Shown: positions 1 through 64,000 of the stretch, piece by piece
How positions within the stretch are numbered: the stretch's first letter is position 1
How the letters are laid out: each line of letters opens with the position of its first letter
From: Chromobacterium haemolyticum DSM 19808
GTDB lineage: Bacteria > Pseudomonadota > Gammaproteobacteria > Burkholderiales > Chromobacteriaceae
Direction of reading: 5' to 3'
DNA length: 64,000 nt
Assembly: GCF_000711885.1 (NCBI RefSeq)
Contig: NZ_JONK01000008.1
Coordinates: forward strand, 62,001 to 126,000
Position numbers and translations under genes: made by a program
Notes under the pieces: model-generated
The model's input: only the letters and a program-made list of their open reading frames with translations
Told to the model about the DNA's origin: nothing
The model's database searches: none

Positions 1-1372
<1,372 letters not shown>

Positions 1373-1448
1373 CATGTCCTCCTCGAATGCTTGCACCGCC
1401 GGCGCGGTACTCGGGCCGAACTGTACGGATTCGGGCATTCCGGGAGCA

Positions 1449-1462
1449 TTGATTCGAATCAA
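1449..1462 (-). promoter_or_regulatory. FNR/Dnr/NnrR-type binding site upstream of norCB
   Basis: TTGATTCGAATCAA is a perfect match to the TTGAT-N4-ATCAA box used by the FNR/Dnr/NnrR family of oxygen- and NO-sensing activators. It lies 77 bases before the norC start, a normal distance for a class II site. The same site could also serve the decayed rightward reading frames that begin at 1528. Which family member binds cannot be told from the box. Confidence 0.75.
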
Positions 1463-1527
1463 CGATTTCCAGCAGTCCGGCGGCCTACACGGCGCCATCC
1501 GCCACCGCCAACCGCAAGGAGGGCGCC

Positions 1528-1608
1528 ATGATCCGCCCCATTTCCCTTCTCCGATCTGGACGCCGCCGCCCCGCTCTTTCCACCCGGCGAGCGCTGCGCC
1601 GGGACTGA
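1528..1608 (+). pseudogene. Short frame with strong Shine-Dalgarno, possibly the remnant of a decayed gene
   Basis: An ATG at 1528 is preceded by AAGGAGGG (1516-1523) at good spacing but the frame stops after 26 codons (TGA at 1606-1608). The following sequence to about 1680 has short open stretches in other frames and no recognisable product. With the hemerythrin-like remnant just downstream, this may be the first gene of a degraded rightward NO-response unit divergent from norC. It could equally be noise; no homology was recognised. Confidence 0.2.
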
Positions 1609-1689
1609 GTCATGGTTTGGAATTTCTTGATCCGGGTCATTCAGCCGCCGCCGCGGCCATACTGCGCCCCCATCCCACGAGTACAGGTC

Positions 1690-1790
1690 ATGAGCGCCAT
1701 CGACATCCTTGTTGAGCAACACCGCGCTTGCGGCACGCGTTCGCCTCCTGTGAAACGGCGATCCGCGCGCAGGACTGGGCCTTGGCGCTA
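1690..1790 (+). pseudogene. Hemerythrin-like gene remnant, frameshifted and cut by a dispersed repeat
   Basis: From an ATG at 1690 the frame reads MSAIDILVEQHR, which resembles the start of hemerythrin-domain proteins. After the QHR codons the similarity continues only in another frame (from 1728), reading LRHAFASCETAIRAQDWALAL, like the first helices of a hemerythrin fold. That frame ends abruptly where the dispersed repeat begins at 1791. The reading is therefore a frameshifted, 3'-truncated fragment. Hemerythrin or YtfE/DnrN-like genes are common neighbours of NO reductase genes, which fits. The match is short and by eye, so confidence is modest. Confidence 0.4.
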
Positions 1791-1910
1791 AGAACGTGTT
1801 TACGATCTCGCGAGCCAAGGTGAAACAAGACGAAAACGGTTGAAGAAACGGAACGTACAGGTGGTGCATGAGCATTCTGAAAGCGTTTTTAACGCCCGCC
1901 TGAACTACAT
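1791..1910 (+). repeat. Dispersed MITE-like repeat, copy A (3' end missing)
   Basis: Begins with the terminal sequence AGAACGTGTTTACGATCT and continues with the family core (GCGAAAACGG-like, then a TACATGAGCATT-like segment, here GTGCATGAGCATT). The 3' terminal inverted repeat seen in the other copies is absent, so the element is truncated near 1900-1910; the right limit is approximate. Related copies are at 32878-33019, 42667-42807 and 62981-63113. It lies between the hemerythrin-like remnant and the nuoA terminator. Confidence 0.8.
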
Positions 1911-1947
1911 CGCGCCGGCCGGCGCGTCTTATCCTGAGGCGCGTCCC

Positions 1948-1983
1948 CAAAAACAAACCCGCGCCGGCAATGCGGGCGCGGGT
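1948..1983 (-). terminator. Rho-independent terminator of nuoA
   Basis: Read leftward, CCCGCGCCC and GGCGCGGG form a GC-rich stem around a short loop, followed by TTTGTTTTT. It begins 25 bases after the nuoA stop codon, so nuoA transcription should end here instead of continuing into further genes. Confidence 0.8.
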
Positions 1984-2008
1984 GCGAGAGCGCTGGCTCA
2001 GCCTATCC

Positions 2009-2365
2009 TCAGTCCCACTGCAGGGCGCCCTTTTTCCATTCATAGATGAAGCCGACGACCAGCACGCCCAGGAACACCGCCATCGCGCCCAAGCCAAAAC
2101 CGCCCAGCTCCTTCAGCGTCACGGCCCAGGGGATCATGAAGGCGACTTCCAGATCGAACAGAATGAACAAGATGGCCACCAGGTAGTAGCGGACATCGAA
2201 GCGCATGCGCGCGTCTTCGAAGGCCTCGAAGCCGCATTCATACGGCGATAGTTTTTCCGGATCCGGCCGGTTGGGCCCCAACAACTTGCCCATCAGCAGC
2301 GGCACCACTCCCACCAGCAGTCCGACAACGATGAATAACAGGATGGGAAAGTAATTCTGCAGCAT
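2009..2365 (-). CDS. nuoA: NADH-quinone oxidoreductase subunit A, solitary copy
   Basis: Small membrane subunit of respiratory complex I. The 118-residue product has three hydrophobic segments (about residues 8-28, 62-82 and 87-107) and the family's conserved [20 protein letters not shown] stretch in the loop after the first. The start at 2365 was chosen over an upstream one because it gives the usual NuoA length and has GGAGGAG 8 bases ahead. Normally nuoA heads a run of 13-14 nuo genes; here no nuoB follows, a terminator lies directly behind it, and the next gene in this direction is norC. It is either an extra nuoA copy or one displaced from its operon. Sequence looks intact. Confidence 0.93.
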
Positions 2366-2762
2366 GGGGCCGACTCCTCCGGATAGTTTGCAAAGAGAGA
2401 TAGACCGCCCCCAAGCGCCAAGTTTGCACCCCAAGGAAAATATACCGATGGGAAGCGGCCCGTCATGACGACCAGGCCGGGGGGAGAGCAGCGGGGATAT
2501 CGGTTACACTGGGGATTCCCGCGTCATCCGGCCACCCCGAGCAACGCGGCTCACGGCCCCGCGTCCGATCGGACCCGCTCGCCCCCGCCGCTCCGCGGCA
2601 AGCTTGCCCGCCACCCGCGGCCAGGCAGACATACCGCCGCTTCGCCGGACTCCTCGCTCACAACTCATATCAAGCTCCGGCGCTGCGGACCGCTCTTTAC
2701 ACGACCCATGACAACACAGGGCCGGCTCACCCGCTCGGCCCGCCACACCAAAGGTCTCGTCC
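2366..2762. other. Intergenic region between divergent nuoA and gdhA
   Basis: About 400 bases with no convincing gene. Open frames here on both strands are GC-driven, with compositions rich in Arg, Pro and Gly and no family likeness. It should hold the promoters of nuoA (leftward) and gdhA (rightward), but I could not pick either with confidence. Confidence 0.5.
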
Positions 2763-4103
2763 ATGCATCATGCTCTGCAAACTTTATTGGACCGGGTTCG
2801 CCTGCGCGACCCGGAACAAATCGAATTCCACCAGGCCGCAGCGGAAGTGCTGCACGGCCTGGACGACTTCCTGGGTAGCCATCCGCACTTCTTCGACCAC
2901 GGCTTGCTGGAGCGGCTGCTGGAGCCGGAGCGCGTCATCCTGTTCCGCGTGTCCTGGGTGGACGATCACGGCCACGTCCAGGTCAATCGCGGCTACCGGG
3001 TGCAGATGAACAGCGCGCTGGGGCCGTACAAGGGCGGCCTGCGCTTTCATCCCTCGGTGACGCTGGGCACGCTGAAATTCCTGGCTTTCGAACAAACCTT
3101 CAAGAACGCCTTGACCGGCCTGCCTCTGGGCGGCGCCAAAGGCGGAGCGGACTTCGACCCCAAGGGCAAGAGCGAGGGCGAGGTGATGCGCTTCTGCCAA
3201 GCCTTCGCCAGCGAGCTGTTCCGCCATATCGGCGCGGAAACCGATGTGCCGGCCGGCGACATTGGCGTCGGCGCGCGCGAGATCGGCTATCTGTTCGGCC
3301 AGCACAAGCGCTTGAGCAATCAGTTTTCAGGCGTATTCACCGGCAAAGGACCCAGCTACGGCGGCAGCCTGATGCGGCCGGAGGCCACCGGCTACGGCCT
3401 GGCGTATTTCGTCGAACGCATGCTGGCCACGCGCGGACAGACGCTGGCCGGCCAGCGTGCCGCCTTGTCCGGTTCAGGCAACGTCGCGCTGTACGCGGCG
3501 GAAAAGCTGCTGGCGCTGGGCGTCCGGGTAATCAGCCTGTCGGATTCGGAAGGCACGCTCAGCCTGCCGGATGGCCTCAGCCCGGACTTGCTGGCGGCAT
3601 TGGTCGAACACAAGCACCAACGCCGCGGCCGGCTGGCCGCTTTCGCCGCCAACCACGGCCTGGACTTTCTCCTTGGACAGCGCCCATGGCGCTTGCGCTG
3701 CGATATCGCGCTGCCCTGCGCCACGCAAAACGAGCTGGACGCCGACGATGCGGAAGCCTTGTTGGCCAATGGCTGCTTCTGCGTGGCGGAAGGGGCCAAT
3801 ATGCCCTGCCCCGCCCAAGCGGCGCAGCGCTTTCAGCGGGCCGGCGCGCTGTACGCCCCCGGCAAGGCCTCCAACGCCGGCGGCGTGGCGGTGTCCGGCC
3901 TGGAAATGAGCCAGAACGCCACCCATTTGCCCTGGAGCGCGCAGGAGGTGGACGCCAGGCTACGCCGTATCATGGAGGAGATTCACGAGGCCTGCGTGCG
4001 GCACGGCGGCCAGCCGGACGGCGCTGTAGACTACGCACGCGGCGCCAATGTGGCGGCCTTCGGCAAGGTGGCGGCGGCGATGCTGGCGCAAGGCGTGATC
4101 TGA
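2763..4103 (+). CDS. gdhA: NADP-type glutamate dehydrogenase
   Basis: Hexameric glutamate dehydrogenase that aminates 2-oxoglutarate with ammonia, an ammonium assimilation route. The 446 residues match the usual length. The N-terminal half carries the dimerisation and substrate regions (NRGYRVQMNSALGPYKGGLRF and the lysine-bearing GLPLGGAKGGADFDP, near residues 78-130), and the C-terminal half a Rossmann fold with GSGNVALYAAEKLLALG near residue 235. The family later motif KASNAGGVAVSGLEMSQN is near residue 365. The start is supported by AAGG 8 bases upstream. It stands alone, convergent with the PBP1A gene, sharing the hairpin at 4117-4142. Confidence 0.96.
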   Translation: MHHALQTLLDRVRLRDPEQIEFHQAAAEVLHGLDDFLGSHPHFFDHGLLERLLEPERVILFRVSWVDDHGHVQVNRGYRVQMNSALGPYKGGLRFHPSVTLGTLKFLAFEQTFKNALTGLPLGGAKGGADFDPKGKSEGEVMRFCQAFASELFRHIGAETDVPAGDIGVGAREIGYLFGQHKRLSNQFSGVFTGKGPSYGGSLMRPEATGYGLAYFVERMLATRGQTLAGQRAALSGSGNVALYAAEKLLALGVRVISLSDSEGTLSLPDGLSPDLLAALVEHKHQRRGRLAAFAANHGLDFLLGQRPWRLRCDIALPCATQNELDADDAEALLANGCFCVAEGANMPCPAQAAQRFQRAGALYAPGKASNAGGVAVSGLEMSQNATHLPWSAQEVDARLRRIMEEIHEACVRHGGQPDGAVDYARGANVAAFGKVAAAMLAQGVI

Positions 4104-4116
4104 GCTAGCCGCCCAT

Positions 4117-4142
4117 GCAAAAGCCCCGCCGGGAGGCGGGGC
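4117..4142 (-). terminator. Terminator between convergent mrcA and gdhA
   Basis: GCCCCGCC-GGGA-GGCGGGGC forms an 8 bp GC stem with a 4-base loop. Read leftward it is followed by TTTTG, so it best fits termination of the leftward mrcA, though it may act on both genes. Confidence 0.7.
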
Positions 4143-4167
4143 TGTGCACATTGAATGGAGCACGTTT

Positions 4168-6531
4168 CTAGAACAACTGGTCCTTGACGTTCTCCACCGC
4201 ATCCTGCGCGGCAGGCTTGTCCTGCGTCTCGCTGGCACCGCCGCTGGCGTCGCCGCCCGCGCCCGGCACTGCGCCGTGGTTGTCCACCTTCAGTTCCGGA
4301 TTGGTCTTCTGGAACTCTTCATAGTAGTACTCGTCACCGCCGCGCTGGCCGGCGCCCGCCTTGACCACAATGCCTGCCGGTACCGGCATGTCCACTTCCG
4401 GCTGCCCCTTGAGCGCATTGGCCATGTAATTGATCCACACCGGCAGCGCCGCGGTGCCGCCGTAACCGTAGCGGCCCAACGAGCGCGGCTGATCAAAGCC
4501 CACCCAGGCGGCGGCCACCAGATTGGGGTTGTAGCCAACGAACCAGGCGTCCTTCCAATCCGAGGTGGTGCCGGTTTTGCCGGCCAGATCGGTGCGGCCC
4601 AGGCTCATCGCGCGGTAGCCGGTGCCGTAGCGCACCACGTCCTTGAGCATGGAGCTCATGATGAAGGCGTTGCGCGGGTCTATGGCCTGCGGCGCGTTCT
4701 GGCCTGCGACAGTGGGCACGGTCTTGGCCAGCACGCGGCCGGACTGGTCTTCGATGCGGTCGATGAAATAGCCCTTGCTGCGGTAGCCGCCATTGGCGAA
4801 CACCGAGTAGCCCTCCACCATTTGCAGCGGCGTCACCGCGCCGGCGCCCAGCGCCATGGTCAGGTAAGCCGGATGCTGCTTGGCGGCGAAGCCGAAACGC
4901 TGGATGTATTGCTGGGCGTAATCGGTGCCGGTGGCCATCAGCACCCGCACGGACACCAGGTTTTTGGACTGGGTCAAACCGCTGCGCATGGTAATCATGC
5001 CGGCGAATTTGCCGTTGTCGTTCTTGGGTTCCCAGCGCTGACCGTCCGCGCCCACCACCGACAGCGGCGCGTCGTTGATCATCGTAGACGGCGTCAGGCC
5101 GCGTTCGATGCCGGCGGAGTAGATAAAGGGCTTGAAGGTGGAGCCGGGCTGGCGCCAGGCCTGGGTCACATGGTTGAAGCTGCGGCGGTTGAAGTCGAAA
5201 CCGCCCACCAGCGAGCGGATCGCGCCGGTGCGGGTGTCCATGGACACGAAGGCGCCCTCCACTTCCGGCATCTGCACGATTTCCCAATAGCCTTTTTCAT
5301 GCGCACGGATGCGGATGACCGAACCGCGGCGGATCTGCTGCGCGGCGCTGACCTTGCCGCCCAGGGCGCGGCGGGCGAAGTCCAGACCGTTGCCCTTGAT
5401 TACCGCCACCTTGCCGCCGCGCATATAGGCACGCACTTCCGCAGGGCTGGCGGACAAGACGATGGCCGGCAGCATGTCGCCGCTGTCGCGCAGTTCGCTA
5501 ATGGCGTCATCCAGCGCCTCGGTCTGCTGCTCGCCTTCGGCGCCGGACAGTTCCACTGTGCTCTCTGGACCGCGGTAGCCCATTTTGCGGTCGTAATCCA
5601 CCAGGCCGGCGCGCAAGGCGTCGTACGCCCATTTCTGGTGACGGCTGTCCAGCGTGGTGTAAACCTTGAAGCCTTCGGTGTACGCCGATTCGCGATAGCG
5701 CTCATACATCGCCTGGCGCACCATTTCCGCCACATACTGCGCCGGCTGGCTGCTGCTGTCCGCGCTCTGGCTGGCCAGCTTCATCGGCTCCGCCAAGGCG
5801 GCGTCGTATTGCTCCTGAGTGATGAAGTTGAGCTCGCGCATCCGGCGCAGCACGTATTGCTGGCGCAGACGGGCACGGTCCGGGTTGACGATGGGGTTGT
5901 AGGCGGACGGCGCCTTGGGCAGGCCGGCCAGCATCGCCATTTCCGCCACGGACAAGTCCGCCAGCGGCTTGCCGTAATAGGCCTGCGCCGCGGCGGAGAA
6001 ACCGTAGGCGCGCTGCCCCAGATAGATCTGGTTGAAGTACAGCTCCAGGATCTGATCCTTGGTCAGCGTGTGTTCGATCTTGAAGGCCAGCAGCGCTTCG
6101 TTGAACTTGCGGGTAAAGGTTTTCTCGCTGGACAGAAAGAAGTTCTTTGCCACCTGCATGGTGATGGTGCTGGCGCCGGAACGGGCGTGTCCGGACACCA
6201 GATTGCCAACTGCCGCGCGTACCACGCCAACGTAATCAACGCCGCTGTGCTGGTAGAAACGCTCGTCCTCTGCCGCCATCACCGCCTGCTTCATTAACTG
6301 CGGCACTTCGTGGATTCGGGAGAAGGAACGACGCTCTTCGCCGAATTCGCCTATCAGTTGATTGTCGGCGGAATATACGCGAAGGGGAATTTTCGGACGA
6401 TAGTCCGTCAGTACATCAAGACTCGGCAAGCGCGGGTAGGTTATGATGATTGCAATGGCGCCTGCGCCAGCAACCAATACGGCTCCACCTAGAAACAGAC
6501 CTGCAAGTATTGCGAGGATTCGTCTTAGCAT
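4168..6531 (-). CDS. mrcA: Penicillin-binding protein 1A, bifunctional peptidoglycan synthase
   Basis: Class A penicillin-binding protein that polymerises lipid II and crosslinks stem peptides in the periplasm. The 787-residue product has an N-terminal membrane anchor (about 8-32), a GT51 glycosyltransferase domain with EDERFYQHSGVD near residue 90 and ARSGASTITMQVAKN near 120, then a transpeptidase domain with the catalytic STFK near 462, SKN near 517 and KTGTTSDWKDAWFVG near 647. All three penicillin-binding motifs are intact. It is transcribed divergently from pilM, the usual ponA-pilMNOPQ arrangement. The C-terminal tail is low-complexity Gly/Ala/Asp-rich. Confidence 0.96.
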   Translation of the reverse strand: MLRRILAILAGLFLGGAVLVAGAGAIAIIITYPRLPSLDVLTDYRPKIPLRVYSADNQLIGEFGEERRSFSRIHEVPQLMKQAVMAAEDERFYQHSGVDYVGVVRAAVGNLVSGHARSGASTITMQVAKNFFLSSEKTFTRKFNEALLAFKIEHTLTKDQILELYFNQIYLGQRAYGFSAAAQAYYGKPLADLSVAEMAMLAGLPKAPSAYNPIVNPDRARLRQQYVLRRMRELNFITQEQYDAALAEPMKLASQSADSSSQPAQYVAEMVRQAMYERYRESAYTEGFKVYTTLDSRHQKWAYDALRAGLVDYDRKMGYRGPESTVELSGAEGEQQTEALDDAISELRDSGDMLPAIVLSASPAEVRAYMRGGKVAVIKGNGLDFARRALGGKVSAAQQIRRGSVIRIRAHEKGYWEIVQMPEVEGAFVSMDTRTGAIRSLVGGFDFNRRSFNHVTQAWRQPGSTFKPFIYSAGIERGLTPSTMINDAPLSVVGADGQRWEPKNDNGKFAGMITMRSGLTQSKNLVSVRVLMATGTDYAQQYIQRFGFAAKQHPAYLTMALGAGAVTPLQMVEGYSVFANGGYRSKGYFIDRIEDQSGRVLAKTVPTVAGQNAPQAIDPRNAFIMSSMLKDVVRYGTGYRAMSLGRTDLAGKTGTTSDWKDAWFVGYNPNLVAAAWVGFDQPRSLGRYGYGGTAALPVWINYMANALKGQPEVDMPVPAGIVVKAGAGQRGGDEYYYEEFQKTNPELKVDNHGAVPGAGGDASGGASETQDKPAAQDAVENVKDQLF

Positions 6532-6560
6532 ATTTACAATGGGCTTTCACTGGAAACCGG

Positions 6561-6590
6561 ATTATAACGTCTTGTGAAAGCAGGCAAGAC
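6561..6590 (-). promoter_or_regulatory. Candidate sigma-70 promoter of mrcA
   Basis: Read leftward, a perfect TATAAT (6561-6566) lies 30 bases before the mrcA start. Upstream, TCTTGC at 17 bp spacing or TTGCCT at 15 bp spacing could act as the -35 element; both are imperfect. Chosen on position and the -10 match only. Confidence 0.45.
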
Positions 6591-6646
6591 AAACAATGGC
6601 AGCGACAGGCCAAAAAACTGTCGCATAGGACCAATCGAGGCACCTG

Positions 6647-7759
6647 ATGCTTATCGACAAACTCAAATCCGCCCCTCCCTGGCTAGAACAACTTGGATTG
6701 GGGAAGGCTAAAAATGTTCCAATGTTGGGACTGGATATCAGCAGCACCGCCATCAAATTGGTGGAGCTATCCCGCTCGGGTAAAAATTGCCAGGTTGAGC
6801 GCTATGTGATTGAAACCTTGCCCAAAGACGCCATCAGCGACGGCAATCTGGTGGACATCGAAGGCATAGCGGAAACCCTGCGCCGCGCCTGGAAGCGGCT
6901 GGGCAGCCCCACCCGCCATGTCGCCATCGCCATTCCCACGGCGATGGCGATTTATAAGAAGCTGCTGGTGCCGGTCAGCCAGACCGACAACTTGGCGGAA
7001 TTGATCGAATCCGAAGCCAATCAGAGCATTCCCTTCCCGCTGGAAGAGGTGAACCTGGACCATCAGGTGCTGGGGCCGGCGCCGTCCAGCATAGACGATC
7101 TGGAAGTGCTGCTTTGCGCCGCCCGCAAGGAAAAAGTGGAAGAGCGCGTGGCGGTGGTGGAGATGGCTGGCCTGCGCGCTCAGGTGGTGGACGTCGAGTC
7201 CTTCGCCATGATGACGGCCTTTGAACAAGTCGAGCAGCAGTTGCCGGAACAGGGCATGAACCAGACCTTCGCCCTGTTCGACATCGGCGCCACCCGCATC
7301 CACTGCAACGTCATCCGCAACAACCAGCAAGTTTATTACCGCGAGCAGGTGTTCGGCGGCCAGCAATTGACGCGCGACATCCAGCGCCGCTACGGCATCA
7401 GCTACGAAGAAGCGGAAAGCGGCAAACGCGGGATGAGCCTGCCGGACGGCTATGAGTCCGAACTGATGCATCCTTTCGTCGACTCGCTGGCGCAGGAGAT
7501 ACAGCGCGCGCTGCAGTTCTTCTACACCACGGTCAGCGTGTCGCAATACCTGCGCGTCGACTACATCCTGTTGGCCGGCGGCTGCAGCATGCTGCCGGGC
7601 CTGGACGACGCGGTGGCCGGCCGTACCCAGATCAGCACCATGATCGCCAACCCGTTCAGCACCATGGTGCAATCCAGCCATATCCGTCTGAAGGAACTGC
7701 TGATGGACGCGCCGGCGCTGCTGGTGGCCTGTGGCTTGGCCATGCGGAGGTTCGACTGA
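6647..7759 (+). CDS. pilM: Type IV pilus assembly protein PilM, actin-like ATPase
   Basis: Cytoplasmic actin-fold component of the type IV pilus alignment complex, binding the N terminus of PilN. The 370 residues match the family, with the nucleotide-site motif LGLDISSTAIKLVELS near residue 26, FALFDIGATRIH near 207 and LLAGGCSMLPGLDD near 308. It is the first of five overlapping or closely spaced genes (pilMNOPQ). Its TGA overlaps the pilN ATG (ATGA at 7756-7760), suggesting translational coupling. Divergent from mrcA. Confidence 0.96.
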   Translation: MLIDKLKSAPPWLEQLGLGKAKNVPMLGLDISSTAIKLVELSRSGKNCQVERYVIETLPKDAISDGNLVDIEGIAETLRRAWKRLGSPTRHVAIAIPTAMAIYKKLLVPVSQTDNLAELIESEANQSIPFPLEEVNLDHQVLGPAPSSIDDLEVLLCAARKEKVEERVAVVEMAGLRAQVVDVESFAMMTAFEQVEQQLPEQGMNQTFALFDIGATRIHCNVIRNNQQVYYREQVFGGQQLTRDIQRRYGISYEEAESGKRGMSLPDGYESELMHPFVDSLAQEIQRALQFFYTTVSVSQYLRVDYILLAGGCSMLPGLDDAVAGRTQISTMIANPFSTMVQSSHIRLKELLMDAPALLVACGLAMRRFD

Positions 7760-8349
7760 TGATACGCATCAACCTCCTCCCGCACCGCGAACAGAAAAAA
7801 GCAGCGCACCGGCTGCGCTTCCAAGTAATGCTGGGACTTACGCTGGTGGCCTCGCTGGCCTTGGTGGTGCTCAGCTATCTGATCATCGGCGGCCGCCTGT
7901 CCCATCAACAACAGCGCAACGATTTCCTGCAAGGCGAAATCTCCAAGCTGGACAGCCAGATCAAGAATATCGGCACCTTGAAAAAACAACGCGACGATCT
8001 GCTGTCGCGCAAGCAGTTGGTGGAGCGGCTGGAACAGGGCCGCAACGAGGGCGTGCATGTTTTTGACCAACTCGTCCGCCAAACCCCGGATGGCGTCTAC
8101 CTGAAAAGCTTCAAGCAGACCGGCAACCAGTTCACGCTGTCCGGCTACGCGCTGTCTGGCGCTCGCGTTTCCAACTATATGCGCAGCCTGGCGCAATCCA
8201 GTGTTTTTGACGCGCCGGTACTGGTGGAAGTCAAAGCCTCTAGCGTCAATGGCCAACGCGCCAACGAATTCACCCTGAACTGCAGCCTGCGCGAAGCCGC
8301 CCCGCCCAAAACCGGCCAGCCCGCCGCCGCCCACGGAGCCAAACCATGA
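7759..8349 (+). CDS. pilN: Type IV pilus inner membrane protein PilN
   Basis: Bitopic inner membrane protein linking cytoplasmic PilM to periplasmic PilO and PilP. The 196 residues start with the PilN signature MIRINLLPHREQKK, the PilM-binding tail, followed by one membrane helix (about 24-44), a coiled-coil stretch (about 48-95) and a small periplasmic ferredoxin-like domain. Its end overlaps the start of pilO by 4 bases. Confidence 0.95.
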   Translation: MIRINLLPHREQKKAAHRLRFQVMLGLTLVASLALVVLSYLIIGGRLSHQQQRNDFLQGEISKLDSQIKNIGTLKKQRDDLLSRKQLVERLEQGRNEGVHVFDQLVRQTPDGVYLKSFKQTGNQFTLSGYALSGARVSNYMRSLAQSSVFDAPVLVEVKASSVNGQRANEFTLNCSLREAAPPKTGQPAAAHGAKP

Positions 8350-8960
8350 CGCTGGACGAATTGCGCACGCTAGACCCCAAGGACATCACCAATTGGCCAC
8401 TGCAGGGCCAGGTCATCGCGCTGGCGCTGCTGGTCGCCTGCTTCGTGGGCCTTGGTTATTTCTTTGTGCTCAGCGATGAGCTGGACCGCCTCAACGGCGC
8501 CAAGCAGCAGGAGGAACAGCTCAAACAGACATACGTCGACAAGAAACGCCAAGCAGTCAACCTGGATGCGCTGCAACAGCAATTGAAGGAGATCGACGCT
8601 TCCTTCGGCGCCCTGCTCAAGCAACTGCCGACCAAATCCAACATGGACACGCTGTTGACTGAGATCAACCAAGCCGGCATCGGCCGCGGGCTACAGTTCG
8701 AGCTGTTCCGGCCCAATCCGGAAATCAAGACGGCCGAGATGGCGGAAGTACCGATCACCATTCGCCTGACCGGCAGTTATAACGACTTGGCCGCCTTCGT
8801 CAGCGATGTGGCACAGCTGTCCCGCATCGTCACCATCGCCGATATCAGCCTGACGCCGGACGCCAAGGGCGCGCGCCTGACCATGGACGCCACCGCCAAG
8901 ACCTTCCGGGCGCTGGAGCCCGAGGAGCGGGCCATACAGCCGGCCCCCGCCAACAAGTGA
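8346..8960 (+). CDS. pilO: Type IV pilus inner membrane protein PilO
   Basis: Partner of PilN in the periplasmic alignment complex. The 204-residue product has a single membrane helix (about 23-43), a Gln/Leu-rich coiled coil (about 50-90) and a C-terminal periplasmic domain of the PilO type (SNMDTLLTEINQAGIGRGL onward). Start ATG overlaps the pilN stop, and pilP follows after 12 bases. Family and position are clear. Confidence 0.95.
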   Translation: MTLDELRTLDPKDITNWPLQGQVIALALLVACFVGLGYFFVLSDELDRLNGAKQQEEQLKQTYVDKKRQAVNLDALQQQLKEIDASFGALLKQLPTKSNMDTLLTEINQAGIGRGLQFELFRPNPEIKTAEMAEVPITIRLTGSYNDLAAFVSDVAQLSRIVTIADISLTPDAKGARLTMDATAKTFRALEPEERAIQPAPANK

Positions 8961-8972
8961 GCCGCAAAACCC

Positions 8973-9491
8973 ATGACAAGAACTCTCGCTTGCTTACTGC
9001 CCTTGCTGCTCGCCGCCTGCGGCAGCAGCGATACCGACGATCTGCGCCAGTGGATGCAAACCAACACCCAGGGCCTGCGCGGCCAGATCGAGCCTTTGCC
9101 TCAGGCTCAGCCCTACCGGCCGTTCGCCTATCAGGCCTTTGACCTGCTAGACCCCTTCAACTCGCAGAAACTCGCCGCGGCCAAGAACCAGAACCTGGCA
9201 AACGCGCCGGACATGAAGCGGCCGCGCGAAGCGCTGGAAAACTACGATCTGGACAAGTTGAAGATTGTTGGCGTCATCCGTCGCGGCGGCGCCAACTACG
9301 GCCTGGTACGCACGCCGGAAGGCGCGATTTACCGCGTTCAGGCCGGTAATTTCGTCGGGCCCAATTTCGGCCAGATCAAGAAAGTCGGCGACACGGACAT
9401 CCAGTTGACTGAAACCGTGGAAGATTTGAACGGAGAATGGGTGCAGCGCAACACCAGCATGTACCTGGACGAACAAGGGCAAAACAAATGA
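8973..9491 (+). CDS. pilP: Type IV pilus assembly lipoprotein PilP
   Basis: Lipoprotein that connects the PilNO complex to the secretin PilQ. The 172-residue product has a signal peptide ending in a lipobox LLAAC (Cys near residue 16), then a low-complexity linker and a beta-rich C-terminal domain with the family's KIVGVIRRGGANYGLVRTPEG region near residue 92. Its TGA overlaps the pilQ ATG (9488-9491). Confidence 0.95.
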   Translation: MTRTLACLLPLLLAACGSSDTDDLRQWMQTNTQGLRGQIEPLPQAQPYRPFAYQAFDLLDPFNSQKLAAAKNQNLANAPDMKRPREALENYDLDKLKIVGVIRRGGANYGLVRTPEGAIYRVQAGNFVGPNFGQIKKVGDTDIQLTETVEDLNGEWVQRNTSMYLDEQGQNK

Positions 9492-11611
9492 GCAAGCACT
9501 CCATCAAACTGTTGTCCGGGCTGGGCCTGTCCCTGCTGTTCAGTTTCGCCGACGCCGGCCCGGCGATCACCGCGATCCAGCTGGCCAACGGCGACGGCGA
9601 CCAACAGGTGCTGCAAGTCAGCTTTGACGGCCCCGCCGTCCAGCCCAACAGCTTCGCCATCGCCAACCCTCCGCGCATCGCCTTCGACTTCGCGGGCGCC
9701 AGCGTCAAGATGGCCAAGCCGCAGCAAGACTTCGGCGGCCCGCTGGTTAAATCAGCGGTGGCGGTGGAAGCCAACGGCCGCTCCCGGCTGGTGCTGAGCC
9801 TGAGCCGCAACGCGCTGTACAGCAGCAGCGTGGCCGGCAACACGCTGCGGGTCACGCTGAATCCCAATCTGGGCAACGCCGCGCAAGCCGCCACGCCGGT
9901 GGAGCGCCCCGCGGCAAACCCGCAAACCGCCGCACGCCCAAATCAGGCCCAGATCGCCAGCGCTCAGCCGCTGGCGCTGGACTTCCGTCGCGGCAAGAAC
10001 GGCGAAGGCAGGGTGGAGATCAAGCTGCCGTCCGCCAATACCCCGGTCGATATCCGCCGCGAAGGCAAACAATTGCTGGTGGACGTGCTGGGCACTCAAC
10101 TGGACAGGCAGAACCAGCGACGCCTGGATGTGTCCGACTTCGGCACCCCGGTGTCCAAGATCGACGCCCGCAATCAGGGCGGCAACAGCCGCATCCAGAT
10201 TCAACCGCAAGGCGACTGGGACTTCTCCTCCTACCAGACCGACGGCCAGTTGGTCGTCGAAATCCGCCGGCCGGCGCTGGAGTCCGCGGCCAACGCCGAC
10301 AGCAACCAGAAGCCGCAGTACAAGGGCGACAAGCTGTCCCTGAACTTCCAGAACATCGAAGTGCGTACCGTCTTGCAGGTGATCGCTGAATTCACCGGCC
10401 TCAACATCGTCACCAGCGACTCGGTCAGCGGCAATATCACGCTGCGGCTGAAAGACGTGCCCTGGGATCAGGCGCTGGACCTGATCCTGCAAACCAAGGG
10501 CCTGGACCAGCGCCGCGCCGGCAACATCATTCAGATCGCGCCGCGCGAAGAGTTGCTGGCGCGCGACAAACAGGTACAGGAAGCCAGGCAGCAACTGGCC
10601 ACGCTGGAACCGGTGCGCTCGGAAACCTTCGTGCTGCGCTACCGCTCGGCGGAGGATTTCAAAAAGGTGCTAGACGGCACGAACACCACCGGCAAGAAGG
10701 AAAGCATCCTAACCGAGCGCGGCAGCGCGCTGATCGATCCCAAAACCAATACGCTGATCATCAACGACACCGGCAGCACCATAGACAAAATCCGCGACAT
10801 CATAGGCAAGACCGATGTGCCGGTGAAACAGGTACTGATTGAGGCGCGCATCGTCGAGGCCACCGACAACTGGAGCCGCAATCTGGGCGTCAAACTGTCC
10901 TTCGACCGCGTAGGCAGCACCGGCATTATTTCCGGCGGCGGGCTCGGCAACGCCATCACCAACGCCAATGGCCGCCTGGGCATCGTGGGCGGCGCCGCGC
11001 AAACACCCTATGTCATTGCTCCCGGCGTCAATTTGCCAATCACCAATCCTGCGGGCTCGCTGACTGCGCTCTATAGCGTGGGCAAGTCCGCCATCATCGG
11101 CCTGGAATTACAGGCGCTGCAAACCGAGAACAAGGGACGGGTGATTTCCAGTCCGCGCATCATGACCGCGGACCGGCAAGAAGCCACCATTGAGCAAGGC
11201 ACGGAGATCCCCTATCAGGAGGCCTCGTCCAGCGGCGCGACCTCCACCTCGTTCAAAAAAGCGGTGCTCAGCCTGAACGTCAAGCCGCAAATCACGCCGG
11301 ACAACCACGTGATGCTGGACATCAAGGTCAACAAGGATAGCGTCAGCCCAACGCTGACCGTGGGCGGCACACCGGCGCTGGACACCAAGAAGGTCAACAC
11401 TCAGGTGCTGGTGGAGAACGGCGGCACGGTGGTCATCGGCGGCATTTACCAGCAGCAGATCAACGACGTCGTCAACAAAGTGCCGCTGCTCGGCGATATT
11501 CCCTTCCTGGGCGCCCTGTTCCGCAGTTCGCAGAAGTACGACAACCGCACTGAATTGCTGGTCTTCATCACACCGCGCGTGGTAGAGGACCTAAGCGGCA
11601 ATAATCAGTAA
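9488..11611 (+). CDS. pilQ: Type IV pilus secretin PilQ
   Basis: Outer-membrane secretin ring through which the pilus passes. From the ATG at 9488, which overlaps the pilP stop, the product is 707 residues with a signal peptide (about 1-20), two AMIN peptidoglycan-binding domains (about 25-115 and 160-260), a secretin/TonB short N-terminal domain and N1 domain (about 285-450) and the secretin core with [23 protein letters not shown] near 545 and the closing segment [15 protein letters not shown] near 670. An in-frame earlier start at 9437 lies inside pilP and is less likely. Last gene of the pilMNOPQ run; aroK begins 70 bases on. Confidence 0.96.
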
Positions 11612-11681
11612 AATCCCGGTCGCGGCAGCGCCCCAGGCGCTGCTGCAACGCCGAAAGACAGAGCGGCCAAGCTCGGCTACA

Positions 11682-12242
11682 ATGCCTGCCATGGAGAAAC
11701 CGGCAGGCAATTTTTTTCTGGTCGGCTTGATGGGCGCGGGCAAGACCACGGTTGGCCGAGCTTTGGCGCGGCGCACCGACAAAACCTTTTACGACTCTGA
11801 CCACGAGATCGAGGCCAGGACCGGCGTGCGCGTCGCGACCATCTTCGACATCGAAGGCGAGCTGCGCTTCCGAGACCGGGAAACCTCGGTCATCGCCGAC
11901 CTCGCCCGCCTGGACAACATCGTTCTGGCCACGGGCGGCGGCGCCATCATCCGTCCGCAAAACCGCGCTTGCCTGGCCGCTCACGGCACCGTGATCTATC
12001 TGCGCGCCACCATAGACGATTTGCTGGCCCGCACCCTGCACGACAAAAACCGTCCATTGCTGCAGATCGCCGACCCCAGGGGCAAGCTGGAAAGCCTGTT
12101 TCAGGAACGCGACCCCTTATACCGCGAAGTTGCCGACATCGTCGTCGACACCACGCAGCAGAATGTCAGCCTGTTGGTTGCCCGCCTGATGGAGCAGCTA
12201 TCCGGCCTCCCCCCCAAACACCGCCCCGAACAAGGAAGCTGA
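11682..12242 (+). CDS. aroK: Shikimate kinase
   Basis: Phosphorylates shikimate at the 3-hydroxyl in chorismate synthesis. The 186 residues contain the Walker A loop [12 protein letters not shown] near residue 15, the shikimate-binding DSDHEIE near 39, and the ATGGGAI segment near 85. ATG at 11682 or the in-frame ATG at 11691 are both possible starts. It follows pilQ and directly precedes aroB (GTG 3 bases after its TGA), the common pilQ-aroK-aroB order in beta- and gammaproteobacteria. Confidence 0.95.
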
Positions 12243-12244
12243 TT

Positions 12245-13324
12245 GTGATTACCCTCGACCTGATCCTGCCCGACACCCGTTACCCGATTCACATTGGCCG
12301 GGACTTGCTGGAACAGGTCGAGTTGCTGCTTCCCCACCTGCCCTTGCCCAAGGTCGCCATCGTCAGCAACGAGACCGTGGCGCCGCTGTATCTCGCCCGG
12401 CTGCAACAAGCGCTGGCCCGGCACCGGATCGATTCCTTCAGCGTTGTGCTTCCGGATGGCGAGCAGCACAAGGACTGGAGCACGCTGAACCTGATCTTCG
12501 ACGCGTTGCTGTCCCGCAACGCCGAACGCAAGACCACCTTGATCGCGCTGGGCGGCGGCGTCGTCGGCGACATGACCGGCTTCGCCGCCGCCTGCTATCA
12601 ACGCGGCGCGCCCTTCATCCAGATTCCCACCACTCTGCTGGCGCAAGTCGACTCCTCTGTCGGCGGCAAGACCGCGATCAATCATCCGCAGGGCAAGAAC
12701 ATGATAGGCGCGTTCTACCAGCCCAAAGCGGTGATCGCCGACATGTCGCTGCTGGACACGCTGCCGGAACGCGAGTTGTCCGCCGGCCTCGCCGAGGTGA
12801 TCAAGTACGGCCTGCTTGGCGACGCAGTCTTCCTAGGCTGGCTGGAGGAAAACATGCCGCGCCTGCGCGCGCGCGACCCCGATGCGCTGCAGCATGCGGT
12901 CAAGCGCAGCTGTGAGATGAAAGCTGACATCGTCGGCCAGGATGAAAAGGAGCAAGGCGTGCGCGCCCTGCTCAACCTGGGCCACACCTTTGGCCACGCC
13001 ATCGAAGCCGGCCTGGGCTACGGCGCCTGGCTGCATGGCGAAGCCATCGGCGCCGGCATGGTGCTGGCTGCCGCCGCCTCTGCCGAACTGGGCTGGCTAT
13101 CCTCCTCGGACGTCGAACGCGTGCGCGGCCTGGTGGCCGCCGCCGGCCTCCCGGTCAAAAGCCCGCGAATGCCGCTGGCGCGCTGGCTGGAGTTGATGAG
13201 CCACGACAAGAAGGTGGAAGCGGGCACCATCCGATTTGTGCTATTGCAACAACTGGGACGCGCCACTATTCAGGCCGGCCTGCCTTCTGCAATACTCGAG
13301 AAAATACTGGACAGAAATAGTTAA
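12245..13324 (+). CDS. aroB: 3-dehydroquinate synthase
   Basis: Converts DAHP to 3-dehydroquinate in the shikimate pathway, with NAD and a metal. The GTG at 12245 was chosen because AAGGA lies 8 bases upstream and the product then has 359 residues, the family length; the frame is open further upstream inside aroK. Motifs include [19 protein letters not shown] near residue 102, [17 protein letters not shown] near 137 and the metal-ligand [12 protein letters not shown] near 244. Probably co-transcribed with aroK. Confidence 0.95.
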
Positions 13325-13521
13325 TGCTCAAACGGCATCGGTACAGATCCGGTAAGGATTTCTACGGATTGCCGCTTGCGCCGCTTCATCAGAATAATGA
13401 ATCTACCGGAGATGGAGAAGGCCGGCAGGACAGCCCCGCGCAAAGCTTGAAGCCAGAGCGCACAATATCGGGGAGCCGCCGGCGAGGCCAAGTCGTTGCA
13501 AAGCGGAAGGGGAGAAGCCAC

Positions 13522-13905
13522 ATGGTAGCGTTGAGCGCGTTTGCCGCCAGTTTTGGACTGATGGCGGGATATTACGCCCTGCAATTCTTTTGGAAGAAAA
13601 TACGTTACACCAAGCCGTGCCAGCGCGGCATCGATCCGGTGGGCGAGGCGGAAGTTTTCCTCGCCTACGGCCGTACCCGCGATGCGGTTCGGGTGCTGAA
13701 AGATTCGCTGCGCGACAATCCGGACGATCTGCCGGCCAAAGTCACATTGTTGCGGGCCTATTCCAGCGAATGCAATCGCGAAGCCTATTGCCTGTTGGCG
13801 CGCGATGTTCAGTCGCAAGTGCAAGGCCAGCCGGTTTGGCACACCATTCAGGAGAACGGCCGCCGCTTAGCGCCGCAAGACCCGCTGTTTGAAGCCAAGC
13901 TCTGA
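13522..13905 (+). CDS. Small membrane-anchored protein resembling the FimV C-terminal repeat region
   Basis: A 127-residue product with one N-terminal hydrophobic segment (about 3-22) and a TPR-like C-terminal part: GEAEVFLAYGRTRDAVRVL, KDSLRDNPDDLPAKVTLLRAY and a following helix pair resemble the C-terminal domain of the pilus and twitching protein FimV. The ATG at 13522 has GGGAGAAG upstream. The frame extends to 13324 but that extension has no hydrophobic or family features. Its place after pilMNOPQ-aroKB fits a link to type IV pili, but this is inference. The 197 bases after aroB show no other gene. Confidence 0.7.
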   Translation: MVALSAFAASFGLMAGYYALQFFWKKIRYTKPCQRGIDPVGEAEVFLAYGRTRDAVRVLKDSLRDNPDDLPAKVTLLRAYSSECNREAYCLLARDVQSQVQGQPVWHTIQENGRRLAPQDPLFEAKL

Positions 13906-13922
13906 ATCACAGTCCACATAAC

Positions 13923-13954
13923 AAATCGGCCAAGGCATCCGCCTTGGCCGATTT
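13923..13954. terminator. Bidirectional terminator between the FimV-like gene and msbA
   Basis: AAATCGGCCAAGGC and its exact complement GCCTTGGCCGATTT flank a 4-base loop (ATCC), giving a 14 bp perfect stem with A and T edges on both sides, between two convergent genes. Confidence 0.85.
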
Positions 13955-13974
13955 GCTTTCACCACCGTAAACGC

Positions 13975-15735
13975 TCAGCCAGCGGCAGCATCCTCATCCT
14001 TGAACTGCAGGCTATGCAGCTTGGCGTAGAGCCCCCCTCGCGCGAGCAACTGCGCGTGCGAGCCTTCTTCGACAATCTCCCCGTGATGCATCACCACAAT
14101 GCGATCGGCGTTTTCTATCGTGGACAAACGATGGGCGATCACGATGGTAGTGCGATTCTTCATCAGATTTTCCAGCGCGCTCTGCACCAACCTCTCGGAC
14201 TGGGTGTCCAGGGCCGAGGTCGCCTCATCCAGAATCAACAGCGGCGCGTTCTTCAACAAGGCGCGGGCAATCGCCAAGCGCTGGCGCTGCCCGCCGGACA
14301 GACGTACGCCGTTTTCACCGATCAGGGTGTCGAAACCGTCCGGCATCGCCTCGATGAACTCCAGTGCATTAGCCGCGCGCGCCGCCTCTACCACTGCTTC
14401 GCGACTGTGCGACGCTTCGCCGTAGGCGATATTGGCCGCCACGCTGTCGTTGAACAGCACCACATCCTGGCTCACCATGGCGATGTGCCGGCGCAGATCG
14501 CTCAAGGGCATGTCCTGCAAGCGCACATCGTCCAAACGAATCTCGCCGCCGTCCGGATCGTAAAATCGCGGTATCAGGCTGACCAAAGTGGTTTTTCCGC
14601 TGCCGGACGACCCCACCAAGGCGATGGTCTCGCCGGGCTGAGCCTGCAGATTAATGTTCCTCAGCACCTGCCGCTCCGCCGCCGGATAGCCGAAGCTCAC
14701 TCCCGACAGCTGCAACTTGCCGCGGGTGCGCGGCAATGCGGTGCGGCCGTGATCGGGCTCTTCCGGCAAGTCGAGAAAATCGAAGACCGACTCCGCCGCA
14801 GCCAAGCCGCGCTGCATGGCCTGGGCAATGCCGGTGATGCGCTTGACCGGCGCGAACAGCAACATCATCGCAGTCAAAAAGGACATGAAATCGCCGGCGG
14901 TGAAAGCGCCGTCCTGAGCGCGCAGCGTGGCGAAATACAGGATGGCGGCCAAGGCGCAAGCGATCATCAGCTGAGTAACGCCGGTGTTGGCGGACGTTGC
15001 CGCGCTCTGCTTGACCGCGTTGCGGCGAATCGCCGCCGCCGCTAGGTGAAAACGTTCACTCTCGCGCGCTTCGCCGCCATAGACCTTGATCACGCGCTGA
15101 CAGTTGATGCCCTCGCCCAATACCTGGGTCAATAAAGCCATATTTTGCTGATTCTCGCGCGATAGATTGCGCAGCCGTTTGCCTACTATCCGCATGCAGA
15201 AAGACACCACCGGCAACACTAGCAGACAGATCAGAGTCAGCTGCCAATCGATATACAACAACCCAGCCAGCAGGCTGATCGCGGTGACCCCGTCCTTGAC
15301 CGTAACCGTAATCACGCTGAAGCCGGCCTCGGTCACCTGATTGACGTCGTAGGAGATCCTCGACACCAGTCTGCCCGACTGATTGTCGGCATAGTACTGC
15401 ACCGGCAGACGCAGCATCTTGGCGAACATCTGTTCGCGCAGCGTCTGCACCAGGTGCCCGGTCAACCAGCTGGAAGTGTATTCATTGATGAAGCTGGTAA
15501 CACCGCGCACCGCGAACACCCCGATGATGGCCAAGGGCACCCAGGTGATCGCATGCGGATCACGGTTGACGAAACCGTTGTCGATCAAGGGCTTCATCAA
15601 GTGGGCAAACGCCGGCTCGGTCAAGGCCGCCACCATCATCGACACCAGCGAGATCAGAAAGACCTTCCAGTAGCAGCTCAAATACCCCAGCAAACGGCGA
15701 TAAATCGCCCAATTGCTTTGCAAAGAATTCTTCAT
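13975..15735 (-). CDS. msbA: Lipid A export ABC transporter, permease and ATPase
   Basis: Half-transporter that flips lipid A-core across the inner membrane as a homodimer. The 586-residue product has six membrane helices in the N-terminal 320 residues and an ATPase domain with Walker A GSSGSGKTT near 382, the signature LSGGQRQRLAIARALLK near 487 and Walker B LLILDEATSALD near 508, followed by IAHRLSTIENAD. It is the last gene of a leftward run of LPS glycosyltransferases and lies 52 bases after the previous stop, which supports a lipid A-core role. Confidence 0.94.
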   Translation of the reverse strand: MKNSLQSNWAIYRRLLGYLSCYWKVFLISLVSMMVAALTEPAFAHLMKPLIDNGFVNRDPHAITWVPLAIIGVFAVRGVTSFINEYTSSWLTGHLVQTLREQMFAKMLRLPVQYYADNQSGRLVSRISYDVNQVTEAGFSVITVTVKDGVTAISLLAGLLYIDWQLTLICLLVLPVVSFCMRIVGKRLRNLSRENQQNMALLTQVLGEGINCQRVIKVYGGEARESERFHLAAAAIRRNAVKQSAATSANTGVTQLMIACALAAILYFATLRAQDGAFTAGDFMSFLTAMMLLFAPVKRITGIAQAMQRGLAAAESVFDFLDLPEEPDHGRTALPRTRGKLQLSGVSFGYPAAERQVLRNINLQAQPGETIALVGSSGSGKTTLVSLIPRFYDPDGGEIRLDDVRLQDMPLSDLRRHIAMVSQDVVLFNDSVAANIAYGEASHSREAVVEAARAANALEFIEAMPDGFDTLIGENGVRLSGGQRQRLAIARALLKNAPLLILDEATSALDTQSERLVQSALENLMKNRTTIVIAHRLSTIENADRIVVMHHGEIVEEGSHAQLLARGGLYAKLHSLQFKDEDAAAG

Positions 15736-15787
15736 TCGTTCCTATCGTTCAACACCCGCACCCACGGGGCGGTGATCAGTCAAAGCA

Positions 15788-16891
15788 TCACATCCCCGGC
15801 GCGCTCATGCCGCTGAGTTCCAGGATGCGCCGCAGGTTTTGTTCCGGCGCAAAGCGCGAACGCACATCGGCGCGTCCGGCTTGGGCCCAAATTTTCATCA
15901 TTGCCGGCTGGCTCAGCGCCAGATCAATCGCAGAGGCCCAGGCGGGGGCGTCTCCCGGCGGCGCCAACATGCCGGTCTCGCCATGGCTCATGGTCTCGGG
16001 AATGCCTCCGGTGTCGCTGGCGATCACCGGCACGCCCAGGCCCAGCGCCTCGATCTGAGACATGCCCAAGGGCTCGTAGCTCGACGGCATCAACACCAGA
16101 TCGGCGCGTGCCAGCAGGGCGGCCACCGGACTTACCACGCCGGCCAGCAACACCCTATCCTGCAAACCCAAGCTGCGCGCCAGCTCCGTGATCGCCTGCT
16201 GCTCCGGCCCTTCTCCCGCAATCAAATAACGCGCGTCCGGCCACTTGTCACGCAGCAAATCCAAGGCGGCCAACACCGTCCTATGCCCTTTTTCCCCGCG
16301 CAGCATCGCCGCTTGCACCAGCAAAGGACCGGAAGAACGGGACAGCCACTGCTCCAGCTCTGCCGGCAAAGGCAACGAGGCCGCTTGATCCAAAACGTTG
16401 AAATCGATGCCGGGATAGACCACGTGCAGCTTTTCGGGAAGGATCGCCGGATTCTCCAGCAAACAACGCTTGAGATAAGCGCTGGGCAACATGGTTGCGT
16501 CCATCAGCTGGTTATAGCTCCAAGCCGAAGCCTGGCCGGGTTGATAAGTGCGCGAGCGAAGCAGGAAAGGCCGGTCACGGCCCATCAGCCGCGCTGCAAT
16601 GGCCAGATTATTACTGTCGTGGCCGCTATGGCAGATGGCCAGCCGCGGACGATGACGGCGCATCCAGGCGCTCAAGGCCAAGATCGAAGGCATATGTAGA
16701 CTGTTGCGAAAACGCAGCGGCAACACCTCCAACCCACGTTGACGCGCGACCTCCATCACCCGCGTCTGCGGTCGGCAGGCCAGCACCGGGCGAAAGCCGC
16801 GCTCCCCCAGCAGGCGCATCTGCTGCATCAGTTGCAGTTCCTGCCCACCCACATTGGGGGAGGACTCGGTGAACAGCACCCAATCACGCAT
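15788..16891 (-). CDS. GT4-family glycosyltransferase (LPS/O-antigen cluster)
   Basis: A GT-B fold glycosyltransferase likely acting on LPS core or O-antigen at the cytoplasmic face. It has the donor-site GPLLVQAAMLRGEKGHRTVLAAL region in the middle and the retaining-GT motif EX7E in EPLGMSQIEALGLGVPVIAS near residue 285. The ATG at 16891 overlaps the stop of the upstream ligase gene (ATGCGTGA), giving 367 residues; a GTG at 16909 is an alternative. No specific sugar can be assigned. It sits between the ligase and msbA in the same run. Confidence 0.88.
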   Translation of the reverse strand: MRDWVLFTESSPNVGGQELQLMQQMRLLGERGFRPVLACRPQTRVMEVARQRGLEVLPLRFRNSLHMPSILALSAWMRRHRPRLAICHSGHDSNNLAIAARLMGRDRPFLLRSRTYQPGQASAWSYNQLMDATMLPSAYLKRCLLENPAILPEKLHVVYPGIDFNVLDQAASLPLPAELEQWLSRSSGPLLVQAAMLRGEKGHRTVLAALDLLRDKWPDARYLIAGEGPEQQAITELARSLGLQDRVLLAGVVSPVAALLARADLVLMPSSYEPLGMSQIEALGLGVPVIASDTGGIPETMSHGETGMLAPPGDAPAWASAIDLALSQPAMMKIWAQAGRADVRSRFAPEQNLRRILELSGMSAPGM

Positions 16892-18209
16892 GCGCGGCGT
16901 CTTTCTCACGCTGTCTCAGCTCCGCCAACAAGGCGGCGGCGGTGAACAGGAAGATATGCAGCATATGATCCTTGTTCACGCTTTCCAGCAACATGCGCCC
17001 AAGAAAACCGCAAGTGACCAACATCAACACCAGCCCCAGCGTATCGCGCCGAAGACAGAAGGCCCGATACCCGGTCCAGATCAGCACGCCGCAAAACGCC
17101 AGCCATAGCGCGATGCCAATCACGCCCAAGCCCACACCCAGATCGATGAAACCGCTGTGACTGTGACCAACCTGATTGGGATGACCCGTCGCAGTCAAAG
17201 CATTGGTGAAGGCGTTGCGGCTATAGCCATAGCCGATGGGTTTGGCCGCGATGAGGTCAAGACCGCTATGAATCCAGGCTACTCGCTCATAAGCAGAGCC
17301 ATCCACAATCACACCATTAGACAACTTGGGTAGCGGCGCTACACGCAGCCAAGCTTTGGTGTCTGCATAATGCCAACCCGCGGTCGCCGACTCAAAAAAT
17401 ATTTGATTTCGACTGTCTTGCTTGATCGCATATGCGGCAAGGCTTCCCAAGGCAGCCAAGACCAGGCTGGCAATAAGCAGGGTTTTGCCCCACCCAATTT
17501 TCACGCCTTCAAACACTGAATAAACCAGCAGCATGGACAGCATCAGATAAATGATACCAATCATGCCGTTGCGCGCGCCCGCTTTGAGGCTGACAAACAG
17601 AATCAAAGCCGCGGCCAAGCACAGCGCCCAGCGAGGAAAGAATGTGAGCGGCTGGGGCCCACGTTGCCCGAAACAAAACGCGGCCACAATGAAGGCCAGC
17701 ACAAAATTCATGAAGAAGGTGAACTCCAGCTTGGTGGCGGTGGTGAACACATCATTATTGAACGGCCACAGGCCCGTAGTCAGATAGACATACGCACCAC
17801 GGATAAACTCGGCCAAGGCCAATACACAGCCGGCGACGATGACCAAGTCGGAAATCGTCCAGCGCCGAGGCGCATGGAACAAGGCTAGACCCGTGGCAAA
17901 CCACACCCCCCCCATCAATAACTGACTGCGGAACTCGCCGGCGGAAGCTTCCGGCCACATTGAAAGCAATAGGGTGTGAAACAACGCGTATAGCAAGAAC
18001 GCGCCCATGGCCATCAGTGGCCCACGCTGGTCGCGCCAACAGCTTTTGAGTTCGGCATGGTTTTTCGCCACCAGGATCAGCATCACCAGCAAAATCACAT
18101 AGCGCAACGCAATCGTGTGGGACACATTCGCCAAGGTCAAAAACGCCAAGGACAGACCGATGGCCAAGCGGCCATGCCAGCGCGGCTCACAACCCAGATG
18201 ATTATTCAT
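16884..18209 (-). CDS. O-antigen ligase family membrane protein (WaaL-like)
   Basis: Polytopic membrane protein of the Wzy_C/O-antigen ligase superfamily, which joins polymerised O-antigen to lipid A-core in the periplasm. From the ATG at 18209 the product is 441 residues with about ten hydrophobic segments. The family cues are LKAGARNGMIGIIYL near residue 220 and a large periplasmic loop ending in GHSHSGFIDLGVGLGVIG near 357, where the catalytic His is expected. The ATG overlaps the stop of the preceding glycosyltransferase (ATGAATAA). An earlier in-frame start is less likely because it would overlap that gene deeply. WaaL versus Wzy polymerase cannot be separated with certainty. Confidence 0.82.
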   Translation of the reverse strand: MNNHLGCEPRWHGRLAIGLSLAFLTLANVSHTIALRYVILLVMLILVAKNHAELKSCWRDQRGPLMAMGAFLLYALFHTLLLSMWPEASAGEFRSQLLMGGVWFATGLALFHAPRRWTISDLVIVAGCVLALAEFIRGAYVYLTTGLWPFNNDVFTTATKLEFTFFMNFVLAFIVAAFCFGQRGPQPLTFFPRWALCLAAALILFVSLKAGARNGMIGIIYLMLSMLLVYSVFEGVKIGWGKTLLIASLVLAALGSLAAYAIKQDSRNQIFFESATAGWHYADTKAWLRVAPLPKLSNGVIVDGSAYERVAWIHSGLDLIAAKPIGYGYSRNAFTNALTATGHPNQVGHSHSGFIDLGVGLGVIGIALWLAFCGVLIWTGYRAFCLRRDTLGLVLMLVTCGFLGRMLLESVNKDHMLHIFLFTAAALLAELRQREKDAAHA

Positions 18210-19323
18210 GCAGAAGTTTTTCCAAAGTCTTGGCCACTTGCCCGACAGGTATCGCAGCCATACACTGCGCCTGGCGGCATTCGCCGGCCTGATTTCCAAA
18301 TTTTCTAAAACAACGCAGAGCCCAATCCACGTCGCGATAATGCACGCTGCGCTGATTGCGGCAAGGAAACCATGCAGGGCCGACGCCAACACAGGTAAAG
18401 CCGGCGAAAAACCGGCTCGCGCCAAACAAGGTTTCGCTGCCCGGTCCAAACAGCATCAGCAAGGGCGTGCCCGCCACTTTGGCCAGATGCGCAATGCCAG
18501 TGTCCGGGCATACGCAGGCTTTGGCACGACTCAAAACATCACGCAATTGCGCCAGGCTCAGCGTGCCTGCCATAACAAGGTCATCCGGCCCCACTTCTAT
18601 GGCCGACAGCAAATGCTGCTCCCCTGGCCCGCATGACCACACTACCACGCACCGGCAAGCCCGGACAGCCGCGGCGACCCGGTTCCAACTGGATGCCGGC
18701 CAGAAGCGGGTTGCCGAACTCGCGCCAACATGCAGCACGACGAAACGGGCCGGCAACGATGGCAGGCTCTCTGCCGATGTCGGCCAATCCTGTAAACGAA
18801 ACGGCCTGGGTTCGGGTCCGTCGATCAAGCGCGCGGCGGTATCGGTCCAGGCTTCAGGCTCCCCGGCGTACGGCACCGCCTCGTCCAGCAGCCAATTCTT
18901 GTAAAGCGGCGCCTCCCCTGCAAAGCCCACTATCCAGCGGGCTCCAATCGCGCGCGCCAGAAAACTCAGCCGGTTTTCACCCATCAGGTAGACCATGTCG
19001 AAACGCTCTTCAGCGAACAAACGCCGGATCGAGGTAAAATCACGCGGCTGCCACGGCAACGGTCGAATCCCATAGGGTCGCGTTTCATACAGCGGCGCTT
19101 GTCCCGGCGGGCAGGCCAGCACAATCTCCGCCTTGGGGAAGCGCTCGCGCGCTTTGGCCAGCAGGCTGGTCGCCATCAAGGCGTCGCCCAGCAGAAACTG
19201 ATGCAGGATCAATACCCGGCGCGTTCGCTCAGGGTCCGGTTTACGGCGCAGCCATTGCCAAGGCAGCCGCAACAACAGCGCCGCAAAAATCAGCAAACGC
19301 CCTGGGAAACGTCCCGGCCTCAT
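18202..19323 (-). CDS. GT9-family (heptosyltransferase-like) glycosyltransferase
   Basis: ADP-heptose:LPS heptosyltransferase family protein, 373 residues. The N-terminal half has VLILHQFLLGDALMATSLLAKA near residue 37 and the C-terminal half the GT9 signature CVCPDTGIAHLAKVAGTPLLMLFG near 270. A hydrophobic N-terminal stretch (about 8-22) precedes the fold. It sits in the LPS run between a GT4 enzyme (10 bases upstream) and the O-antigen ligase (overlapping). It differs from the other GT9 gene of this cluster, so each may add a different heptose, but the acceptor is unknown. Confidence 0.88.
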   Translation of the reverse strand: MRPGRFPGRLLIFAALLLRLPWQWLRRKPDPERTRRVLILHQFLLGDALMATSLLAKARERFPKAEIVLACPPGQAPLYETRPYGIRPLPWQPRDFTSIRRLFAEERFDMVYLMGENRLSFLARAIGARWIVGFAGEAPLYKNWLLDEAVPYAGEPEAWTDTAARLIDGPEPRPFRLQDWPTSAESLPSLPARFVVLHVGASSATRFWPASSWNRVAAAVRACRCVVVWSCGPGEQHLLSAIEVGPDDLVMAGTLSLAQLRDVLSRAKACVCPDTGIAHLAKVAGTPLLMLFGPGSETLFGASRFFAGFTCVGVGPAWFPCRNQRSVHYRDVDWALRCFRKFGNQAGECRQAQCMAAIPVGQVAKTLEKLLHE

Positions 19324-19333
19324 CGCCAGCCCT

Positions 19334-20488
19334 TCATGCGCAAGCCCCGCGCTCGCCGTCGCCGGACGACAGATTCCGGTACAAGACCAACATCTGCGCC
19401 ACCATATTGCTCTCGCTCAAGTCCGCCACCCGTGTGCGCGCAAGCTCCCCGCTACGCGGCCAGTCCGCGCGCGCGGCCAGCCAAGCCGCCACATTGTCTT
19501 GCCAGGCGGCTGCATCCCCCGCCTCGGCCAGCCAGCCGGTAACACCCGGCTCCAGCAACTCGGCACCGCCGCAACGCGTGCTGGTCAACACCGGCAAGCC
19601 GCAGGCCATCGCTTCAATCACCACCGAACCAAACGGCTCGTACAGCGTTGGCAGAATGAAACCGTCCGCCAGTCCGTAATGGCTGCGTACATCGCGCTGC
19701 GGACCGGTAAAGTGCGTCCGCTCGGACACGCCCAATTGCGTAGCCAGCCGTTGATAGCGCGCCAACTTCTTGTCGCCGCCCACCACTACCAAATGCACGG
19801 CGGCATGGGGCGCGATGGCGCGCAACGCCTGCGCCACGCCCTTGCGCTCGAAGCCGGAGCCCACATAGACCAACACCGGCGCCGTCTGTGGAATGCCGTA
19901 TCGCTCGCGCAGCGCTTCCCGCTGCTCGCGCGCCGCCGCCGGATTGAAAAAGTCGCTATCCACGCCATTGCGGATCACTGTGCAGCGCCGCGGGTCCACG
20001 CCGAAACGGCCCACCACGTCGTCGCGCACCAATTCCGAATTGCAAATCACCGCCCGCAACGCCGGATGCTGGAACATCGCCCGCTCGGTGCACAGCATGA
20101 AATGGTGGTAAGGATTACAAAAGGTGCTCAGCCGTCGCCACCAGGGCGCCCCTTCCAGCCGCGCGTCCAGCCAGGCGGCGTGTACGCCGTCGCCCGCGCG
20201 AAACACATGGCAGCCGGGAATGCGCTCGTGCGATTGCACCAGGTCGGCGCCGGCTTGCCGCCACGCCGCGCGGGCGGCGCGGGCGAAACTCCAGTCTCGC
20301 CAAACACTGCCCAGATAGAATGGTTTGACCCTCACCGTGTCCACGCCCGGCAGGCTTTCCCAATTGCGGCTGATTAACAACGGGCTGAATTCGCCATCGG
20401 CCTGCAATTGCTTGACGATGGCGCTGACAATGCGTTCCGCGCCGCCCGCCGGGTTGTATTTCTGCCGGATAATCGCCAGCCGCTTCAT
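19334..20488 (-). CDS. GT4-family LPS core glycosyltransferase (WaaG-like)
   Basis: Retaining GT-B glycosyltransferase of 384 residues. It starts MKRLAIIRQKYNPAGGAERIV, typical of WaaG-like core hexose transferases, has VYVGSGFERKGVAQALRAI near residue 205 and the EX7E motif in EPFGSVVIEAMACGLPVL near 290. The ATG at 20488 overlaps the stop of the preceding heptosyltransferase gene (ATGA), which decides the start over longer in-frame options. Its position directly behind a heptosyltransferase suggests it adds the first hexose to core heptose; that is inference. Confidence 0.88.
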   Translation of the reverse strand: MKRLAIIRQKYNPAGGAERIVSAIVKQLQADGEFSPLLISRNWESLPGVDTVRVKPFYLGSVWRDWSFARAARAAWRQAGADLVQSHERIPGCHVFRAGDGVHAAWLDARLEGAPWWRRLSTFCNPYHHFMLCTERAMFQHPALRAVICNSELVRDDVVGRFGVDPRRCTVIRNGVDSDFFNPAAAREQREALRERYGIPQTAPVLVYVGSGFERKGVAQALRAIAPHAAVHLVVVGGDKKLARYQRLATQLGVSERTHFTGPQRDVRSHYGLADGFILPTLYEPFGSVVIEAMACGLPVLTSTRCGGAELLEPGVTGWLAEAGDAAAWQDNVAAWLAARADWPRSGELARTRVADLSESNMVAQMLVLYRNLSSGDGERGACA

Positions 20489-21567
20489 GCGCTCTCCTTC
20501 AAGACCGCGTCCACCGCCGCCAGCACTGCGTCCACTTTGATGCGCTGCAGACATTCGCTCTGCCAGCCTCCGCCGCAGCCGGCGTTGCCGCAGGGGCGAC
20601 AGGGCACAGGCTCCGACACCACCCGGTGCGGCACCTGCCACGGGCCCCATTCAACATCCCCCGACGGACCGAACAAGGCGACGCAAGGCGTCTTCATTGC
20701 CGAGGCGATATGCATGGGCACCGAATCCACGCCGATATACAAGCGCGCCTGATCTATCGCCGCCGCCAGTTCCTTCAGGCTCAACGCGCCGGCCAGGCTC
20801 GCCACCGGTCGCTTCAGCCGTGCCTCGATGTCGGCGATCATCGCCATTTCTTCCTCGCCCGGCGCGGCCGACAGCACCAGTTGCTCGCCGCGCGCGCTCA
20901 AGGCGTCGATCAGCGCGCTCATTTTTTCCACCGGCCAGCTCTTGAACGACCAGCGGGAGGTCGGGTGGACCAGAATGTACGCGCCCGGCCGCAAACCGCG
21001 CTCGGCCAGCTTGGCCGCCAGCGTGGCCTCTGCGTTGTGCCCCGGCACCAGCACCAGCTCACGCTGGCTTTCATTCGGATAAACGCCGATCCGCCTCAAA
21101 GCATCCAAATGGATCTCAATGGTGTGGCGGCGGTTGCCCGGCACCTGCAGATAGCGGTGAGTAAAGCTCTTCTTGAAAAAGCGCCCATAAGGGCCCTGCG
21201 GCCCCACCGACCAGCGCGGCGCGAGCAAGCGCGCCAGCCAGGCCCCGCGATTATGCTCGGTCAGCGTGATTACCAGATCATAGCCACGGGCTCGCAAACG
21301 GCTCAGCAAGCCCAACTCGGCGCGGCACTGGCCCAGCAGCCCCAGTTTTTTCCAGTGGCGGTCTATGGTGTGCAGTTGCGCAATCGCCGGGTGAAGGCTC
21401 AGCATTTCCCGGGTGTCATGGTAGACCAGCGCGTCGATCTCCAGATGCGGCGCCTGCTGCTGCAGCGCGGAAAACAGCGGCGAAGTCAGCAGCACGTCGC
21501 CATGGTGACGCAGCTTGATGACCAGCACCCGCCGCACGGCGTTCAGGTCGATGGGATCGTTCAGCAT
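20485..21567 (-). CDS. waaQ: LPS heptosyltransferase III type (GT9)
   Basis: GT9 enzyme of 360 residues that matches the WaaQ subgroup in its opening VLVIKLRHHGDVLLTSPLFSALQ and carries GVDSVPMHIASAMKTPCVALFG near residue 285. It should transfer a heptose to the LPS inner core. The start at 21567 fits the family; an in-frame ATG at 21606 would overlap ptsI by 20 bases. Neither has a clear ribosome site, so translation may depend on coupling to ptsI. It is the first LPS gene after the PTS genes. Confidence 0.87.
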   Translation of the reverse strand: MLNDPIDLNAVRRVLVIKLRHHGDVLLTSPLFSALQQQAPHLEIDALVYHDTREMLSLHPAIAQLHTIDRHWKKLGLLGQCRAELGLLSRLRARGYDLVITLTEHNRGAWLARLLAPRWSVGPQGPYGRFFKKSFTHRYLQVPGNRRHTIEIHLDALRRIGVYPNESQRELVLVPGHNAEATLAAKLAERGLRPGAYILVHPTSRWSFKSWPVEKMSALIDALSARGEQLVLSAAPGEEEMAMIADIEARLKRPVASLAGALSLKELAAAIDQARLYIGVDSVPMHIASAMKTPCVALFGPSGDVEWGPWQVPHRVVSEPVPCRPCGNAGCGGGWQSECLQRIKVDAVLAAVDAVLKESA

Positions 21568-21586
21568 AAGAAAGGAAAAAGCAGGA

Positions 21587-23326
21587 TCAGGCGCCCGGCT
21601 CGGCATTCAGTTGTTGCAAAAGATCGGCGATTTTATCAGGGTCTTCGGTTCTAAGCATGCGCGCCGCAATCGGCGCGATCTGATCCAGATGAGTATTGAG
21701 CACCTGTTGCTTGACCGCCAGCAGGTTGGCCGGATGCATGGAGAACTTACGCAGGCCCATGCCCAGCAGCAAACGCGTCAGCCTGGCGTCGCCGGCCATC
21801 TCTCCGCACACCGACACCGGGACGCCTCCCTTGATGCCGGCCTTGATGGTGTGCAGGATCAGTTTCAACACCGCCGGATGGATAGGATCGTACAGATGAC
21901 TGACCGAATCGTCGTTGCGGTCGATCGCCAGCGTGTACTGGATCAAATCGTTGGTGCCCACCGACAGGAAGTCGATATGTTTGAGAAAACTGCCCACCAC
22001 CAGCGCCGCCGACGGAATTTCAATCATCGCGCCCACTTCGATCTCTTCCGAATAGGCGATCTTCTCCTCGCGCAGCTCCTGCTTGGCGTATTCAAACTGC
22101 GCCAACGCCTGCTTCAGCTCCGGCAGCGAATTCACCATCGGAAACAAGACCTTGATCTTGCCGTGCACCGAGGCGCGCAGTAGCGCCCGCAATTGCGCGC
22201 GGAACATCAGCGGCTCGGCCAGGCACAGTCGAATGCCGGTCAGGCCCAGCGCCGGATTGTCCGCCACCGCGTGGTTCAGCCATTTCGGGTTCTTGTCCGC
22301 GCCTAAATCCATGGTGCGGATGGTCACCGGCAAACCCTTCATGGTTTCCGCCACATGCCGGTAAGCCTCGTACTGCTCGTCCTCGTCCGGCAAAGTGTCG
22401 CGGCCCAGAAACAGGAATTCGCTGCGGAACAGGCCCACGCCCACCGCGCCGGACTTGCGCACGTCTTCCACGTCCTGCGGCAGCTCGATATTGGCCAGCA
22501 GTTCGATCGCGGTGCCGTCCTGGGTCTTGGCGTTGGACTTGCGGATAGACGACAGCTTGCGCCGGGCGTCGCGCCAGGCGCGCAGCCGGCGGCGGTACTC
22601 AGCCAGCACCAAATCGTCAGGATTGATGATCACCACGCCTTGCAGGCCGTCGACGATGATCAACTCGTCTTCACGGATCAGTTCGCGCGAGTGATGCAAG
22701 GCGATCACCGACGGCAGATCCAGGCTGCGTCCCAAAATCGCGGTATGCGAAGTGGCCCCGCCGACATCGGTGACGAAGGCGGCGAAGTTGGAGTCCTTGA
22801 AATAGACCATATCGGCCGGCGACAGATCATGCGCCACCAGAATGTGGTCGTCGACCAGGTCTTCCGGCGCCGGCAGTTGCGGCACGTCGCCGTCCAGGTT
22901 CTTGAAGATGCGCTCCACCACTTGCAGCACATCGTTCTTGCGTTCGCGCAGATAATCTTCCTCGATCGCGTCGAACTGCTCGACCAAGGACTCGCATTGC
23001 AGCTTCAACGCCCACTCGGCGTTGCAGCGCTGTTTTTCGATGATTTCTCGCGGCTCGCGCGAGATGGTGACGTCGCCCAACAGCATGATGTGCAAAGACA
23101 GGAAAGCGCCCAGCTCCGCGGGCGCGTTCTCCGGAATGCTGCCCCACAGCATTTCCAGCTCTTTGCGGGTGTCGCGGATGGCTTCGTCAAAGCGCGCCAA
23201 CTCCGCCGGGACTTCCTCGTCTTCCAGCAGATAGTGCGCGACATCGTCCATGCTGCGCGAAATCAAATGGGCGCGGCCAATGGCAATGCCGCCGCCTATG
23301 GCCACCCCGTGCAGGATGATGCTCAT
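21587..23326 (-). CDS. ptsI: Phosphoenolpyruvate-protein phosphotransferase, PTS enzyme I
   Basis: Cytoplasmic enzyme I that takes phosphate from PEP and passes it to HPr. The 579-residue product has the phosphohistidine segment GGATSHTAILGRSLDLPSVI near residue 190, the PEP-binding domain with LFRSEFLFLGRD near 298, and the C-terminal signature SVGTNDLIQYTLAIDR near 455 and PVSVCGEMAGD near 505. It follows ptsH by 22 bases. No PTS permease is in the window, so with the EIIA upstream it may be a regulatory phosphorelay. Confidence 0.95.
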   Translation of the reverse strand: MSIILHGVAIGGGIAIGRAHLISRSMDDVAHYLLEDEEVPAELARFDEAIRDTRKELEMLWGSIPENAPAELGAFLSLHIMLLGDVTISREPREIIEKQRCNAEWALKLQCESLVEQFDAIEEDYLRERKNDVLQVVERIFKNLDGDVPQLPAPEDLVDDHILVAHDLSPADMVYFKDSNFAAFVTDVGGATSHTAILGRSLDLPSVIALHHSRELIREDELIIVDGLQGVVIINPDDLVLAEYRRRLRAWRDARRKLSSIRKSNAKTQDGTAIELLANIELPQDVEDVRKSGAVGVGLFRSEFLFLGRDTLPDEDEQYEAYRHVAETMKGLPVTIRTMDLGADKNPKWLNHAVADNPALGLTGIRLCLAEPLMFRAQLRALLRASVHGKIKVLFPMVNSLPELKQALAQFEYAKQELREEKIAYSEEIEVGAMIEIPSAALVVGSFLKHIDFLSVGTNDLIQYTLAIDRNDDSVSHLYDPIHPAVLKLILHTIKAGIKGGVPVSVCGEMAGDARLTRLLLGMGLRKFSMHPANLLAVKQQVLNTHLDQIAPIAARMLRTEDPDKIADLLQQLNAEPGA

Positions 23327-23348
23327 CGTCCCGTCCTTAGGCTCCGGC

Positions 23349-23618
23349 TTATTCGGCTTCGTCGAATCGGTTGTTGATCAGGGCCACCAGGGCGTCCAAC
23401 GCCACTTGCTCATCCTCCCCGCTCACCTCCAACTCCACGGTCGCCCCCTTGGCCGCCGCCAGCATCATCACGCCCATGATGCTCTTGCCGTTGACCCGGC
23501 GATTGTTGCGCGCGATGAAGATATCGCTTTTGTAGCGGCTGGCCAGCTGAGTGAACTTGCTGGAGGCGCGGGCATGCAGGCCGAGCTTGTTGATGATTTC
23601 TACTTCAATTCGCAGCAT
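23349..23618 (-). CDS. ptsH: Phosphocarrier protein HPr
   Basis: Small phosphocarrier of the PTS, 89 residues. The active His is in NKLGLHARASSKFTQLA near residue 15, and the Ser-46 region reads RVNGKSIMGVMMLAAAKG, so both phosphorylation regions are intact. The ATG at 23618 lies inside the end of the upstream EIIA gene, 14 bases before its stop, suggesting coupled translation. Confidence 0.95.
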   Translation of the reverse strand: MLRIEVEIINKLGLHARASSKFTQLASRYKSDIFIARNNRRVNGKSIMGVMMLAAAKGATVELEVSGEDEQVALDALVALINNRFDEAE

Positions 23619-24012
23619 TGCCTTCCCCCGGAATAATATACAGCACACCCTCCAGGCCGCCGGTGATCGCCTTGCTCACGACGATTTCCAACGGCTGGCT
23701 GCTATAGCACAAGGCTCGGACCACCATGGGCAGACTCGCCCCGGCCACCGCCTCCACCCGCCCCGGGCGGATCAGCCGGCTGGCGATATTGGACGGCGTG
23801 CCGCCATACATATCGGTCAGGATCACCACCCCGTCGCCCGCGTCCAGCCTGTCCACCAACAACTGGGCCTCGGCTTGCTTGCTTTCCGGGTCATCGGTCT
23901 TGTCGACCGCCATCAATGCCAGATTTTCCGGCTCTCGGCCCAGGATATGCCTGGCGCAATCCGCCAGACTGCGCCCCAAGTCGCCATGCGCGATTATCAA
24001 TACACCTACCAT
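23605..24012 (-). CDS. PTS EIIA component, mannose family
   Basis: A 135-residue EIIA-Man domain protein. The expected phosphorylated His is in GVLIIAHGDLGRSLAD near residue 9, and VVILTDMYGGTPSNIA near 62 is the family's second signature. It stands alone, without the IIB, IIC and IID partners of a sugar transporter, and heads the EIIA-HPr-EI set. In betaproteobacteria such sets are thought to serve regulation; that role here is inferred from gene order. Confidence 0.92.
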   Translation of the reverse strand: MVGVLIIAHGDLGRSLADCARHILGREPENLALMAVDKTDDPESKQAEAQLLVDRLDAGDGVVILTDMYGGTPSNIASRLIRPGRVEAVAGASLPMVVRALCYSSQPLEIVVSKAITGGLEGVLYIIPGEGNAAN

Positions 24013-24200
24013 GCCTGATTCTTCATGTTGGCAGCGTCGGCGGCGCGGAGCCGGGACACTGAAGCAAAAAGGTTGATCAACACGTCAGTCCGCCATTGTA
24101 TCAGCAGTATTCGCCAAGGGCCTGCCGACATCTTATTTCCCCGGGGCCTTCCGCCTTGTATAGCGCGCTTTTCTCGGCCTGCGCAACGGTAAAACATACG

Positions 24201-25592
24201 TCAACAGACTCGGGTCCGGTACCAGCCCAGTTTGTCCGCCAACCCCACCACCTCGCCGACAATGATCAAGGCGGGCGATGCGATATGGTGCTTGGACATC
24301 AGTTCCGGCAGATCCCCCAGCGTGCCCGCCACCGTTCTCTGCCGCTCTGTGGTTGCCCACTCCACCGCTGCGGCCGGCGTCGTAGCCGGCTTGCCATGCT
24401 TGATGAAAGCGAGGCACAGCTCCTGAGCAGTGGACACCCCCATGTAGACTACTACGGTCTGAGCCGGCCGCGTCAACGCGGGCCAGTCAAGGTGAATGCT
24501 GCCGTCCTGCTTGTGGCCGGTAACGAAGGTCACCGACTGCGCGTAATCTCGATGGGTCAGCGGTATGCCCGCATACGCCGCCGCGCCGCTGGCGGAAGTG
24601 ATGCCGGGCACGACCTCGAAAGCGATGCCATGCGCCGCCAGCGTCTCGATCTCCTCGCCGCCGCGACCGAAGGTGAACGGATCTCCGCCCTTGAGCCGTA
24701 ATACCCGCTTGCCTTGTTGCGCCAGCTCCACCATCAATAAGTTGATGTCGCCTTGCGGCAGCGTATGGTTGGCCCTGGCCTTCCCCACGTAAATGCGCTC
24801 GGCGTCGCGTCGCACCAGCTCCAGCAGCTCCGGCGCCACCAGATTGTCGTGCAAGACCACATCGGCCTGCTGCATCAGCCGCAGAGCCCGAAAAGTCAGC
24901 AAATCCGGATTGCCCGGCCCCGCCCCCACCAGATAGACGGCGCCCTGCGCAGTCTGCGCGCCGGCGTCCTCCAGCCTTCGCTCCATCGCCTGCACAGCGG
25001 CGGCCTCGTCGCCGTTGATCACCGCTTCGGCCAACGGCCCCTCCAGCACCGACTCCCAGAAAGCCCGACGGCGCTCAACATCGGGAATGCCGGCTTTGAC
25101 CCGATCGCGGAAACCGGCGGCAAAACGCGCCAATCGCCCAAACCCGCTGGGAATAAGGCTTTCCAGCCGGCCGCGGATCAACCTCGCCAGCACCGGCACC
25201 CCGCCTCCGGTTGAAACGGCTATCACTAAGGGCGAACGATCCACAATGGCCGGGGTGATGTAGCTGGACAGTTCAGGGTCGTCCACCACATTAACGGGAA
25301 TATTCAAGGCCTGACAGGACAGGGAAACTTGGCGGTTGACTTCGCGCTCGTTGGTGGCAGCCACCACCAGACGCCGGCCGCTCAGTTGGGCCGGCTCGAA
25401 ACAGGCGCGCAAATGGGTCAGTTGGCCCTGCCTCGCCATCTCGGCCAACTCAGGCGTCAACTCCGGCGCCGCCACCGTCAGTTCCGCGCCGGCGGACAGC
25501 AAAAGCCGCGCCTTGCGCAGCGCCACCTCGCCGCCGCCCACCAGCAAACAAGACGCGCCTTGCAATTTAAGGAAGATCGGGAAGTAATCCAT
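24201..25592 (-). CDS. cysG: Siroheme synthase (uroporphyrinogen methyltransferase, precorrin-2 dehydrogenase/ferrochelatase)
   Basis: Trifunctional enzyme that makes siroheme for sulfite and nitrite reductases. The 463-residue product starts [28 protein letters not shown], the CysGB NAD-binding dehydrogenase/chelatase half, and from about residue 217 carries the CysGA SAM-dependent methyltransferase with [34 protein letters not shown] and the conserved [20 protein letters not shown]. The ATG at 25592 gives the family length; the frame is open a little further upstream. Divergent from the diguanylate cyclase gene. The 188 bases after it, before the EIIA gene, hold nothing I recognise. Confidence 0.95.
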
Positions 25593-25654
25593 TTCCAGCT
25601 CCGCAACAATGTTTGCAGCATACTGCATTTGTTGCATAAAAACGACGCTGGGGA

Positions 25655-28006
25655 ATGCTATCAATATTACGAAAAGCGCCCAGCTTGGCGCCTGGTGCCA
25701 TCATTGCAGCTTTGCGCGCCGCCGCGCCTTCGGAGAACCGCTTGAACCCAGCCTTACGCCGCCGGGCCAGTCCGCGCCGTCGACTGTTCGCCGCCGCGGG
25801 CTCGCTGTGCCTGTTCGGGGCCGACTACGCGCAAGCCGCGACGCCCGACTGGCTCGCCGGCTGGCCGTTGTTCGTCCCCTTGTTGGCGCTACTGGGCCTG
25901 CCGCCATGGCGACGCCGGCGGCAGCTGGCCACGCTCAGCCGCCAGGTCCGGGACAGCCAACAGCCGCTCGTGCTGGCCAACGCCGCCGGCCGTCTTCTCG
26001 CCGCCTCCGACTACGCGCCGGCGCCCTCACGCCAAGACGGCGTGCTGACCGGTTACGGTTTCAGCCGGCACGACCTCGCGCTGCTGCTGGACCCGGCCCA
26101 CCCCGGCCATCGCGACGGCCTGCTAGCGGCCCATGCCGATTTACTGGCCTTTCCCCTGCCCTGCCCGCTCCCCGACCATCTTTTGTTGCGCTTGCAAACA
26201 CCATCCCTCGTCCACGGCCCCGGCGGCGATCTGAGCGGCTGGCGCCAGGCCCTCCAGGACGCGCGGCTGGGTTTGCTCGAGTTCGACCTGGCCGGCCAAG
26301 CAGTGCGCGGCGCGCCTCAAACGCTGCACGCCCTGTTAGGCCTGCCGGCGGACGCTGAACGAATGGCTTTTTCCCGCTGGCTGGAGCTGCTTCATCCCGA
26401 GGACCGCTCGCTGTTCACCGCCTTGCTCAGCCACCCGGAGCAAAGACAAGAAAGCGCCTGCGGCATGGAGTTCCGCGTGCGTCACGCCCACGGTCATTGG
26501 GAATGGCTGGAGCAACGCACCCAGTTTCACAAAGACGAAGTGGGCCGCATCAGCCATATCCACGCGCTGTGCCAGATCGTCACCGCGCGCAAGCTGGCCG
26601 AGTCCGCGATGCTGCGGCGCGAACAGGAGTTCCGCACGCTGGTGGAGAACTCGGAAGACGTCATTGCCCGATACGATCTGAACCTGCGCTGCCAATTCAT
26701 CAACCGCAGCGTCAGCCGCTACTCAACGCTGGCGCGCGAAGAGCACCTTGGCCGCAGCGTCCATGACAAAGCCTGGCCCGAAGCCGCGCGCGCCCGTTTT
26801 GCAGAGGAGTGCGAGCGACTGATCGCCGGCGGCGAGGCCCGCCGCTTCGAACTGGAGCTGAGCATGGGCACCCGGCGCTTTATTTTCGAGGTGAGGCTGT
26901 TCCCCGAATTCGGGCTGGGCGGCGAGCTGCGCAGCATTCTGGCGGTGGAGCGCGAAATCACCCACAGTCGCCAGAGCGAACGTCTGCTGGCAGAAGAAAA
27001 CGCGGTGATGGAGATGATTGCCGGCAATGCGCCGTTGCAAGACACGCTTAACCAGATCTGTCGAATGATGGAGTCGCAACTGAACCGTGGCGTCTGTTCC
27101 ATCATGCTGCTGGACGCCAGCGGAGAAACCTTAGGGCTGGCGGCCGGCCAAAGCCTGCCTCCGAGCTACCGCAAACTGCTGGCACAAGTGCCGGTGGGCC
27201 CGGAGGCCGGCTCCTGCGGCACCGCCGTCCACCGCAAAAGCCTGGTCATCGTCGACGACATTGCCAATAGCCCGCTTTGGGCCAGCTACCGCGAACTAGT
27301 GGCGCCCTTTGGCCTGAGCGCCTGCTGGTCCACGCCCATATTCTCCAGCGACCGCCGACTGCTCGGCGCTTTCGCCATCTATCACCCGGATCCGCGCCAA
27401 CCCGAGCCGGAAGAGTTGCAGTTGGCGCAACGCAGCACCCACCTGATCGCCATCGCGCTGCAACGCGACGCTCACGAAAAGAAACTCTATCAGCTCGCCA
27501 CACTGGATGAACTGACCGGCCTGTGCAACCGCCGCCAGTTCATCGCGCTGTCCAGCCGCGAAATCGAACGCAACCGGCGTTATCAATTGTCCTTGACCGT
27601 GCTGATGATGGATTTGGATCACTTCAAGAACATCAACGACCGTCATGGGCACGCCAAGGGCGACGAAGTCATCGTCCACTTCGCGCAAAGCTGCCGCAAC
27701 GTGCTGCGCAGCACCGACATTTGCGGCCGCCTGGGCGGCGAGGAGTTCGCCGCGGTGCTGCCGGACACGCGGATGGAAGACGCGCTGCTGGCGGCGGAGC
27801 GCCTGCGCCGCGTCGTCGCGGAAGCCCGTTTGCCGGACGGCGAGACCGGCACTCTGCAATACACGGTCAGCATAGGCGTCGCCATGCTGCGCGCCGACGA
27901 GACTGAAATCGACGAAGTATTGGGCCGGGCGGACAAACAGCTGTACCAGGCCAAACACAATGGCCGCAACTGCATCAGCGGCGAGGAATTGCTGCTATTG
28001 CGCTAA
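25655..28006 (+). CDS. Diguanylate cyclase with PAS-PAS-GAF sensor region
   Basis: Probable c-di-GMP synthase of 783 residues. Order: Arg-rich N terminus, one or two hydrophobic segments (about 43-62 and 68-85), a first PAS with a PAC-like end (about 190-320; HPEDRSLF and the ITARKLAE-like junction), a second PAS (about 325-440), a GAF domain (about 455-610) and a GGDEF domain (about 620-783). The active-site motif is GGEEF at residues 694-698. The product-inhibition I-site RSTD lies five residues before it, so feedback control is expected. The first ATG is 63 bases from the divergent cysG start and has only a poor ribosome site, so the true start may be later. Input signal unknown. Confidence 0.9.
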
Positions 28007-28032
28007 AATGCCGGCCTGAATCTTTTTCCAAG

Positions 28033-28854
28033 ATGTCCACCGTGAGCGCCTGGCAAACCGACTATCTCTCCCACCCTCTATATCGGCCCGTACGCGACGC
28101 CGCCGAGCTGATCGCTCCCGCCTCCTGGCCGGAGCAAGAGGACTACGACCTGCTGCTGCGGCGCTACCGGCAACAACGCCCGAACGCGCTGCCCCCGGCA
28201 CTGCGCTTTGCCTGCGATCTGGAGCCGGAAGCCTATTACGAGATGCACATCGGCCACACCGGAGAGATCCCCACCCGCAGCGGCAACTGGCACGATTGGT
28301 TCAACGCCTTGGCCTGGCTGGCTTGGCCGCGGAGCAAGCAAGCGCTGAACCGCCGCCACCTGCGCGCCATCGCCCGCGGAGAGACCAAGCGCGGCCCGCT
28401 GCGCGACGCGGCCACGCTGTTGGACGAATGCGGCGTCATCGTCGCCGTCGCCGACCCGGCTTTCAGCCGGATGCTGGACGATATGGAATGGCAGCGTCTG
28501 TTTCTGGAACATCGCCAAGACTGGGACCGTCGCATCGGCGTTCACGCCATCGGCCACGCGCTGTTCGAAGTCGGCCTGCGGCCGCATATCGGCTGGTGCG
28601 GCAAGGCGCTGCCGCTGGCGGTGCCGGAAGCCTTCTTCCACTGGGACGAAGCTCGCCGGCGGGACCATCTGGACACGGAGTTGGCGCGACGGCTGGACGA
28701 CGACGACTTCATGCCGGCCCCGCGCTCGCTGTGGCCGCTGCCGCTGCTAGGCATTCCCGGCTGGTGGCCGGACAATGAAGATCCGGCCTTCTACGCCAAC
28801 CGCGATTATTTCCGGCCAACGCGGCGGGCGAAATCTTCCAGCGTCACGGACTGA
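28033..28854 (+). CDS. DUF3025 domain protein
   Basis: A 273-residue protein of a family common in betaproteobacteria and without known function. The recognisable core is NWHDWFNALAWLAWPRSKQALNRRH near residue 86, followed by a conserved Asp/His-rich part (HAIGHALFEVGLRPHIG near 173). No signal peptide or membrane segment. It follows the cyclase gene by 26 bases and may be co-transcribed. Its 3' end overlaps the convergent YihY-family gene by 49 bases. Confidence 0.85.
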   Translation: MSTVSAWQTDYLSHPLYRPVRDAAELIAPASWPEQEDYDLLLRRYRQQRPNALPPALRFACDLEPEAYYEMHIGHTGEIPTRSGNWHDWFNALAWLAWPRSKQALNRRHLRAIARGETKRGPLRDAATLLDECGVIVAVADPAFSRMLDDMEWQRLFLEHRQDWDRRIGVHAIGHALFEVGLRPHIGWCGKALPLAVPEAFFHWDEARRRDHLDTELARRLDDDDFMPAPRSLWPLPLLGIPGWWPDNEDPAFYANRDYFRPTRRAKSSSVTD

Positions 28855-30014
28855 AGCTCGGCCGTCATCGGCCCCAACAGGGTTTCCACGCCGGCGCCGA
28901 CATCGTCGTCGCGGTAGTTGTCGCTGCGATAGACGAACAATTCGAACAGCTCCACCATGCAGATGGCCGACAACTTCTTGCCCAGCACCCAACCGTCGCG
29001 CTGGCTTTTCTGAACAAAACCGCGGGAGCTCAACATGTCCAGCACCCAGCCCAACTCGTCGTAACCCACCTTCACCTGGCTGCGCAACTGCACCGGGCTC
29101 AGCAGTTCGCCGCGGTTCTGCGCCTCGTCCAGCAGCAGCAACACCTCCACCGCATCGAGAAAACGTCGCCTAGGCTCGAAGCGACGCCGCCATGCGTCGC
29201 CCTCCCAATAAGACAACGATGCCGTGAACACCGCGCCGCTGAGCACCACCATCCACAAGCAATACACCCACAACAGGAAAATCGGGATGCTGGCGAAGGC
29301 CCCGTACACCAATTGGTAATTAGCGACCTGACCGATGTAGAAGCCGAACAAGGCGCGCGTGGCCTCCAGCAAGATCGCGGTCAGCAAGGCGCCCACGCTG
29401 GCGTGCTTGATCGGCACAAAACGATTGGGCACGATGCGGTACAACAGCGACAGCACCAAAGCAGTCAGCAAGATGGACCCGCCGGCTTCCACCATATTGG
29501 CCAATACCGGCAGCGCGTGATCGAACTTGCTGACCTTGAACAGGCTGCGCCAAGCCAGCAGGCTGCCGCCCAGCACCAGCGGCCCCAGCGTCAGCACCGT
29601 CCAGTACACCATGCTTTGCTGCAATAACGGCCGACCGCGGCGCACGCCCCAGATGGCGTTGAAAGTACGGTCTATGGTGGACATCAGCATCAGCGCGGTC
29701 ACGCCCAGCATCACAATGCCGGCGGCGGTCAACTTCTCCGCGTTGTCGGCGAACTGGCGCATATAGACGGTAATCACCTTGCCGGCGAACTCCGGAACCA
29801 GCGTGGACAACAGCATGATCTTGAAACGGGTGCTCAGATCCGCGAACACCGGAAACGCGGAAATCACCGTCAAGGCGATGGTGAACAAGGGCACCAGCGC
29901 CAACAGCGTGGTGAAGGTCAGGCTGCCGGACACTTGCGCGACGCGATGACTGCCCATGCGCCGGGCAAGAAAGCGCGCAAAGCCCAGATACGGTTCGATT
30001 CGACTCATTTGCAT
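28806..30014 (-). CDS. YihY/virulence factor BrkB family inner membrane protein
   Basis: Polytopic inner membrane protein of 402 residues, formerly misnamed ribonuclease BN. About six hydrophobic segments lie between residues 30 and 270, with the family opening RVAQVSGSLTFTTLLALVPLF near residue 24 and VYGAFASIPIFLLWVYCLWMVVLSGA near 235. The C-terminal 120 residues are soluble and resemble a winged-helix-like domain. ATGs at 30014 and 30008 are both possible. No transport substrate or catalytic activity is established for the family. Confidence 0.88.
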   Translation of the reverse strand: MQMSRIEPYLGFARFLARRMGSHRVAQVSGSLTFTTLLALVPLFTIALTVISAFPVFADLSTRFKIMLLSTLVPEFAGKVITVYMRQFADNAEKLTAAGIVMLGVTALMLMSTIDRTFNAIWGVRRGRPLLQQSMVYWTVLTLGPLVLGGSLLAWRSLFKVSKFDHALPVLANMVEAGGSILLTALVLSLLYRIVPNRFVPIKHASVGALLTAILLEATRALFGFYIGQVANYQLVYGAFASIPIFLLWVYCLWMVVLSGAVFTASLSYWEGDAWRRRFEPRRRFLDAVEVLLLLDEAQNRGELLSPVQLRSQVKVGYDELGWVLDMLSSRGFVQKSQRDGWVLGKKLSAICMVELFELFVYRSDNYRDDDVGAGVETLLGPMTAELQSVTLEDFARRVGRK

Positions 30015-30112
30015 CTCGGCAAAATAATGGCAAAGCGCGGATCAGGCAAGCCGCACAGAGTTGCTTTATCATGCATCCGCTTGCGCAGCGGCGCGCGACC
30101 TATCGTTTTTGA

Positions 30113-31512
<1,400 letters not shown>

Positions 31513-31570
31513 AATGCCTCTTTTGCAAAGATAACTGCCTTATTTTGGCAGGACGGACGCCATTTTGCTC

Positions 31571-31595
31571 GCTAGTATGACATTCACCCACTAGC
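31571..31595. promoter_or_regulatory. Inverted repeat between AraC regulator and exporter genes
   Basis: GCTAGT and ACTAGC are perfect complements separated by 13 bases, just ahead of the exporter start codons. It is a candidate operator for the divergent AraC-type regulator. AraC proteins more often bind direct repeats, so the assignment is tentative. Confidence 0.35.
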
Positions 31596-31613
31596 TGAAT
31601 GATTCTCAAGCCC

Positions 31614-32810
31614 ATGACCACCGCCACCGCCGCCACGCCAGATCAAGACAGCACTCGCTTCCGTGTGCTGGGCGCCATCAGTTTCTCCCATTTTCTCAAC
31701 GACATGCTGCAATCGCTGCTGCTGGCGATCTATCCGCTACTTAAAGGCAACTACCAGCTCAGCTTCGCCGAAATCGGCCTGATGACCTTGACCTACCAAT
31801 GCACCGCCTCGCTGTTGCAGCCGCTGGTGGGGCTCTACACCGACAAGAAACCGATGCCGTACTCGCTGGTGCTGGGCATGGGAGCCACCCTGTGCGGCCT
31901 GTTATTACTGTCCAGCGCCGGCAGCTTCCCCCTGCTGTTGTTGGCCGCGGCGCTGGTGGGCACAGGCTCCTCGGTATTTCATCCGGAATCGTCGCGGGTG
32001 GCCCGCATGGCCTCCGGCGGCCGTCCTGGTCTGGCCCAATCCATTTTTCAGGTGGGAGGCAACGCCGGCAGCGCCAGCGGGCCGCTTCTGGCGGCGCTGA
32101 TCGTCATCCCCTTGGGGCAGGGCAGCATCGCCTGGTTCGGCCTGGCCGCCTTGTTGGCGATGGCGGTATTGTTCAAGATCGGCCAGTGGTACAGCCACCA
32201 GCAGCGCAAGGCTAAAACCGCCGCCATCGCAACGCCGCCCCAGTTGTCGCCGGCGCGAGTGAAGCTGACGCTGTTCGCCCTGCTGGTGCTGCTGTTCTCC
32301 AAATACTTCTACACCGCCAGCATCACCAGCTACTTTACCTTCTATTTAATCAAGCACTTCGGCTTGGGCGTGCAGGCCGCGCAGCTCCATCTGTTCTTGT
32401 TTCTGTTAGCGGTCGCGCTGGGCACCATCTTCGGCGGACCGATCGGCGACGCCATCGGCCGCAAGCGGGTGATCTGGTTCTCCATCCTCGGCATCGCGCC
32501 GCTGACCTTGCTACTGCCCTACGTCAATCTGTTCTGGACCAGCGTGCTGTCGCTGGGCATCGGCTTCGTGCTGGCCTCGGCCTTCCCCGCCATCATCATT
32601 TACGCGCAGGAACTGTTGCCGGGCCGGGTGGGCATGGTGTCAGGCATGTTCTACGGCTTCGCCTTCAGCATCGGCGGCATCGGCGCCGCGGTGCTGGGCC
32701 AACTGGCCGACAGCCACGGCATCGAATTCGTCTATCAGCTATGCGCCTTCCTGCCGCTGTTGGGCTTGGTGGCCGCACTGCTGCCGGATCTGCGCGGCGA
32801 CAAGGTTTGA
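31614..32810 (+). CDS. fsr: MFS exporter, fosmidomycin resistance protein family
   Basis: Major facilitator of 398 residues with 12 predicted membrane helices. The opening ISFSHFLNDMLQSLLLAIYPLLK near residue 18 and GTGSSVFHPESSRVARMASGGRPGLAQSIFQVGGNAG near 120 are typical of Fsr-type transporters, which in E. coli give fosmidomycin resistance; the natural substrate is unknown. ATGs at 31599 and 31614 are both possible and neither has a clear ribosome site. Divergent AraC regulator upstream; a dispersed repeat begins 67 bases downstream. Confidence 0.87.
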   Translation: MTTATAATPDQDSTRFRVLGAISFSHFLNDMLQSLLLAIYPLLKGNYQLSFAEIGLMTLTYQCTASLLQPLVGLYTDKKPMPYSLVLGMGATLCGLLLLSSAGSFPLLLLAAALVGTGSSVFHPESSRVARMASGGRPGLAQSIFQVGGNAGSASGPLLAALIVIPLGQGSIAWFGLAALLAMAVLFKIGQWYSHQQRKAKTAAIATPPQLSPARVKLTLFALLVLLFSKYFYTASITSYFTFYLIKHFGLGVQAAQLHLFLFLLAVALGTIFGGPIGDAIGRKRVIWFSILGIAPLTLLLPYVNLFWTSVLSLGIGFVLASAFPAIIIYAQELLPGRVGMVSGMFYGFAFSIGGIGAAVLGQLADSHGIEFVYQLCAFLPLLGLVAALLPDLRGDKV

Positions 32811-32877
32811 CACTGGCGCCGCCCTGCCCGGATACTTCGGCCATTCAATTTTTCCAACGCGCCTGCGGTGCCGTCTG

Positions 32878-33019
32878 AGAACGTGTTTACGATCTCGCGA
32901 GCTAAGGCGAGACAAGGCGAAAACGGCTGAGAAAGCGGAGTGTACACACGGTACATGAGCATTTCGAAGGTGTTTTCAACGCCGTATCGCCGACGCGCAG
33001 TAGATCGTAAGCAGGTTCT
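32878..33019 (+). repeat. Dispersed MITE-like repeat, copy B (complete)
   Basis: The best-preserved copy, 142 bases. It begins AGAACGTGTTTACGATCT and ends AGATCGTAAGCAGGTTCT; these ends are inverted repeats matching at 16 of 18 positions. It fills the space between fsr and the asparagine-synthase-like gene. The apparent N-terminal extension of that gene before 33075 is read through this repeat and should not be annotated as protein. No clear target duplication was seen at its edges. Confidence 0.85.
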
Positions 33020-33074
33020 GAGCGCTCTGCGCTCGGCGGCTTACCCGGCGCGTTGCCCATTCGGACAGAAAATC

Positions 33075-34934
33075 ATGTGTGGAATCGCCGGTTTCTTCTC
33101 TCAACGCCCCGCCGCCGCGGCCACCGCCCAGGCCATGTTGACGGAGCTGGGCCGACGCGGACCGGACGCGGCCAATCAATTATGGCTGAACGCCGACTGG
33201 CAAACGGCGACAGACGGGGACATCCACAACGCGCTGCTGCACGCGCGCTTGTCCATCATCGACCCGCGCCCCATCGCCAACCAGCCGATGGCCAGCGAGG
33301 ATGCTCAGGTCTGGATCTGCTACAACGGCGAAGTCTATGACTGGGCCGCCGACAAGGCCGAACTGGAAGCCGCCGGCGCGCGCTTCACCACGCACTCCGA
33401 CACCGAGTTCATCCTGCGCGGCTACCAGGCCTGGGGCATTGAAACCCTGCTGCAGCGGCTGCGCGGCATGTTCGCCTTCGCCATCCTGGATTTGAAACAG
33501 CGCAAAGTGCATCTGGCGCGCGACCGGATGGGCGAGAAACCGCTGGTCTATTCGCTGCTGGACGGAAACTTCGCCTTCGGCTCGCTGGTGCGCTCGGTGC
33601 TGCCCTTCCTGCCGCCCCAACGGCGCGACTTTTCCGCCGACGCCATCGACGCCTATCTGGCGCACCGCTACATCCCGGCGCCCGCCACCTTGTTCAGCCA
33701 CATACAGCGCCTGGAAAACGGCCACCGGCTGGAATTTGACCTGGACACCCGCTCCCTGCGCAAACTGCGCTACTGGCAGCCAGCCAAGGACGGCGGCGAC
33801 TGGCTTCAAGAGCTGGACCGCGCCGTGGCGATGCGCACCGTCGCCGACCGCCCGCTGGGCGTGCTGCTGTCAGGCGGCATAGACTCCACCGTAATCGCCA
33901 GCCGGCTGGCCTTGCAACAGTTGACGCAATTCAGCAGCTTCACCGCCGCCTTCCCTGGATCCAAGCTGGACGAGGCCGCCGACGCCGCCGATTCCGCGCA
34001 AAGAATGGGGCTGGCCAATCTGGCGGTGCAGATGCCGGAGAATCTGGCAGCCGATTTCGAACGCATCGTCGCCGACCTCGACCAGCCTTTCGCCGATCCG
34101 TCCAGCTTCCCCACGTGGTACCTGGCGCGCGAAGTCAGCCGCCACGTCAAAGTGGTGCTCTTGGGCGACGGCGGCGATGAGCTGCTGGCTGGCTACAAGC
34201 GCGTCAACAAGCATCTGCGCACTCGCTGGCGCAGCCTGATCAAGCTGCCGCTGACGATCCAGCCCTCGCTGGACGGCAAGGGCGCCGGCAAACTCGCCAC
34301 CGAGTTGGCGATGAGTTGGCAAGACGCCTATTCGCTGCGCTTTTCCGGCTTCACCCCCGGCCAACGCCTGTTCCTGCAAGGCAACCGGCCGCTCTCGCGA
34401 CTCTGCCACTGGCGCGCGCCGGACGATATTGGTCCGCCGCCGGCCAATGCGCCGGCCGGTCTGCATCATTTGCTGGCCATAGACTTCGCCAATTATCTAC
34501 CGGACTACATCCTGCAAAAGTCCGACCTGTGCACCATGGCCCACGGCCTGGAGGGCCGCGCCCCGCTGGTGGACCACCGCTTCTATCAGACTTTGCTGGC
34601 GGTGGACGGCAAACAGCGTTTCACCCAGCCTGCCAAGCTGATCTTCCGCCGCGCCGTTCACCCAGCGCTGCCTGCGGACTTCTTCCAGCGCAAGAAACGC
34701 GGCTTCAACCCGCCGCTGTCCGGCTGGCTGAAAACCAGCCTGGCTCCGCGCATGGATGGTCTGGGCGAACGTCTGGCGCGGCTCAGCCGCGGCCAGCTCG
34801 ACGCCGCGGCGGTGGACGCCTTCGCCGCCGCCTACCGAAACGGGGCCGAGCATCTGGCCGAGCAGATGCTGCAGTTGCTGATTTTGGACGAAAGCCTGAG
34901 GCAGCTAAGCTTGCTGGCGGCCCAAAACGACTAA
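33075..34934 (+). CDS. asnB: Asparagine synthase (glutamine-hydrolysing) family protein
   Basis: Two-domain glutamine amidotransferase of 619 residues. It begins MCGIAGFFSQ, whose Cys2 becomes the N-terminal nucleophile of the class II glutaminase domain (to about residue 210), and the second half is the AMP-forming synthetase with the PP-loop LSGGIDSTVIASRLA near residue 268 and LLGDGGDELLAGYKR near 362. The start follows from the required Met-Cys N terminus; 45 in-frame codons upstream come from repeat copy B. It is not in an obvious amino acid operon. AsnB-like proteins also amidate surface polysaccharides or peptides, so asparagine synthesis is probable but not certain. Confidence 0.88.
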   Translation: MCGIAGFFSQRPAAAATAQAMLTELGRRGPDAANQLWLNADWQTATDGDIHNALLHARLSIIDPRPIANQPMASEDAQVWICYNGEVYDWAADKAELEAAGARFTTHSDTEFILRGYQAWGIETLLQRLRGMFAFAILDLKQRKVHLARDRMGEKPLVYSLLDGNFAFGSLVRSVLPFLPPQRRDFSADAIDAYLAHRYIPAPATLFSHIQRLENGHRLEFDLDTRSLRKLRYWQPAKDGGDWLQELDRAVAMRTVADRPLGVLLSGGIDSTVIASRLALQQLTQFSSFTAAFPGSKLDEAADAADSAQRMGLANLAVQMPENLAADFERIVADLDQPFADPSSFPTWYLAREVSRHVKVVLLGDGGDELLAGYKRVNKHLRTRWRSLIKLPLTIQPSLDGKGAGKLATELAMSWQDAYSLRFSGFTPGQRLFLQGNRPLSRLCHWRAPDDIGPPPANAPAGLHHLLAIDFANYLPDYILQKSDLCTMAHGLEGRAPLVDHRFYQTLLAVDGKQRFTQPAKLIFRRAVHPALPADFFQRKKRGFNPPLSGWLKTSLAPRMDGLGERLARLSRGQLDAAAVDAFAAAYRNGAEHLAEQMLQLLILDESLRQLSLLAAQND

Positions 34935-35129
34935 TCCGTCCAAAGACGGGCGAACAAGCGCTAGGCAAGAAGCAGCCAGCAGGGAAAGCAATATGCGCAA
35001 ACGACGCATAAGCATTGCGAAGCTGGCTTCCAAGGTCTTTTCAATCGAGCGCGCCAACGCGGCGCATGCCATTCCTATGGCCAGCGCCGCCCGGCGTCGC
35101 ATCTGCTACATTCGACAACACATTTTCGT
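34935..35129. other. Intergenic region, possible degenerate copy E of the dispersed repeat
   Basis: Between the asparagine-synthase-like gene and the iron uptake promoter. Positions about 34960-35060 weakly follow the order of the dispersed repeat core, with AGCATTGCGAAG and later GGTCTTTTCAA matching AGCATTTCGAAG and GGTGTTTTCAA of copy B, but with a small insertion and no recognisable terminal repeats. A 46-codon frame from an ATG at 34993 is probably chance. No other gene seen. Confidence 0.3.
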
Positions 35130-35158
35130 TTGAAAACGATAATGATTAGCATTAGTAT
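35130..35158 (+). promoter_or_regulatory. Sigma-70 promoter with a Fur box in its spacer, iron uptake operon
   Basis: TTGAAA (35130-35135) and TAGTAT (35153-35158) are spaced by 17 bases. The spacer and -10 are covered by GATAATGATTAGCATTAGT (35138-35156), which matches the 19-base Fur consensus at 15 positions. A Fur-Fe dimer bound here would block polymerase, as expected for a high-affinity iron uptake operon. The first gene starts 123 bases on. Confidence 0.75.
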
Positions 35159-35280
35159 TTTTAGGCAGGCCAAGCAAACCAAGAATAAAGCGCCTATCCG
35201 CCCGGCCGGCGTCCTTCGCCGCCAAGCGGCCCGCTTGGGCCAAGCAGTGCCCTATTCAATTGAAACCAAAAGGAAACAAT

Positions 35281-35823
35281 ATGCGTCGCTTTGTCCAACT
35301 GGCTATCGCCACCGCAGCACTCACCGCTTCCGCCGCCGCCATGGCCAAGGAATACCCGATCGGCAAGCCGGCCCTGAAGAACGGCATGGAGATCGGCGCG
35401 GTCTACCTGCAGCCGACAAAGATGGAACCGGAAGGCATGATGCGCAAGGCGGAGGCATCCGACATCCACCTGGAGGCCGACATCCACGCTACCAAGAACA
35501 ATCCCAACGGCTTCGAAGAAGGCGCATGGATGCCCTATCTGGTGGTGAAGTATGAACTGAGCAAGGTGGGCGGCAAGGAAGTGCTCAAGGGCGATCTGAT
35601 GCCGATGGTGGCCAACGACGGTCCGCACTATGGCGACAACATCAAGCTGCAAGGCCCGGGCAAATACAAGCTGAAATACACCATCCTGCCGCCGTCGGCC
35701 AACCAGCACGCTCACTTTGGCCGCCACATCGACAAGGAAACCGGCGTGGGTCCGTGGTTCAAGCCCTTTGAACTGAACTACGAATTCACTTATGCCGGCA
35801 TCGGCAAAAAAGGCGGCTATTAA
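35281..35823 (+). CDS. Periplasmic iron-binding protein, P19/FtrA/Tp34 family
   Basis: Secreted protein of 180 residues with a signal peptide (about 1-22, cleaving after AMA). The P19 family binds iron with copper in the periplasm and hands it to an FTR1 permease. Landmarks are KEYPIGKPALKNGMEIGAVYLQP at the mature N terminus, the Met/His/Glu-bearing ASDIHLEADIHATKNNPNGF near residue 60 and NQHAHFGRHIDKETGVGPWF near 140. AAGGAAA precedes the ATG. First gene of a four-gene operon with cupredoxin, FTR1 and ferredoxin-type proteins, the FtrABCD arrangement. Confidence 0.92.
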   Translation: MRRFVQLAIATAALTASAAAMAKEYPIGKPALKNGMEIGAVYLQPTKMEPEGMMRKAEASDIHLEADIHATKNNPNGFEEGAWMPYLVVKYELSKVGGKEVLKGDLMPMVANDGPHYGDNIKLQGPGKYKLKYTILPPSANQHAHFGRHIDKETGVGPWFKPFELNYEFTYAGIGKKGGY

Positions 35824-35854
35824 TCCCGTTGTTCTTGCAAAAACAGGATTAATG

Positions 35855-35889
35855 CGAATGAGAATGTAAACGCAAGCCATTCTCATGCG
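35855..35889. promoter_or_regulatory. Inverted repeat with Fur-like half-sites between iron genes
   Basis: CGAATGAGAATG and CATTCTCATGCG are complementary at 11 of 12 positions around an 11-base spacer. TGAGAATG and CATTCTCA are the halves of a classic Fur box pulled apart. It may be a second iron-responsive site or an mRNA hairpin between the first two genes; it has no T tract to act as a strong terminator. Confidence 0.4.
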
Positions 35890-35948
35890 TTAAAATAAGA
35901 CAGCGCATGCCTTCGCCTGCGCTGTTTTCAATCCGGAGACCCATTCCG

Positions 35949-36284
35949 ATGAAGTTCGCGCCCTTGACCCTGGCCGCCGCCGCGGCCTGCCTGTTGTCCA
36001 TGTCGGCCATAGCCGACGACATGCCGGTGTTCAAACTGGTGATGAAGGACGGCGTGTTCACACCCGCCCGCCTGGTGGTCCCCGCCGGCAAGAAGTTCAA
36101 GGTTGAAGTGATCAATGCCGGCAAGACCCCGGCCGAATTCGAAAGCACGCCGCTGCGCAAGGAAAAGGTGCTCGGCCCCGGCGCGGAGTCCTTCCTGGTT
36201 TTCCAGCCGCTGTCCCCCGGCGAATACAAGTTTTTTGACGAATTTCACATGAAGACCGGCCAAGGCGTCATCGTCGCCAAGTAA
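35949..36284 (+). CDS. Periplasmic cupredoxin-domain protein of the iron uptake operon (FtrB-like)
   Basis: A 111-residue secreted protein: signal peptide (about 1-22, ending in AIA), then a cupredoxin fold starting FKLVMKDGVFTPARLVVPAGKKFKVEV. It matches the small cupredoxin that accompanies P19-type iron binders and FTR1, proposed to oxidise ferrous iron with copper before transport. Late residues include FFDEFHMKTGQG, where a His and Met could serve as metal ligands. The ATG at 35949 gives a clean signal peptide; upstream in-frame codons lack one. Confidence 0.88.
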   Translation: MKFAPLTLAAAAACLLSMSAIADDMPVFKLVMKDGVFTPARLVVPAGKKFKVEVINAGKTPAEFESTPLRKEKVLGPGAESFLVFQPLSPGEYKFFDEFHMKTGQGVIVAK

Positions 36285-36328
36285 ACGCGGCCCATCCGCT
36301 GTGTAAGCCGTATTCAGGAGTAGACCTC

Positions 36329-37153
36329 ATGGGACAAGTCCTATTCATCGTCTGGCGCGAAAGCGTCGAAGCCTTGCTGGTCGTGGGCATCCTCAATGCC
36401 TGGATGAACCAGAACCCGGCCGGCGCCGCCGGCAAACGCTATTTGTGGGCCGGCGTGGCGCTGGGCCTGCTCGCCGCCGTCGGCCTGGCCGTGGCCCTGT
36501 TCGCCGCCAGCAGCCTGATGGCCGGCGCTCAGGACATCTTCCAGACCGTGATGGTGTTCACCGCCGCGGCGCTGATCGTGCACATGGTGCTGTGGATGCG
36601 CGAGCATGGCCGCACGCTGAAGAAAGAACTGGAGGCCGGCCTGCGCGAAAACGCCAGCAATGCCAACTGGTGGGGCGTCACCCTGCTGGCCGCCATCGCC
36701 ATCGCCCGCGAAGGCAGCGAAACCGTGGTCTTCCTCTACGGCATGTTGGCCGAGGCCGACGGCTCCACGCTGGCCAGCATGAGCTTTGCCGCCATAATAG
36801 GCCTGGGCCTGGCCTTTCTGACCTTCTATCTATTGCAGCTGGGCGGCAAATATCTGTCATGGCGCTTGTTCTTCCGCATCACCGAAATCATGCTGCTGCT
36901 GTTGGGCGCTTCGCTCTTCCTCAGCGGCGTGGAAAAGTTGATCTCGATGGACATTCTGCCGGCGCTGGTCGACCCGCTGTGGGACAGTTCCTCGCTACTT
37001 GACGACATGAGCCCGGCCGGCGGCGTCATCGCCTCGCTCACGGGCTACCGCGCCCACCCCGCCCTGATGAGCCTGATCGCCTACGCGCTGTTCTGGGCGA
37101 CGATCTGGGCGCTGTTCCAGTGGCGCAACCGCAAGCAGACGCTGGCCGTATGA
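36329..37153 (+). CDS. FTR1-family high-affinity iron permease
   Basis: Inner membrane iron transporter of 274 residues with seven hydrophobic segments. It has the two iron-pathway motifs expected of FTR1/EfeU: RESVEALL near residue 10 and REGSETVVF near 128. AGGAG lies upstream of the ATG. Its TGA overlaps the ATG of the next gene. Probably takes ferric iron delivered from the P19 and cupredoxin proteins. Confidence 0.93.
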   Translation: MGQVLFIVWRESVEALLVVGILNAWMNQNPAGAAGKRYLWAGVALGLLAAVGLAVALFAASSLMAGAQDIFQTVMVFTAAALIVHMVLWMREHGRTLKKELEAGLRENASNANWWGVTLLAAIAIAREGSETVVFLYGMLAEADGSTLASMSFAAIIGLGLAFLTFYLLQLGGKYLSWRLFFRITEIMLLLLGASLFLSGVEKLISMDILPALVDPLWDSSSLLDDMSPAGGVIASLTGYRAHPALMSLIAYALFWATIWALFQWRNRKQTLAV

Positions 37154-38598
37154 AATCCGCCCGCCCGCCGCTTCCCCATTCCGCCGACGTCGCCGCGCGC
37201 GCCGGCGGTTCCTGTCGCCAGCCGACGACCCAGGGTTTCATGGCCGCCGTCGGCTTGTGGCTGCGGGATCACGCCGGCCTGCTGCGCGCGCTGCAATGGG
37301 GCGTGGTGCTGGTCTACGCCGCGCTGCTGATCGTGCCGGCCTGCCTGGACTTGCCGGAAGACAGCGCCCGGATCTGGAACAATCTGACCATCTTCGCCCA
37401 ATTCGTGTTCTGGGGCATTTGGTGGCCGTTCGTGCTGTTGTCCATGGTGTTGTTCGGCCGGCTGTGGTGCGGCGTTCTCTGCCCGGAAGGCGCTTTGTCC
37501 GAGTGGGCTGCCAAAAAAGGCCTGGGCCGCCCTATCCCGCGCTGGATGCGCTGGGGCGGCTGGCCCTTCGTCGCCTTCGCTCTGACCACCATCTACGGCC
37601 AACTGGTCAGCGTCTACCAATACCCTAAGGCCGCCTTGCTGGTGCTAGGCGGCTCCACCGTGGCCGCGGTGATCGTCGGCTTCATCTATACCCGCGGCAA
37701 ACGCGCTTGGTGTCGCCACCTGTGCCCGGTCAACGGCGTGTTCGGCCTGCTGTCCAAGCTGGCGCCAATGTATTACCGAGTGGACGAAGCCGCCTGGAAA
37801 GCCTCGCAGCAAGGCAAAACCATCCCGATACAGGCGGTGGATTGCGCGCCGCTGCAACCGCTGCGCCATATGCAAGGCGGCAGCGGCTGCCATATGTGCG
37901 GCCGCTGCAGCGGCCATCGCGACGCCATCGAGCTGAGCCTGCGCTCGCCCACAGAAGAAGTGGTCAAGGTCGCAGCCAAAGAGGCCGATGGCTGGCAAAC
38001 CGCCTTGATTGTCTATGGCTTGCTGGGGGTGGCGATGGGCGCCTTCCACTGGACCATGAGCCCTTGGTTCGTGGCCATGAAACAGGCGGCAGCGGAATGG
38101 CTGGTGGATCATGACATCCTGTGGCCGCTGGATACCGAGGCGCCGTGGTGGCTGCTGACTCATTATCCGCAGCACAACGACGTGTTCTCCTGGCTGGATG
38201 GCGCGGCGTTAATCAGCTACGTGCTGGCCACCGCCCTGGCGCTGGGCAGCGGCCTGTTGCTCTGCCTGGCCGCCGGCGTGCGCATCGCTGGCCCTTGGCG
38301 GACTCAACGGCTGCACCACCTGGCCCAAAGTCTGATCCCGCTGGCCGGTTGCGGCGTATTCCTTGGCCTGTCCGCGCTGACGGTGACGCTGCTGAAGGCG
38401 GAAGGGGTGCCGATGTTCTGGGCCAACGACGCGCGGCTGGCCTTGCTGGCCGGAGCCAATCTGTGGTCGCTATGGCTGGGGCGCGCCATTCTCGCGCGCT
38501 GGAGCTCCGGCCCGCGCCAGGCGCTCGCCTTGATGCCATTGTTGGCGGCGCTGGCCCTGGTGGACGCCGCCTGGGGCTTCATGTTCTGGTGGTGGTAG
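37150..38598 (+). CDS. Membrane iron-sulfur protein of the iron uptake operon (FtrD-like, NapH/NosR-type)
   Basis: Polytopic inner membrane protein of 482 residues with ferredoxin-like cysteine motifs: LWCGVLCPEGALSEW near residue 105, AWCRHLCPVNGVFG near 190 and CHMCGRCSGH near 247, between and around about ten hydrophobic segments. Proteins of this type are the last member of FtrABCD systems and are thought to pass electrons for the iron redox step. The ATG at 37150 overlaps the permease stop (ATGA). The loss of canonical full 4Fe-4S sets cannot be judged by eye. Confidence 0.88.
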   Translation: MKSARPPLPHSADVAARAGGSCRQPTTQGFMAAVGLWLRDHAGLLRALQWGVVLVYAALLIVPACLDLPEDSARIWNNLTIFAQFVFWGIWWPFVLLSMVLFGRLWCGVLCPEGALSEWAAKKGLGRPIPRWMRWGGWPFVAFALTTIYGQLVSVYQYPKAALLVLGGSTVAAVIVGFIYTRGKRAWCRHLCPVNGVFGLLSKLAPMYYRVDEAAWKASQQGKTIPIQAVDCAPLQPLRHMQGGSGCHMCGRCSGHRDAIELSLRSPTEEVVKVAAKEADGWQTALIVYGLLGVAMGAFHWTMSPWFVAMKQAAAEWLVDHDILWPLDTEAPWWLLTHYPQHNDVFSWLDGAALISYVLATALALGSGLLLCLAAGVRIAGPWRTQRLHHLAQSLIPLAGCGVFLGLSALTVTLLKAEGVPMFWANDARLALLAGANLWSLWLGRAILARWSSGPRQALALMPLLAALALVDAAWGFMFWWW

Positions 38599-38671
38599 CC
38601 GTCCCGCTGGCGACGGGGTGGGCGCTGTGCGATAACAAAGCATGCTCCCACCCTGATCCTGGAGTCGCGCC

Positions 38672-39433
38672 ATGTGGCGTCCGCTGCTGCTTGCTCTCTA
38701 TTGCCTGGCCGCGCCCGCCCGCGCCGAAACACCGGCGATAGACTTCGCTACGGGCGAGTGGCCGCCCTATGTGTCGCGCAGCTTCACCGCCGACGGCGTC
38801 TTCGCCGACATGGTGCGCCAAGCTTGCCGGCGCGCCGGCTATATCGCACGTTTTCACTATATGAGCTGGCCTCGCGCGGAAGCCGAAATCAAGGCCGGCC
38901 GCGCCGCGGCGGCCTTTCCCTATCGGCCGACGCCGGAACGCGCGCTCAGTTTCGACTTTTCCCCGCCGCTAATCCACAGCAGCAGCTACTTCTTCTATTA
39001 CAAGCCCCGGCTCGCCCATCCTCCCGCCGACTTCCGCAGCCTGGCAGATTTGCGCGCCTACCGCATCGGCGTGCAGCTGGGTTATTGGTACCAGCCGCTG
39101 TTCAAGCAATACCGCTTGAATACGCTGAACACCAACGACGAGGAAAACGCGATCAGGCTGTTGCGCGCCGGCCACCTGGACCTGGCGCCGCTGACGCTGG
39201 AGCGCGGCCTATTCCTGATCCGCACCCAGGCCACTGGCCATGAGCGCGACTTCGCCTACATTCCCACGCCGCTGGACAAAGCCACCGCGCTGTCCCTGAT
39301 GTATTCACGCAGCTACCCAAACATCGCCAAGCTGCGACCGGCAATCGATCAAGCCTTGCAAGCAATGCAGGCTGACGGCAGCCTTCACGCCATCTACCAG
39401 CGCAACTTCCCCGAACTCAAGCCGCTGCGTTGA
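38672..39433 (+). CDS. Periplasmic solute-binding protein, family 3-like
   Basis: Secreted protein of 253 residues with a signal peptide (about 1-18, ending in ARA). The mature part has the two-lobed binding protein pattern: IDFATGEWPPYVSRSFTADGVFADMVRQACRRAG at the start (amino acid-type lobe 1) and a hinge return near DFAYIPTPLDKATALSLMYSR. No ABC permease or ATPase genes are adjacent, so it may be an orphan or serve signalling. Its 3' end overlaps the convergent YbaK gene by 17 bases. Confidence 0.8.
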   Translation: MWRPLLLALYCLAAPARAETPAIDFATGEWPPYVSRSFTADGVFADMVRQACRRAGYIARFHYMSWPRAEAEIKAGRAAAAFPYRPTPERALSFDFSPPLIHSSSYFFYYKPRLAHPPADFRSLADLRAYRIGVQLGYWYQPLFKQYRLNTLNTNDEENAIRLLRAGHLDLAPLTLERGLFLIRTQATGHERDFAYIPTPLDKATALSLMYSRSYPNIAKLRPAIDQALQAMQADGSLHAIYQRNFPELKPLR

Positions 39434-39899
39434 CCAGAGTCGGTTTCAGCACCCGCTCGGCGTCCTTGGGATCGACGCCGATCAGGAAACCGCGCTTGCC
39501 GCCGTTGATATAGATGCGCTCCAACTCCAAGATGCTGGCTTCCATATACACCGGCATCTCATGGCGGGTGCCGAACGGGCTGGTGCCGCCCACTTGGTAG
39601 CCGCTGTGCTTGTCCGCAGTCTTGGGATCGCAGGGATGCACCTTCTTGACGCCGATCTGCTTGGCCAGCATGCCAGTGCCCACTTCGCGGTCCCCGTGCA
39701 TCAGCACGATCAACGGTCGCTTGTTCTCGTCCTCCATGATCAAGGTCTTGATCACGCAGTGCTCGTCCACGCCCAACTCTCGCGCCGACACCGTGGTGCC
39801 GCCCTTTTCCTCGTACTTGTACACATGCTCGCTAAAGCTGACATGATGCTCGCGCAATACCCGGATCGCCTGAGTGACCGGGGCCTTTCCCTTGGACAT
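39417..39899 (-). CDS. ybaK: Cys-tRNA(Pro)/Cys-tRNA(Cys) deacylase, YbaK/EbsC family
   Basis: Trans-editing enzyme of 160 residues that hydrolyses mischarged Cys-tRNA(Pro). It begins MSKGKAPVTQAIRVLREHHV and carries HCVIKTLIMEDENKRPLIVLMHGD near residue 47, KVHPCDPKTADKHSGYQVGGTSPFG near 85 and INGGKRGFLIGVDP near 132, as expected for the family. The ATG at 39899 was preferred to a longer frame because the family starts here. Confidence 0.92.
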   Translation of the reverse strand: MSKGKAPVTQAIRVLREHHVSFSEHVYKYEEKGGTTVSARELGVDEHCVIKTLIMEDENKRPLIVLMHGDREVGTGMLAKQIGVKKVHPCDPKTADKHSGYQVGGTSPFGTRHEMPVYMEASILELERIYINGGKRGFLIGVDPKDAERVLKPTLVNAAA

Positions 39900-40007
39900 G
39901 ATCTTCACAGCCTGAAAAAACAAAACGCCACTGTAGAAGTTTGCGCGCCGCGAGGCAAACCCCAATCCGCGCCACGTCGCCGATGTCGGCAGCGAGCTTG
40001 CCCGAGA

Positions 40008-40637
40008 TCAAACGCCGCTCGGCCGACGCCAACGCCACCACAGTCTCAGCCCAAGCAGCAGGGCCAGCACCGCGGCGTAGATCAAGGGCTGGCTCAAGTC
40101 CTTCTTCACCAGCCACCAGTAATGCACCACCGCCAGCAGCGCCGTCGGGTACACCAGCCGATGCAGCCGGCCCCAATTGCGCTTGAGCCTGCGCATCCAA
40201 CCTTGGGTCGAGGTCAGCGCCAGCGGCGTCATCAACAACAGCGCGGCAAAGCCGACGGTGATGAAGGGGCGTTTGTAGATATCCCTGACGATGCCGGCCC
40301 AATCAAAAAACTGATCCAGCCATAGATAGGTCAGGAAATGCAGGCTCAGATAGAAAAAGGCGAACAGGCCCAGCATGCGCCGGCACTTAAGCGGCCAGCC
40401 GCCGACGCCAAAGCGCCGCAACGGCGTCATCGCCAGCGTCGCCAGCAACCAAACCAGGGTCCAGGTGCCAGTGGAACGAGTGATGAACTCCACCGGGTTC
40501 ACCGCTTCTCCGGACAACACGATCCAGGCGGCGCGCGCCAGCGGCAACAGACAGGCCACAAACAACAGACATTTGAACCCGGCCAACACGCGGTCGGCAG
40601 GACGGGCGGCAGCGGATTTAAGGCGCAAAGTCGTCAT
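40008..40637 (-). CDS. msrQ: Heme-binding membrane subunit of the MsrPQ methionine sulfoxide reductase
   Basis: Integral membrane b-type cytochrome of 209 residues that supplies electrons from the quinone pool or flavin to periplasmic MsrP. About six hydrophobic segments are visible; candidate heme ligands lie in FYLSLHFLTYLW near residue 99, WGRLHRLVYPTALLAVVHYWW near 155. It begins 10 bases after the msrP stop, and the pair forms an operon. Confidence 0.92.
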   Translation of the reverse strand: MTTLRLKSAAARPADRVLAGFKCLLFVACLLPLARAAWIVLSGEAVNPVEFITRSTGTWTLVWLLATLAMTPLRRFGVGGWPLKCRRMLGLFAFFYLSLHFLTYLWLDQFFDWAGIVRDIYKRPFITVGFAALLLMTPLALTSTQGWMRRLKRNWGRLHRLVYPTALLAVVHYWWLVKKDLSQPLIYAAVLALLLGLRLWWRWRRPSGV

Positions 40638-40647
40638 CCCCGCTCCA

Positions 40648-41565
40648 TCAATAGTTCTTGCGCAGATCCAGGCCGCGGTACAAACCCGCCACCTGCTCTC
40701 CGTAGCCGTTGAACATCAACGTCTTGCGCTTGAAGAATTCGCCGATGCGGCGCTCGCTGGCCTGGCTCCAGCGCGGGTGATCCACTTCCGGATTCACATT
40801 GGAATAGAAACCATACTCGCGCGCATTCGCCAGATTCCAGCTGGTGACCGGCACGGTTTCCTGCAAATGGATGCGTACGATGGATTTGATGCTCTTGAAG
40901 CCGTATTTCCACGGCACCACCAAGCGGATGGGGGCGCCGTTCTGATTGGGCAACACATCGTTATAGAGGCCGACGGCCAGAATGGTCAGCGGATGCATCG
41001 CTTCGTCGATACGCAGACCCTCGCGATAGGGCCAGTCCAGCACCCGGCCGCGCTGGCCTGGCATTTCCGCCGGTCGCTGCAGGGTTTCGAAGGCCACGTA
41101 TTTGGCGCGCGAGGTCGGATTCATCTGTTTAAGCAGGCTGGCCAGCGGAAAACCCACCCAGGGAATCACCATGCTCCAGCCTTCAACGCAACGTAGCCGG
41201 TAAATCCGCTCCTCCAGCGGAAATTTCAACAGCTGCTCGATGCCGAAGCTGCGCGGCTTGGCCACCTCCCCGTCCACCAACACATTCCAGGGTCGGGTTT
41301 TCAGACTGCTGGCGTTTGCCGCCGGATCGGCTTTGTCGGTGCCGAATTCATAGAAATTGTTGTAGCCGGTAATCTCTTTCAGGCTATTGGCCTTGTCGTT
41401 GCCGGCCAAGGTCGACAGCGGGCTTTTCTTGGCGGCCAGCGCCGCCAAAGTCTCAGCGGACAGCAGCAGGCCCGCGCTGCCCAGCATGAAATGGCGGCGG
41501 TTCAGATATACGCCTTCCGGCGTGATGTCCGACGAGGAAATATCGGCGGGTTTCTTGATCAGCAT
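40648..41565 (-). CDS. msrP: Periplasmic methionine sulfoxide reductase, molybdopterin subunit
   Basis: Molybdenum enzyme of 305 residues that repairs oxidised methionines in periplasmic proteins. It has a twin-arginine-type leader ([17 protein letters not shown] near residue 21) for export with cofactor, and the Mo-ligating Cys in [20 protein letters not shown] near residue 125. The ATG at 41565 has GGAG 9 bases ahead. msrQ follows directly. Confidence 0.94.
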
Positions 41566-41638
41566 GGCGGTGTCTCCGGTCTCTACCCCCATGAGTCGGG
41601 AGCGGCTCCTGAATCTGACAATCGTTCACGCAGATAAT

Positions 41639-42574
41639 TTACGCAAGGGGCTCCTCATCCGCCCGCCAGGCCCGCCCCAAAGCGCTGCCCTGGCCGCCGT
41701 CACGCGCCAGAAGCCGGCCTATCGCCTGCAAGGCGGCCCAGCGCGGGCCGCACCAGTCCGGCGCGATCAGGGTTGGTGCCTGCGCGGTGGCCGACACTCG
41801 GTGGTACACCACTTGCGGCGGGGTATGGCGGATCAGGCTGGCCGCCGCTTCCGCGTAATCGTCCAAGCTCCACGGCGCCACTTCGCCCCGCCGGTATTGC
41901 GCCGCCATCCGCGAACCGCGCACCACCATCAGCGGATGCAACTTCAACCCTTCCACGCCGATGTCCAACACCGCGTTCAGCGAGGCATGGACAGCGGCCT
42001 CGTCCTCTCCGGGCAGGCCGGCGATCAAATGAGTGCACACCTTGAGCCCGTGGCCATGCGCTCGCCGCACCGCATCGCGATACTCAGCCAAGCCGTGGCC
42101 ACGCCGGATCAGGGCCTGGGTCCGGTCGTGAGCGGTCTGCAGTCCTAGTTCCAGCCATACCTCGCCGCCTTGCTGCTGGTATTCCGCCAGCAAGGCCAGC
42201 GCGGCGTCCGGCACACAGTCCGGCCGGGTACCCACGCACAAACCCACCACATCGGCACCGGCCAGCGCCTCGTCGTACAAGCGGCGCAGTTGCTCGGTTT
42301 CGGCGTAGGTACTGGTATAAGCCTGGAAATAAGCCAGATAACGGCGCGCGCGGTCAGTCTTGATTTTCTCCCGCGCCAATTGCTCGCTGATCGACAAGGC
42401 CGCCGGATCGCGGCCGAAGCTGCGCACATTGCAAAAGGTACAGCCGCCGCGCCCCAAGGTGCCGTCGCGGTTGGGACAGGTGAAGTCGCCCGCCAGCGAT
42501 AATTTATGCACCGGCTCGCCAAAACGGCGCTTCAGATAATAACCAAAGGTATGCAGATGCCGGGTCAGGTCCAT
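41639..42574 (-). CDS. Radical SAM protein, YhcC/TIGR01212 family
   Basis: A 311-residue radical SAM protein of unknown reaction. Its cluster-binding motif has the family's long spacing: CPNRDGTLGRGGCTFC near residue 33, with later ELGLQTAHDRTQALIRRGH near 140 and KLHPLMVVRGSRMA near 215. ATGs at 42574 and 42580 are both possible. It stands alone; repeat copy C lies just upstream. Family membership is clear, substrate unknown. Confidence 0.9.
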   Translation of the reverse strand: MDLTRHLHTFGYYLKRRFGEPVHKLSLAGDFTCPNRDGTLGRGGCTFCNVRSFGRDPAALSISEQLAREKIKTDRARRYLAYFQAYTSTYAETEQLRRLYDEALAGADVVGLCVGTRPDCVPDAALALLAEYQQQGGEVWLELGLQTAHDRTQALIRRGHGLAEYRDAVRRAHGHGLKVCTHLIAGLPGEDEAAVHASLNAVLDIGVEGLKLHPLMVVRGSRMAAQYRRGEVAPWSLDDYAEAAASLIRHTPPQVVYHRVSATAQAPTLIAPDWCGPRWAALQAIGRLLARDGGQGSALGRAWRADEEPLA

Positions 42575-42666
42575 TGCCAAACAACGCTCAAAGCCGGGCA
42601 GTCTAGCCAGCGAGCGGGCAGGAGGCGCTGAGCGGGATCAAGGATGGGCGCAATGGCTCTCTGTAA

Positions 42667-42807
42667 AGCAGTTCAATGTCTGGCGAGCAAGAACGAAACA
42701 AGGCGAAAACGGCTGAAAAAGCGGAGTGTACACACGCTACATGAGCATTTTGAAAGTGCGCTTACCGAGCCAGGTTTCACGACGCGAGGCAGATCGTAAA
42801 CAGGTCT
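42667..42807 (+). repeat. Dispersed MITE-like repeat, copy C (left end degenerate)
   Basis: The core (GGCGAAAACGGCTGA, GCGGAGTGTACACACG, TACATGAGCATT) and the right end AGATCGTAAACAGGTCT match copy B closely; the left terminal 25 bases have drifted, so the left limit is approximate. The right end runs directly into the stop codon of the small membrane protein gene at 42807-42989. Confidence 0.82.
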
Positions 42808-42989
42808 TAAAGACGATGCCAGCCCAATAGATACAGCACCGAAAACAGCCCCGCACTGACTAGCAACGCCAGGGCCAGCGTGCTGAACAGCTCGTGCAGG
42901 CTCTGCCGCTGGCGACGGTTGAGCAGCCAGCGGGCCAACATCAGCAGCACGCCGCACAGCACGAAGAACTTGAAGAGACGACCGAACAT
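42807..42989 (-). CDS. Small membrane protein, function unknown
   Basis: A 60-residue product with two hydrophobic segments (about 3-20 and 38-56) joined by a basic loop (RWLLNRRQRQSLHELF). The ATG at 42989 was chosen because it starts the first membrane segment; an in-frame upstream start adds 26 residues with no features. The TAA at 42807-42809 sits at the very edge of repeat copy C, so the original C terminus may have been longer. No family recognised. Whether it is expressed is uncertain. Confidence 0.55.
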   Translation of the reverse strand: MFGRLFKFFVLCGVLLMLARWLLNRRQRQSLHELFSTLALALLVSAGLFSVLYLLGWHRL

Positions 42990-43209
42990 GGCGGGCCAGA
43001 GAAGGAAAGTCGCCCGATTATCCGGCGCGCCGCCGCGGCTGGCAAGACGCTGTCGCCGGCGGCTCAAGACATGCTAAAGTCCTGACTGTAGCCTACAGGA
43101 GGCTCCGCGACGAGAATGGCCGGCACAGACCGGCCGCCGGTGGAGCGACAGCATGAGCATGGCCAACGCCGCGCATGCCGAAAATAGCAAAAGAGGCACT
43201 CAAGTCATC

Positions 43210-44352
43210 ATGTCCGACTCCCACGACTCCGTCGGCATCGTTACGGCTCAAACCGCCGTGTTCGATACCCCCTTGCCGCTCAATAGCGGCGCCATACTGC
43301 AAGGCTACCAGCTGCGCTTCGAGACCTATGGCGAACTCAATGCCGCCAAGAGCAACGCCATCCTGATCTGTCACGCCCTGTCCGGCCATCATCATGTAGC
43401 CGGCTGCTACCAGGCGGACGACAAGGCCGCCGGCTGGTGGGACAATATGGTTGGTCCCGGCAAGCCCATCGACACCCGCCGCTTCTTCGTGGTCGGCGTC
43501 AACAATCTGGGAGGGTGTCATGGCAGCACCGGTCCCTCCAGCGTCAATCCCGCCACCGGCCAGCCCTGGGGCTCCGCCTTTCCCGTCGTCACCGTGTCCG
43601 ACTGGGTCTACAGCCAGTCGCGCTTGGCGGACCGATTGGGCATAGAACGCTGGGCGGCGGTGATAGGCGGCAGCCTGGGCGGCATGCAGGCCTTGCAATG
43701 GAGCATCGACTACCCGGAGCGCATTGCCCACGCGCTGGTGATCGCATCCGCCCCCAAGCTATCGGCTCAGAACATCGCCTTCAACGACGTGGCGCGCCAA
43801 GCCATCATCACCGACCCCGAATTCCACGGCGGCGACTTCTACGCCCATAATGCGCTGCCGCGGCGCGGCCTGCGGCTGGCGCGCATGCTCGGTCACATCA
43901 CCTATCTATCCGACGACGGCATGGGCGCGAAATTCGGCCGCATGCTGCGTTCCGGAGACTATCGCTTCGGCTACGACGTGGAGTTCGAGATCGAATCCTA
44001 TCTGCGTTATCAGGGCGACAAATTCTCCGACGCCTTCGACGCCAATACCTACCTGCTGATGACCAAGGCGCTGGATTACTTCGACCCGGCCAAGAGCTTT
44101 GGCGGAGACCTGGTCGCTGCGCTGAAAAAGGCCAGCGCCCAATTCCTGGTAGCCAGCTTCACTAGCGACTGGCGCTTTTCGCCGGAGCGATCGCGCGAAA
44201 CCGTCAAGGCGCTGGTGGCCGCCAACCGGCCGGTGTCTTATGCCGAAATCGAGTCCGTACACGGCCACGACGCCTTTTTGATGACCGACGAACCCTATGT
44301 CCAATTGATGCGCGCCTACCTCGACCGCGTGGCGCGGGAGGTGCAAGCATGA
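43210..44352 (+). CDS. metX: Homoserine O-acyltransferase (MetX family)
   Basis: Activates homoserine for methionine synthesis. The 380-residue alpha/beta-hydrolase has [15 protein letters not shown] near residue 52, the nucleophile elbow [15 protein letters not shown] near 155 and the late catalytic [15 protein letters not shown] near 350. MetX-type enzymes of betaproteobacteria are often succinyltransferases despite the acetyltransferase fold, so the acyl donor is left open. The ATG at 43210 fits family N termini, but the in-frame ATG at 43153 has the better ribosome site (GGAG, 7 bases). metW overlaps the end by 4 bases. Confidence 0.93.
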
Positions 44353-44954
44353 ACGCCCCGCAAACCACGGTGCCGCTGCGCGCCGACCTGGGCCTGATCG
44401 CCGACTGGATCACGCCCGGCAGCCGGGTTCTGGATCTAGGCTGCGGCGACGGCGCGCTGCTGTCCTGGCTGGGCCGCAACAAACAAGTGGTGGGTTACGG
44501 CGTGGACCTGGATGTGAGCAATGTCGTCAAATGCGTAGCCTCCGGCGTCAACGCGCTGCAAGGCAACCTGGAAACCGGCTTGGCCGAATTCGACAGCGAC
44601 GCCTTCGACCACGTAGTGCTGTCGCAAACCATACAGGCGATGCGCGAAACCGAGCAGATTCTCAACGAAATGCTGCGAGTAGGCCGCGAAGCCATCGTCA
44701 CTTTTCCCAACTTTGGCTTCTGGGAAAACCGCTGGCAAATCCTGCAGGGCCACATGCCGGTTTCCGACACCATCCCCTACCAGTGGTACGATACGCCCAA
44801 CATTCACTGGTGCATGCTCGGCGACTTTGAAGCGCTGTGCGCCAAGAATCGGCTGCGCGTGGTGGAACGCGTGGTGATGAATGGGGTCAAACGGGTGACT
44901 TTCATGCCCAACTTGCGCGGCAGCCTGGCGTTCTACCGGGTGGCGCGCCAATAA
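44349..44954 (+). CDS. metW: Methionine biosynthesis protein MetW
   Basis: SAM-methyltransferase-fold protein of 201 residues, the usual partner of MetX in proteobacteria. It has the SAM-binding-like [17 protein letters not shown] near residue 25, [19 protein letters not shown] near 86 and [15 protein letters not shown] near 116. The ATG overlaps the metX stop (ATGA), implying coupled expression. In other species it is required for or modulates MetX activity. Confidence 0.94.
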
Positions 44955-45006
44955 CAACAAGCGGCGGGCCGGTCCCGCCGCGCGATCCGTAGAAACTGGC
45001 CTGCCC

Positions 45007-46275
45007 ATGAGCAACACAACCATCGACTGGCGGCGCGACGTCTTCTCGCGCACGATGCTGATCTGCGTCTTCACCGGCTTCGCATCCGGTCTTCCGCTGT
45101 ACACCCTGATCAACCTGCTGCCCGCCTGGCTGCGCAGCGAAGGCGTCGACCTCAAGGCCATCGGCTTGTTCGCGCTGATCGGCTTGCCCTATACCTGGAA
45201 ATTCCTGTGGTCCCCGTTGATGGACCGCTACGTGCCGCCGCTACTGGGCCGCCGCCGCGGCTGGATGCTGCTGACCCAACTGGCGCTCATCGTCACCATG
45301 GCTGGCTTCGGCCTGTTCAACCCGGGCCAGCACATCTGGAGCATCGCCGCGCTGGCGGTGGGCGTGGCCTTCTTCTCCGCCAGCCAGGACATCGTGCTGG
45401 ACGCCTATCGCCGCGAAATTCTCAGCGACAACGAGCTGGGGCTCGGCAACACCGTGCACATCAACGCCTACCGGCTGGCCGGCCTGGTGCCCGGCTCGCT
45501 GTCCTTGATCCTGGCGGATTACATCCCCTGGGACCGCGTCTTCTTGATCACCGCCTTGTTCATGATTCCGGGCGTACTGATGACGCTAAAAGTCAGCGAG
45601 CCCAAACTTGCGGGCCAAGCGCCCAAAACGCTGCGAGAAGCCGTGGTGGAGCCCTTCCATGAGTTCATCACCCGCCAGGGCTGGCAAGGCGCCGCCTGGA
45701 TTCTGGGCTTCATCTTCCTGTACAAGCTAGGGGACAGCATGGCCACCTCGCTGGCCACCCCGTTCTACTTGGACATGGGTTACGCCAAGTCCCAGATCGG
45801 GCTGGTGGCCAAGCACGCCGCGCTATGGCCGGCGGTGATAGGCGGCCTGCTCGGCGGTCTGTGGATGATCAAACTGGGCATCAACCGGGCGCTATGGGCC
45901 TTCGGCGTGGTTCAGGTACTCTCCATTCTGGGCTTCGCCTGGCTGGCCAGCTATGGACGTTTCGCCGCCATCGGCGCGCATGAACTGAGCATGCTGGCCG
46001 TGGTCATCGGCTTCGAAGCGCTGGGCGTCGGCCTCGGCACCGCCGCCTTCGTCGCCTTCATCGCCAAGAGCACCCACCCGGCCTACACCGCCACCCAATT
46101 CGCCTTGTTCACCAGCCTGGCCGCGGTGCCCCGTACCCTGGCCAACGCCTCGACCGGCTACATCATCGACGCCATAGGCTGGACCCATTTTTTCCTGTTG
46201 TGCACCGCGCTGGCGCTGCCCGGCATGGTGTTGTTGCTGAAAGTCGCCCCATGGAGGGAAAAGGAGGGAGCATGA
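45007..46275 (+). CDS. ampG: AmpG-family muropeptide permease
   Basis: Inner membrane MFS transporter of 422 residues that imports anhydromuropeptides for cell wall recycling and affects beta-lactamase induction. About 12 hydrophobic segments; family cues are FTGFASGLPLYTLINLLPAWL near residue 23, YTWKFLWSPLMDRYVPPLLGRRRGW near 60 and FFSASQDIVLDAYRRE near 123. Its TGA overlaps the ATG of the lysozyme-inhibitor-like gene (46272-46275). It starts 52 bases after metW. Confidence 0.92.
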   Translation: MSNTTIDWRRDVFSRTMLICVFTGFASGLPLYTLINLLPAWLRSEGVDLKAIGLFALIGLPYTWKFLWSPLMDRYVPPLLGRRRGWMLLTQLALIVTMAGFGLFNPGQHIWSIAALAVGVAFFSASQDIVLDAYRREILSDNELGLGNTVHINAYRLAGLVPGSLSLILADYIPWDRVFLITALFMIPGVLMTLKVSEPKLAGQAPKTLREAVVEPFHEFITRQGWQGAAWILGFIFLYKLGDSMATSLATPFYLDMGYAKSQIGLVAKHAALWPAVIGGLLGGLWMIKLGINRALWAFGVVQVLSILGFAWLASYGRFAAIGAHELSMLAVVIGFEALGVGLGTAAFVAFIAKSTHPAYTATQFALFTSLAAVPRTLANASTGYIIDAIGWTHFFLLCTALALPGMVLLLKVAPWREKEGA

Positions 46276-46607
46276 AGGCATGGAAATCAGCGTTGCTCGG
46301 CGCAACGCTGCTGAGCGCATCCTGCGCCGCCGCCGCGTCGGCCTCCGCCGACACGACCATGCAAACCGTCAAATACCGCTGCAACGGCAGCAAAATGGTG
46401 GTGGTGGAGTATCCACTCCAGCAGATCGACGCCGCTATCCGCCTCAGCTGGAATAACCACCGCTATCGGCTGACCTCGGCCAAGGTCGCTCAAGGCGAGC
46501 GTTACGTAAGCCAACAATTGATCTGGTCGCGGCTGGACGAGCAAGCGCGTTTGACTACCCGTGGCGGCCGTGTACTGGCTCAGGGCTGCCGCGATATAGA
46601 GCGATAA
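46272..46607 (+). CDS. MliC-like secreted protein, putative lysozyme inhibitor
   Basis: A 111-residue exported protein. A signal peptide (about 1-25) contains a Cys (LLSASC) in a context short of a canonical lipobox, so it may be periplasmic and not lipidated. The mature part YRCNGSKMVVVEYPL, then a central GERYVSQQLIWSR and a closing Cys in AQGCRDIER follow the MliC/PliC pattern of C-type lysozyme inhibitors, which cap the lysozyme active site. The start overlaps the ampG stop (ATGA), so both are probably translated together. Family call is by pattern only. Confidence 0.65.
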   Translation: MKAWKSALLGATLLSASCAAAASASADTTMQTVKYRCNGSKMVVVEYPLQQIDAAIRLSWNNHRYRLTSAKVAQGERYVSQQLIWSRLDEQARLTTRGGRVLAQGCRDIER

Positions 46608-46624
46608 GCCGCGGCCGACGACGC

Positions 46625-47050
46625 TCAATCTCCCCAGGCCACGCATGACTGCGGGCCGGACTCATCCGGTCCGCACTGCGATAGATTGCCGTCCTGATCC
46701 AGGCTCAACTGCAAACGGCCGGCTAAACGGTGCCCCACCCTGGGCTTGGCCAACAAACGGAAACTGGCTTGTCCGGCGCGGTCCGCCGCCAGACTGGCAC
46801 TGCCCAGCCTGATTTCAAACTCGCTCGTGTTCGGCCGCGGCAACGGCGGCCACGACCCGGACTGTGAAGGGTTTTCCAAATGCCAGCGCTGGACGAAATG
46901 GAGATTCTCCAACAAGGCCGCGGGCGCCTCAGCCAACTGCCCGCGCAATATCTGCTGCTGATAAGCCGGCCAGGCCATCGCGACCAGGATGGCCGTCACC
47001 GCCATCGCCGCCAGCAACTCCAGCAAGGTCATCCCGGCTTGCGCCCTCAT
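46625..47050 (-). CDS. pilE: Type IV minor pilin, PilE-like
   Basis: A 141-residue prepilin with a short leader MRAQAG and the type III signal G-MTLLELLAAMAVTAILVAM: cleavage after Gly6, methylatable residue next, Glu at mature position 5. The C-terminal half is soluble with two Cys (QCGPDESGPQSC) that could form the pilin disulfide loop. Its ATG overlaps the stop of the pilX-like gene. It is the last gene of a leftward set fimT-pilV-pilW-pilX-this gene. The gene symbol follows position in minor pilin operons and does not mean major pilin. Confidence 0.85.
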   Translation of the reverse strand: MRAQAGMTLLELLAAMAVTAILVAMAWPAYQQQILRGQLAEAPAALLENLHFVQRWHLENPSQSGSWPPLPRPNTSEFEIRLGSASLAADRAGQASFRLLAKPRVGHRLAGRLQLSLDQDGNLSQCGPDESGPQSCVAWGD

Positions 47051-47730
47051 TCCTCCTCCAATTGCCGCCAGTTCAAGCGCCCGCCGCGGCCGGCCTGCTC
47101 GCCCGCTCCGGCCCAGAACCAACTTTGCACAGTCAGCGCGCTACGCTCGCTTTCACCCCAAACCCGCACACTGATCCGGAACAGACGACCATCGACGCCG
47201 ACGAACCGAAATGTAGGATTGAGCAACTCCAGCACATAGCGCGGCGGGCTCCAACGCTGTCCAACTCGTACCCGCGCCGGCAAGCACGATGTCGGCGGAC
47301 GGCCCGGCGTCTGCTCAAGCGGACGACTGGGTCCGCAAGGATGCAATAGCGGCCACCGCGCGCCGTTGATCTGCACGCTGCGCCGCCACAAATCTGGCTC
47401 GGTCGAACACAAACCATAACCGACGCCGTCAACGGTGGACAGACAGTCCGGCATGAACCAGCCCAAGCCGCGGGCGTCGCCGTGCCAGGGAATGCCGCTT
47501 TCGCCCGTCAAGCCATCCTCAAAGCGGAGATTCAAGTCCAAAACTCGCCGCTCCGCCGCCCGCAAGGCCTGCAGCGCCGCCAGCCGCAGCGCCCGCTGTT
47601 CCGCCAGATTGCGCGTGGCGCGCTGTTCCACCGCCACTGAGCGAGCGGTTCCCATGGCCAGCACCGTCAACAGGCTGAGCAGCGGCAGGATCAGCCACAA
47701 CACGGCGCCGTGCGGCCGGGAGCCTCTCAT
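47047..47730 (-). CDS. pilX: Type IV pilus minor component PilX-like
   Basis: A 227-residue protein with an N-terminal hydrophobic stretch (GAVLWLILPLLSLLTVLAMG near residue 8) followed by VAVEQRATRNLAEQRALRLAALQALRAAER, the PilX/GspK-like pattern. The classical prepilin Gly-Phe-Thr-Leu-x-Glu signal is not clear here, which is usual for PilX. The ATG at 47730 overlaps the pilW stop. Assignment rests on order and the N-terminal pattern. Confidence 0.8.
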   Translation of the reverse strand: MRGSRPHGAVLWLILPLLSLLTVLAMGTARSVAVEQRATRNLAEQRALRLAALQALRAAERRVLDLNLRFEDGLTGESGIPWHGDARGLGWFMPDCLSTVDGVGYGLCSTEPDLWRRSVQINGARWPLLHPCGPSRPLEQTPGRPPTSCLPARVRVGQRWSPPRYVLELLNPTFRFVGVDGRLFRISVRVWGESERSALTVQSWFWAGAGEQAGRGGRLNWRQLEEE

Positions 47731-48578
47731 CCGCTCGGCTCCAATGCGCACGGCAGGGCCGGCGTCAACGCCACCACGGTGGTCCATCCCTGCCGGCGGC
47801 CATCCGACTGAATCTCAAGCGACAGCTCCACCCGCGACAAACGCATCCAATCCTCAACGCTGAGTTGATCCGCTTGTTCCCGCCAGGTCAGCTCCAGCGG
47901 CCGACAGGCATGGCGAACGCCAAAGCGCTGCCGCAACGCCGTAACGCCCGTTGCCAGCAATTGCGGCGGCTCCGCCGCGCGGCCGGGCCGGTTTTCCTCC
48001 AGCCATAAGGCATCGCCGTCGCCCTCCCTGCGCAGGACGTAACGCTGCGAAGCGATGGCCAATACCTCCAAGGAGGCGCTATCCGCGCCGCGCAACGGCC
48101 CCGCCGCAGCGTCCCCCTGCCAGGCCAGCACATGCGCGCCGGACTCCCGCCGCCATTGCAAGCCCGGTTCACCCTGCGTCAACAGCCTCAGACTAGAGCA
48201 ACTGGCCAATGCCGCTTCTTTCCAATCCGCCTCGCTGTGCCAACGCAACATGGTCTGCGTCGCCTCCTCCGTCACCGATACCGCCGCAGCGCTAACGCCG
48301 TAGCGAAAGCGCATGCCTTCCGGCGCCTCGAACCCGCGCCCTGGCGACTCCGCAGCTTGCGCGCACGCGAAGCGTCCATGCCTGCGCCAGCTCTCCGCCA
48401 GTTGCGCCAGCGCAAACTGCCCGTCCTGGTGTCGCCGCAAACGGCTCTCGAGCGCTCGCAGGCTACCCTGCATCGTCAACGCGCCTTGCAAGGCCAGCGC
48501 CAACACCAGCAGGCCCAGGCTCATCGCCACCATCATCTCCACCAGGGAAAAACCCTGGTCACGCACACCGGCGGCCAC
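47727..48578 (-). CDS. pilW: Type IV minor pilin PilW-like
   Basis: A 283-residue prepilin with the signal RDQG-FSLVEMMVAMSLGLLVLALALQ: processing after Gly, mature Phe, Glu at position 5. The remainder is a long soluble part as in PilW/GspJ. No ATG lies near; a GTG at 48578 has GAAGAG 8 bases ahead and overlaps nothing, while a GTG at 48566 gives a shorter leader. The frame is open further upstream inside pilV. Its end overlaps the pilX start. Confidence 0.87.
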   Translation of the reverse strand: MAAGVRDQGFSLVEMMVAMSLGLLVLALALQGALTMQGSLRALESRLRRHQDGQFALAQLAESWRRHGRFACAQAAESPGRGFEAPEGMRFRYGVSAAAVSVTEEATQTMLRWHSEADWKEAALASCSSLRLLTQGEPGLQWRRESGAHVLAWQGDAAAGPLRGADSASLEVLAIASQRYVLRREGDGDALWLEENRPGRAAEPPQLLATGVTALRQRFGVRHACRPLELTWREQADQLSVEDWMRLSRVELSLEIQSDGRRQGWTTVVALTPALPCALEPSG

Positions 48579-48580
48579 GG

Positions 48581-49027
48581 CTAAGGCTCTTCCAATGCCA
48601 GCACGTAACGACGAGCAAAACGACCGGGGCCATCTCCGCCCGCCCTCTCGTCCCAAGTCAACCGCACATAGACGACATCGCCCTGCTGCTCGCACAGCTC
48701 CGTCATCGCATTCAACGCGCCGCGGCACTGCCGCGCCTCAATGGCGTTTCCCCCCAAACCTTCCAGCCGCTGCCGCAAGCGCGACCAATCCGCCTGCTGT
48801 TGCGCAGCCGCCTGCGCCTCTTCCGTCTCCGGCCACAACAGCGCCGCTTCGCCCAGCTCCAGCGCTGCCGCAATCACCTCCGCTCTCAACAAGGCGTCGC
48901 GGCCATGCAGCAGGGCACGTAGCTGCACAGAGGACAGCGCCAACATTGAAACCATGACAACGAACAAGGCCAGCATGGTTTCCAGCAAAGCGCCGCCGCG
49001 CAAGGCGGACTCAGGCCGGGCAAGCAT
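48581..49027 (-). CDS. pilV: Type IV minor pilin PilV-like
   Basis: A 148-residue prepilin-like protein. The N terminus MLARPESALRGGALLETMLALFVVMVSML resembles the PilV/GspI signal with cleavage after Gly and Glu at mature position 5 (G-ALLETMLALF). Two Cys occur in the C-terminal half. The start overlaps the upstream fimT-like gene by 17 bases. Order and signal support the call. Confidence 0.85.
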   Translation of the reverse strand: MLARPESALRGGALLETMLALFVVMVSMLALSSVQLRALLHGRDALLRAEVIAAALELGEAALLWPETEEAQAAAQQQADWSRLRQRLEGLGGNAIEARQCRGALNAMTELCEQQGDVVYVRLTWDERAGGDGPGRFARRYVLALEEP

Positions 49028-49547
49028 GATCCGCCTTGCCGACTTCCGCACGTCCATAGCCGCTGACCGTCAGAATCAAACACAGACCCGCGCGCGGGCT
49101 TTCCAGCACCAGGCGAGCACCCTGCCCGCGCGCCAGCCGTCCGTCCGGCATGAATTGCAACTGGTCCCGCTCCGCGCGCATTCGCACCTTGCCCACGGCG
49201 AACACCAGCAGATGCAAGCGCTCCTGACTGTCGTAACCCGCCTGGACGCCGCCCTCCTTATCCGCGTAAACCAGGGCGCCACGGTCCCACACCTGCCGCT
49301 GCTTGGCACAGCCTTGCAATTGCAGGTTCCGCTTCAGGTTGGCCGCGCACACGTATACCGGACGGTTGCTACGCAGCGCCTCGCTGCGGGCAAAGTGCAA
49401 GAGATTGGCCATGGCTTGGGCGTGGCTGCGCAATTGCTGCGTCAACAACAAACGGCTCAGTCCCGGCGCGGCGATCGCCAAACACAGCAACATGATCGCC
49501 AGAACCGTCATGGCCTCAATCAGGGTGAAACCGATCTGAGTTCGCAT
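49011..49547 (-). CDS. fimT: Type IV minor pilin FimT/GspH-like
   Basis: A 178-residue prepilin with leader MRTQIG and the signal G-FTLIEAMTVLAIMLLCLAIAAPGL, followed by the GspH/FimT domain (AQAMANLLHFARSEALRSNRPVYVCAA near residue 45). It is the first gene of the minor pilin operon; minor pilins of this set prime pilus assembly, and FimT/FimU-type members can bind DNA in some species. The promoter was not identified in the roughly 180 bases before polA's terminator. Confidence 0.9.
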   Translation of the reverse strand: MRTQIGFTLIEAMTVLAIMLLCLAIAAPGLSRLLLTQQLRSHAQAMANLLHFARSEALRSNRPVYVCAANLKRNLQLQGCAKQRQVWDRGALVYADKEGGVQAGYDSQERLHLLVFAVGKVRMRAERDQLQFMPDGRLARGQGARLVLESPRAGLCLILTVSGYGRAEVGKADHACPA

Positions 49548-49678
49548 GTCAGACCCCGTCTCATTGGGAGTCTGGACAATATATTGAGCAAAGCGAGGCT
49601 AACGGAACCGATCTTGTTCCCGAAAACGCCAGACCAGCCAGGCATTTAGGCCAGGGCCAACAAAACGACATGGGCATG

Positions 49679-49706
49679 AAAAAAGCCAGCCTACCCGGCT
49701 GGCTTT
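49679..49706 (-). terminator. Rho-independent terminator of polA
   Basis: Read leftward, GCCAGCC and GGCTGGC form a 7 bp stem extended by A-T pairs around a 5-base loop, followed by six T. It starts 23 bases after the polA stop. Confidence 0.85.
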
Positions 49707-49728
49707 CAGATTACGATGCAAATCCCGC

Positions 49729-52497
49729 TCAGTGCGCGCTTTCCCAACTTTCCCCCGCGCCCACCTCCGCCAACAGCGGCACCTTGAGCTTGGCCACGCC
49801 GGCCATGATCTCAGGCAAACGCCGCTTAACCCGCTCCAACTCGGCTTCCGGCACTTCCAGCACCAGCTCGTCGTGCACCTGCATGATCAGTTTGCTGCCC
49901 ATGGCGTCGTCCTGCAGCCAGTTTTGCACCGCTATCATCGCCAGTTTGATCAGATCCGCCGCCGTACCCTGCATCGGCGCATTGATCGCCGCGCGCTCGG
50001 CGCCAGCGCGGCGCGCCTGATTCGAGAGCTTGATTTCCGGCAGATACAAGCGACGGCCAAACACGGTTTCAACATAACCTTGCTCGCGCGCGGTTTCGCG
50101 CGTGGTCTGCATATACTCCGCCACGCCCGGATAGCGCATGAAGTAACGATCGATGTATTGCTGGGCGGCGCTGCGCTCTATGTCCAGCTGCGCGGCCAGG
50201 CCAAACGCGCTCATGCCGTAGATCAGGCCGAAATTGATCGCCTTGGCGGCACGCCGCTGATCAGGGCTGACTTGGGACAATTCCACGCCGAACACCTCGG
50301 CGGCAGTGGCGCGGTGGATGTCCTCTCCGCTGGCGAAGGCTTGCAACATGCCGGCGTCGTCGGACAAATGCGCCATGATGCGTAGCTCAATCTGCGAATA
50401 GTCGGCGCTGACAATCACATGCCCCGGCGGCGCGATGAAAGCCTCCCGCACGCGACGCCCTTCCGGTGTGCGCACTGGAATGTTCTGAAGATTGGGATCC
50501 GAGCTGGCCAAGCGTCCGGTGATCGCTACCGCTTGGGCGTAATTAGTATGCACACGGCCGGTGGCAGCATTGATCAGCAGCGGCAATTTGTCAGTGTAGG
50601 TGGACTTGAGCTTGGCCAGGCCGCGATATTCCAGAATGCACTTGGGCAGGGGGTGGTCCAGCGCCAAGGCCTCCAACACCGACTCATCAGTGGAATAACC
50701 GCCGGACGGAGTCTTCTTCACGCCCTTGGTGGGAATGGCCAACTTGCCGAACAGGATTTCTTGCAACTGTTTGGGCGAGTTCAGATTAAACGGCTGGCCG
50801 GCCAATTCATAAGCCTGGCTCTCAAGCCGCAGCATTTCCGTACCCAATTGGTGGCTTTGCGCCGCTAGCCGGTCGCGGTCTATCAACACCCCATTTCGTT
50901 CCATCGTAAACAACACCTCGGCCACCGGCAGCTCGATGTCGCGGTAGACCTCGCGCAAGCGTCCTGTCAGCAGGCCGGAGAAGTATTGATTCAAGCGCAG
51001 CGTGATGTCGGCGTCCTCGGCCGCGTAGTTGGACGCAGTGTCCACGTCCACCTCGCCGAAGCCGATCTGCTTGGCGCCTTTGCCGCAAATCTCCTCGTAG
51101 CTGACCGTGGATTCGCCCAGGTGACGGCGCGCCAGATCGTCCATATTGTGGCGCTCATGGCTTTCCACCACATAGGAGGCCAGCAGGGAATCGTCGATCA
51201 CGCCCGCCAGGCGAATACCGTGATTGGCGAACACATGACGGTCGTACTTCAGGTTCTGGCCGCATTTTTTCCTGTTGGCGTCTTCCAGCCAAGGTTTGAG
51301 CTTGGCCAGGCTTTGCTCCAGATCCAATTGCTCAGGCGCCCCGGCATAGTGATGCCCCAACGGCAAATAGGCGGCCTCGCCGGAACGCACCGAGAAACTG
51401 ATGCCGATAATACGCGCCTGCATCTGGTCCAGACTCGTGGTCTCGGTGTCCAGCGATACCACGTCCGCCACCGCCAGCTTGGCCAGCCAGGCATCCAGTT
51501 GCTCAGCGACCAGAATGGTTTCATAACGTCGCTCCGCCACCGCCTCCGGCAGAGCCGGGCTGTCTTGCGCGACTTCAATGGCGAACAGGTCGTCCCCCTG
51601 GGCCCCGGCGGTGGTTTGCGCCACCGCGGGCATGTCTTCACCCTCGATCACCTCGCGGTAGAAAGTACGGAATCCCAATCCCTGATATAACTCGGCCAGC
51701 CGCGGCTTGTCCTTGACCCCATGCTGCAAGCTGTCCAGGCCGTAAGGCATGTCCGCGTTCAGATCGACATCGCACTTGATGGTGATCAGCTCGCGGCCCT
51801 TGGGCAGCCAGTCCAGCGCCGCGCGCAGGTTCTCGCCCACCTTGCCGCCCACCTCTTCCGCCTGTGCGATGATGGCGTCCAGACTGCCGTACTGCTCCAG
51901 CCACTTGACCGCCGTCTTGGGGCCACACTTGTCGACGCCCGGCACATTGTCCACCTTGTCGCCGATCAGGGTCAGGTAGTCGACGATCAATTCCGGCGGC
52001 ACGCCGAACTTGTCCTTGACCCCGTCGCGGTCGAAGGTTTCATTGGTCATGGTATTGACGATGGACACCAGGCCGTCCACCAATTGCGCCATGTCCTTGT
52101 CGCCGGTGGAGATGATTACCCTCATGCCGGCGGCCGCGCCGGCTCTCGCCAGCGTGCCGATCACGTCGTCGGCTTCCACCCCCGGCACTACCAGCATCGG
52201 CCAGCCCGAGGCTTGCACCACCTCATGGACCGCCGTAATCTGGGAGGCGAGTTCCTCCGGCATCGACGGGCGATTGGCCTTGTATTCGGGGTAAAGGTCG
52301 TCGCGAAACGTCTTGCCTTTGGCGTCGAAAACGCAGGCGCTATAATCGAACTGCACTTCCTTCTCCAGCCGCCTGAGCATGTTCACCATGCCGTAGACAG
52401 CCCCCACCGGGCGGCCATCCGGAGAGCGCAAATCGGGCATCGCGTGAAAGGCGCGGTACAAATAAGAAGAGCCGTCGATCAATAACAGTGTTTTCAT
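49729..52497 (-). CDS. polA: DNA polymerase I
   Basis: Repair and Okazaki-fragment polymerase, 922 residues. Domains in order: 5'-3' exonuclease (about 1-290; MKTLLLIDGSSYLYRAFHAM and VEADDVIGTLARAGAAAGM), 3'-5' proofreading exonuclease (about 310-500; the acidic VVSLDTETTSLDQM is intact) and family A polymerase with VIVSADYSQIELRIMAHLSDD near residue 690 and LIMQVHDELVLEVPEAE near 870. All three activities look preserved. Divergent from the LOG-family gene. Confidence 0.97.
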   Translation of the reverse strand: MKTLLLIDGSSYLYRAFHAMPDLRSPDGRPVGAVYGMVNMLRRLEKEVQFDYSACVFDAKGKTFRDDLYPEYKANRPSMPEELASQITAVHEVVQASGWPMLVVPGVEADDVIGTLARAGAAAGMRVIISTGDKDMAQLVDGLVSIVNTMTNETFDRDGVKDKFGVPPELIVDYLTLIGDKVDNVPGVDKCGPKTAVKWLEQYGSLDAIIAQAEEVGGKVGENLRAALDWLPKGRELITIKCDVDLNADMPYGLDSLQHGVKDKPRLAELYQGLGFRTFYREVIEGEDMPAVAQTTAGAQGDDLFAIEVAQDSPALPEAVAERRYETILVAEQLDAWLAKLAVADVVSLDTETTSLDQMQARIIGISFSVRSGEAAYLPLGHHYAGAPEQLDLEQSLAKLKPWLEDANRKKCGQNLKYDRHVFANHGIRLAGVIDDSLLASYVVESHERHNMDDLARRHLGESTVSYEEICGKGAKQIGFGEVDVDTASNYAAEDADITLRLNQYFSGLLTGRLREVYRDIELPVAEVLFTMERNGVLIDRDRLAAQSHQLGTEMLRLESQAYELAGQPFNLNSPKQLQEILFGKLAIPTKGVKKTPSGGYSTDESVLEALALDHPLPKCILEYRGLAKLKSTYTDKLPLLINAATGRVHTNYAQAVAITGRLASSDPNLQNIPVRTPEGRRVREAFIAPPGHVIVSADYSQIELRIMAHLSDDAGMLQAFASGEDIHRATAAEVFGVELSQVSPDQRRAAKAINFGLIYGMSAFGLAAQLDIERSAAQQYIDRYFMRYPGVAEYMQTTRETAREQGYVETVFGRRLYLPEIKLSNQARRAGAERAAINAPMQGTAADLIKLAMIAVQNWLQDDAMGSKLIMQVHDELVLEVPEAELERVKRRLPEIMAGVAKLKVPLLAEVGAGESWESAH

Positions 52498-52512
52498 AAA
52501 AAGAGGCAGAAT

Positions 52513-53241
52513 ATGAGCTTGTCCGATAAATTACCGCAAACCAGCGATCGTCACGCAATGATGCAGCGTTTCCGTTCCCGCGAAGCCTGGCATGTGATGA
52601 AGATAATGTCGGAGTTTGTCGATTCGGCGGAAGCCTTGCAAGGCATCATGCCGGCGGTGAGCATTTTTGGCAGCGCGCGCACGCCGCGCGACCACAAGTA
52701 TTACAAATTGACCGAAGAAGTCGCGCGCCTGCTGTCGGACTCGGGCTTCTCTGTCGTTTCCGGGGGCGGCCCCGGCATCATGGAAGCCGCCAATAAGGGA
52801 GCATTCTACGGCAGAAGCCCGTCCGTGGCGCTGAATATCGTGCTGCCGCATGAACAGAAACCCAATGAATACCAAGACCTGAGCATCAAGTTCAACCACT
52901 TCTTCAGCCGCAAGGTCATGTTCGTCAAACACGCCATCGCCTACGTGGTGATGCCGGGCGGCTTCGGCACGCTGGACGAAATGTTCGAGGCGCTGACGCT
53001 GATCCAGACCGGCAAGAGCCGCAAGATTCCGATCATTCTGTGCTGCAGGGAGTTCTGGGAAGGCCTGCTGGACTGGGTCAAGGACCGCTTGATCAGCGAG
53101 GGCATGATCAACCCCGACGACATGAATCTGATCCAACTGATCGACGATCCGCGGCAAATCGTCGAAACTATCTTCAAACATTACGAAACCCGCGGTTTTG
53201 AAGCGCTGCCCGAAGAGCGCGAACAACTGCTGCATCTTTAA
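52513..53241 (+). CDS. LOG-family protein (cytokinin riboside monophosphate phosphoribohydrolase-like)
   Basis: Rossmann-fold protein of 242 residues with both family motifs: SGGGPGIMEAANKGA near residue 84 and PGGFGTLDEMFEALTLIQTG near 149. LOG proteins cleave nucleoside 5'-monophosphates; bacterial members may act on purine nucleotides instead of cytokinins. Divergent from polA with only 15 bases between the start codons, so the promoters must overlap the coding regions. Confidence 0.9.
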   Translation: MSLSDKLPQTSDRHAMMQRFRSREAWHVMKIMSEFVDSAEALQGIMPAVSIFGSARTPRDHKYYKLTEEVARLLSDSGFSVVSGGGPGIMEAANKGAFYGRSPSVALNIVLPHEQKPNEYQDLSIKFNHFFSRKVMFVKHAIAYVVMPGGFGTLDEMFEALTLIQTGKSRKIPIILCCREFWEGLLDWVKDRLISEGMINPDDMNLIQLIDDPRQIVETIFKHYETRGFEALPEEREQLLHL

Positions 53242-53267
53242 AACTGATGACAATCAAGGACCACGCC

Positions 53268-53594
53268 ATGCGCCGCCTGCTCGCCGCCCTCGCCCTGCTG
53301 CCATTGACAGCCGCCTGGGCCGATACGCCCCCTCCCGCCAAGACTCCGGTGCCGCCGCCGCCGGCGATCAGCGAACAAAACGCCGCCACCGCGGAACCTG
53401 AGGTGCGCATCATTCAGAAGGGCGAAGACAAGATCGAGGAATACCGGCTCAACGGCCATTTGTACATGGTCAAGGTGACACCGTCGCACGGCGTGCCCTA
53501 CTACCTGATGGACGATAACGGCTCCGGCTCCATGAAACAGATCGATCCCGCCAACCGCATCATCATCCCGCGCTGGGTGCTGATCCGGTTCTGA
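53268..53594 (+). CDS. DUF2782 secreted protein
   Basis: A 108-residue exported protein: signal peptide (about 1-18, ending in AWA), a Pro-rich linker, then the DUF2782 domain (VRIIQKGEDKIEEYRLNGHLYMVKVTPSHGVPYYLMDDNG, split around residues 45-85). Function unknown. AAGGA is 8 bases before the ATG at 53268. It sits between the LOG gene and thrB, a neighbourhood often seen in betaproteobacteria. Confidence 0.85.
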   Translation: MRRLLAALALLPLTAAWADTPPPAKTPVPPPPAISEQNAATAEPEVRIIQKGEDKIEEYRLNGHLYMVKVTPSHGVPYYLMDDNGSGSMKQIDPANRIIIPRWVLIRF

Positions 53595-53604
53595 GAGGGC
53601 AACC

Positions 53605-54543
53605 ATGTCTGTTTACACCACGGTCAGCCATGACCAGATGCAGGAATGGCTCAAGCGTTACACCTTGGGCCAGCTGCTGGACTTGCAGGGCATCGCCTCC
53701 GGCATCACCAATACCAACTACTTCGTCACCACCACGCATGGCCGCTACGTGCTGACGCTGTTCGAAGCGCTGAAACTGCAGGAACTGCCCTATTACCTGA
53801 CGCTGATGAGCCACTTGGCGCGCCACGGCGTAGCCTGCCCGGCGCCGGTAGCCGACAATACAGACCAGTTCGCCTCGATGCTGGCCGGCAAACCGGCCTG
53901 CCTGGTCAGTTGCCTGGACGGCGCCGACGTCGCGCAGCCCACCCCGGCGCAATGTCGCGCCGTCGGCGAGATGCTGGCGCAAATGCATATCGCCGGCGCC
54001 ACCTTCCCCGGCAAGATGGCCAATCCCCGCGGCCCGCGCTGGTGGAGCGAAACCGCCCGCATGGTTTACCCCCGCATGGACGAAGACGCCGCCGCCTTGC
54101 TTCGCGAGGAGGTGCAGTTCCAGGACAGCCACCGCTTCGATCACCTGCCCTCGGGCGTGATCCACGCCGACTTGTTCCGCGACAATGTGCTATTGGACGG
54201 CGACCGCATAGCCGGCTTCATCGACTTCTACTACGCTTGCAACGACGTGCTACTCTACGACCTGGCCATCGCGGTCAACGACTGGGCACGCAACGATGAT
54301 CACAACATAGACGATGATCGCGCCGCCGCACTGCTTTCCGGCTACCAGTCTGAGCGCAAGCTCACACCGGAAGAGAAAAAGGCCTGGCCGCTGATGCTGC
54401 GCGCCGCCGCGCTGCGCTTCTGGGTGTCACGTCTGCAAGATCTGCATTTCCCGACAGCGGGCGAGATGACCTACACTAAAGAGCCGCAGGTTTTTCAGGC
54501 CGTTCTCAGCACCCATAGAACTCGTCTGCACTTTTGGACATAA
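53605..54543 (+). CDS. thrB: Homoserine kinase, APH-type
   Basis: Phosphorylates homoserine for threonine synthesis. The 312-residue product belongs to the aminoglycoside phosphotransferase-like ThrB of Pseudomonas and betaproteobacteria, with SGITNTNYFVTTTHGRYVLTLFE near residue 33, the catalytic loop GVIHADLFRDNVLLDGDRI near 187 and the metal-binding AGFIDFYYACNDVLLYDLAI near 207. GAGAGG precedes the ATG. Confidence 0.95.
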   Translation: MSVYTTVSHDQMQEWLKRYTLGQLLDLQGIASGITNTNYFVTTTHGRYVLTLFEALKLQELPYYLTLMSHLARHGVACPAPVADNTDQFASMLAGKPACLVSCLDGADVAQPTPAQCRAVGEMLAQMHIAGATFPGKMANPRGPRWWSETARMVYPRMDEDAAALLREEVQFQDSHRFDHLPSGVIHADLFRDNVLLDGDRIAGFIDFYYACNDVLLYDLAIAVNDWARNDDHNIDDDRAAALLSGYQSERKLTPEEKKAWPLMLRAAALRFWVSRLQDLHFPTAGEMTYTKEPQVFQAVLSTHRTRLHFWT

Positions 54544-54588
54544 ACCATAGTTAATCCGTCAAATAGCGCTCGTCATACAGCATTCACT

Positions 54589-54617
54589 TTGCTAAAGACA
54601 ATATACTGTCTTATGAT
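54589..54617 (+). promoter_or_regulatory. Sigma-70 promoter with an embedded palindrome, polysaccharide export module
   Basis: TTGCTA (54589-54594) and TATGAT (54612-54617) are separated by exactly 17 bases. The spacer is AAGACA-ATATAC-TGTCTT (54595-54612, last base shared with the -10), a perfect 6+6 palindrome that would be covered by any repressor binding it. It lies 62 bases before the small secreted-protein gene. Confidence 0.6.
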
Positions 54618-54679
54618 GCAGGCTGTAGTATCTTGCAAATATTCTTGTGTCCAACTTTCGAACATATAAGGACTTCATC

Positions 54680-54949
54680 ATGTTGAAAAAAATCATGCTG
54701 ATCGCTTTGGCTGGCGCACTTTCCGCTCCGGTATTCGCAGCGGAAGAAGCCGCTGCCACCTCCGCCGCGGGCTCTAGCGCTGCCGGTACCACCTCCGCAG
54801 CCGCCGCTGGCGCCGCCGGCACCACTGCTGGCATTGCTGGCTTGAGCGTTGGCACTATTGCTGCTATCGGCGCCGCTGTAGCAGCTGCCGTAGCTGTCTC
54901 GAGCAATAGCGACTCGTCGACCAGCCACTCCGCGACCACTCATCACTAA
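54680..54949 (+). CDS. Small Ala/Ser/Thr-rich secreted protein, YjbE/GfcA-like
   Basis: An 89-residue product with a signal peptide (MLKKIMLIALAGALSAPVFA) and a mature part made almost only of Ala, Gly, Ser and Thr, with a hydrophobic GLSVGTIAAIGAAVAAAVAV stretch and a His/Ser/Thr-rich tail. It resembles in composition and position YjbE and GfcA, the small first members of the yjbEFGH and gfc exopolysaccharide operons, whose roles are unknown. AAGGAC precedes the ATG. A large hairpin separates it from the next gene. Confidence 0.75.
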   Translation: MLKKIMLIALAGALSAPVFAAEEAAATSAAGSSAAGTTSAAAAGAAGTTAGIAGLSVGTIAAIGAAVAAAVAVSSNSDSSTSHSATTHH

Positions 54950-54962
54950 CAGCTCAACCATT

Positions 54963-54985
54963 TGGCCTGATGATTGCTTAGGCCA
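54963..54985 (+). other. Small hairpin after the YjbE-like gene
   Basis: TGGCCT and AGGCCA are perfect complements around an 11-base loop, directly after the stop codon. With no T tract it is more likely an mRNA stabilising element or part of the larger structure that follows. Confidence 0.4.
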
Positions 54986-55004
54986 GGTGGACTTAGCTGT
55001 ATTA

Positions 55005-55046
55005 ATCAGGCAGCTTATCTTCAACAAATAAAGATAACTGCCTGAT
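55005..55046 (+). terminator. Large hairpin, probable attenuator between the YjbE-like and YjbH-PAP2 genes
   Basis: ATCAGGCAG and TTATCTT pair with AAGATAA and CTGCCTGAT, a 16 bp stem with a single unpaired C and a 9-base loop. It is followed by GCTTTATTCTAT, a weak T-rich run. It probably ends part of the transcripts, letting the small gene be expressed more strongly than the export genes. Confidence 0.6.
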
Positions 55047-55144
55047 GCTTTATTCTATATTCCATTATAATTTTGAGCTATGTGGCGCCCCGAAACATCA
55101 CACCCTCATAGCACCATAGAAAATTCAAATAATTCAAAAATATT

Positions 55145-58000
55145 GTGTCAATTTCACTTTCTTTGCGCAGCGGGATAATCAAAGGGGTTTTAATTGGCGG
55201 CGCATATTATTATTGCGTGCCACTCGCTTTAGCTCAACCAAGCCTCAATGGTCAGCTTGGCTACATCAATATGCCATCCGCCGATGTTGGCCGCGATGGT
55301 TCTCTGAGCTTTGGTTTTAGCACGGACAAGCCCTATGACACTCTCTGGACCTCCGCCACCATTTTACCATTCCTGGAAGTTTCTGGTCGCTACGTCTCTA
55401 TATCTGGTATTGCTGGTTTCGACAATCAGCAGTATGGCGGAGGTTATGGCAGCTACAAAGACAAGGCCATAGATACAAAGTGGAAGATATTCTCTGAAAC
55501 CTCGACATGGCCAGCCCTATCCTATGGGCGCACAGACATATTTGGCACAGCTTTATGGCGGGGCAACTACATTGTCGCCAGTAAACATATTCTACCTAAT
55601 TTAGAGGCCTCGATTGGATTTGCTTCAGGACGTATTGAAGGCCCCTTTGGCGGGGCTCGGTGGACCCCTCAAAGCTATCCGAATTGGTCACTAGTAGCCG
55701 AATACGACGCCAATAATTACCCAAAAGATTTTCGTGCAGAAGATACCTTTGCCAGCCAAAGAAAAAAGGGCTCGGCAGTTGGCATAGAATACCGTTGGGG
55801 TTGGCTGGGACTACAGCTTGCCAAGCAAAATACCCATACCAGCCTGAATGCCTCCATTGAAATTCCTCTCAATGAGCGGGAATTTGTTCCCAAGATTTCT
55901 GAACCCGCCTACTTCTCAGGCAGCCTGGAAGTGCCGATCCGGCCTACGCTTAGCCAGTGGCAAAACGATACCAGCTATGGCCATCGCTTAGTATCTGCGC
56001 TCAGCCGTCAGGATTTCAAGAATATCCGCATCAGTGTTCAAGGTGATGAGCTGTTGCTGGAGCTCACTAATAGCCGTATTTCCAATGTAGGCCGCGCTGT
56101 TGGTCGCGCGGTGCGTACCGCCCTTTATTTTGCTCCAATAGAAACGCGCAATATCCGCGTCGTATACACCAAGCTGGAGCAGCCTATCGTCACCTATAGT
56201 TTCTTTAATTTGACGGTGCTGAACAATTACTTGCTGGGCAAAGTCGATCGGCAGACTTTCTTGGAAAGCGTCTCGATCAAGCCGGGCAGGGATGCTGAAC
56301 TGGTGGAGCGTTCGGCCGAGCAATTGGCCTCTACCATTCGAGATGGCGTCAGCCTGGAAGTCATGGCAGGCAAAGACGGCGATATTGTCCAGATCAATGC
56401 GGAAGACAATGAGGCCAACCGCTTCCGTCTTGTGCCAAAAACAGGCGTCTATTTTAACGATCCCAGTGGGGCGTTTCGTTATGAGATCGCAGCGGCGGCG
56501 ACCTATACCAAAAGACTGGGCAGCGGCCTATATCTGAACAGCGCCTTGAGCACCAACCTATACAATACGGTTTCTGGCGTTAAACAAGCATCGAATAGCT
56601 TATTGCCTCATGTGCGCTCCGACGTAGCCGATTACAAAAAAACCAATACCCCCAAGCTTGATCGCCTGATGCTCAACCAATACCTGACATTTGGCGCCAA
56701 TACCTATGCGCGGGCCTCTGCTGGTATTTATGAGGAAATGTTCCGTGGCGCAGGCGGTCAAGTCTTGTATTTCCCGGAGACCCGGCACTGGGCGGTAGAC
56801 CTCACTGTCGATGCGCTACAGCAGCGCGACGTCAAAGGCTGGTTCGGCAAGCGCGATTATCAAACCGTAACCGCTCTCGCCGCCCTGCATTACCGGTTGC
56901 CGATGAATGTGACCGCCACCGTCCGCGCCGGGCGTTTTCTGGCCAAAGACATGGGGGCACGTCTCGAGGTAAAACGCCGCTTCCACTCTGGCATAGAAAT
57001 TGGCGCTTGGTATACCAGCACCAATGGCAACGACATCACCTCCCCGGGCACGCCAAGTTCACCTTATAAAGATAAGGGCCTGTTCATATCCATCCCGCTG
57101 AACAGCATGCTGACCTTGGACACTCAAGCTGTTGGTAATTTTTCCTTGTCGCCATGGACTCGGGACGTTGGCCAAATGGTCATGTCCCCTGGCGATCTTT
57201 ACGACATTCTCAGCGATCCTCGTCGTGATGTGGAAATGTATGACGGCCTTGGCAATTTTGCGGAGCGCTCCGATGAGCAGAACCTTCCTGCGGTCAATCC
57301 ACCATTGCCGACCTTCCAGCCCTGGCCTGCGATACGCCTGCGTCTCGAGGATAGCGGCCGGCAATTTTCCCGCCTCGACGACAAGACCAGCGCACTGACA
57401 ACCGCCGCGGGGCTAACCCTGGCAGCCATGGTGCTGGATAAACCCATCAATAAGGCCATCAACCAACGCCAAGATCATCGCCTGCTACGCGGCTGGAAAC
57501 ATATCGGTGATGCCGCTCCTCTCATGGCAATCGGCCTGGCTGGCAGCGCCTTCGCCTTCGGCGATGAGCGTTTGAGCAATACCGGCCTGATTTCCCTTGA
57601 GTCCGCCGCTCTGGCAAGTGCTGGCAGCATGGCATTCAAAGGCTTGGTCAATAGAGCCCGCCCCGATAGCAGTGATAATCCATGGCGAAAGCAAAGCGCC
57701 GATGCCGCCCGCTTCCAGAGCAGCTTCACATCCAACCATGCTGCCGCGCTATTTGGAGCCGTCACCCCCTTTGCCAAAGAATATGACCAGCCTTGGCTCT
57801 ACGGTTTGGCTGCAATTGGCGCGCTCGGCCGGGTTGCCGGCAAAGAACATTGGTTATCGGATGTCGCCGCAGGCAGCCTGATCGGTTATGCCTCCGGCGC
57901 CTGGCTATGGCAGGCTCAGCGAGATGAGTCCCGGTACCGCACCACGATGATGATTGGGCCCAATCAAGCCGGTATCCAAGTTTCGAAATCATTAAACTGA
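55145..58000 (+). CDS. YjbH-domain outer membrane protein fused to a PAP2-type phosphatase
   Basis: A 951-residue product. After a signal peptide (about 1-31) come roughly 690 residues of YjbH-type sequence rich in beta-strand and aromatic girdle patterns (GQLGYINMPSADVGRDGSL, VGIEYRWGWLGLQLAKQNT, DRLMLNQYLTFGANTYARAS), the GfcD/YjbH exopolysaccharide family. From about residue 735 a PAP2 phosphatase domain follows with K832-x6-R839-P840, H865 in SFTSNHAAALFG, and R896-x5-H902-x3-D906, so every catalytic position of the PAP2 motif is present although PSGH reads TSNH and SR reads GR. The start is a GTG at 55145 without a clear ribosome site. The next gene is a Wza-like exporter. Base composition is visibly AT-richer than the flanks. 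Confidence 0.85.
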   Translation: MSISLSLRSGIIKGVLIGGAYYYCVPLALAQPSLNGQLGYINMPSADVGRDGSLSFGFSTDKPYDTLWTSATILPFLEVSGRYVSISGIAGFDNQQYGGGYGSYKDKAIDTKWKIFSETSTWPALSYGRTDIFGTALWRGNYIVASKHILPNLEASIGFASGRIEGPFGGARWTPQSYPNWSLVAEYDANNYPKDFRAEDTFASQRKKGSAVGIEYRWGWLGLQLAKQNTHTSLNASIEIPLNEREFVPKISEPAYFSGSLEVPIRPTLSQWQNDTSYGHRLVSALSRQDFKNIRISVQGDELLLELTNSRISNVGRAVGRAVRTALYFAPIETRNIRVVYTKLEQPIVTYSFFNLTVLNNYLLGKVDRQTFLESVSIKPGRDAELVERSAEQLASTIRDGVSLEVMAGKDGDIVQINAEDNEANRFRLVPKTGVYFNDPSGAFRYEIAAAATYTKRLGSGLYLNSALSTNLYNTVSGVKQASNSLLPHVRSDVADYKKTNTPKLDRLMLNQYLTFGANTYARASAGIYEEMFRGAGGQVLYFPETRHWAVDLTVDALQQRDVKGWFGKRDYQTVTALAALHYRLPMNVTATVRAGRFLAKDMGARLEVKRRFHSGIEIGAWYTSTNGNDITSPGTPSSPYKDKGLFISIPLNSMLTLDTQAVGNFSLSPWTRDVGQMVMSPGDLYDILSDPRRDVEMYDGLGNFAERSDEQNLPAVNPPLPTFQPWPAIRLRLEDSGRQFSRLDDKTSALTTAAGLTLAAMVLDKPINKAINQRQDHRLLRGWKHIGDAAPLMAIGLAGSAFAFGDERLSNTGLISLESAALASAGSMAFKGLVNRARPDSSDNPWRKQSADAARFQSSFTSNHAAALFGAVTPFAKEYDQPWLYGLAAIGALGRVAGKEHWLSDVAAGSLIGYASGAWLWQAQRDESRYRTTMMIGPNQAGIQVSKSLN

Positions 58001-58028
58001 ATAACTATTGAATATGGCCTTATAAGCA

Positions 58029-59948
58029 ATGAAAAACTTCAAAAATATTTCAAGCGGCATTTCCATCAGCCTGATTGCTGGCATCTTCGCCTTCGGTGCT
58101 GCCTCAGCCCACGCAGCTCCAAATAGCAAATCTGCCGCCGCCGGCTTTTCGGAAACGATGATGCAGGGCTATGACAGTGACCCCTCATTCGGCATGCCCA
58201 ATATTGCCAACCAGCCCCCCTTCCCGAATCAATCTACGCGTTTTGGACAAGCAAACCAAATGCGGCCCGTTCAGGCGCGCAAACAAGAAGAGCAGCAACT
58301 AAGCCCATTTGTTGAGTTTGTCCGGGTGGCAACAGGTAAAACCTTGCCCATTTTTGGCAGCGATCTGTTCAACAACCCGCCATCGACGTTTGCACCCACC
58401 GATGCGGCTCAGGTCAATCCAGATTACATCATCGGGGCGGGAGATCAAATTCAGGTCAAGGGCTGGGGAATGGTCGACATTGACCTGACCTTGACCGTGG
58501 AACGCAACGGCACAGTCTACCTGCCCCGTGTCGGCTCGGTAGCCGTTGCCGGCATCAAGTTCAAGGACTTGCAAGACACTCTCAAGAAAAGCGTTTCTCG
58601 CGTTTTCAACAACTTCGAGCTCAGCGCCAGTCTGCTGCAAGCGCGAGCAGTACAAGTTTATGTGGTCGGCAATGCTCAGGCGCCAGGGAGTTATACCCTG
58701 AGCGGAATGAGCACATTACTGAATGCGCTGTTCGCCTCCGGCGGCCCCAACGACAATGGCTCGATGCGCAACATCCAATTGATGCGCGATGGCAAACTAG
58801 TCGGCACTCTCGACTTGTACAAGATTCTGGTTGATGGCGACAAATCCACCGACCTGACCCTACGTGATGGAGATGTCGTTCGCATCTCCCCTGCCGGTAA
58901 GAGAACGGCTCTGCTAGGCGACGTCAAACACCCCGCGATTTATGAGTTTTCCACCGGAGAAAGCGCCGCGGACTTGTTGCGTTGGGCTGGCGGCCTGGAG
59001 TCCGCCGCGGAAAACAAGGCATGGCGGCTGGAGAAAAATACGGATAACCAATTTGCCTTGCAATGGCAGGCGACCCCGGATACCAGCAACATCAACGCGC
59101 CATCTTTGAAACAACTCAAGCTGGCCGCGGGTGATATTTTCCGAGTATTCGCTCCTGGAGCTTTGCCGGTGGACCTTCGCCAAGAAACCGAGTTTGTCCG
59201 GATCAGCGGCGAAGTCAAACAAACCGGGACTTTTCAACTGCAAAAAGGCGAAACACTGCGCGAGCTAGTCATGCGTTTGGGTGGGGTAACCGAATATGGT
59301 TATATCTTTGCCACTGCCCTGCAGCGTGAAAGTATACGTAAAGAGCAGCAAATCAAGCTGGATCAGGTTGCCTCCCGTTTCGAGAAAGAACTGGAACAAA
59401 CTGCAGCAGCCAGACTCTCCAAACAAACCGACAAAGACAATGTTGCAGCCATCACCGCGGAAGTGGAGCGTCAGCGCAAGTTAGCCGAGAAAATGCGCAC
59501 GGTCAAGGCGGAGGGCAGAGTGGTACTGGAACTCAACGGAGCCGATGCCCAAGTCAAAGACCTACCAGACCTGCCCTTGCAAAATGGAGATACCATCACC
59601 ATTCCACGCCGACCAGGTACCGTCAATGTTTTAGGCGCGGTCTATCAAAGCAATGCTTTCATCTATCGCCCGCAACGCGCGGTTAAAGACTACCTTGATC
59701 TCGCTGGCGGCATCACCCAGACCGGCGATAAGTCCGCCACCTATGTACTCCGGGCGGATGGCACCGTGGCCAGCAACAATAATGCCGGCTGGTTCTCCAG
59801 CTTGGGAGGGAAACGCATCAATCCAGGCGATACCATCGTCGTACCAGACGAAGTCGTCGTCAGCAGTTGGACTCAGTCCTTGAAAGAATGGACCTCGATT
59901 CTCTATCAGTTCGGCTTGGGTGCTGCCGGTCTTAAAGTCCTGAAATAA
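58029..59948 (+). CDS. Polysaccharide export protein, Wza/OPX family
   Basis: Outer membrane polysaccharide export protein of 639 residues. A signal peptide (about 1-29, ending in AHA) has no lipobox Cys, unlike classical Wza. The Poly_export domain begins NPDYIIGAGDQIQVKGWGMVDIDLTLTVE near residue 132, followed by several SLBB-like repeats (VQVYVVGNAQAPGSYTLSG near 207; AGKRTALLGDVKHPAIYEF; FVRISGEVKQTGTFQLQKG). A charged coiled coil (about 435-500) interrupts the repeats, and the C-terminal SWTQSLKEWTSILYQFGLG helix could form the outer membrane pore. It follows the YjbH-PAP2 gene by 28 bases. Confidence 0.92.
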   Translation: MKNFKNISSGISISLIAGIFAFGAASAHAAPNSKSAAAGFSETMMQGYDSDPSFGMPNIANQPPFPNQSTRFGQANQMRPVQARKQEEQQLSPFVEFVRVATGKTLPIFGSDLFNNPPSTFAPTDAAQVNPDYIIGAGDQIQVKGWGMVDIDLTLTVERNGTVYLPRVGSVAVAGIKFKDLQDTLKKSVSRVFNNFELSASLLQARAVQVYVVGNAQAPGSYTLSGMSTLLNALFASGGPNDNGSMRNIQLMRDGKLVGTLDLYKILVDGDKSTDLTLRDGDVVRISPAGKRTALLGDVKHPAIYEFSTGESAADLLRWAGGLESAAENKAWRLEKNTDNQFALQWQATPDTSNINAPSLKQLKLAAGDIFRVFAPGALPVDLRQETEFVRISGEVKQTGTFQLQKGETLRELVMRLGGVTEYGYIFATALQRESIRKEQQIKLDQVASRFEKELEQTAAARLSKQTDKDNVAAITAEVERQRKLAEKMRTVKAEGRVVLELNGADAQVKDLPDLPLQNGDTITIPRRPGTVNVLGAVYQSNAFIYRPQRAVKDYLDLAGGITQTGDKSATYVLRADGTVASNNNAGWFSSLGGKRINPGDTIVVPDEVVVSSWTQSLKEWTSILYQFGLGAAGLKVLK

Positions 59949-59980
59949 GCAATCCGCCGCCTTAACACCTGGAATTGATT

Positions 59981-61168
59981 ATGTCCATGAATGAGAACTC
60001 CATCAGACCACACGACGACTCCGAAGAGATCAATCTTCTGGAAATCATTCGAGTCTTAGTACAGCAAAAATACTGGATTATCGGCAGCACAGCCTGCCTG
60101 GGGGGAGCTGCACTGCTTTTCAGTCTACTCCTGCCTCCCACGTTTACCTCAACCGCAAAAATCTTGCCCCCACAGCAGCAGAGCGCCGGTATGAGTGCCC
60201 TGCTGGGACAGTTAGGCGGCTTGGCCGGAGTTGCCGGCAGCGTCTCTGGACTAAAAAATCCAAACGATCTTTATATCGGTATGCTGCAAAGCAGAACCGT
60301 TGCCGACAATTTGATTCGGCAATTCAAACTAAAGCAGCGCTATCAAACAGACTCTCTGGATGCCACCCGCAAAGAGTTGCAAAACGCCAGCTCAATTACT
60401 AGTGGTAAAGACGGCATAATCACTGTCAGCGTGGATGACTCAGGGCCTCAGTTTGCAGCCAAGCTGGCTAATGCCTATATCGAGCAGCTTATCAAGCTGA
60501 ATCAAAGCCTGGCGGTGACCGACGCGGCCAAACGGCGCCTGTTCTTTGAAAACCAACTCAAGCAAACCAAAGCACAACTTGCCGAAGCGGAAACCGCGCT
60601 GCGCCAAACCCAGGAACGTACCGGCATGATTCAACCGGAAGGACAGGTCTCCGCAATCATGAGTACGGTTACCCAACTCAAAGCGAGTATCGCGGCTAAA
60701 GAAGTACAGTTGGAAGCTATGCGCAGCTATGCAACCGAGCAGAACCCGTTGTACCAGCGTACAAGCCAAGAACTTGCCGGCTTAAAAACCCAACTGGCAA
60801 AAATGGAAACCGGCAAAGAAACCGCTGGTGACGTGATGGTGCCAACCGGCAAAGTGCCTCAGTCTGGCCTTGAATATTTCCGCCGGCTACGGGATGTCAA
60901 ATACCAGGAAACCATCTTTGAGCTGCTCTCCAAACAATACGAACTGGCTCGTATTGAGGAAGCCAAGGACTCGTCTCAAATCCAGGTGCTGGACAAGGCC
61001 GATATCCCGGAACTGAAGAGCAAGCCCAAACGTGCGCAGATCATCATGATGGGCGTCCTTGGGGGGCTGGTAATAGGCATTCTGCTAGCCTTCCTGCGTG
61101 ACCGCATGATTGCCGCCAAGCAGTCCGGGCGCTTACGCGAGTTTGCCTTAGCCTTCAAAGAAAGCTGA
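59981..61168 (+). CDS. Wzz/GNVR-domain chain-length or export co-polymerase, no kinase
   Basis: Inner membrane protein of 395 residues with two membrane helices (about 36-56 and 352-372) enclosing a periplasmic coiled-coil region (about 170-300) and the C-terminal GNVR-type segment RDVKYQETIFELLSKQYELARIEEA near residue 305. The short cytoplasmic tail lacks Walker motifs and a Tyr cluster, so it is a Wzz or PCP-type protein without the autokinase of Wzc. ATG at 59981 preferred; 59987 possible. Last gene of the module, followed by a strong terminator. Confidence 0.9.
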   Translation: MSMNENSIRPHDDSEEINLLEIIRVLVQQKYWIIGSTACLGGAALLFSLLLPPTFTSTAKILPPQQQSAGMSALLGQLGGLAGVAGSVSGLKNPNDLYIGMLQSRTVADNLIRQFKLKQRYQTDSLDATRKELQNASSITSGKDGIITVSVDDSGPQFAAKLANAYIEQLIKLNQSLAVTDAAKRRLFFENQLKQTKAQLAEAETALRQTQERTGMIQPEGQVSAIMSTVTQLKASIAAKEVQLEAMRSYATEQNPLYQRTSQELAGLKTQLAKMETGKETAGDVMVPTGKVPQSGLEYFRRLRDVKYQETIFELLSKQYELARIEEAKDSSQIQVLDKADIPELKSKPKRAQIIMMGVLGGLVIGILLAFLRDRMIAAKQSGRLREFALAFKES

Positions 61169-61173
61169 GCACT

Positions 61174-61209
61174 AAAAAAAACACCACAGCGCTGCTGTGG
61201 TGTTTTTTT
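61174..61209. terminator. Bidirectional terminator after the polysaccharide module
   Basis: ACACCACAGC and GCTGTGGTGT form a perfect 10 bp stem around a 3-base loop, with a run of A before and T after. It can end transcription of the Wzz-like gene and of the convergent exporter gene. Confidence 0.92.
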
Positions 61210-61244
61210 ATAGGGTTTTAAATCGTGAAGACACCACGACGCTC

Positions 61245-62447
61245 TCAGGATGCCATTGTTACCTTCCGCCTATAGCCCATCCGGAACACGAAGCCCAACA
61301 CCAGCATGACCATCATGCAGGCCGCCAGGCTCAATGGGCTACCCCAGACCAATGGCGCGATCAAGCCCGCCACCACGCTGGACATCATGGTCTGGAAAAA
61401 ACCTTGCAACGACGAAGCAGTGCCGCGAAGCGATGGGAACTGATCCATCAGATTCAGGGTGATGGATGGCGCGGCGATTGACATGCCGGTTGTGTACAGC
61501 GCCAGAGGCAACACCGCCCACGGCATCGCGGCCTCCGGCGCAAGCAGGTTGTACAGCAAGTTCCAGCCGGCGGCGATGAACATCACCACATAGCCGCGAG
61601 ACACAATATCCTTCTGCGATACCCGCCCCGCCATCTTGCCGGACAGGTAAGCGCCGAACATGATGCCGGACACCGCTGGGCCAAACATCCACAGGAACTG
61701 CCCCGGACCCAGATGCAAATGCTGCATCAAAAAGACCGGCGCCGATGGGATGTACAGGAAGAACCCAGCGAAATTGAATGATACCGCCGCAGTCAGTAGC
61801 TGGAACTCGCGCTTACGCCCCACCTGCCAGTAATTGGCCAACAGGTATTTGATTTTCAAGGGCTGGCGCGCGGACTCATGATGGGTTTCCGGCAAGGCGA
61901 ACCAGCTCATCAGGAAGAGCGCCAGGCCAATCAACGCCATGAACACGAAGATGGAGTGCCAGCCAAAGGCGCCGAACAACCAGCCGCCCACCACCGGCGC
62001 GATGGCAGGCGACAGCGAAAACAACATGGTGACCTGCGACATCAGCCGCTGGGCATCGGCGCCGTCCAGCTTGTCGCGGATGATGGCGCGCCCCACCACC
62101 AAGCCAGCGCCGCCGCAGAAGCCTTGCAGCGCCCGGAACAACAGCAGTTGGCCCAGGCTGTCGGCGAAGGCGCATCCTATCGACGCCAGGCTGAACAACA
62201 AGGTGGTGACCAGCACCACCGGGCGGCGTCCCACCGCGTCCGAGATCGAGCCGTGCCACAGCATCATCACCGCGTAAGACAATAAATATACTGTCAGCGC
62301 CTGCTGCATCTGCAGTGGCGAGACAGCCAAGCTTTGCCCGATCGCGCTCATCGCCGGCAGGAAAGTGTCGATCGAAAACGGCCCCAGCGTGGACAGGGCC
62401 GCCAGCAGGATTGCCAGCCCGAAGTGGCTGCGTGTGGAGGGATGCAT
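61245..62447 (-). CDS. Bcr/CflA-family multidrug MFS exporter
   Basis: Drug:H+ antiporter of 400 residues with 12 hydrophobic segments. Family cues are LSTLGPFSIDTFLPAMSAIGQSL near residue 18, the MFS loop SDAVGRRPVVL near 69 and RALQGFCGGAGLVVGRAIIRD near 106. Substrate cannot be predicted. High-GC codon use resumes here after the AT-richer module. Monocistronic by orientation. Confidence 0.92.
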   Translation of the reverse strand: MHPSTRSHFGLAILLAALSTLGPFSIDTFLPAMSAIGQSLAVSPLQMQQALTVYLLSYAVMMLWHGSISDAVGRRPVVLVTTLLFSLASIGCAFADSLGQLLLFRALQGFCGGAGLVVGRAIIRDKLDGADAQRLMSQVTMLFSLSPAIAPVVGGWLFGAFGWHSIFVFMALIGLALFLMSWFALPETHHESARQPLKIKYLLANYWQVGRKREFQLLTAAVSFNFAGFFLYIPSAPVFLMQHLHLGPGQFLWMFGPAVSGIMFGAYLSGKMAGRVSQKDIVSRGYVVMFIAAGWNLLYNLLAPEAAMPWAVLPLALYTTGMSIAAPSITLNLMDQFPSLRGTASSLQGFFQTMMSSVVAGLIAPLVWGSPLSLAACMMVMLVLGFVFRMGYRRKVTMAS

Positions 62448-62633
62448 GGCGGATAAATAACAATGAGAGTCAATGCATGTTAACGGTTAGGCCTGCACTT
62501 GCCAAACCGGACTGATGTAAATAAAACGTCATAGCCTCATATCGCGCTTTTCAAGCGCGCGCCGCTGGCGCCGGCTTCGATTTCGTGCCACGATCAATCC
62601 ACTCCACGCCAGCCATAACAAGGAGAGACCAGC

Positions 62634-62981
62634 ATGATTCGCCTGTATCACAACCCGCGCTGTTCCAAATCCAGGGAGGCGCTGAGCCTGCTGGAAAACG
62701 CCGGCGCGGAAATCGAAATCGTAGAGTATCTGAAGCACCCGCCCAGTTACGAAGAACTGGAGCGCCTGCTGACGCTGCTGAACATGGAGCCGCGCGACTT
62801 GATTCGCCAGAAGGAGGAGGAATACACCGAACTCTACCTGGACGACATCACGCTGGAACCCAGACATCTAATTACCGCCATGATAGACAATCCCAAGCTG
62901 ATCGAGCGCCCTATCGCCGTCTGCGGCGAACGCGCCGTGGTGGGACGGCCACCGGAACGGGTGCTGCAGCTTCTGGACTAA
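62634..62981 (+). CDS. arsC: Arsenate reductase, glutaredoxin-coupled (ArsC family)
   Basis: A 115-residue ArsC protein with the catalytic Cys in YHNPRCSKSREALSLLE near residue 10 and the conserved late segment RPIAVCGERAVVGRPPERVL near 92. E. coli-type ArsC reduces arsenate with glutathione and glutaredoxin. No arsB, arsR or acr3 gene is adjacent, so a stand-alone housekeeping paralogue (YffB-like or ArsC) is possible. Repeat copy D begins at the last base of its stop codon. Confidence 0.9.
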   Translation: MIRLYHNPRCSKSREALSLLENAGAEIEIVEYLKHPPSYEELERLLTLLNMEPRDLIRQKEEEYTELYLDDITLEPRHLITAMIDNPKLIERPIAVCGERAVVGRPPERVLQLLD

Positions 62982-63113
62982 GAGCCTGTGCACGATCTTG
63001 CGAGCTAGGGCGAGACATGGCGAAAACCGCTGAGAAAGCGGGATGTACATACGGTACATGAGCATTTCGAAGGTGTGTCCACCGTGACGCGCAGCTGATC
63101 GTGAACAGTTTCC
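62981..63113 (+). repeat. Dispersed MITE-like repeat, copy D
   Basis: Begins AGAGCCTGTGCACGATCT, continues through the family core (GGCGAAAACCGCTGAGAAAGCG, ACGGTACATGAGCATTTCGAAGGTG) and ends TGATCGTGAACAGTTTCCT, the inverted complement of its start with several mismatches. It lies between the arsC stop codon and the arsC terminator, so it is transcribed as part of the arsC 3' untranslated region. Confidence 0.83.
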
Positions 63114-63138
63114 TAAGCCTAGCTGGCTCCTCCCTCCA

Positions 63139-63170
63139 GCGCCCAAGGCAATCGCTCTTGGGCGTTTTTG
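63139..63170 (+). terminator. Rho-independent terminator downstream of arsC and repeat D
   Basis: CGCCCAAG and CTTGGGCG form a perfect 8 bp stem around a 9-base loop, followed by TTTTTG. It lies about 160 bases after the arsC stop because of the intervening repeat. Confidence 0.85.
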
Positions 63171-63230
63171 CATTCAACGTCCCGCCAACCTGCACTCGTC
63201 CCATCCCCTTCAAAATTATCACTTGCGGAA

Positions 63231-63248
63231 TAGTAACATCCGTTACTA
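63231..63248. promoter_or_regulatory. Palindromic operator candidate at the marR start
   Basis: TAGTAAC-ATCC-GTTACTA is a perfect 7+7 inverted repeat ending 2 bases before the first ATG of the MarR-type gene. Its size and position suit autoregulation by a MarR dimer. It occupies the place of a ribosome binding site, so the mRNA start may be very short or leaderless. Confidence 0.6.
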
Positions 63249-63250
63249 AA

Positions 63251-63760
63251 ATGGCGCTCATGAATCCAACCAAGTCATTTCAAACGCTTGAGCAGGCTGT
63301 AAACCGAATCGAAGCGCGTTTTCCCGGCGTACCCCGCCAGGAAGTCATTCTGGCGCGCTTGCTATACCACATCCTGCCTCGGCTGTCCGCTCACCTGTGC
63401 GACAAGCTGAAGCATCACGGCCTCAACGAGACGGTGTGGATGGCCCTGCTGGCGCTATACGCCTGTCCGCAACAAGCGCTCTATCCGTCTGAAATCAGCG
63501 ACACGCTGGATTCATCGCGCACCAACGCCACGCGCATTGCCGACGAACTAGTCAAAAACGGTTGGGCGGCTCGTTCGCCCAGCGCGGAAGACCGGCGCAA
63601 GATCCTGCTGGAGTTGACGCCGGGCGGCGTTCAACTCGTGGAATCCCTGCTGCCCGTTTCCCGCGAATGCCACCGCGAGTTGTGGTCGGATTTCGACGCC
63701 GCGGAAAAACAGGAGTTCGAACGCTTATTGCGCAAGCTGCTCTGCAGCCTGGGCGGTTGA
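63251..63760 (+). CDS. MarR-family transcriptional regulator
   Basis: A 169-residue winged-helix regulator with the MarR DNA-binding region ALYPSEISDTLDSSRTNATRIADELVKNGWAARS (about residues 75-110) and the beta-wing SPSAEDRRKILLELTPGG. ATGs at 63251 and 63260 are both possible and no ribosome site is visible. It precedes an efflux outer-membrane lipoprotein gene, the usual arrangement for a regulator of a MarR-EmrAB or RND-type efflux operon. Confidence 0.9.
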   Translation: MALMNPTKSFQTLEQAVNRIEARFPGVPRQEVILARLLYHILPRLSAHLCDKLKHHGLNETVWMALLALYACPQQALYPSEISDTLDSSRTNATRIADELVKNGWAARSPSAEDRRKILLELTPGGVQLVESLLPVSRECHRELWSDFDAAEKQEFERLLRKLLCSLGG

Positions 63761-63783
63761 AGCTGGGAAACCGGCTTTTTTTC
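63761..63783 (+). terminator. Terminator after the MarR-type gene
   Basis: AGCTGG-GAAA-CCGGCT forms a 6 bp stem (one G-U pair) with a stable GNRA-type loop, followed by seven T. It may partly separate the regulator from the efflux genes. Confidence 0.7.
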
Positions 63784-63869
63784 GTCCTTATAATAACCTG
63801 CGTGACTATCACATCATCAATCACTTTACCAATTGCTAATACAGCAAGTCAACACGGGAGTCCCACTAG

Positions 63870-64000
63870 GTGAAAAAGACTCAATGGCAGCACGGCGTCA
63901 GCGCCCTGCTGCTCAGCGCCCTGTTGGGCGGCTGCGCGAGCTTCGGCCCTGACAACGTCCCCGCATCTGAGCTCAAAGCCGAACAATTACGGCTGACCGA
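63870..64000 (+). CDS. Efflux outer-membrane lipoprotein, NodT-like (partial, 3' end outside window)
   Basis: A GTG at 63870 with GGGAG 10 bases ahead opens a frame to the end of the window, 43 residues plus a part codon. It starts MKKTQWQHGVSALLLSALLGGC, a lipoprotein signal with lipobox LGGC, followed by ASFGPDNVPASELKAEQL, typical of NodT/OprM-type outer membrane efflux channels. The rest, including the beta-barrel, lies beyond the edge. Placement after a MarR-type gene supports an efflux operon. Confidence 0.7.
   Translation, partial: MKKTQWQHGVSALLLSALLGGCASFGPDNVPASELKAEQLRLT

Follow-up and report, generated by a model that had tools for sequence, protein, structure and literature searches.

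A YjbH/GfcD-type export protein joined to a PAP2 phosphatase domain in Chromobacterium haemolyticum and related betaproteobacteria

Related export proteins and PAP2 phosphatases

YjbH and GfcD of Escherichia coli (698 aa each; PF06082) align with a protein encoded in the window, i.e. the whole 64,000-nucleotide stretch of Chromobacterium haemolyticum DSM 19808 DNA analysed here, at 26–27% identity over 628–629 positions that cover the whole dual-barrel and middle-domain region. The context is shared as well: an export operon with a YjbE-like protein, a GfcC-like stretch and an OPX protein. The E. coli proteins, however, stop where the linker to the PAP2 domain of the window protein begins and contain no PAP2, and E. 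coli has separate yjbF/gfcB and yjbG/gfcC genes, unlike the window operon. GfcD has been modelled by simulation as a lateral-gate exporter of lipid-anchored polysaccharide, with its middle domain placed at the entrance of the second barrel (PMC11494523, retrieved in part); PMC8592465 states, in the part retrieved, that direct data of its own on GfcD function are absent. The OPX protein downstream of the window fusion resembles the class 2 OPX proteins with C-terminal GfcC modules (PMC9603273) in possessing SLBB repeats and a GfcC-like stretch; that paper pairs OPX proteins with barrel porins, and a term search of its main text found no mention of PAP2.

Among PAP2 enzymes, the integral-membrane lipid phosphatases (PgpB, LpxE 6ebu, Bacillus subtilis 5jki) have the fold and the catalytic set in common with the window domain, but their helices are more hydrophobic (as in the controls described below) and they stand alone, whereas the window PAP2 is fused. 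Class A acid phosphatases (PhoN/PhoC type; 9htz, 1d2t), which include the nearest solved sequences by profile, are free enzymes without a joined barrel. Soluble PAP2 enzymes apparently derive from membrane ones according to the retrieved part of PMC12419801, whose main text mentions neither YjbH nor GfcD (term search). A published analogue is LpxE of Porphyromonas gingivalis (PMC12704123, retrieved in part), in which a PAP2 domain with helices of reduced hydrophobicity is joined to a predicted outer-membrane beta-barrel, behind a Sec signal. There, however, PAP2 is N-terminal, the small barrel has eight predicted strands, the enzyme is a lipid A 1-phosphatase, and a polysaccharide-export operon is not named in the part retrieved; in the window protein the order is reversed and the barrels are different. 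Compared with these systems, what appears to be new is a PAP2 domain built into a YjbH/GfcD export protein, both families and the LpxE analogue being known. An earlier note on this DNA, made from the letters alone, regarded the fusion as its best candidate for an undescribed mechanism. As to function this is fair, and we found no description of a YjbH-PAP2 fusion among the matches listed in the literature searched; the fusion is nevertheless no singular oddity, because it is widespread and has the LpxE analogue.

The fusion gene and its operon

The fusion is encoded by a single frame without internal stop codons (Table 1), and Pfam matches agree with the earlier note's description of 951 uninterrupted residues joining YjbH-like sequence to PAP2. 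PF06082 was matched with E 3e-146 (489 bits against a cut-off of 24) in two stretches, the best covering residues 166–690, and the genome-level matches span positions 6–132 and 171–657 of the 658-position model. PF01569 was matched at residues 815–927, i.e. past residue 735, with E 2.3e-16 (60.2 bits, cut-off 27.2). A search of NCBIfam with the 951-aa protein found no family at E 0.1. The AlphaFold model of the whole protein (mean pLDDT 78, pTM 0.71) has two strand-rich regions (strands 53–241 and 426–649, barrel closure being a prediction), with an alpha/beta region (269–420) between them, followed by a helical bundle. The linker stretch (residues 687–745) measures 56–62 residues across 76 aligned fusions, out of 78 possible rows (the window and 77 loci, with the contig-cut L136 and L144 omitted). 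A whole-chain Foldseek search returned, among the 50 matches listed, mostly outer-membrane barrels with low TM-scores and was uninformative on PAP2.

Table 1. Features of the fusion gene and its neighbours (window positions; residues refer to the fusion protein)
Feature	Position	Strand	Basis or remark
Small secreted Ala/Ser/Gly-rich protein, like E. coli YjbE/GfcA	54680..54949	+	ORF, sequence, by-eye comparison
YjbH-PAP2 fusion protein	55145..58000	+	951 codons (951 aa); GTG start; clear Shine-Dalgarno not seen (by eye)
Signal peptide, residues 1-31 (...PLALA, then QPS)	55145..55237	+	By eye; similar start in relatives
YjbH N-terminal beta-barrel region, ~residues 32-250	55238..55894	+	Pfam; model strands 53-241
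Middle alpha/beta domain, GfcD-M-like, ~residues 262-425	55928..56419	+	Model and purpose-built profile
YjbH C-terminal beta-barrel region and conserved stretch that ends E. coli YjbH/GfcD, ~residues 430-690	56432..57214	+	Pfam, model, alignment with E. coli YjbH and GfcD
YjbH/PAP2 linker, residues 691-745	57215..57379	+	Low-confidence stretch of model
PAP2 phosphatase domain, residues 746-930	57380..57934	+	Pfam, predicted fold, Foldseek
Catalytic positions K832, R839, S863, H865, R896, H902, D906	57638..57862	+	Residue conservation
C-terminal beta-hairpin, residues 931-951	57935..57997	+	Model strands 932-937, 942-947; low confidence
OPX (Wza-type) export protein: Poly_export, SLBB repeats, GfcC-like stretch near C-terminus	58029..59948	+	Pfam; phmmer
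Wzz/GNVR chain-length (PCP) protein	59975..61168	+	Pfam
Hairpin then T-run, likely operon terminator	61180..61209	+	Read directly; absent from the terminator scan's list

The operon runs in the order YjbE-like protein, YjbH-PAP2, OPX with GfcC-like stretch and Wzz-like PCP, and thus includes the small YjbE/GfcA-like, OPX and GfcC components that mark export operons of the YjbH/GfcD type. The YjbE-like gene has AAGGA just 5' of the ATG at 54680 (the listed ORF starts at 54647); its product shares with E. coli YjbE and GfcA, as compared by eye, a signal peptide, an S/T/A/G-rich make-up and an S/T-rich tail, and no Pfam family above cut-off was found in it. The GfcC-like stretch of the OPX protein, for which Pfam GfcC_C scored below its cut-off, was matched by phmmer with E. 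coli GfcC and YjbG. Pfam found no kinase domain in the Wzz/GNVR protein, a profile search of the genome found no lipoprotein YjbF, and a promoter/terminator scan yielded nothing above chance. Of the 80 named loci, 33 have an OPX gene immediately downstream, on the same strand; none was seen there in the other 47, some of them close to contig ends. Two members of the genus without the fusion (G010, G011) also have no OPX orthologue, in a co-occurrence test of nine genomes: three with the fusion (of 17 such genus members) and six without it (both such genus members and four of 13 other family members). One Massilia fusion (L083) sits, by eye, amid glycosyltransferase- and flippase-like genes; minus-strand 'SMALL' profile matches near the Massilia loci had a low-complexity look and were disregarded.

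Distribution of the fusion

Our search of relatives detected the full-length fusion in 24 of 61 genomes, its own included: 17 of the 19 genomes of the genus, five in other genera of the family and two in other families. Among the named loci (the best 80 of 193 relatives), 77 carry YjbH barrel 2 and PAP2 in a single frame, L136 and L144 being cut by contig ends and a few species contributing two loci; the genera concerned include Chromobacterium, Massilia, Janthinobacterium and Vogesella. The analysis bears out the earlier note as regards a real fusion with a complete catalytic set in a polysaccharide-export operon, and this fusion recurs across betaproteobacteria. In the wider samples the counts are lower bounds, since scoring was limited to two first-look candidates per genome. 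In the order sample joined frames were counted manually in at least 34 of 399 genomes: 17 of the window type (one contig-cut) and 17 of a longer type (several cut, and G234 with middle domain and PAP2 only), a 168-codon fragment in G181 being left out. The class sample (369 genomes) yielded no frame besides the window's own that matched both YjbH and PAP2, and the phylum sample (398) only that frame and one in G091, both of the order (E 1e-10 or better). Of 194 matches in plasmid records none spans 80% of the query; the 25 listed fall within query residues 3–733 and are annotated as YjbH domain proteins.

Unfused YjbH is common (manual counts of at least 14 genomes in the order sample and at least 27 in the class sample), and YjbH proteins can therefore do without the phosphatase. 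No separate PAP2 gene was found near unfused YjbH in L141–L143 (flanks of ~8 kb where the contig allows) or in L052–L054, L056 and L147–L160 (flanks of up to ~1.5 kb); in G293 the PAP2 module and YjbH are two genes on different contigs. The longer proteins, of GfcC-YjbH-PAP2 architecture, end in the same PAP2 module, and their YjbH part belongs to a deeply separate, E. coli-like branch in a tree of barrel 2. This tree was built from 47 of the 93 fusion rows, after thinning of similar ones, and from 22 unfused rows (two of them, L027 and L030, loci of one gene), and its bootstrap is not fully settled. The fusion-type and long-type labels follow a 220-bit threshold on a purpose-built barrel-2 profile.

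The PAP2 domain and its possible role in export

The window PAP2 domain contains the catalytic set K-R, S-H, R-H-D, with K832, R839, H865, R896, H902 and D906 located where the earlier note had put them, and it does, as noted there, have TSNH for PSGH and GR for SR. Of 93 distinct fusion-type sequences, 91 retain all seven catalytic positions, as do all 11 distinct long-type sequences. TSNH occurs in 16 of the 93, all from the window's genus, and the motif is elsewhere PSNH (42), PSGH (13), PSSH (6) or one of several rarer forms; judged from sequence, the change from PSGH to TSNH is not decay of the domain. The two exceptions (L044 and L055, one lineage) have PSDL, with the catalytic His replaced by Leu; this replacement is also present in L127, whose PAP2 domain is identical to that of L044 over its first 60 residues. 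PAP2 dN/dS is 0.04–0.14 in five of six pairs, those with measurable dS, and the domain is under purifying selection. A degenerate PAP2 is ruled out by the residue conservation together with these ratios.

Modelled alone, the PAP2 part is predicted by AlphaFold with pLDDT 86 and pTM 0.82. Foldseek with this model placed the lipid-phosphate phosphatase 5jki first (E 1.6e-3, none at or below 1e-3); LpxE 6ebu has the highest target-normalised TM-score (0.70) among the 50 matches listed, and PhoC was also matched. A sequence-profile search puts class A acid phosphatases closest among solved structures, first 9htz, entitled a new class A acid phosphatase (E 1.5e-6), with LpxE at E 0.17. As to hydrophobicity, the window domain has no segment at KD19 >= 1.6, compared with 3–4 in the membrane PAP2 controls L033 (from the same genome), L031 and L032; across 76 fusions the number is 0 in 56, 1 in 14 and 2 in 6. 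A second measure agrees that the PAP2 helices of the window protein are less hydrophobic than those of the membrane PAP2 of the same genome. On this measure the window domain is moderately hydrophobic across five windows (5.9–9.4), while L035, an acid-phosphatase-like protein of the same genome, gives 3.0, 5.1, 6.5, then 11.7 and 14.4, dropping after three windows, and its sole segment above the KD threshold is the signal peptide. As far as the sequence tells, the several hydrophobic transmembrane helices of inner-membrane lipid phosphatases of the PgpB/LpxT/BcrC type are lacking.

The explanation we favour, tentatively and at somewhat short of even chances, is that of a YjbH/GfcD-type export protein with a phosphatase of its own at the periplasmic mouth of the barrel, which dephosphorylates the polysaccharide's anchor or chain end during loading. 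That the protein lies in the outer membrane and is catalytically active, what it acts on and in which order the steps run are inferred as follows. The outer membrane would contain the two beta-barrels, with the middle domain beneath them, and PAP2, appended where E. coli YjbH/GfcD end, would most likely lie at the periplasmic mouth of the second barrel, because it begins past that endpoint and has no inner-membrane-grade hydrophobicity. Polysaccharide would be loaded from the OPX/PCP conduit into the second barrel, and while loading proceeds PAP2 would remove phosphate from its lipid anchor or phosphorylated end, which would determine the state of the polymer on arrival at the surface. Against this explanation it counts that the GfcD model of lipid-anchored export itself comes from simulation, that proximity to class A acid phosphatases fits a soluble substrate equally, that unfused YjbH is common, that OPX was not seen directly downstream in most loci, that one lineage lost the catalytic His, and that 20 of the 76 fusions carry one or two segments reaching the hydrophobicity threshold. 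Coupling of export to phosphate removal at the envelope, as the earlier note proposed, may stand as the best reading, but undecaprenyl pyrophosphate is not supported as the substrate.

Alternatively, the protein could reside in the outer membrane as a lipid phosphatase comparable to LpxE of P. gingivalis, acting on lipid A or phospholipid around the portal, with YjbH as anchor and address and the polymer not a substrate. Lipid A, however, gets to the outer leaflet via the Lpt path, away from the periplasmic face; moreover, rather than being a small anchor, the YjbH half corresponds to an entire, conserved export protein, and the fusion often adjoins OPX/PCP genes. The Foldseek proximity to PgpB and LpxE, the reduced helix hydrophobicity and the pairing of PAP2 with a predicted outer-membrane barrel (the last two as in the retrieved part of PMC12704123) speak for this alternative, which we nonetheless consider unlikely. 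Similarly unlikely is an acid phosphatase domain of the soluble type that works at the portal, either on free polymer, from which it would take phosphate substituents or the phosphate at the reducing end, or on small phosphoesters. It would accord with the profile matches, with the lack of inner-membrane-grade segments, with the existence of L029, a PAP2 protein that stands alone and whose start resembles a signal peptide, and with the apparent derivation of soluble PAP2 enzymes from membrane ones (PMC12419801, in the part retrieved), but Foldseek ranked a membrane lipid phosphatase first and, a weak argument, hydrophobicity is spread over five windows rather than the three of L035.

A purely structural role for PAP2, as a plug or assembly module in which catalysis is irrelevant, is suggested by the L044/L055 lineage, which keeps the domain (as does L127) despite the loss of the catalytic His; the near-universal retention of the seven positions and the low dN/dS make this improbable. 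Recycling of undecaprenyl pyrophosphate coupled to export, a job for which inner-membrane PAP2 enzymes are known, is very improbable because of topology: the carrier is located in the inner membrane, while here PAP2 is tied by a linker of 56–62 residues to an outer-membrane barrel and its helices are weakly hydrophobic, and the genome has L033 as a separate hydrophobic membrane PAP2. Assembly error, a frameshift or stop artefact, or chance joining of two genes is refuted, its probability being negligible, by the same architecture in so many named loci and relatives, and an event unique to this genome is ruled out by the order sample.

That related bacteria have retained the YjbH-PAP2 pairing is a hint that trimming of the exported sugar, or of its fatty anchor, takes place during exit. 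With a conserved phosphatase as part of the portal, the question of what YjbH and GfcD export, and of how group 4-like polymers leave their lipid carrier, is narrowed to phosphate on the cargo or on lipid close by, and H865 offers a single-residue handle on it. A bolder proposal, which we regard as doubtful, is that betaproteobacterial portals carry a built-in lipid-phosphate phosphatase and that removal of phosphate from the anchor (or from the chain end) at the gate on the periplasmic side would be a committed step in export of lipid-anchored polysaccharide. If true, the repeated attachment of one PAP2 module to YjbH proteins of two deep branches would provide genomic support for the lipid-anchor model, so far based on simulation (PMC11494523, in the part retrieved).

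The fusion gene and its operon

The earlier note had placed YjbH and PAP2 sequences in one frame, and this is borne out by the uninterrupted 951-codon frame and by Pfam, which finds YjbH (E 3e-146) followed by PAP2 (E 2.3e-16, residues 815–927), both far above the cut-off; every catalytic residue it named (K832, R839, H865, R896, H902, D906) is found in the protein. No NCBIfam model matched the fusion protein. Its best match among named relatives, at 95% identity over residues 1–951, places the window in Chromobacterium, near C. haemolyticum. PHROG 13177, a function-unknown family in a viral protein library, matches the YjbH part (E 1.9e-48), so a YjbH-like gene seems to be present in some phage record.

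Features of the fusion operon in the window
Feature	Coordinates	Strand	Position
Small secreted Ala/Ser/Gly-rich protein, YjbE/GfcA make-up (by eye)			ends 195 bases upstream of fusion
YjbH-PAP2 fusion	55145–58000	+	
OPX gene			starts after a 28-base gap from the fusion gene end
Wzz/GNVR PCP gene	59975–61168		26-base gap after OPX end
Hairpin and T-run			3' of PCP stop

The Wza-type export protein (OPX) carries SLBB repeats and a GfcC-like stretch; in phmmer searches of a database of only four sequences, the best stretches were 454–578 for E. coli GfcC (5.8e-7) and 456–588 for YjbG (5.4e-8), and the Pfam GfcC_C match is below cut-off. In the chain-length protein (PCP) Pfam identifies Wzz and GNVR parts and no tyrosine-kinase domain; the gfc operon of E. 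coli, by contrast, includes the kinase Etk. Profile searches of the genome found no YjbF.

Distribution among relatives

The full fusion is present in 24 of 61 relatives. Among the best 80 of 193 named relatives, barrel 2 (the second YjbH barrel) and PAP2 share one frame at 77 loci, and YjbH stands alone at three (Sulfuricella, Gallionella and Nitrosomonadales MAGs). An OPX relative lies immediately downstream, on the same strand, at 33 of the 80 loci, in broken pieces in L082. Massilia loci mostly have no adjacent OPX; one of these, L083, lies by eye among glycosyltransferase- and flippase-like genes. Across nine genomes tested, no OPX orthologue was found in the two fusion-less members of the genus, G010 and G011 (the nearest in G011 being only a 30% relative), and four other fusion-less members of the family gave no match.

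Two genomes present the parts differently. G293 encodes the fusion-type PAP2 module in a separate 374-codon frame (L180:5748–6869) and YjbH in a 1057-codon frame on another contig (L181:2676–5846). In G140 the fusion-profile match crosses a single TAG stop where the YjbH part ends, and the 5.1-kb locus (L052) yielded no PAP2 domain.

A second, longer architecture

Other families of the order possess longer frames (1226–1522 codons in eight complete cases) ending in the same PAP2 module, with a GfcC-like part first, then YjbH and PAP2 last (L161–L169). An extra middle-domain match separates barrel 2 from PAP2 in seven of the nine fetched, the other two passing directly from one to the other, and GfcC_C is above the Pfam cut-off in both proteins tested. 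The YjbH part of L161, the sole long-type protein compared, is 37–38% identical to E. coli YjbH/GfcD, against 26–27% for the YjbH part of the window's protein.

In the barrel-2 tree (79 rows, midpoint root) the long type groups with unfused YjbH, separated from the window's type by a 100/100 branch. The PAP2 tree (107 rows) places the domains of both architectures close together, with the standalone L028 and L029 on branches of about 3.1, and the long-type domains split between two starred groups (nine rows with L059, and two rows) instead of forming a single one. On the simplest reading of these trees, a specialised PAP2 module became attached to YjbH, or passed from one YjbH branch to another, on more than one occasion; the joining or transfer may have run either way. 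Unfused L142 and L143 are nested among fused members, which implies losses or further gains.

Position and possible substrate of the PAP2 domain

The predicted model has two strand-rich regions with an alpha/beta region between them and a C-terminal helical bundle. The linker, 56–62 residues in 76 aligned fusions, begins where E. coli YjbH and GfcD terminate in the alignment; PMC11494523 describes this end of E. coli GfcD as a plug that folds inside the second barrel, and the middle domain as lying at that barrel's periplasmic entrance. The terminal residue is Tyr in 53 of the 76, preceded by a hairpin that the model of the window's protein predicts; it is not Tyr in the window's own fusion or the other Chromobacterium ends shown.

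The window's PAP2 part has no segment of KD19 at least 1.6; among the 76 fusions 56 have none, 14 one and six two, and three membrane PAP2 controls have 3–4. Insertion-energy estimates agree (best windows 5.9–9.4, against 1.5–5.6 in L033, the genome's own membrane PAP2). A phosphatase at the periplasmic entrance of the second barrel would have the lipid anchor, the chain end or a nearby lipid as targets, and we tentatively favour action on the polysaccharide anchor or chain end. No description of a YjbH-PAP2 fusion was found among the matches listed in the literature searched, mostly non-subscription papers, where only a Staphylococcus genome paper mentions both.

The top Foldseek match of the PAP2 part is a membrane lipid phosphatase (5jki, E 1.6e-3), and LpxE reaches a target-normalised TM-score of 0.70, whereas sequence profiles favour class A acid phosphatases; we therefore lean only slightly towards a lipid rather than a soluble substrate. 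A resident lipid A phosphatase is an unlikely identity for the domain. A soluble acid-phosphatase role, suggested by the profiles, is equally unlikely, and the Foldseek top rank and the LpxE score speak against a purely soluble reading.

That the domain is non-catalytic is less probable still. All seven catalytic positions are intact in 91 of 93 distinct fusion-type and 11 of 11 distinct long-type sequences, and PAP2 dN/dS is 0.04–0.14 in five of six Chromobacterium pairs, dS being saturated in the sixth. The two exceptions, L044 and L055 of one genus (g33), have the catalytic His changed to Leu, as does L127 (one of the 76 named fusions), whose start is identical to that of L044; all three read PSDL, with the other catalytic positions unchanged. 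Recycling of undecaprenyl pyrophosphate is very improbable.

Action on a polysaccharide anchor or chain end is the reading we tentatively prefer. A polysaccharide-type cluster lies at a contig end of the same genome (L176; C14, 1–14000), with sugar transferase and glycosyltransferase-like genes and a Wzy match below cut-off. Since the window's OPX and one in the C20 cluster are the genome's only two by profile, the window operon may export the polymer of the L176 cluster.
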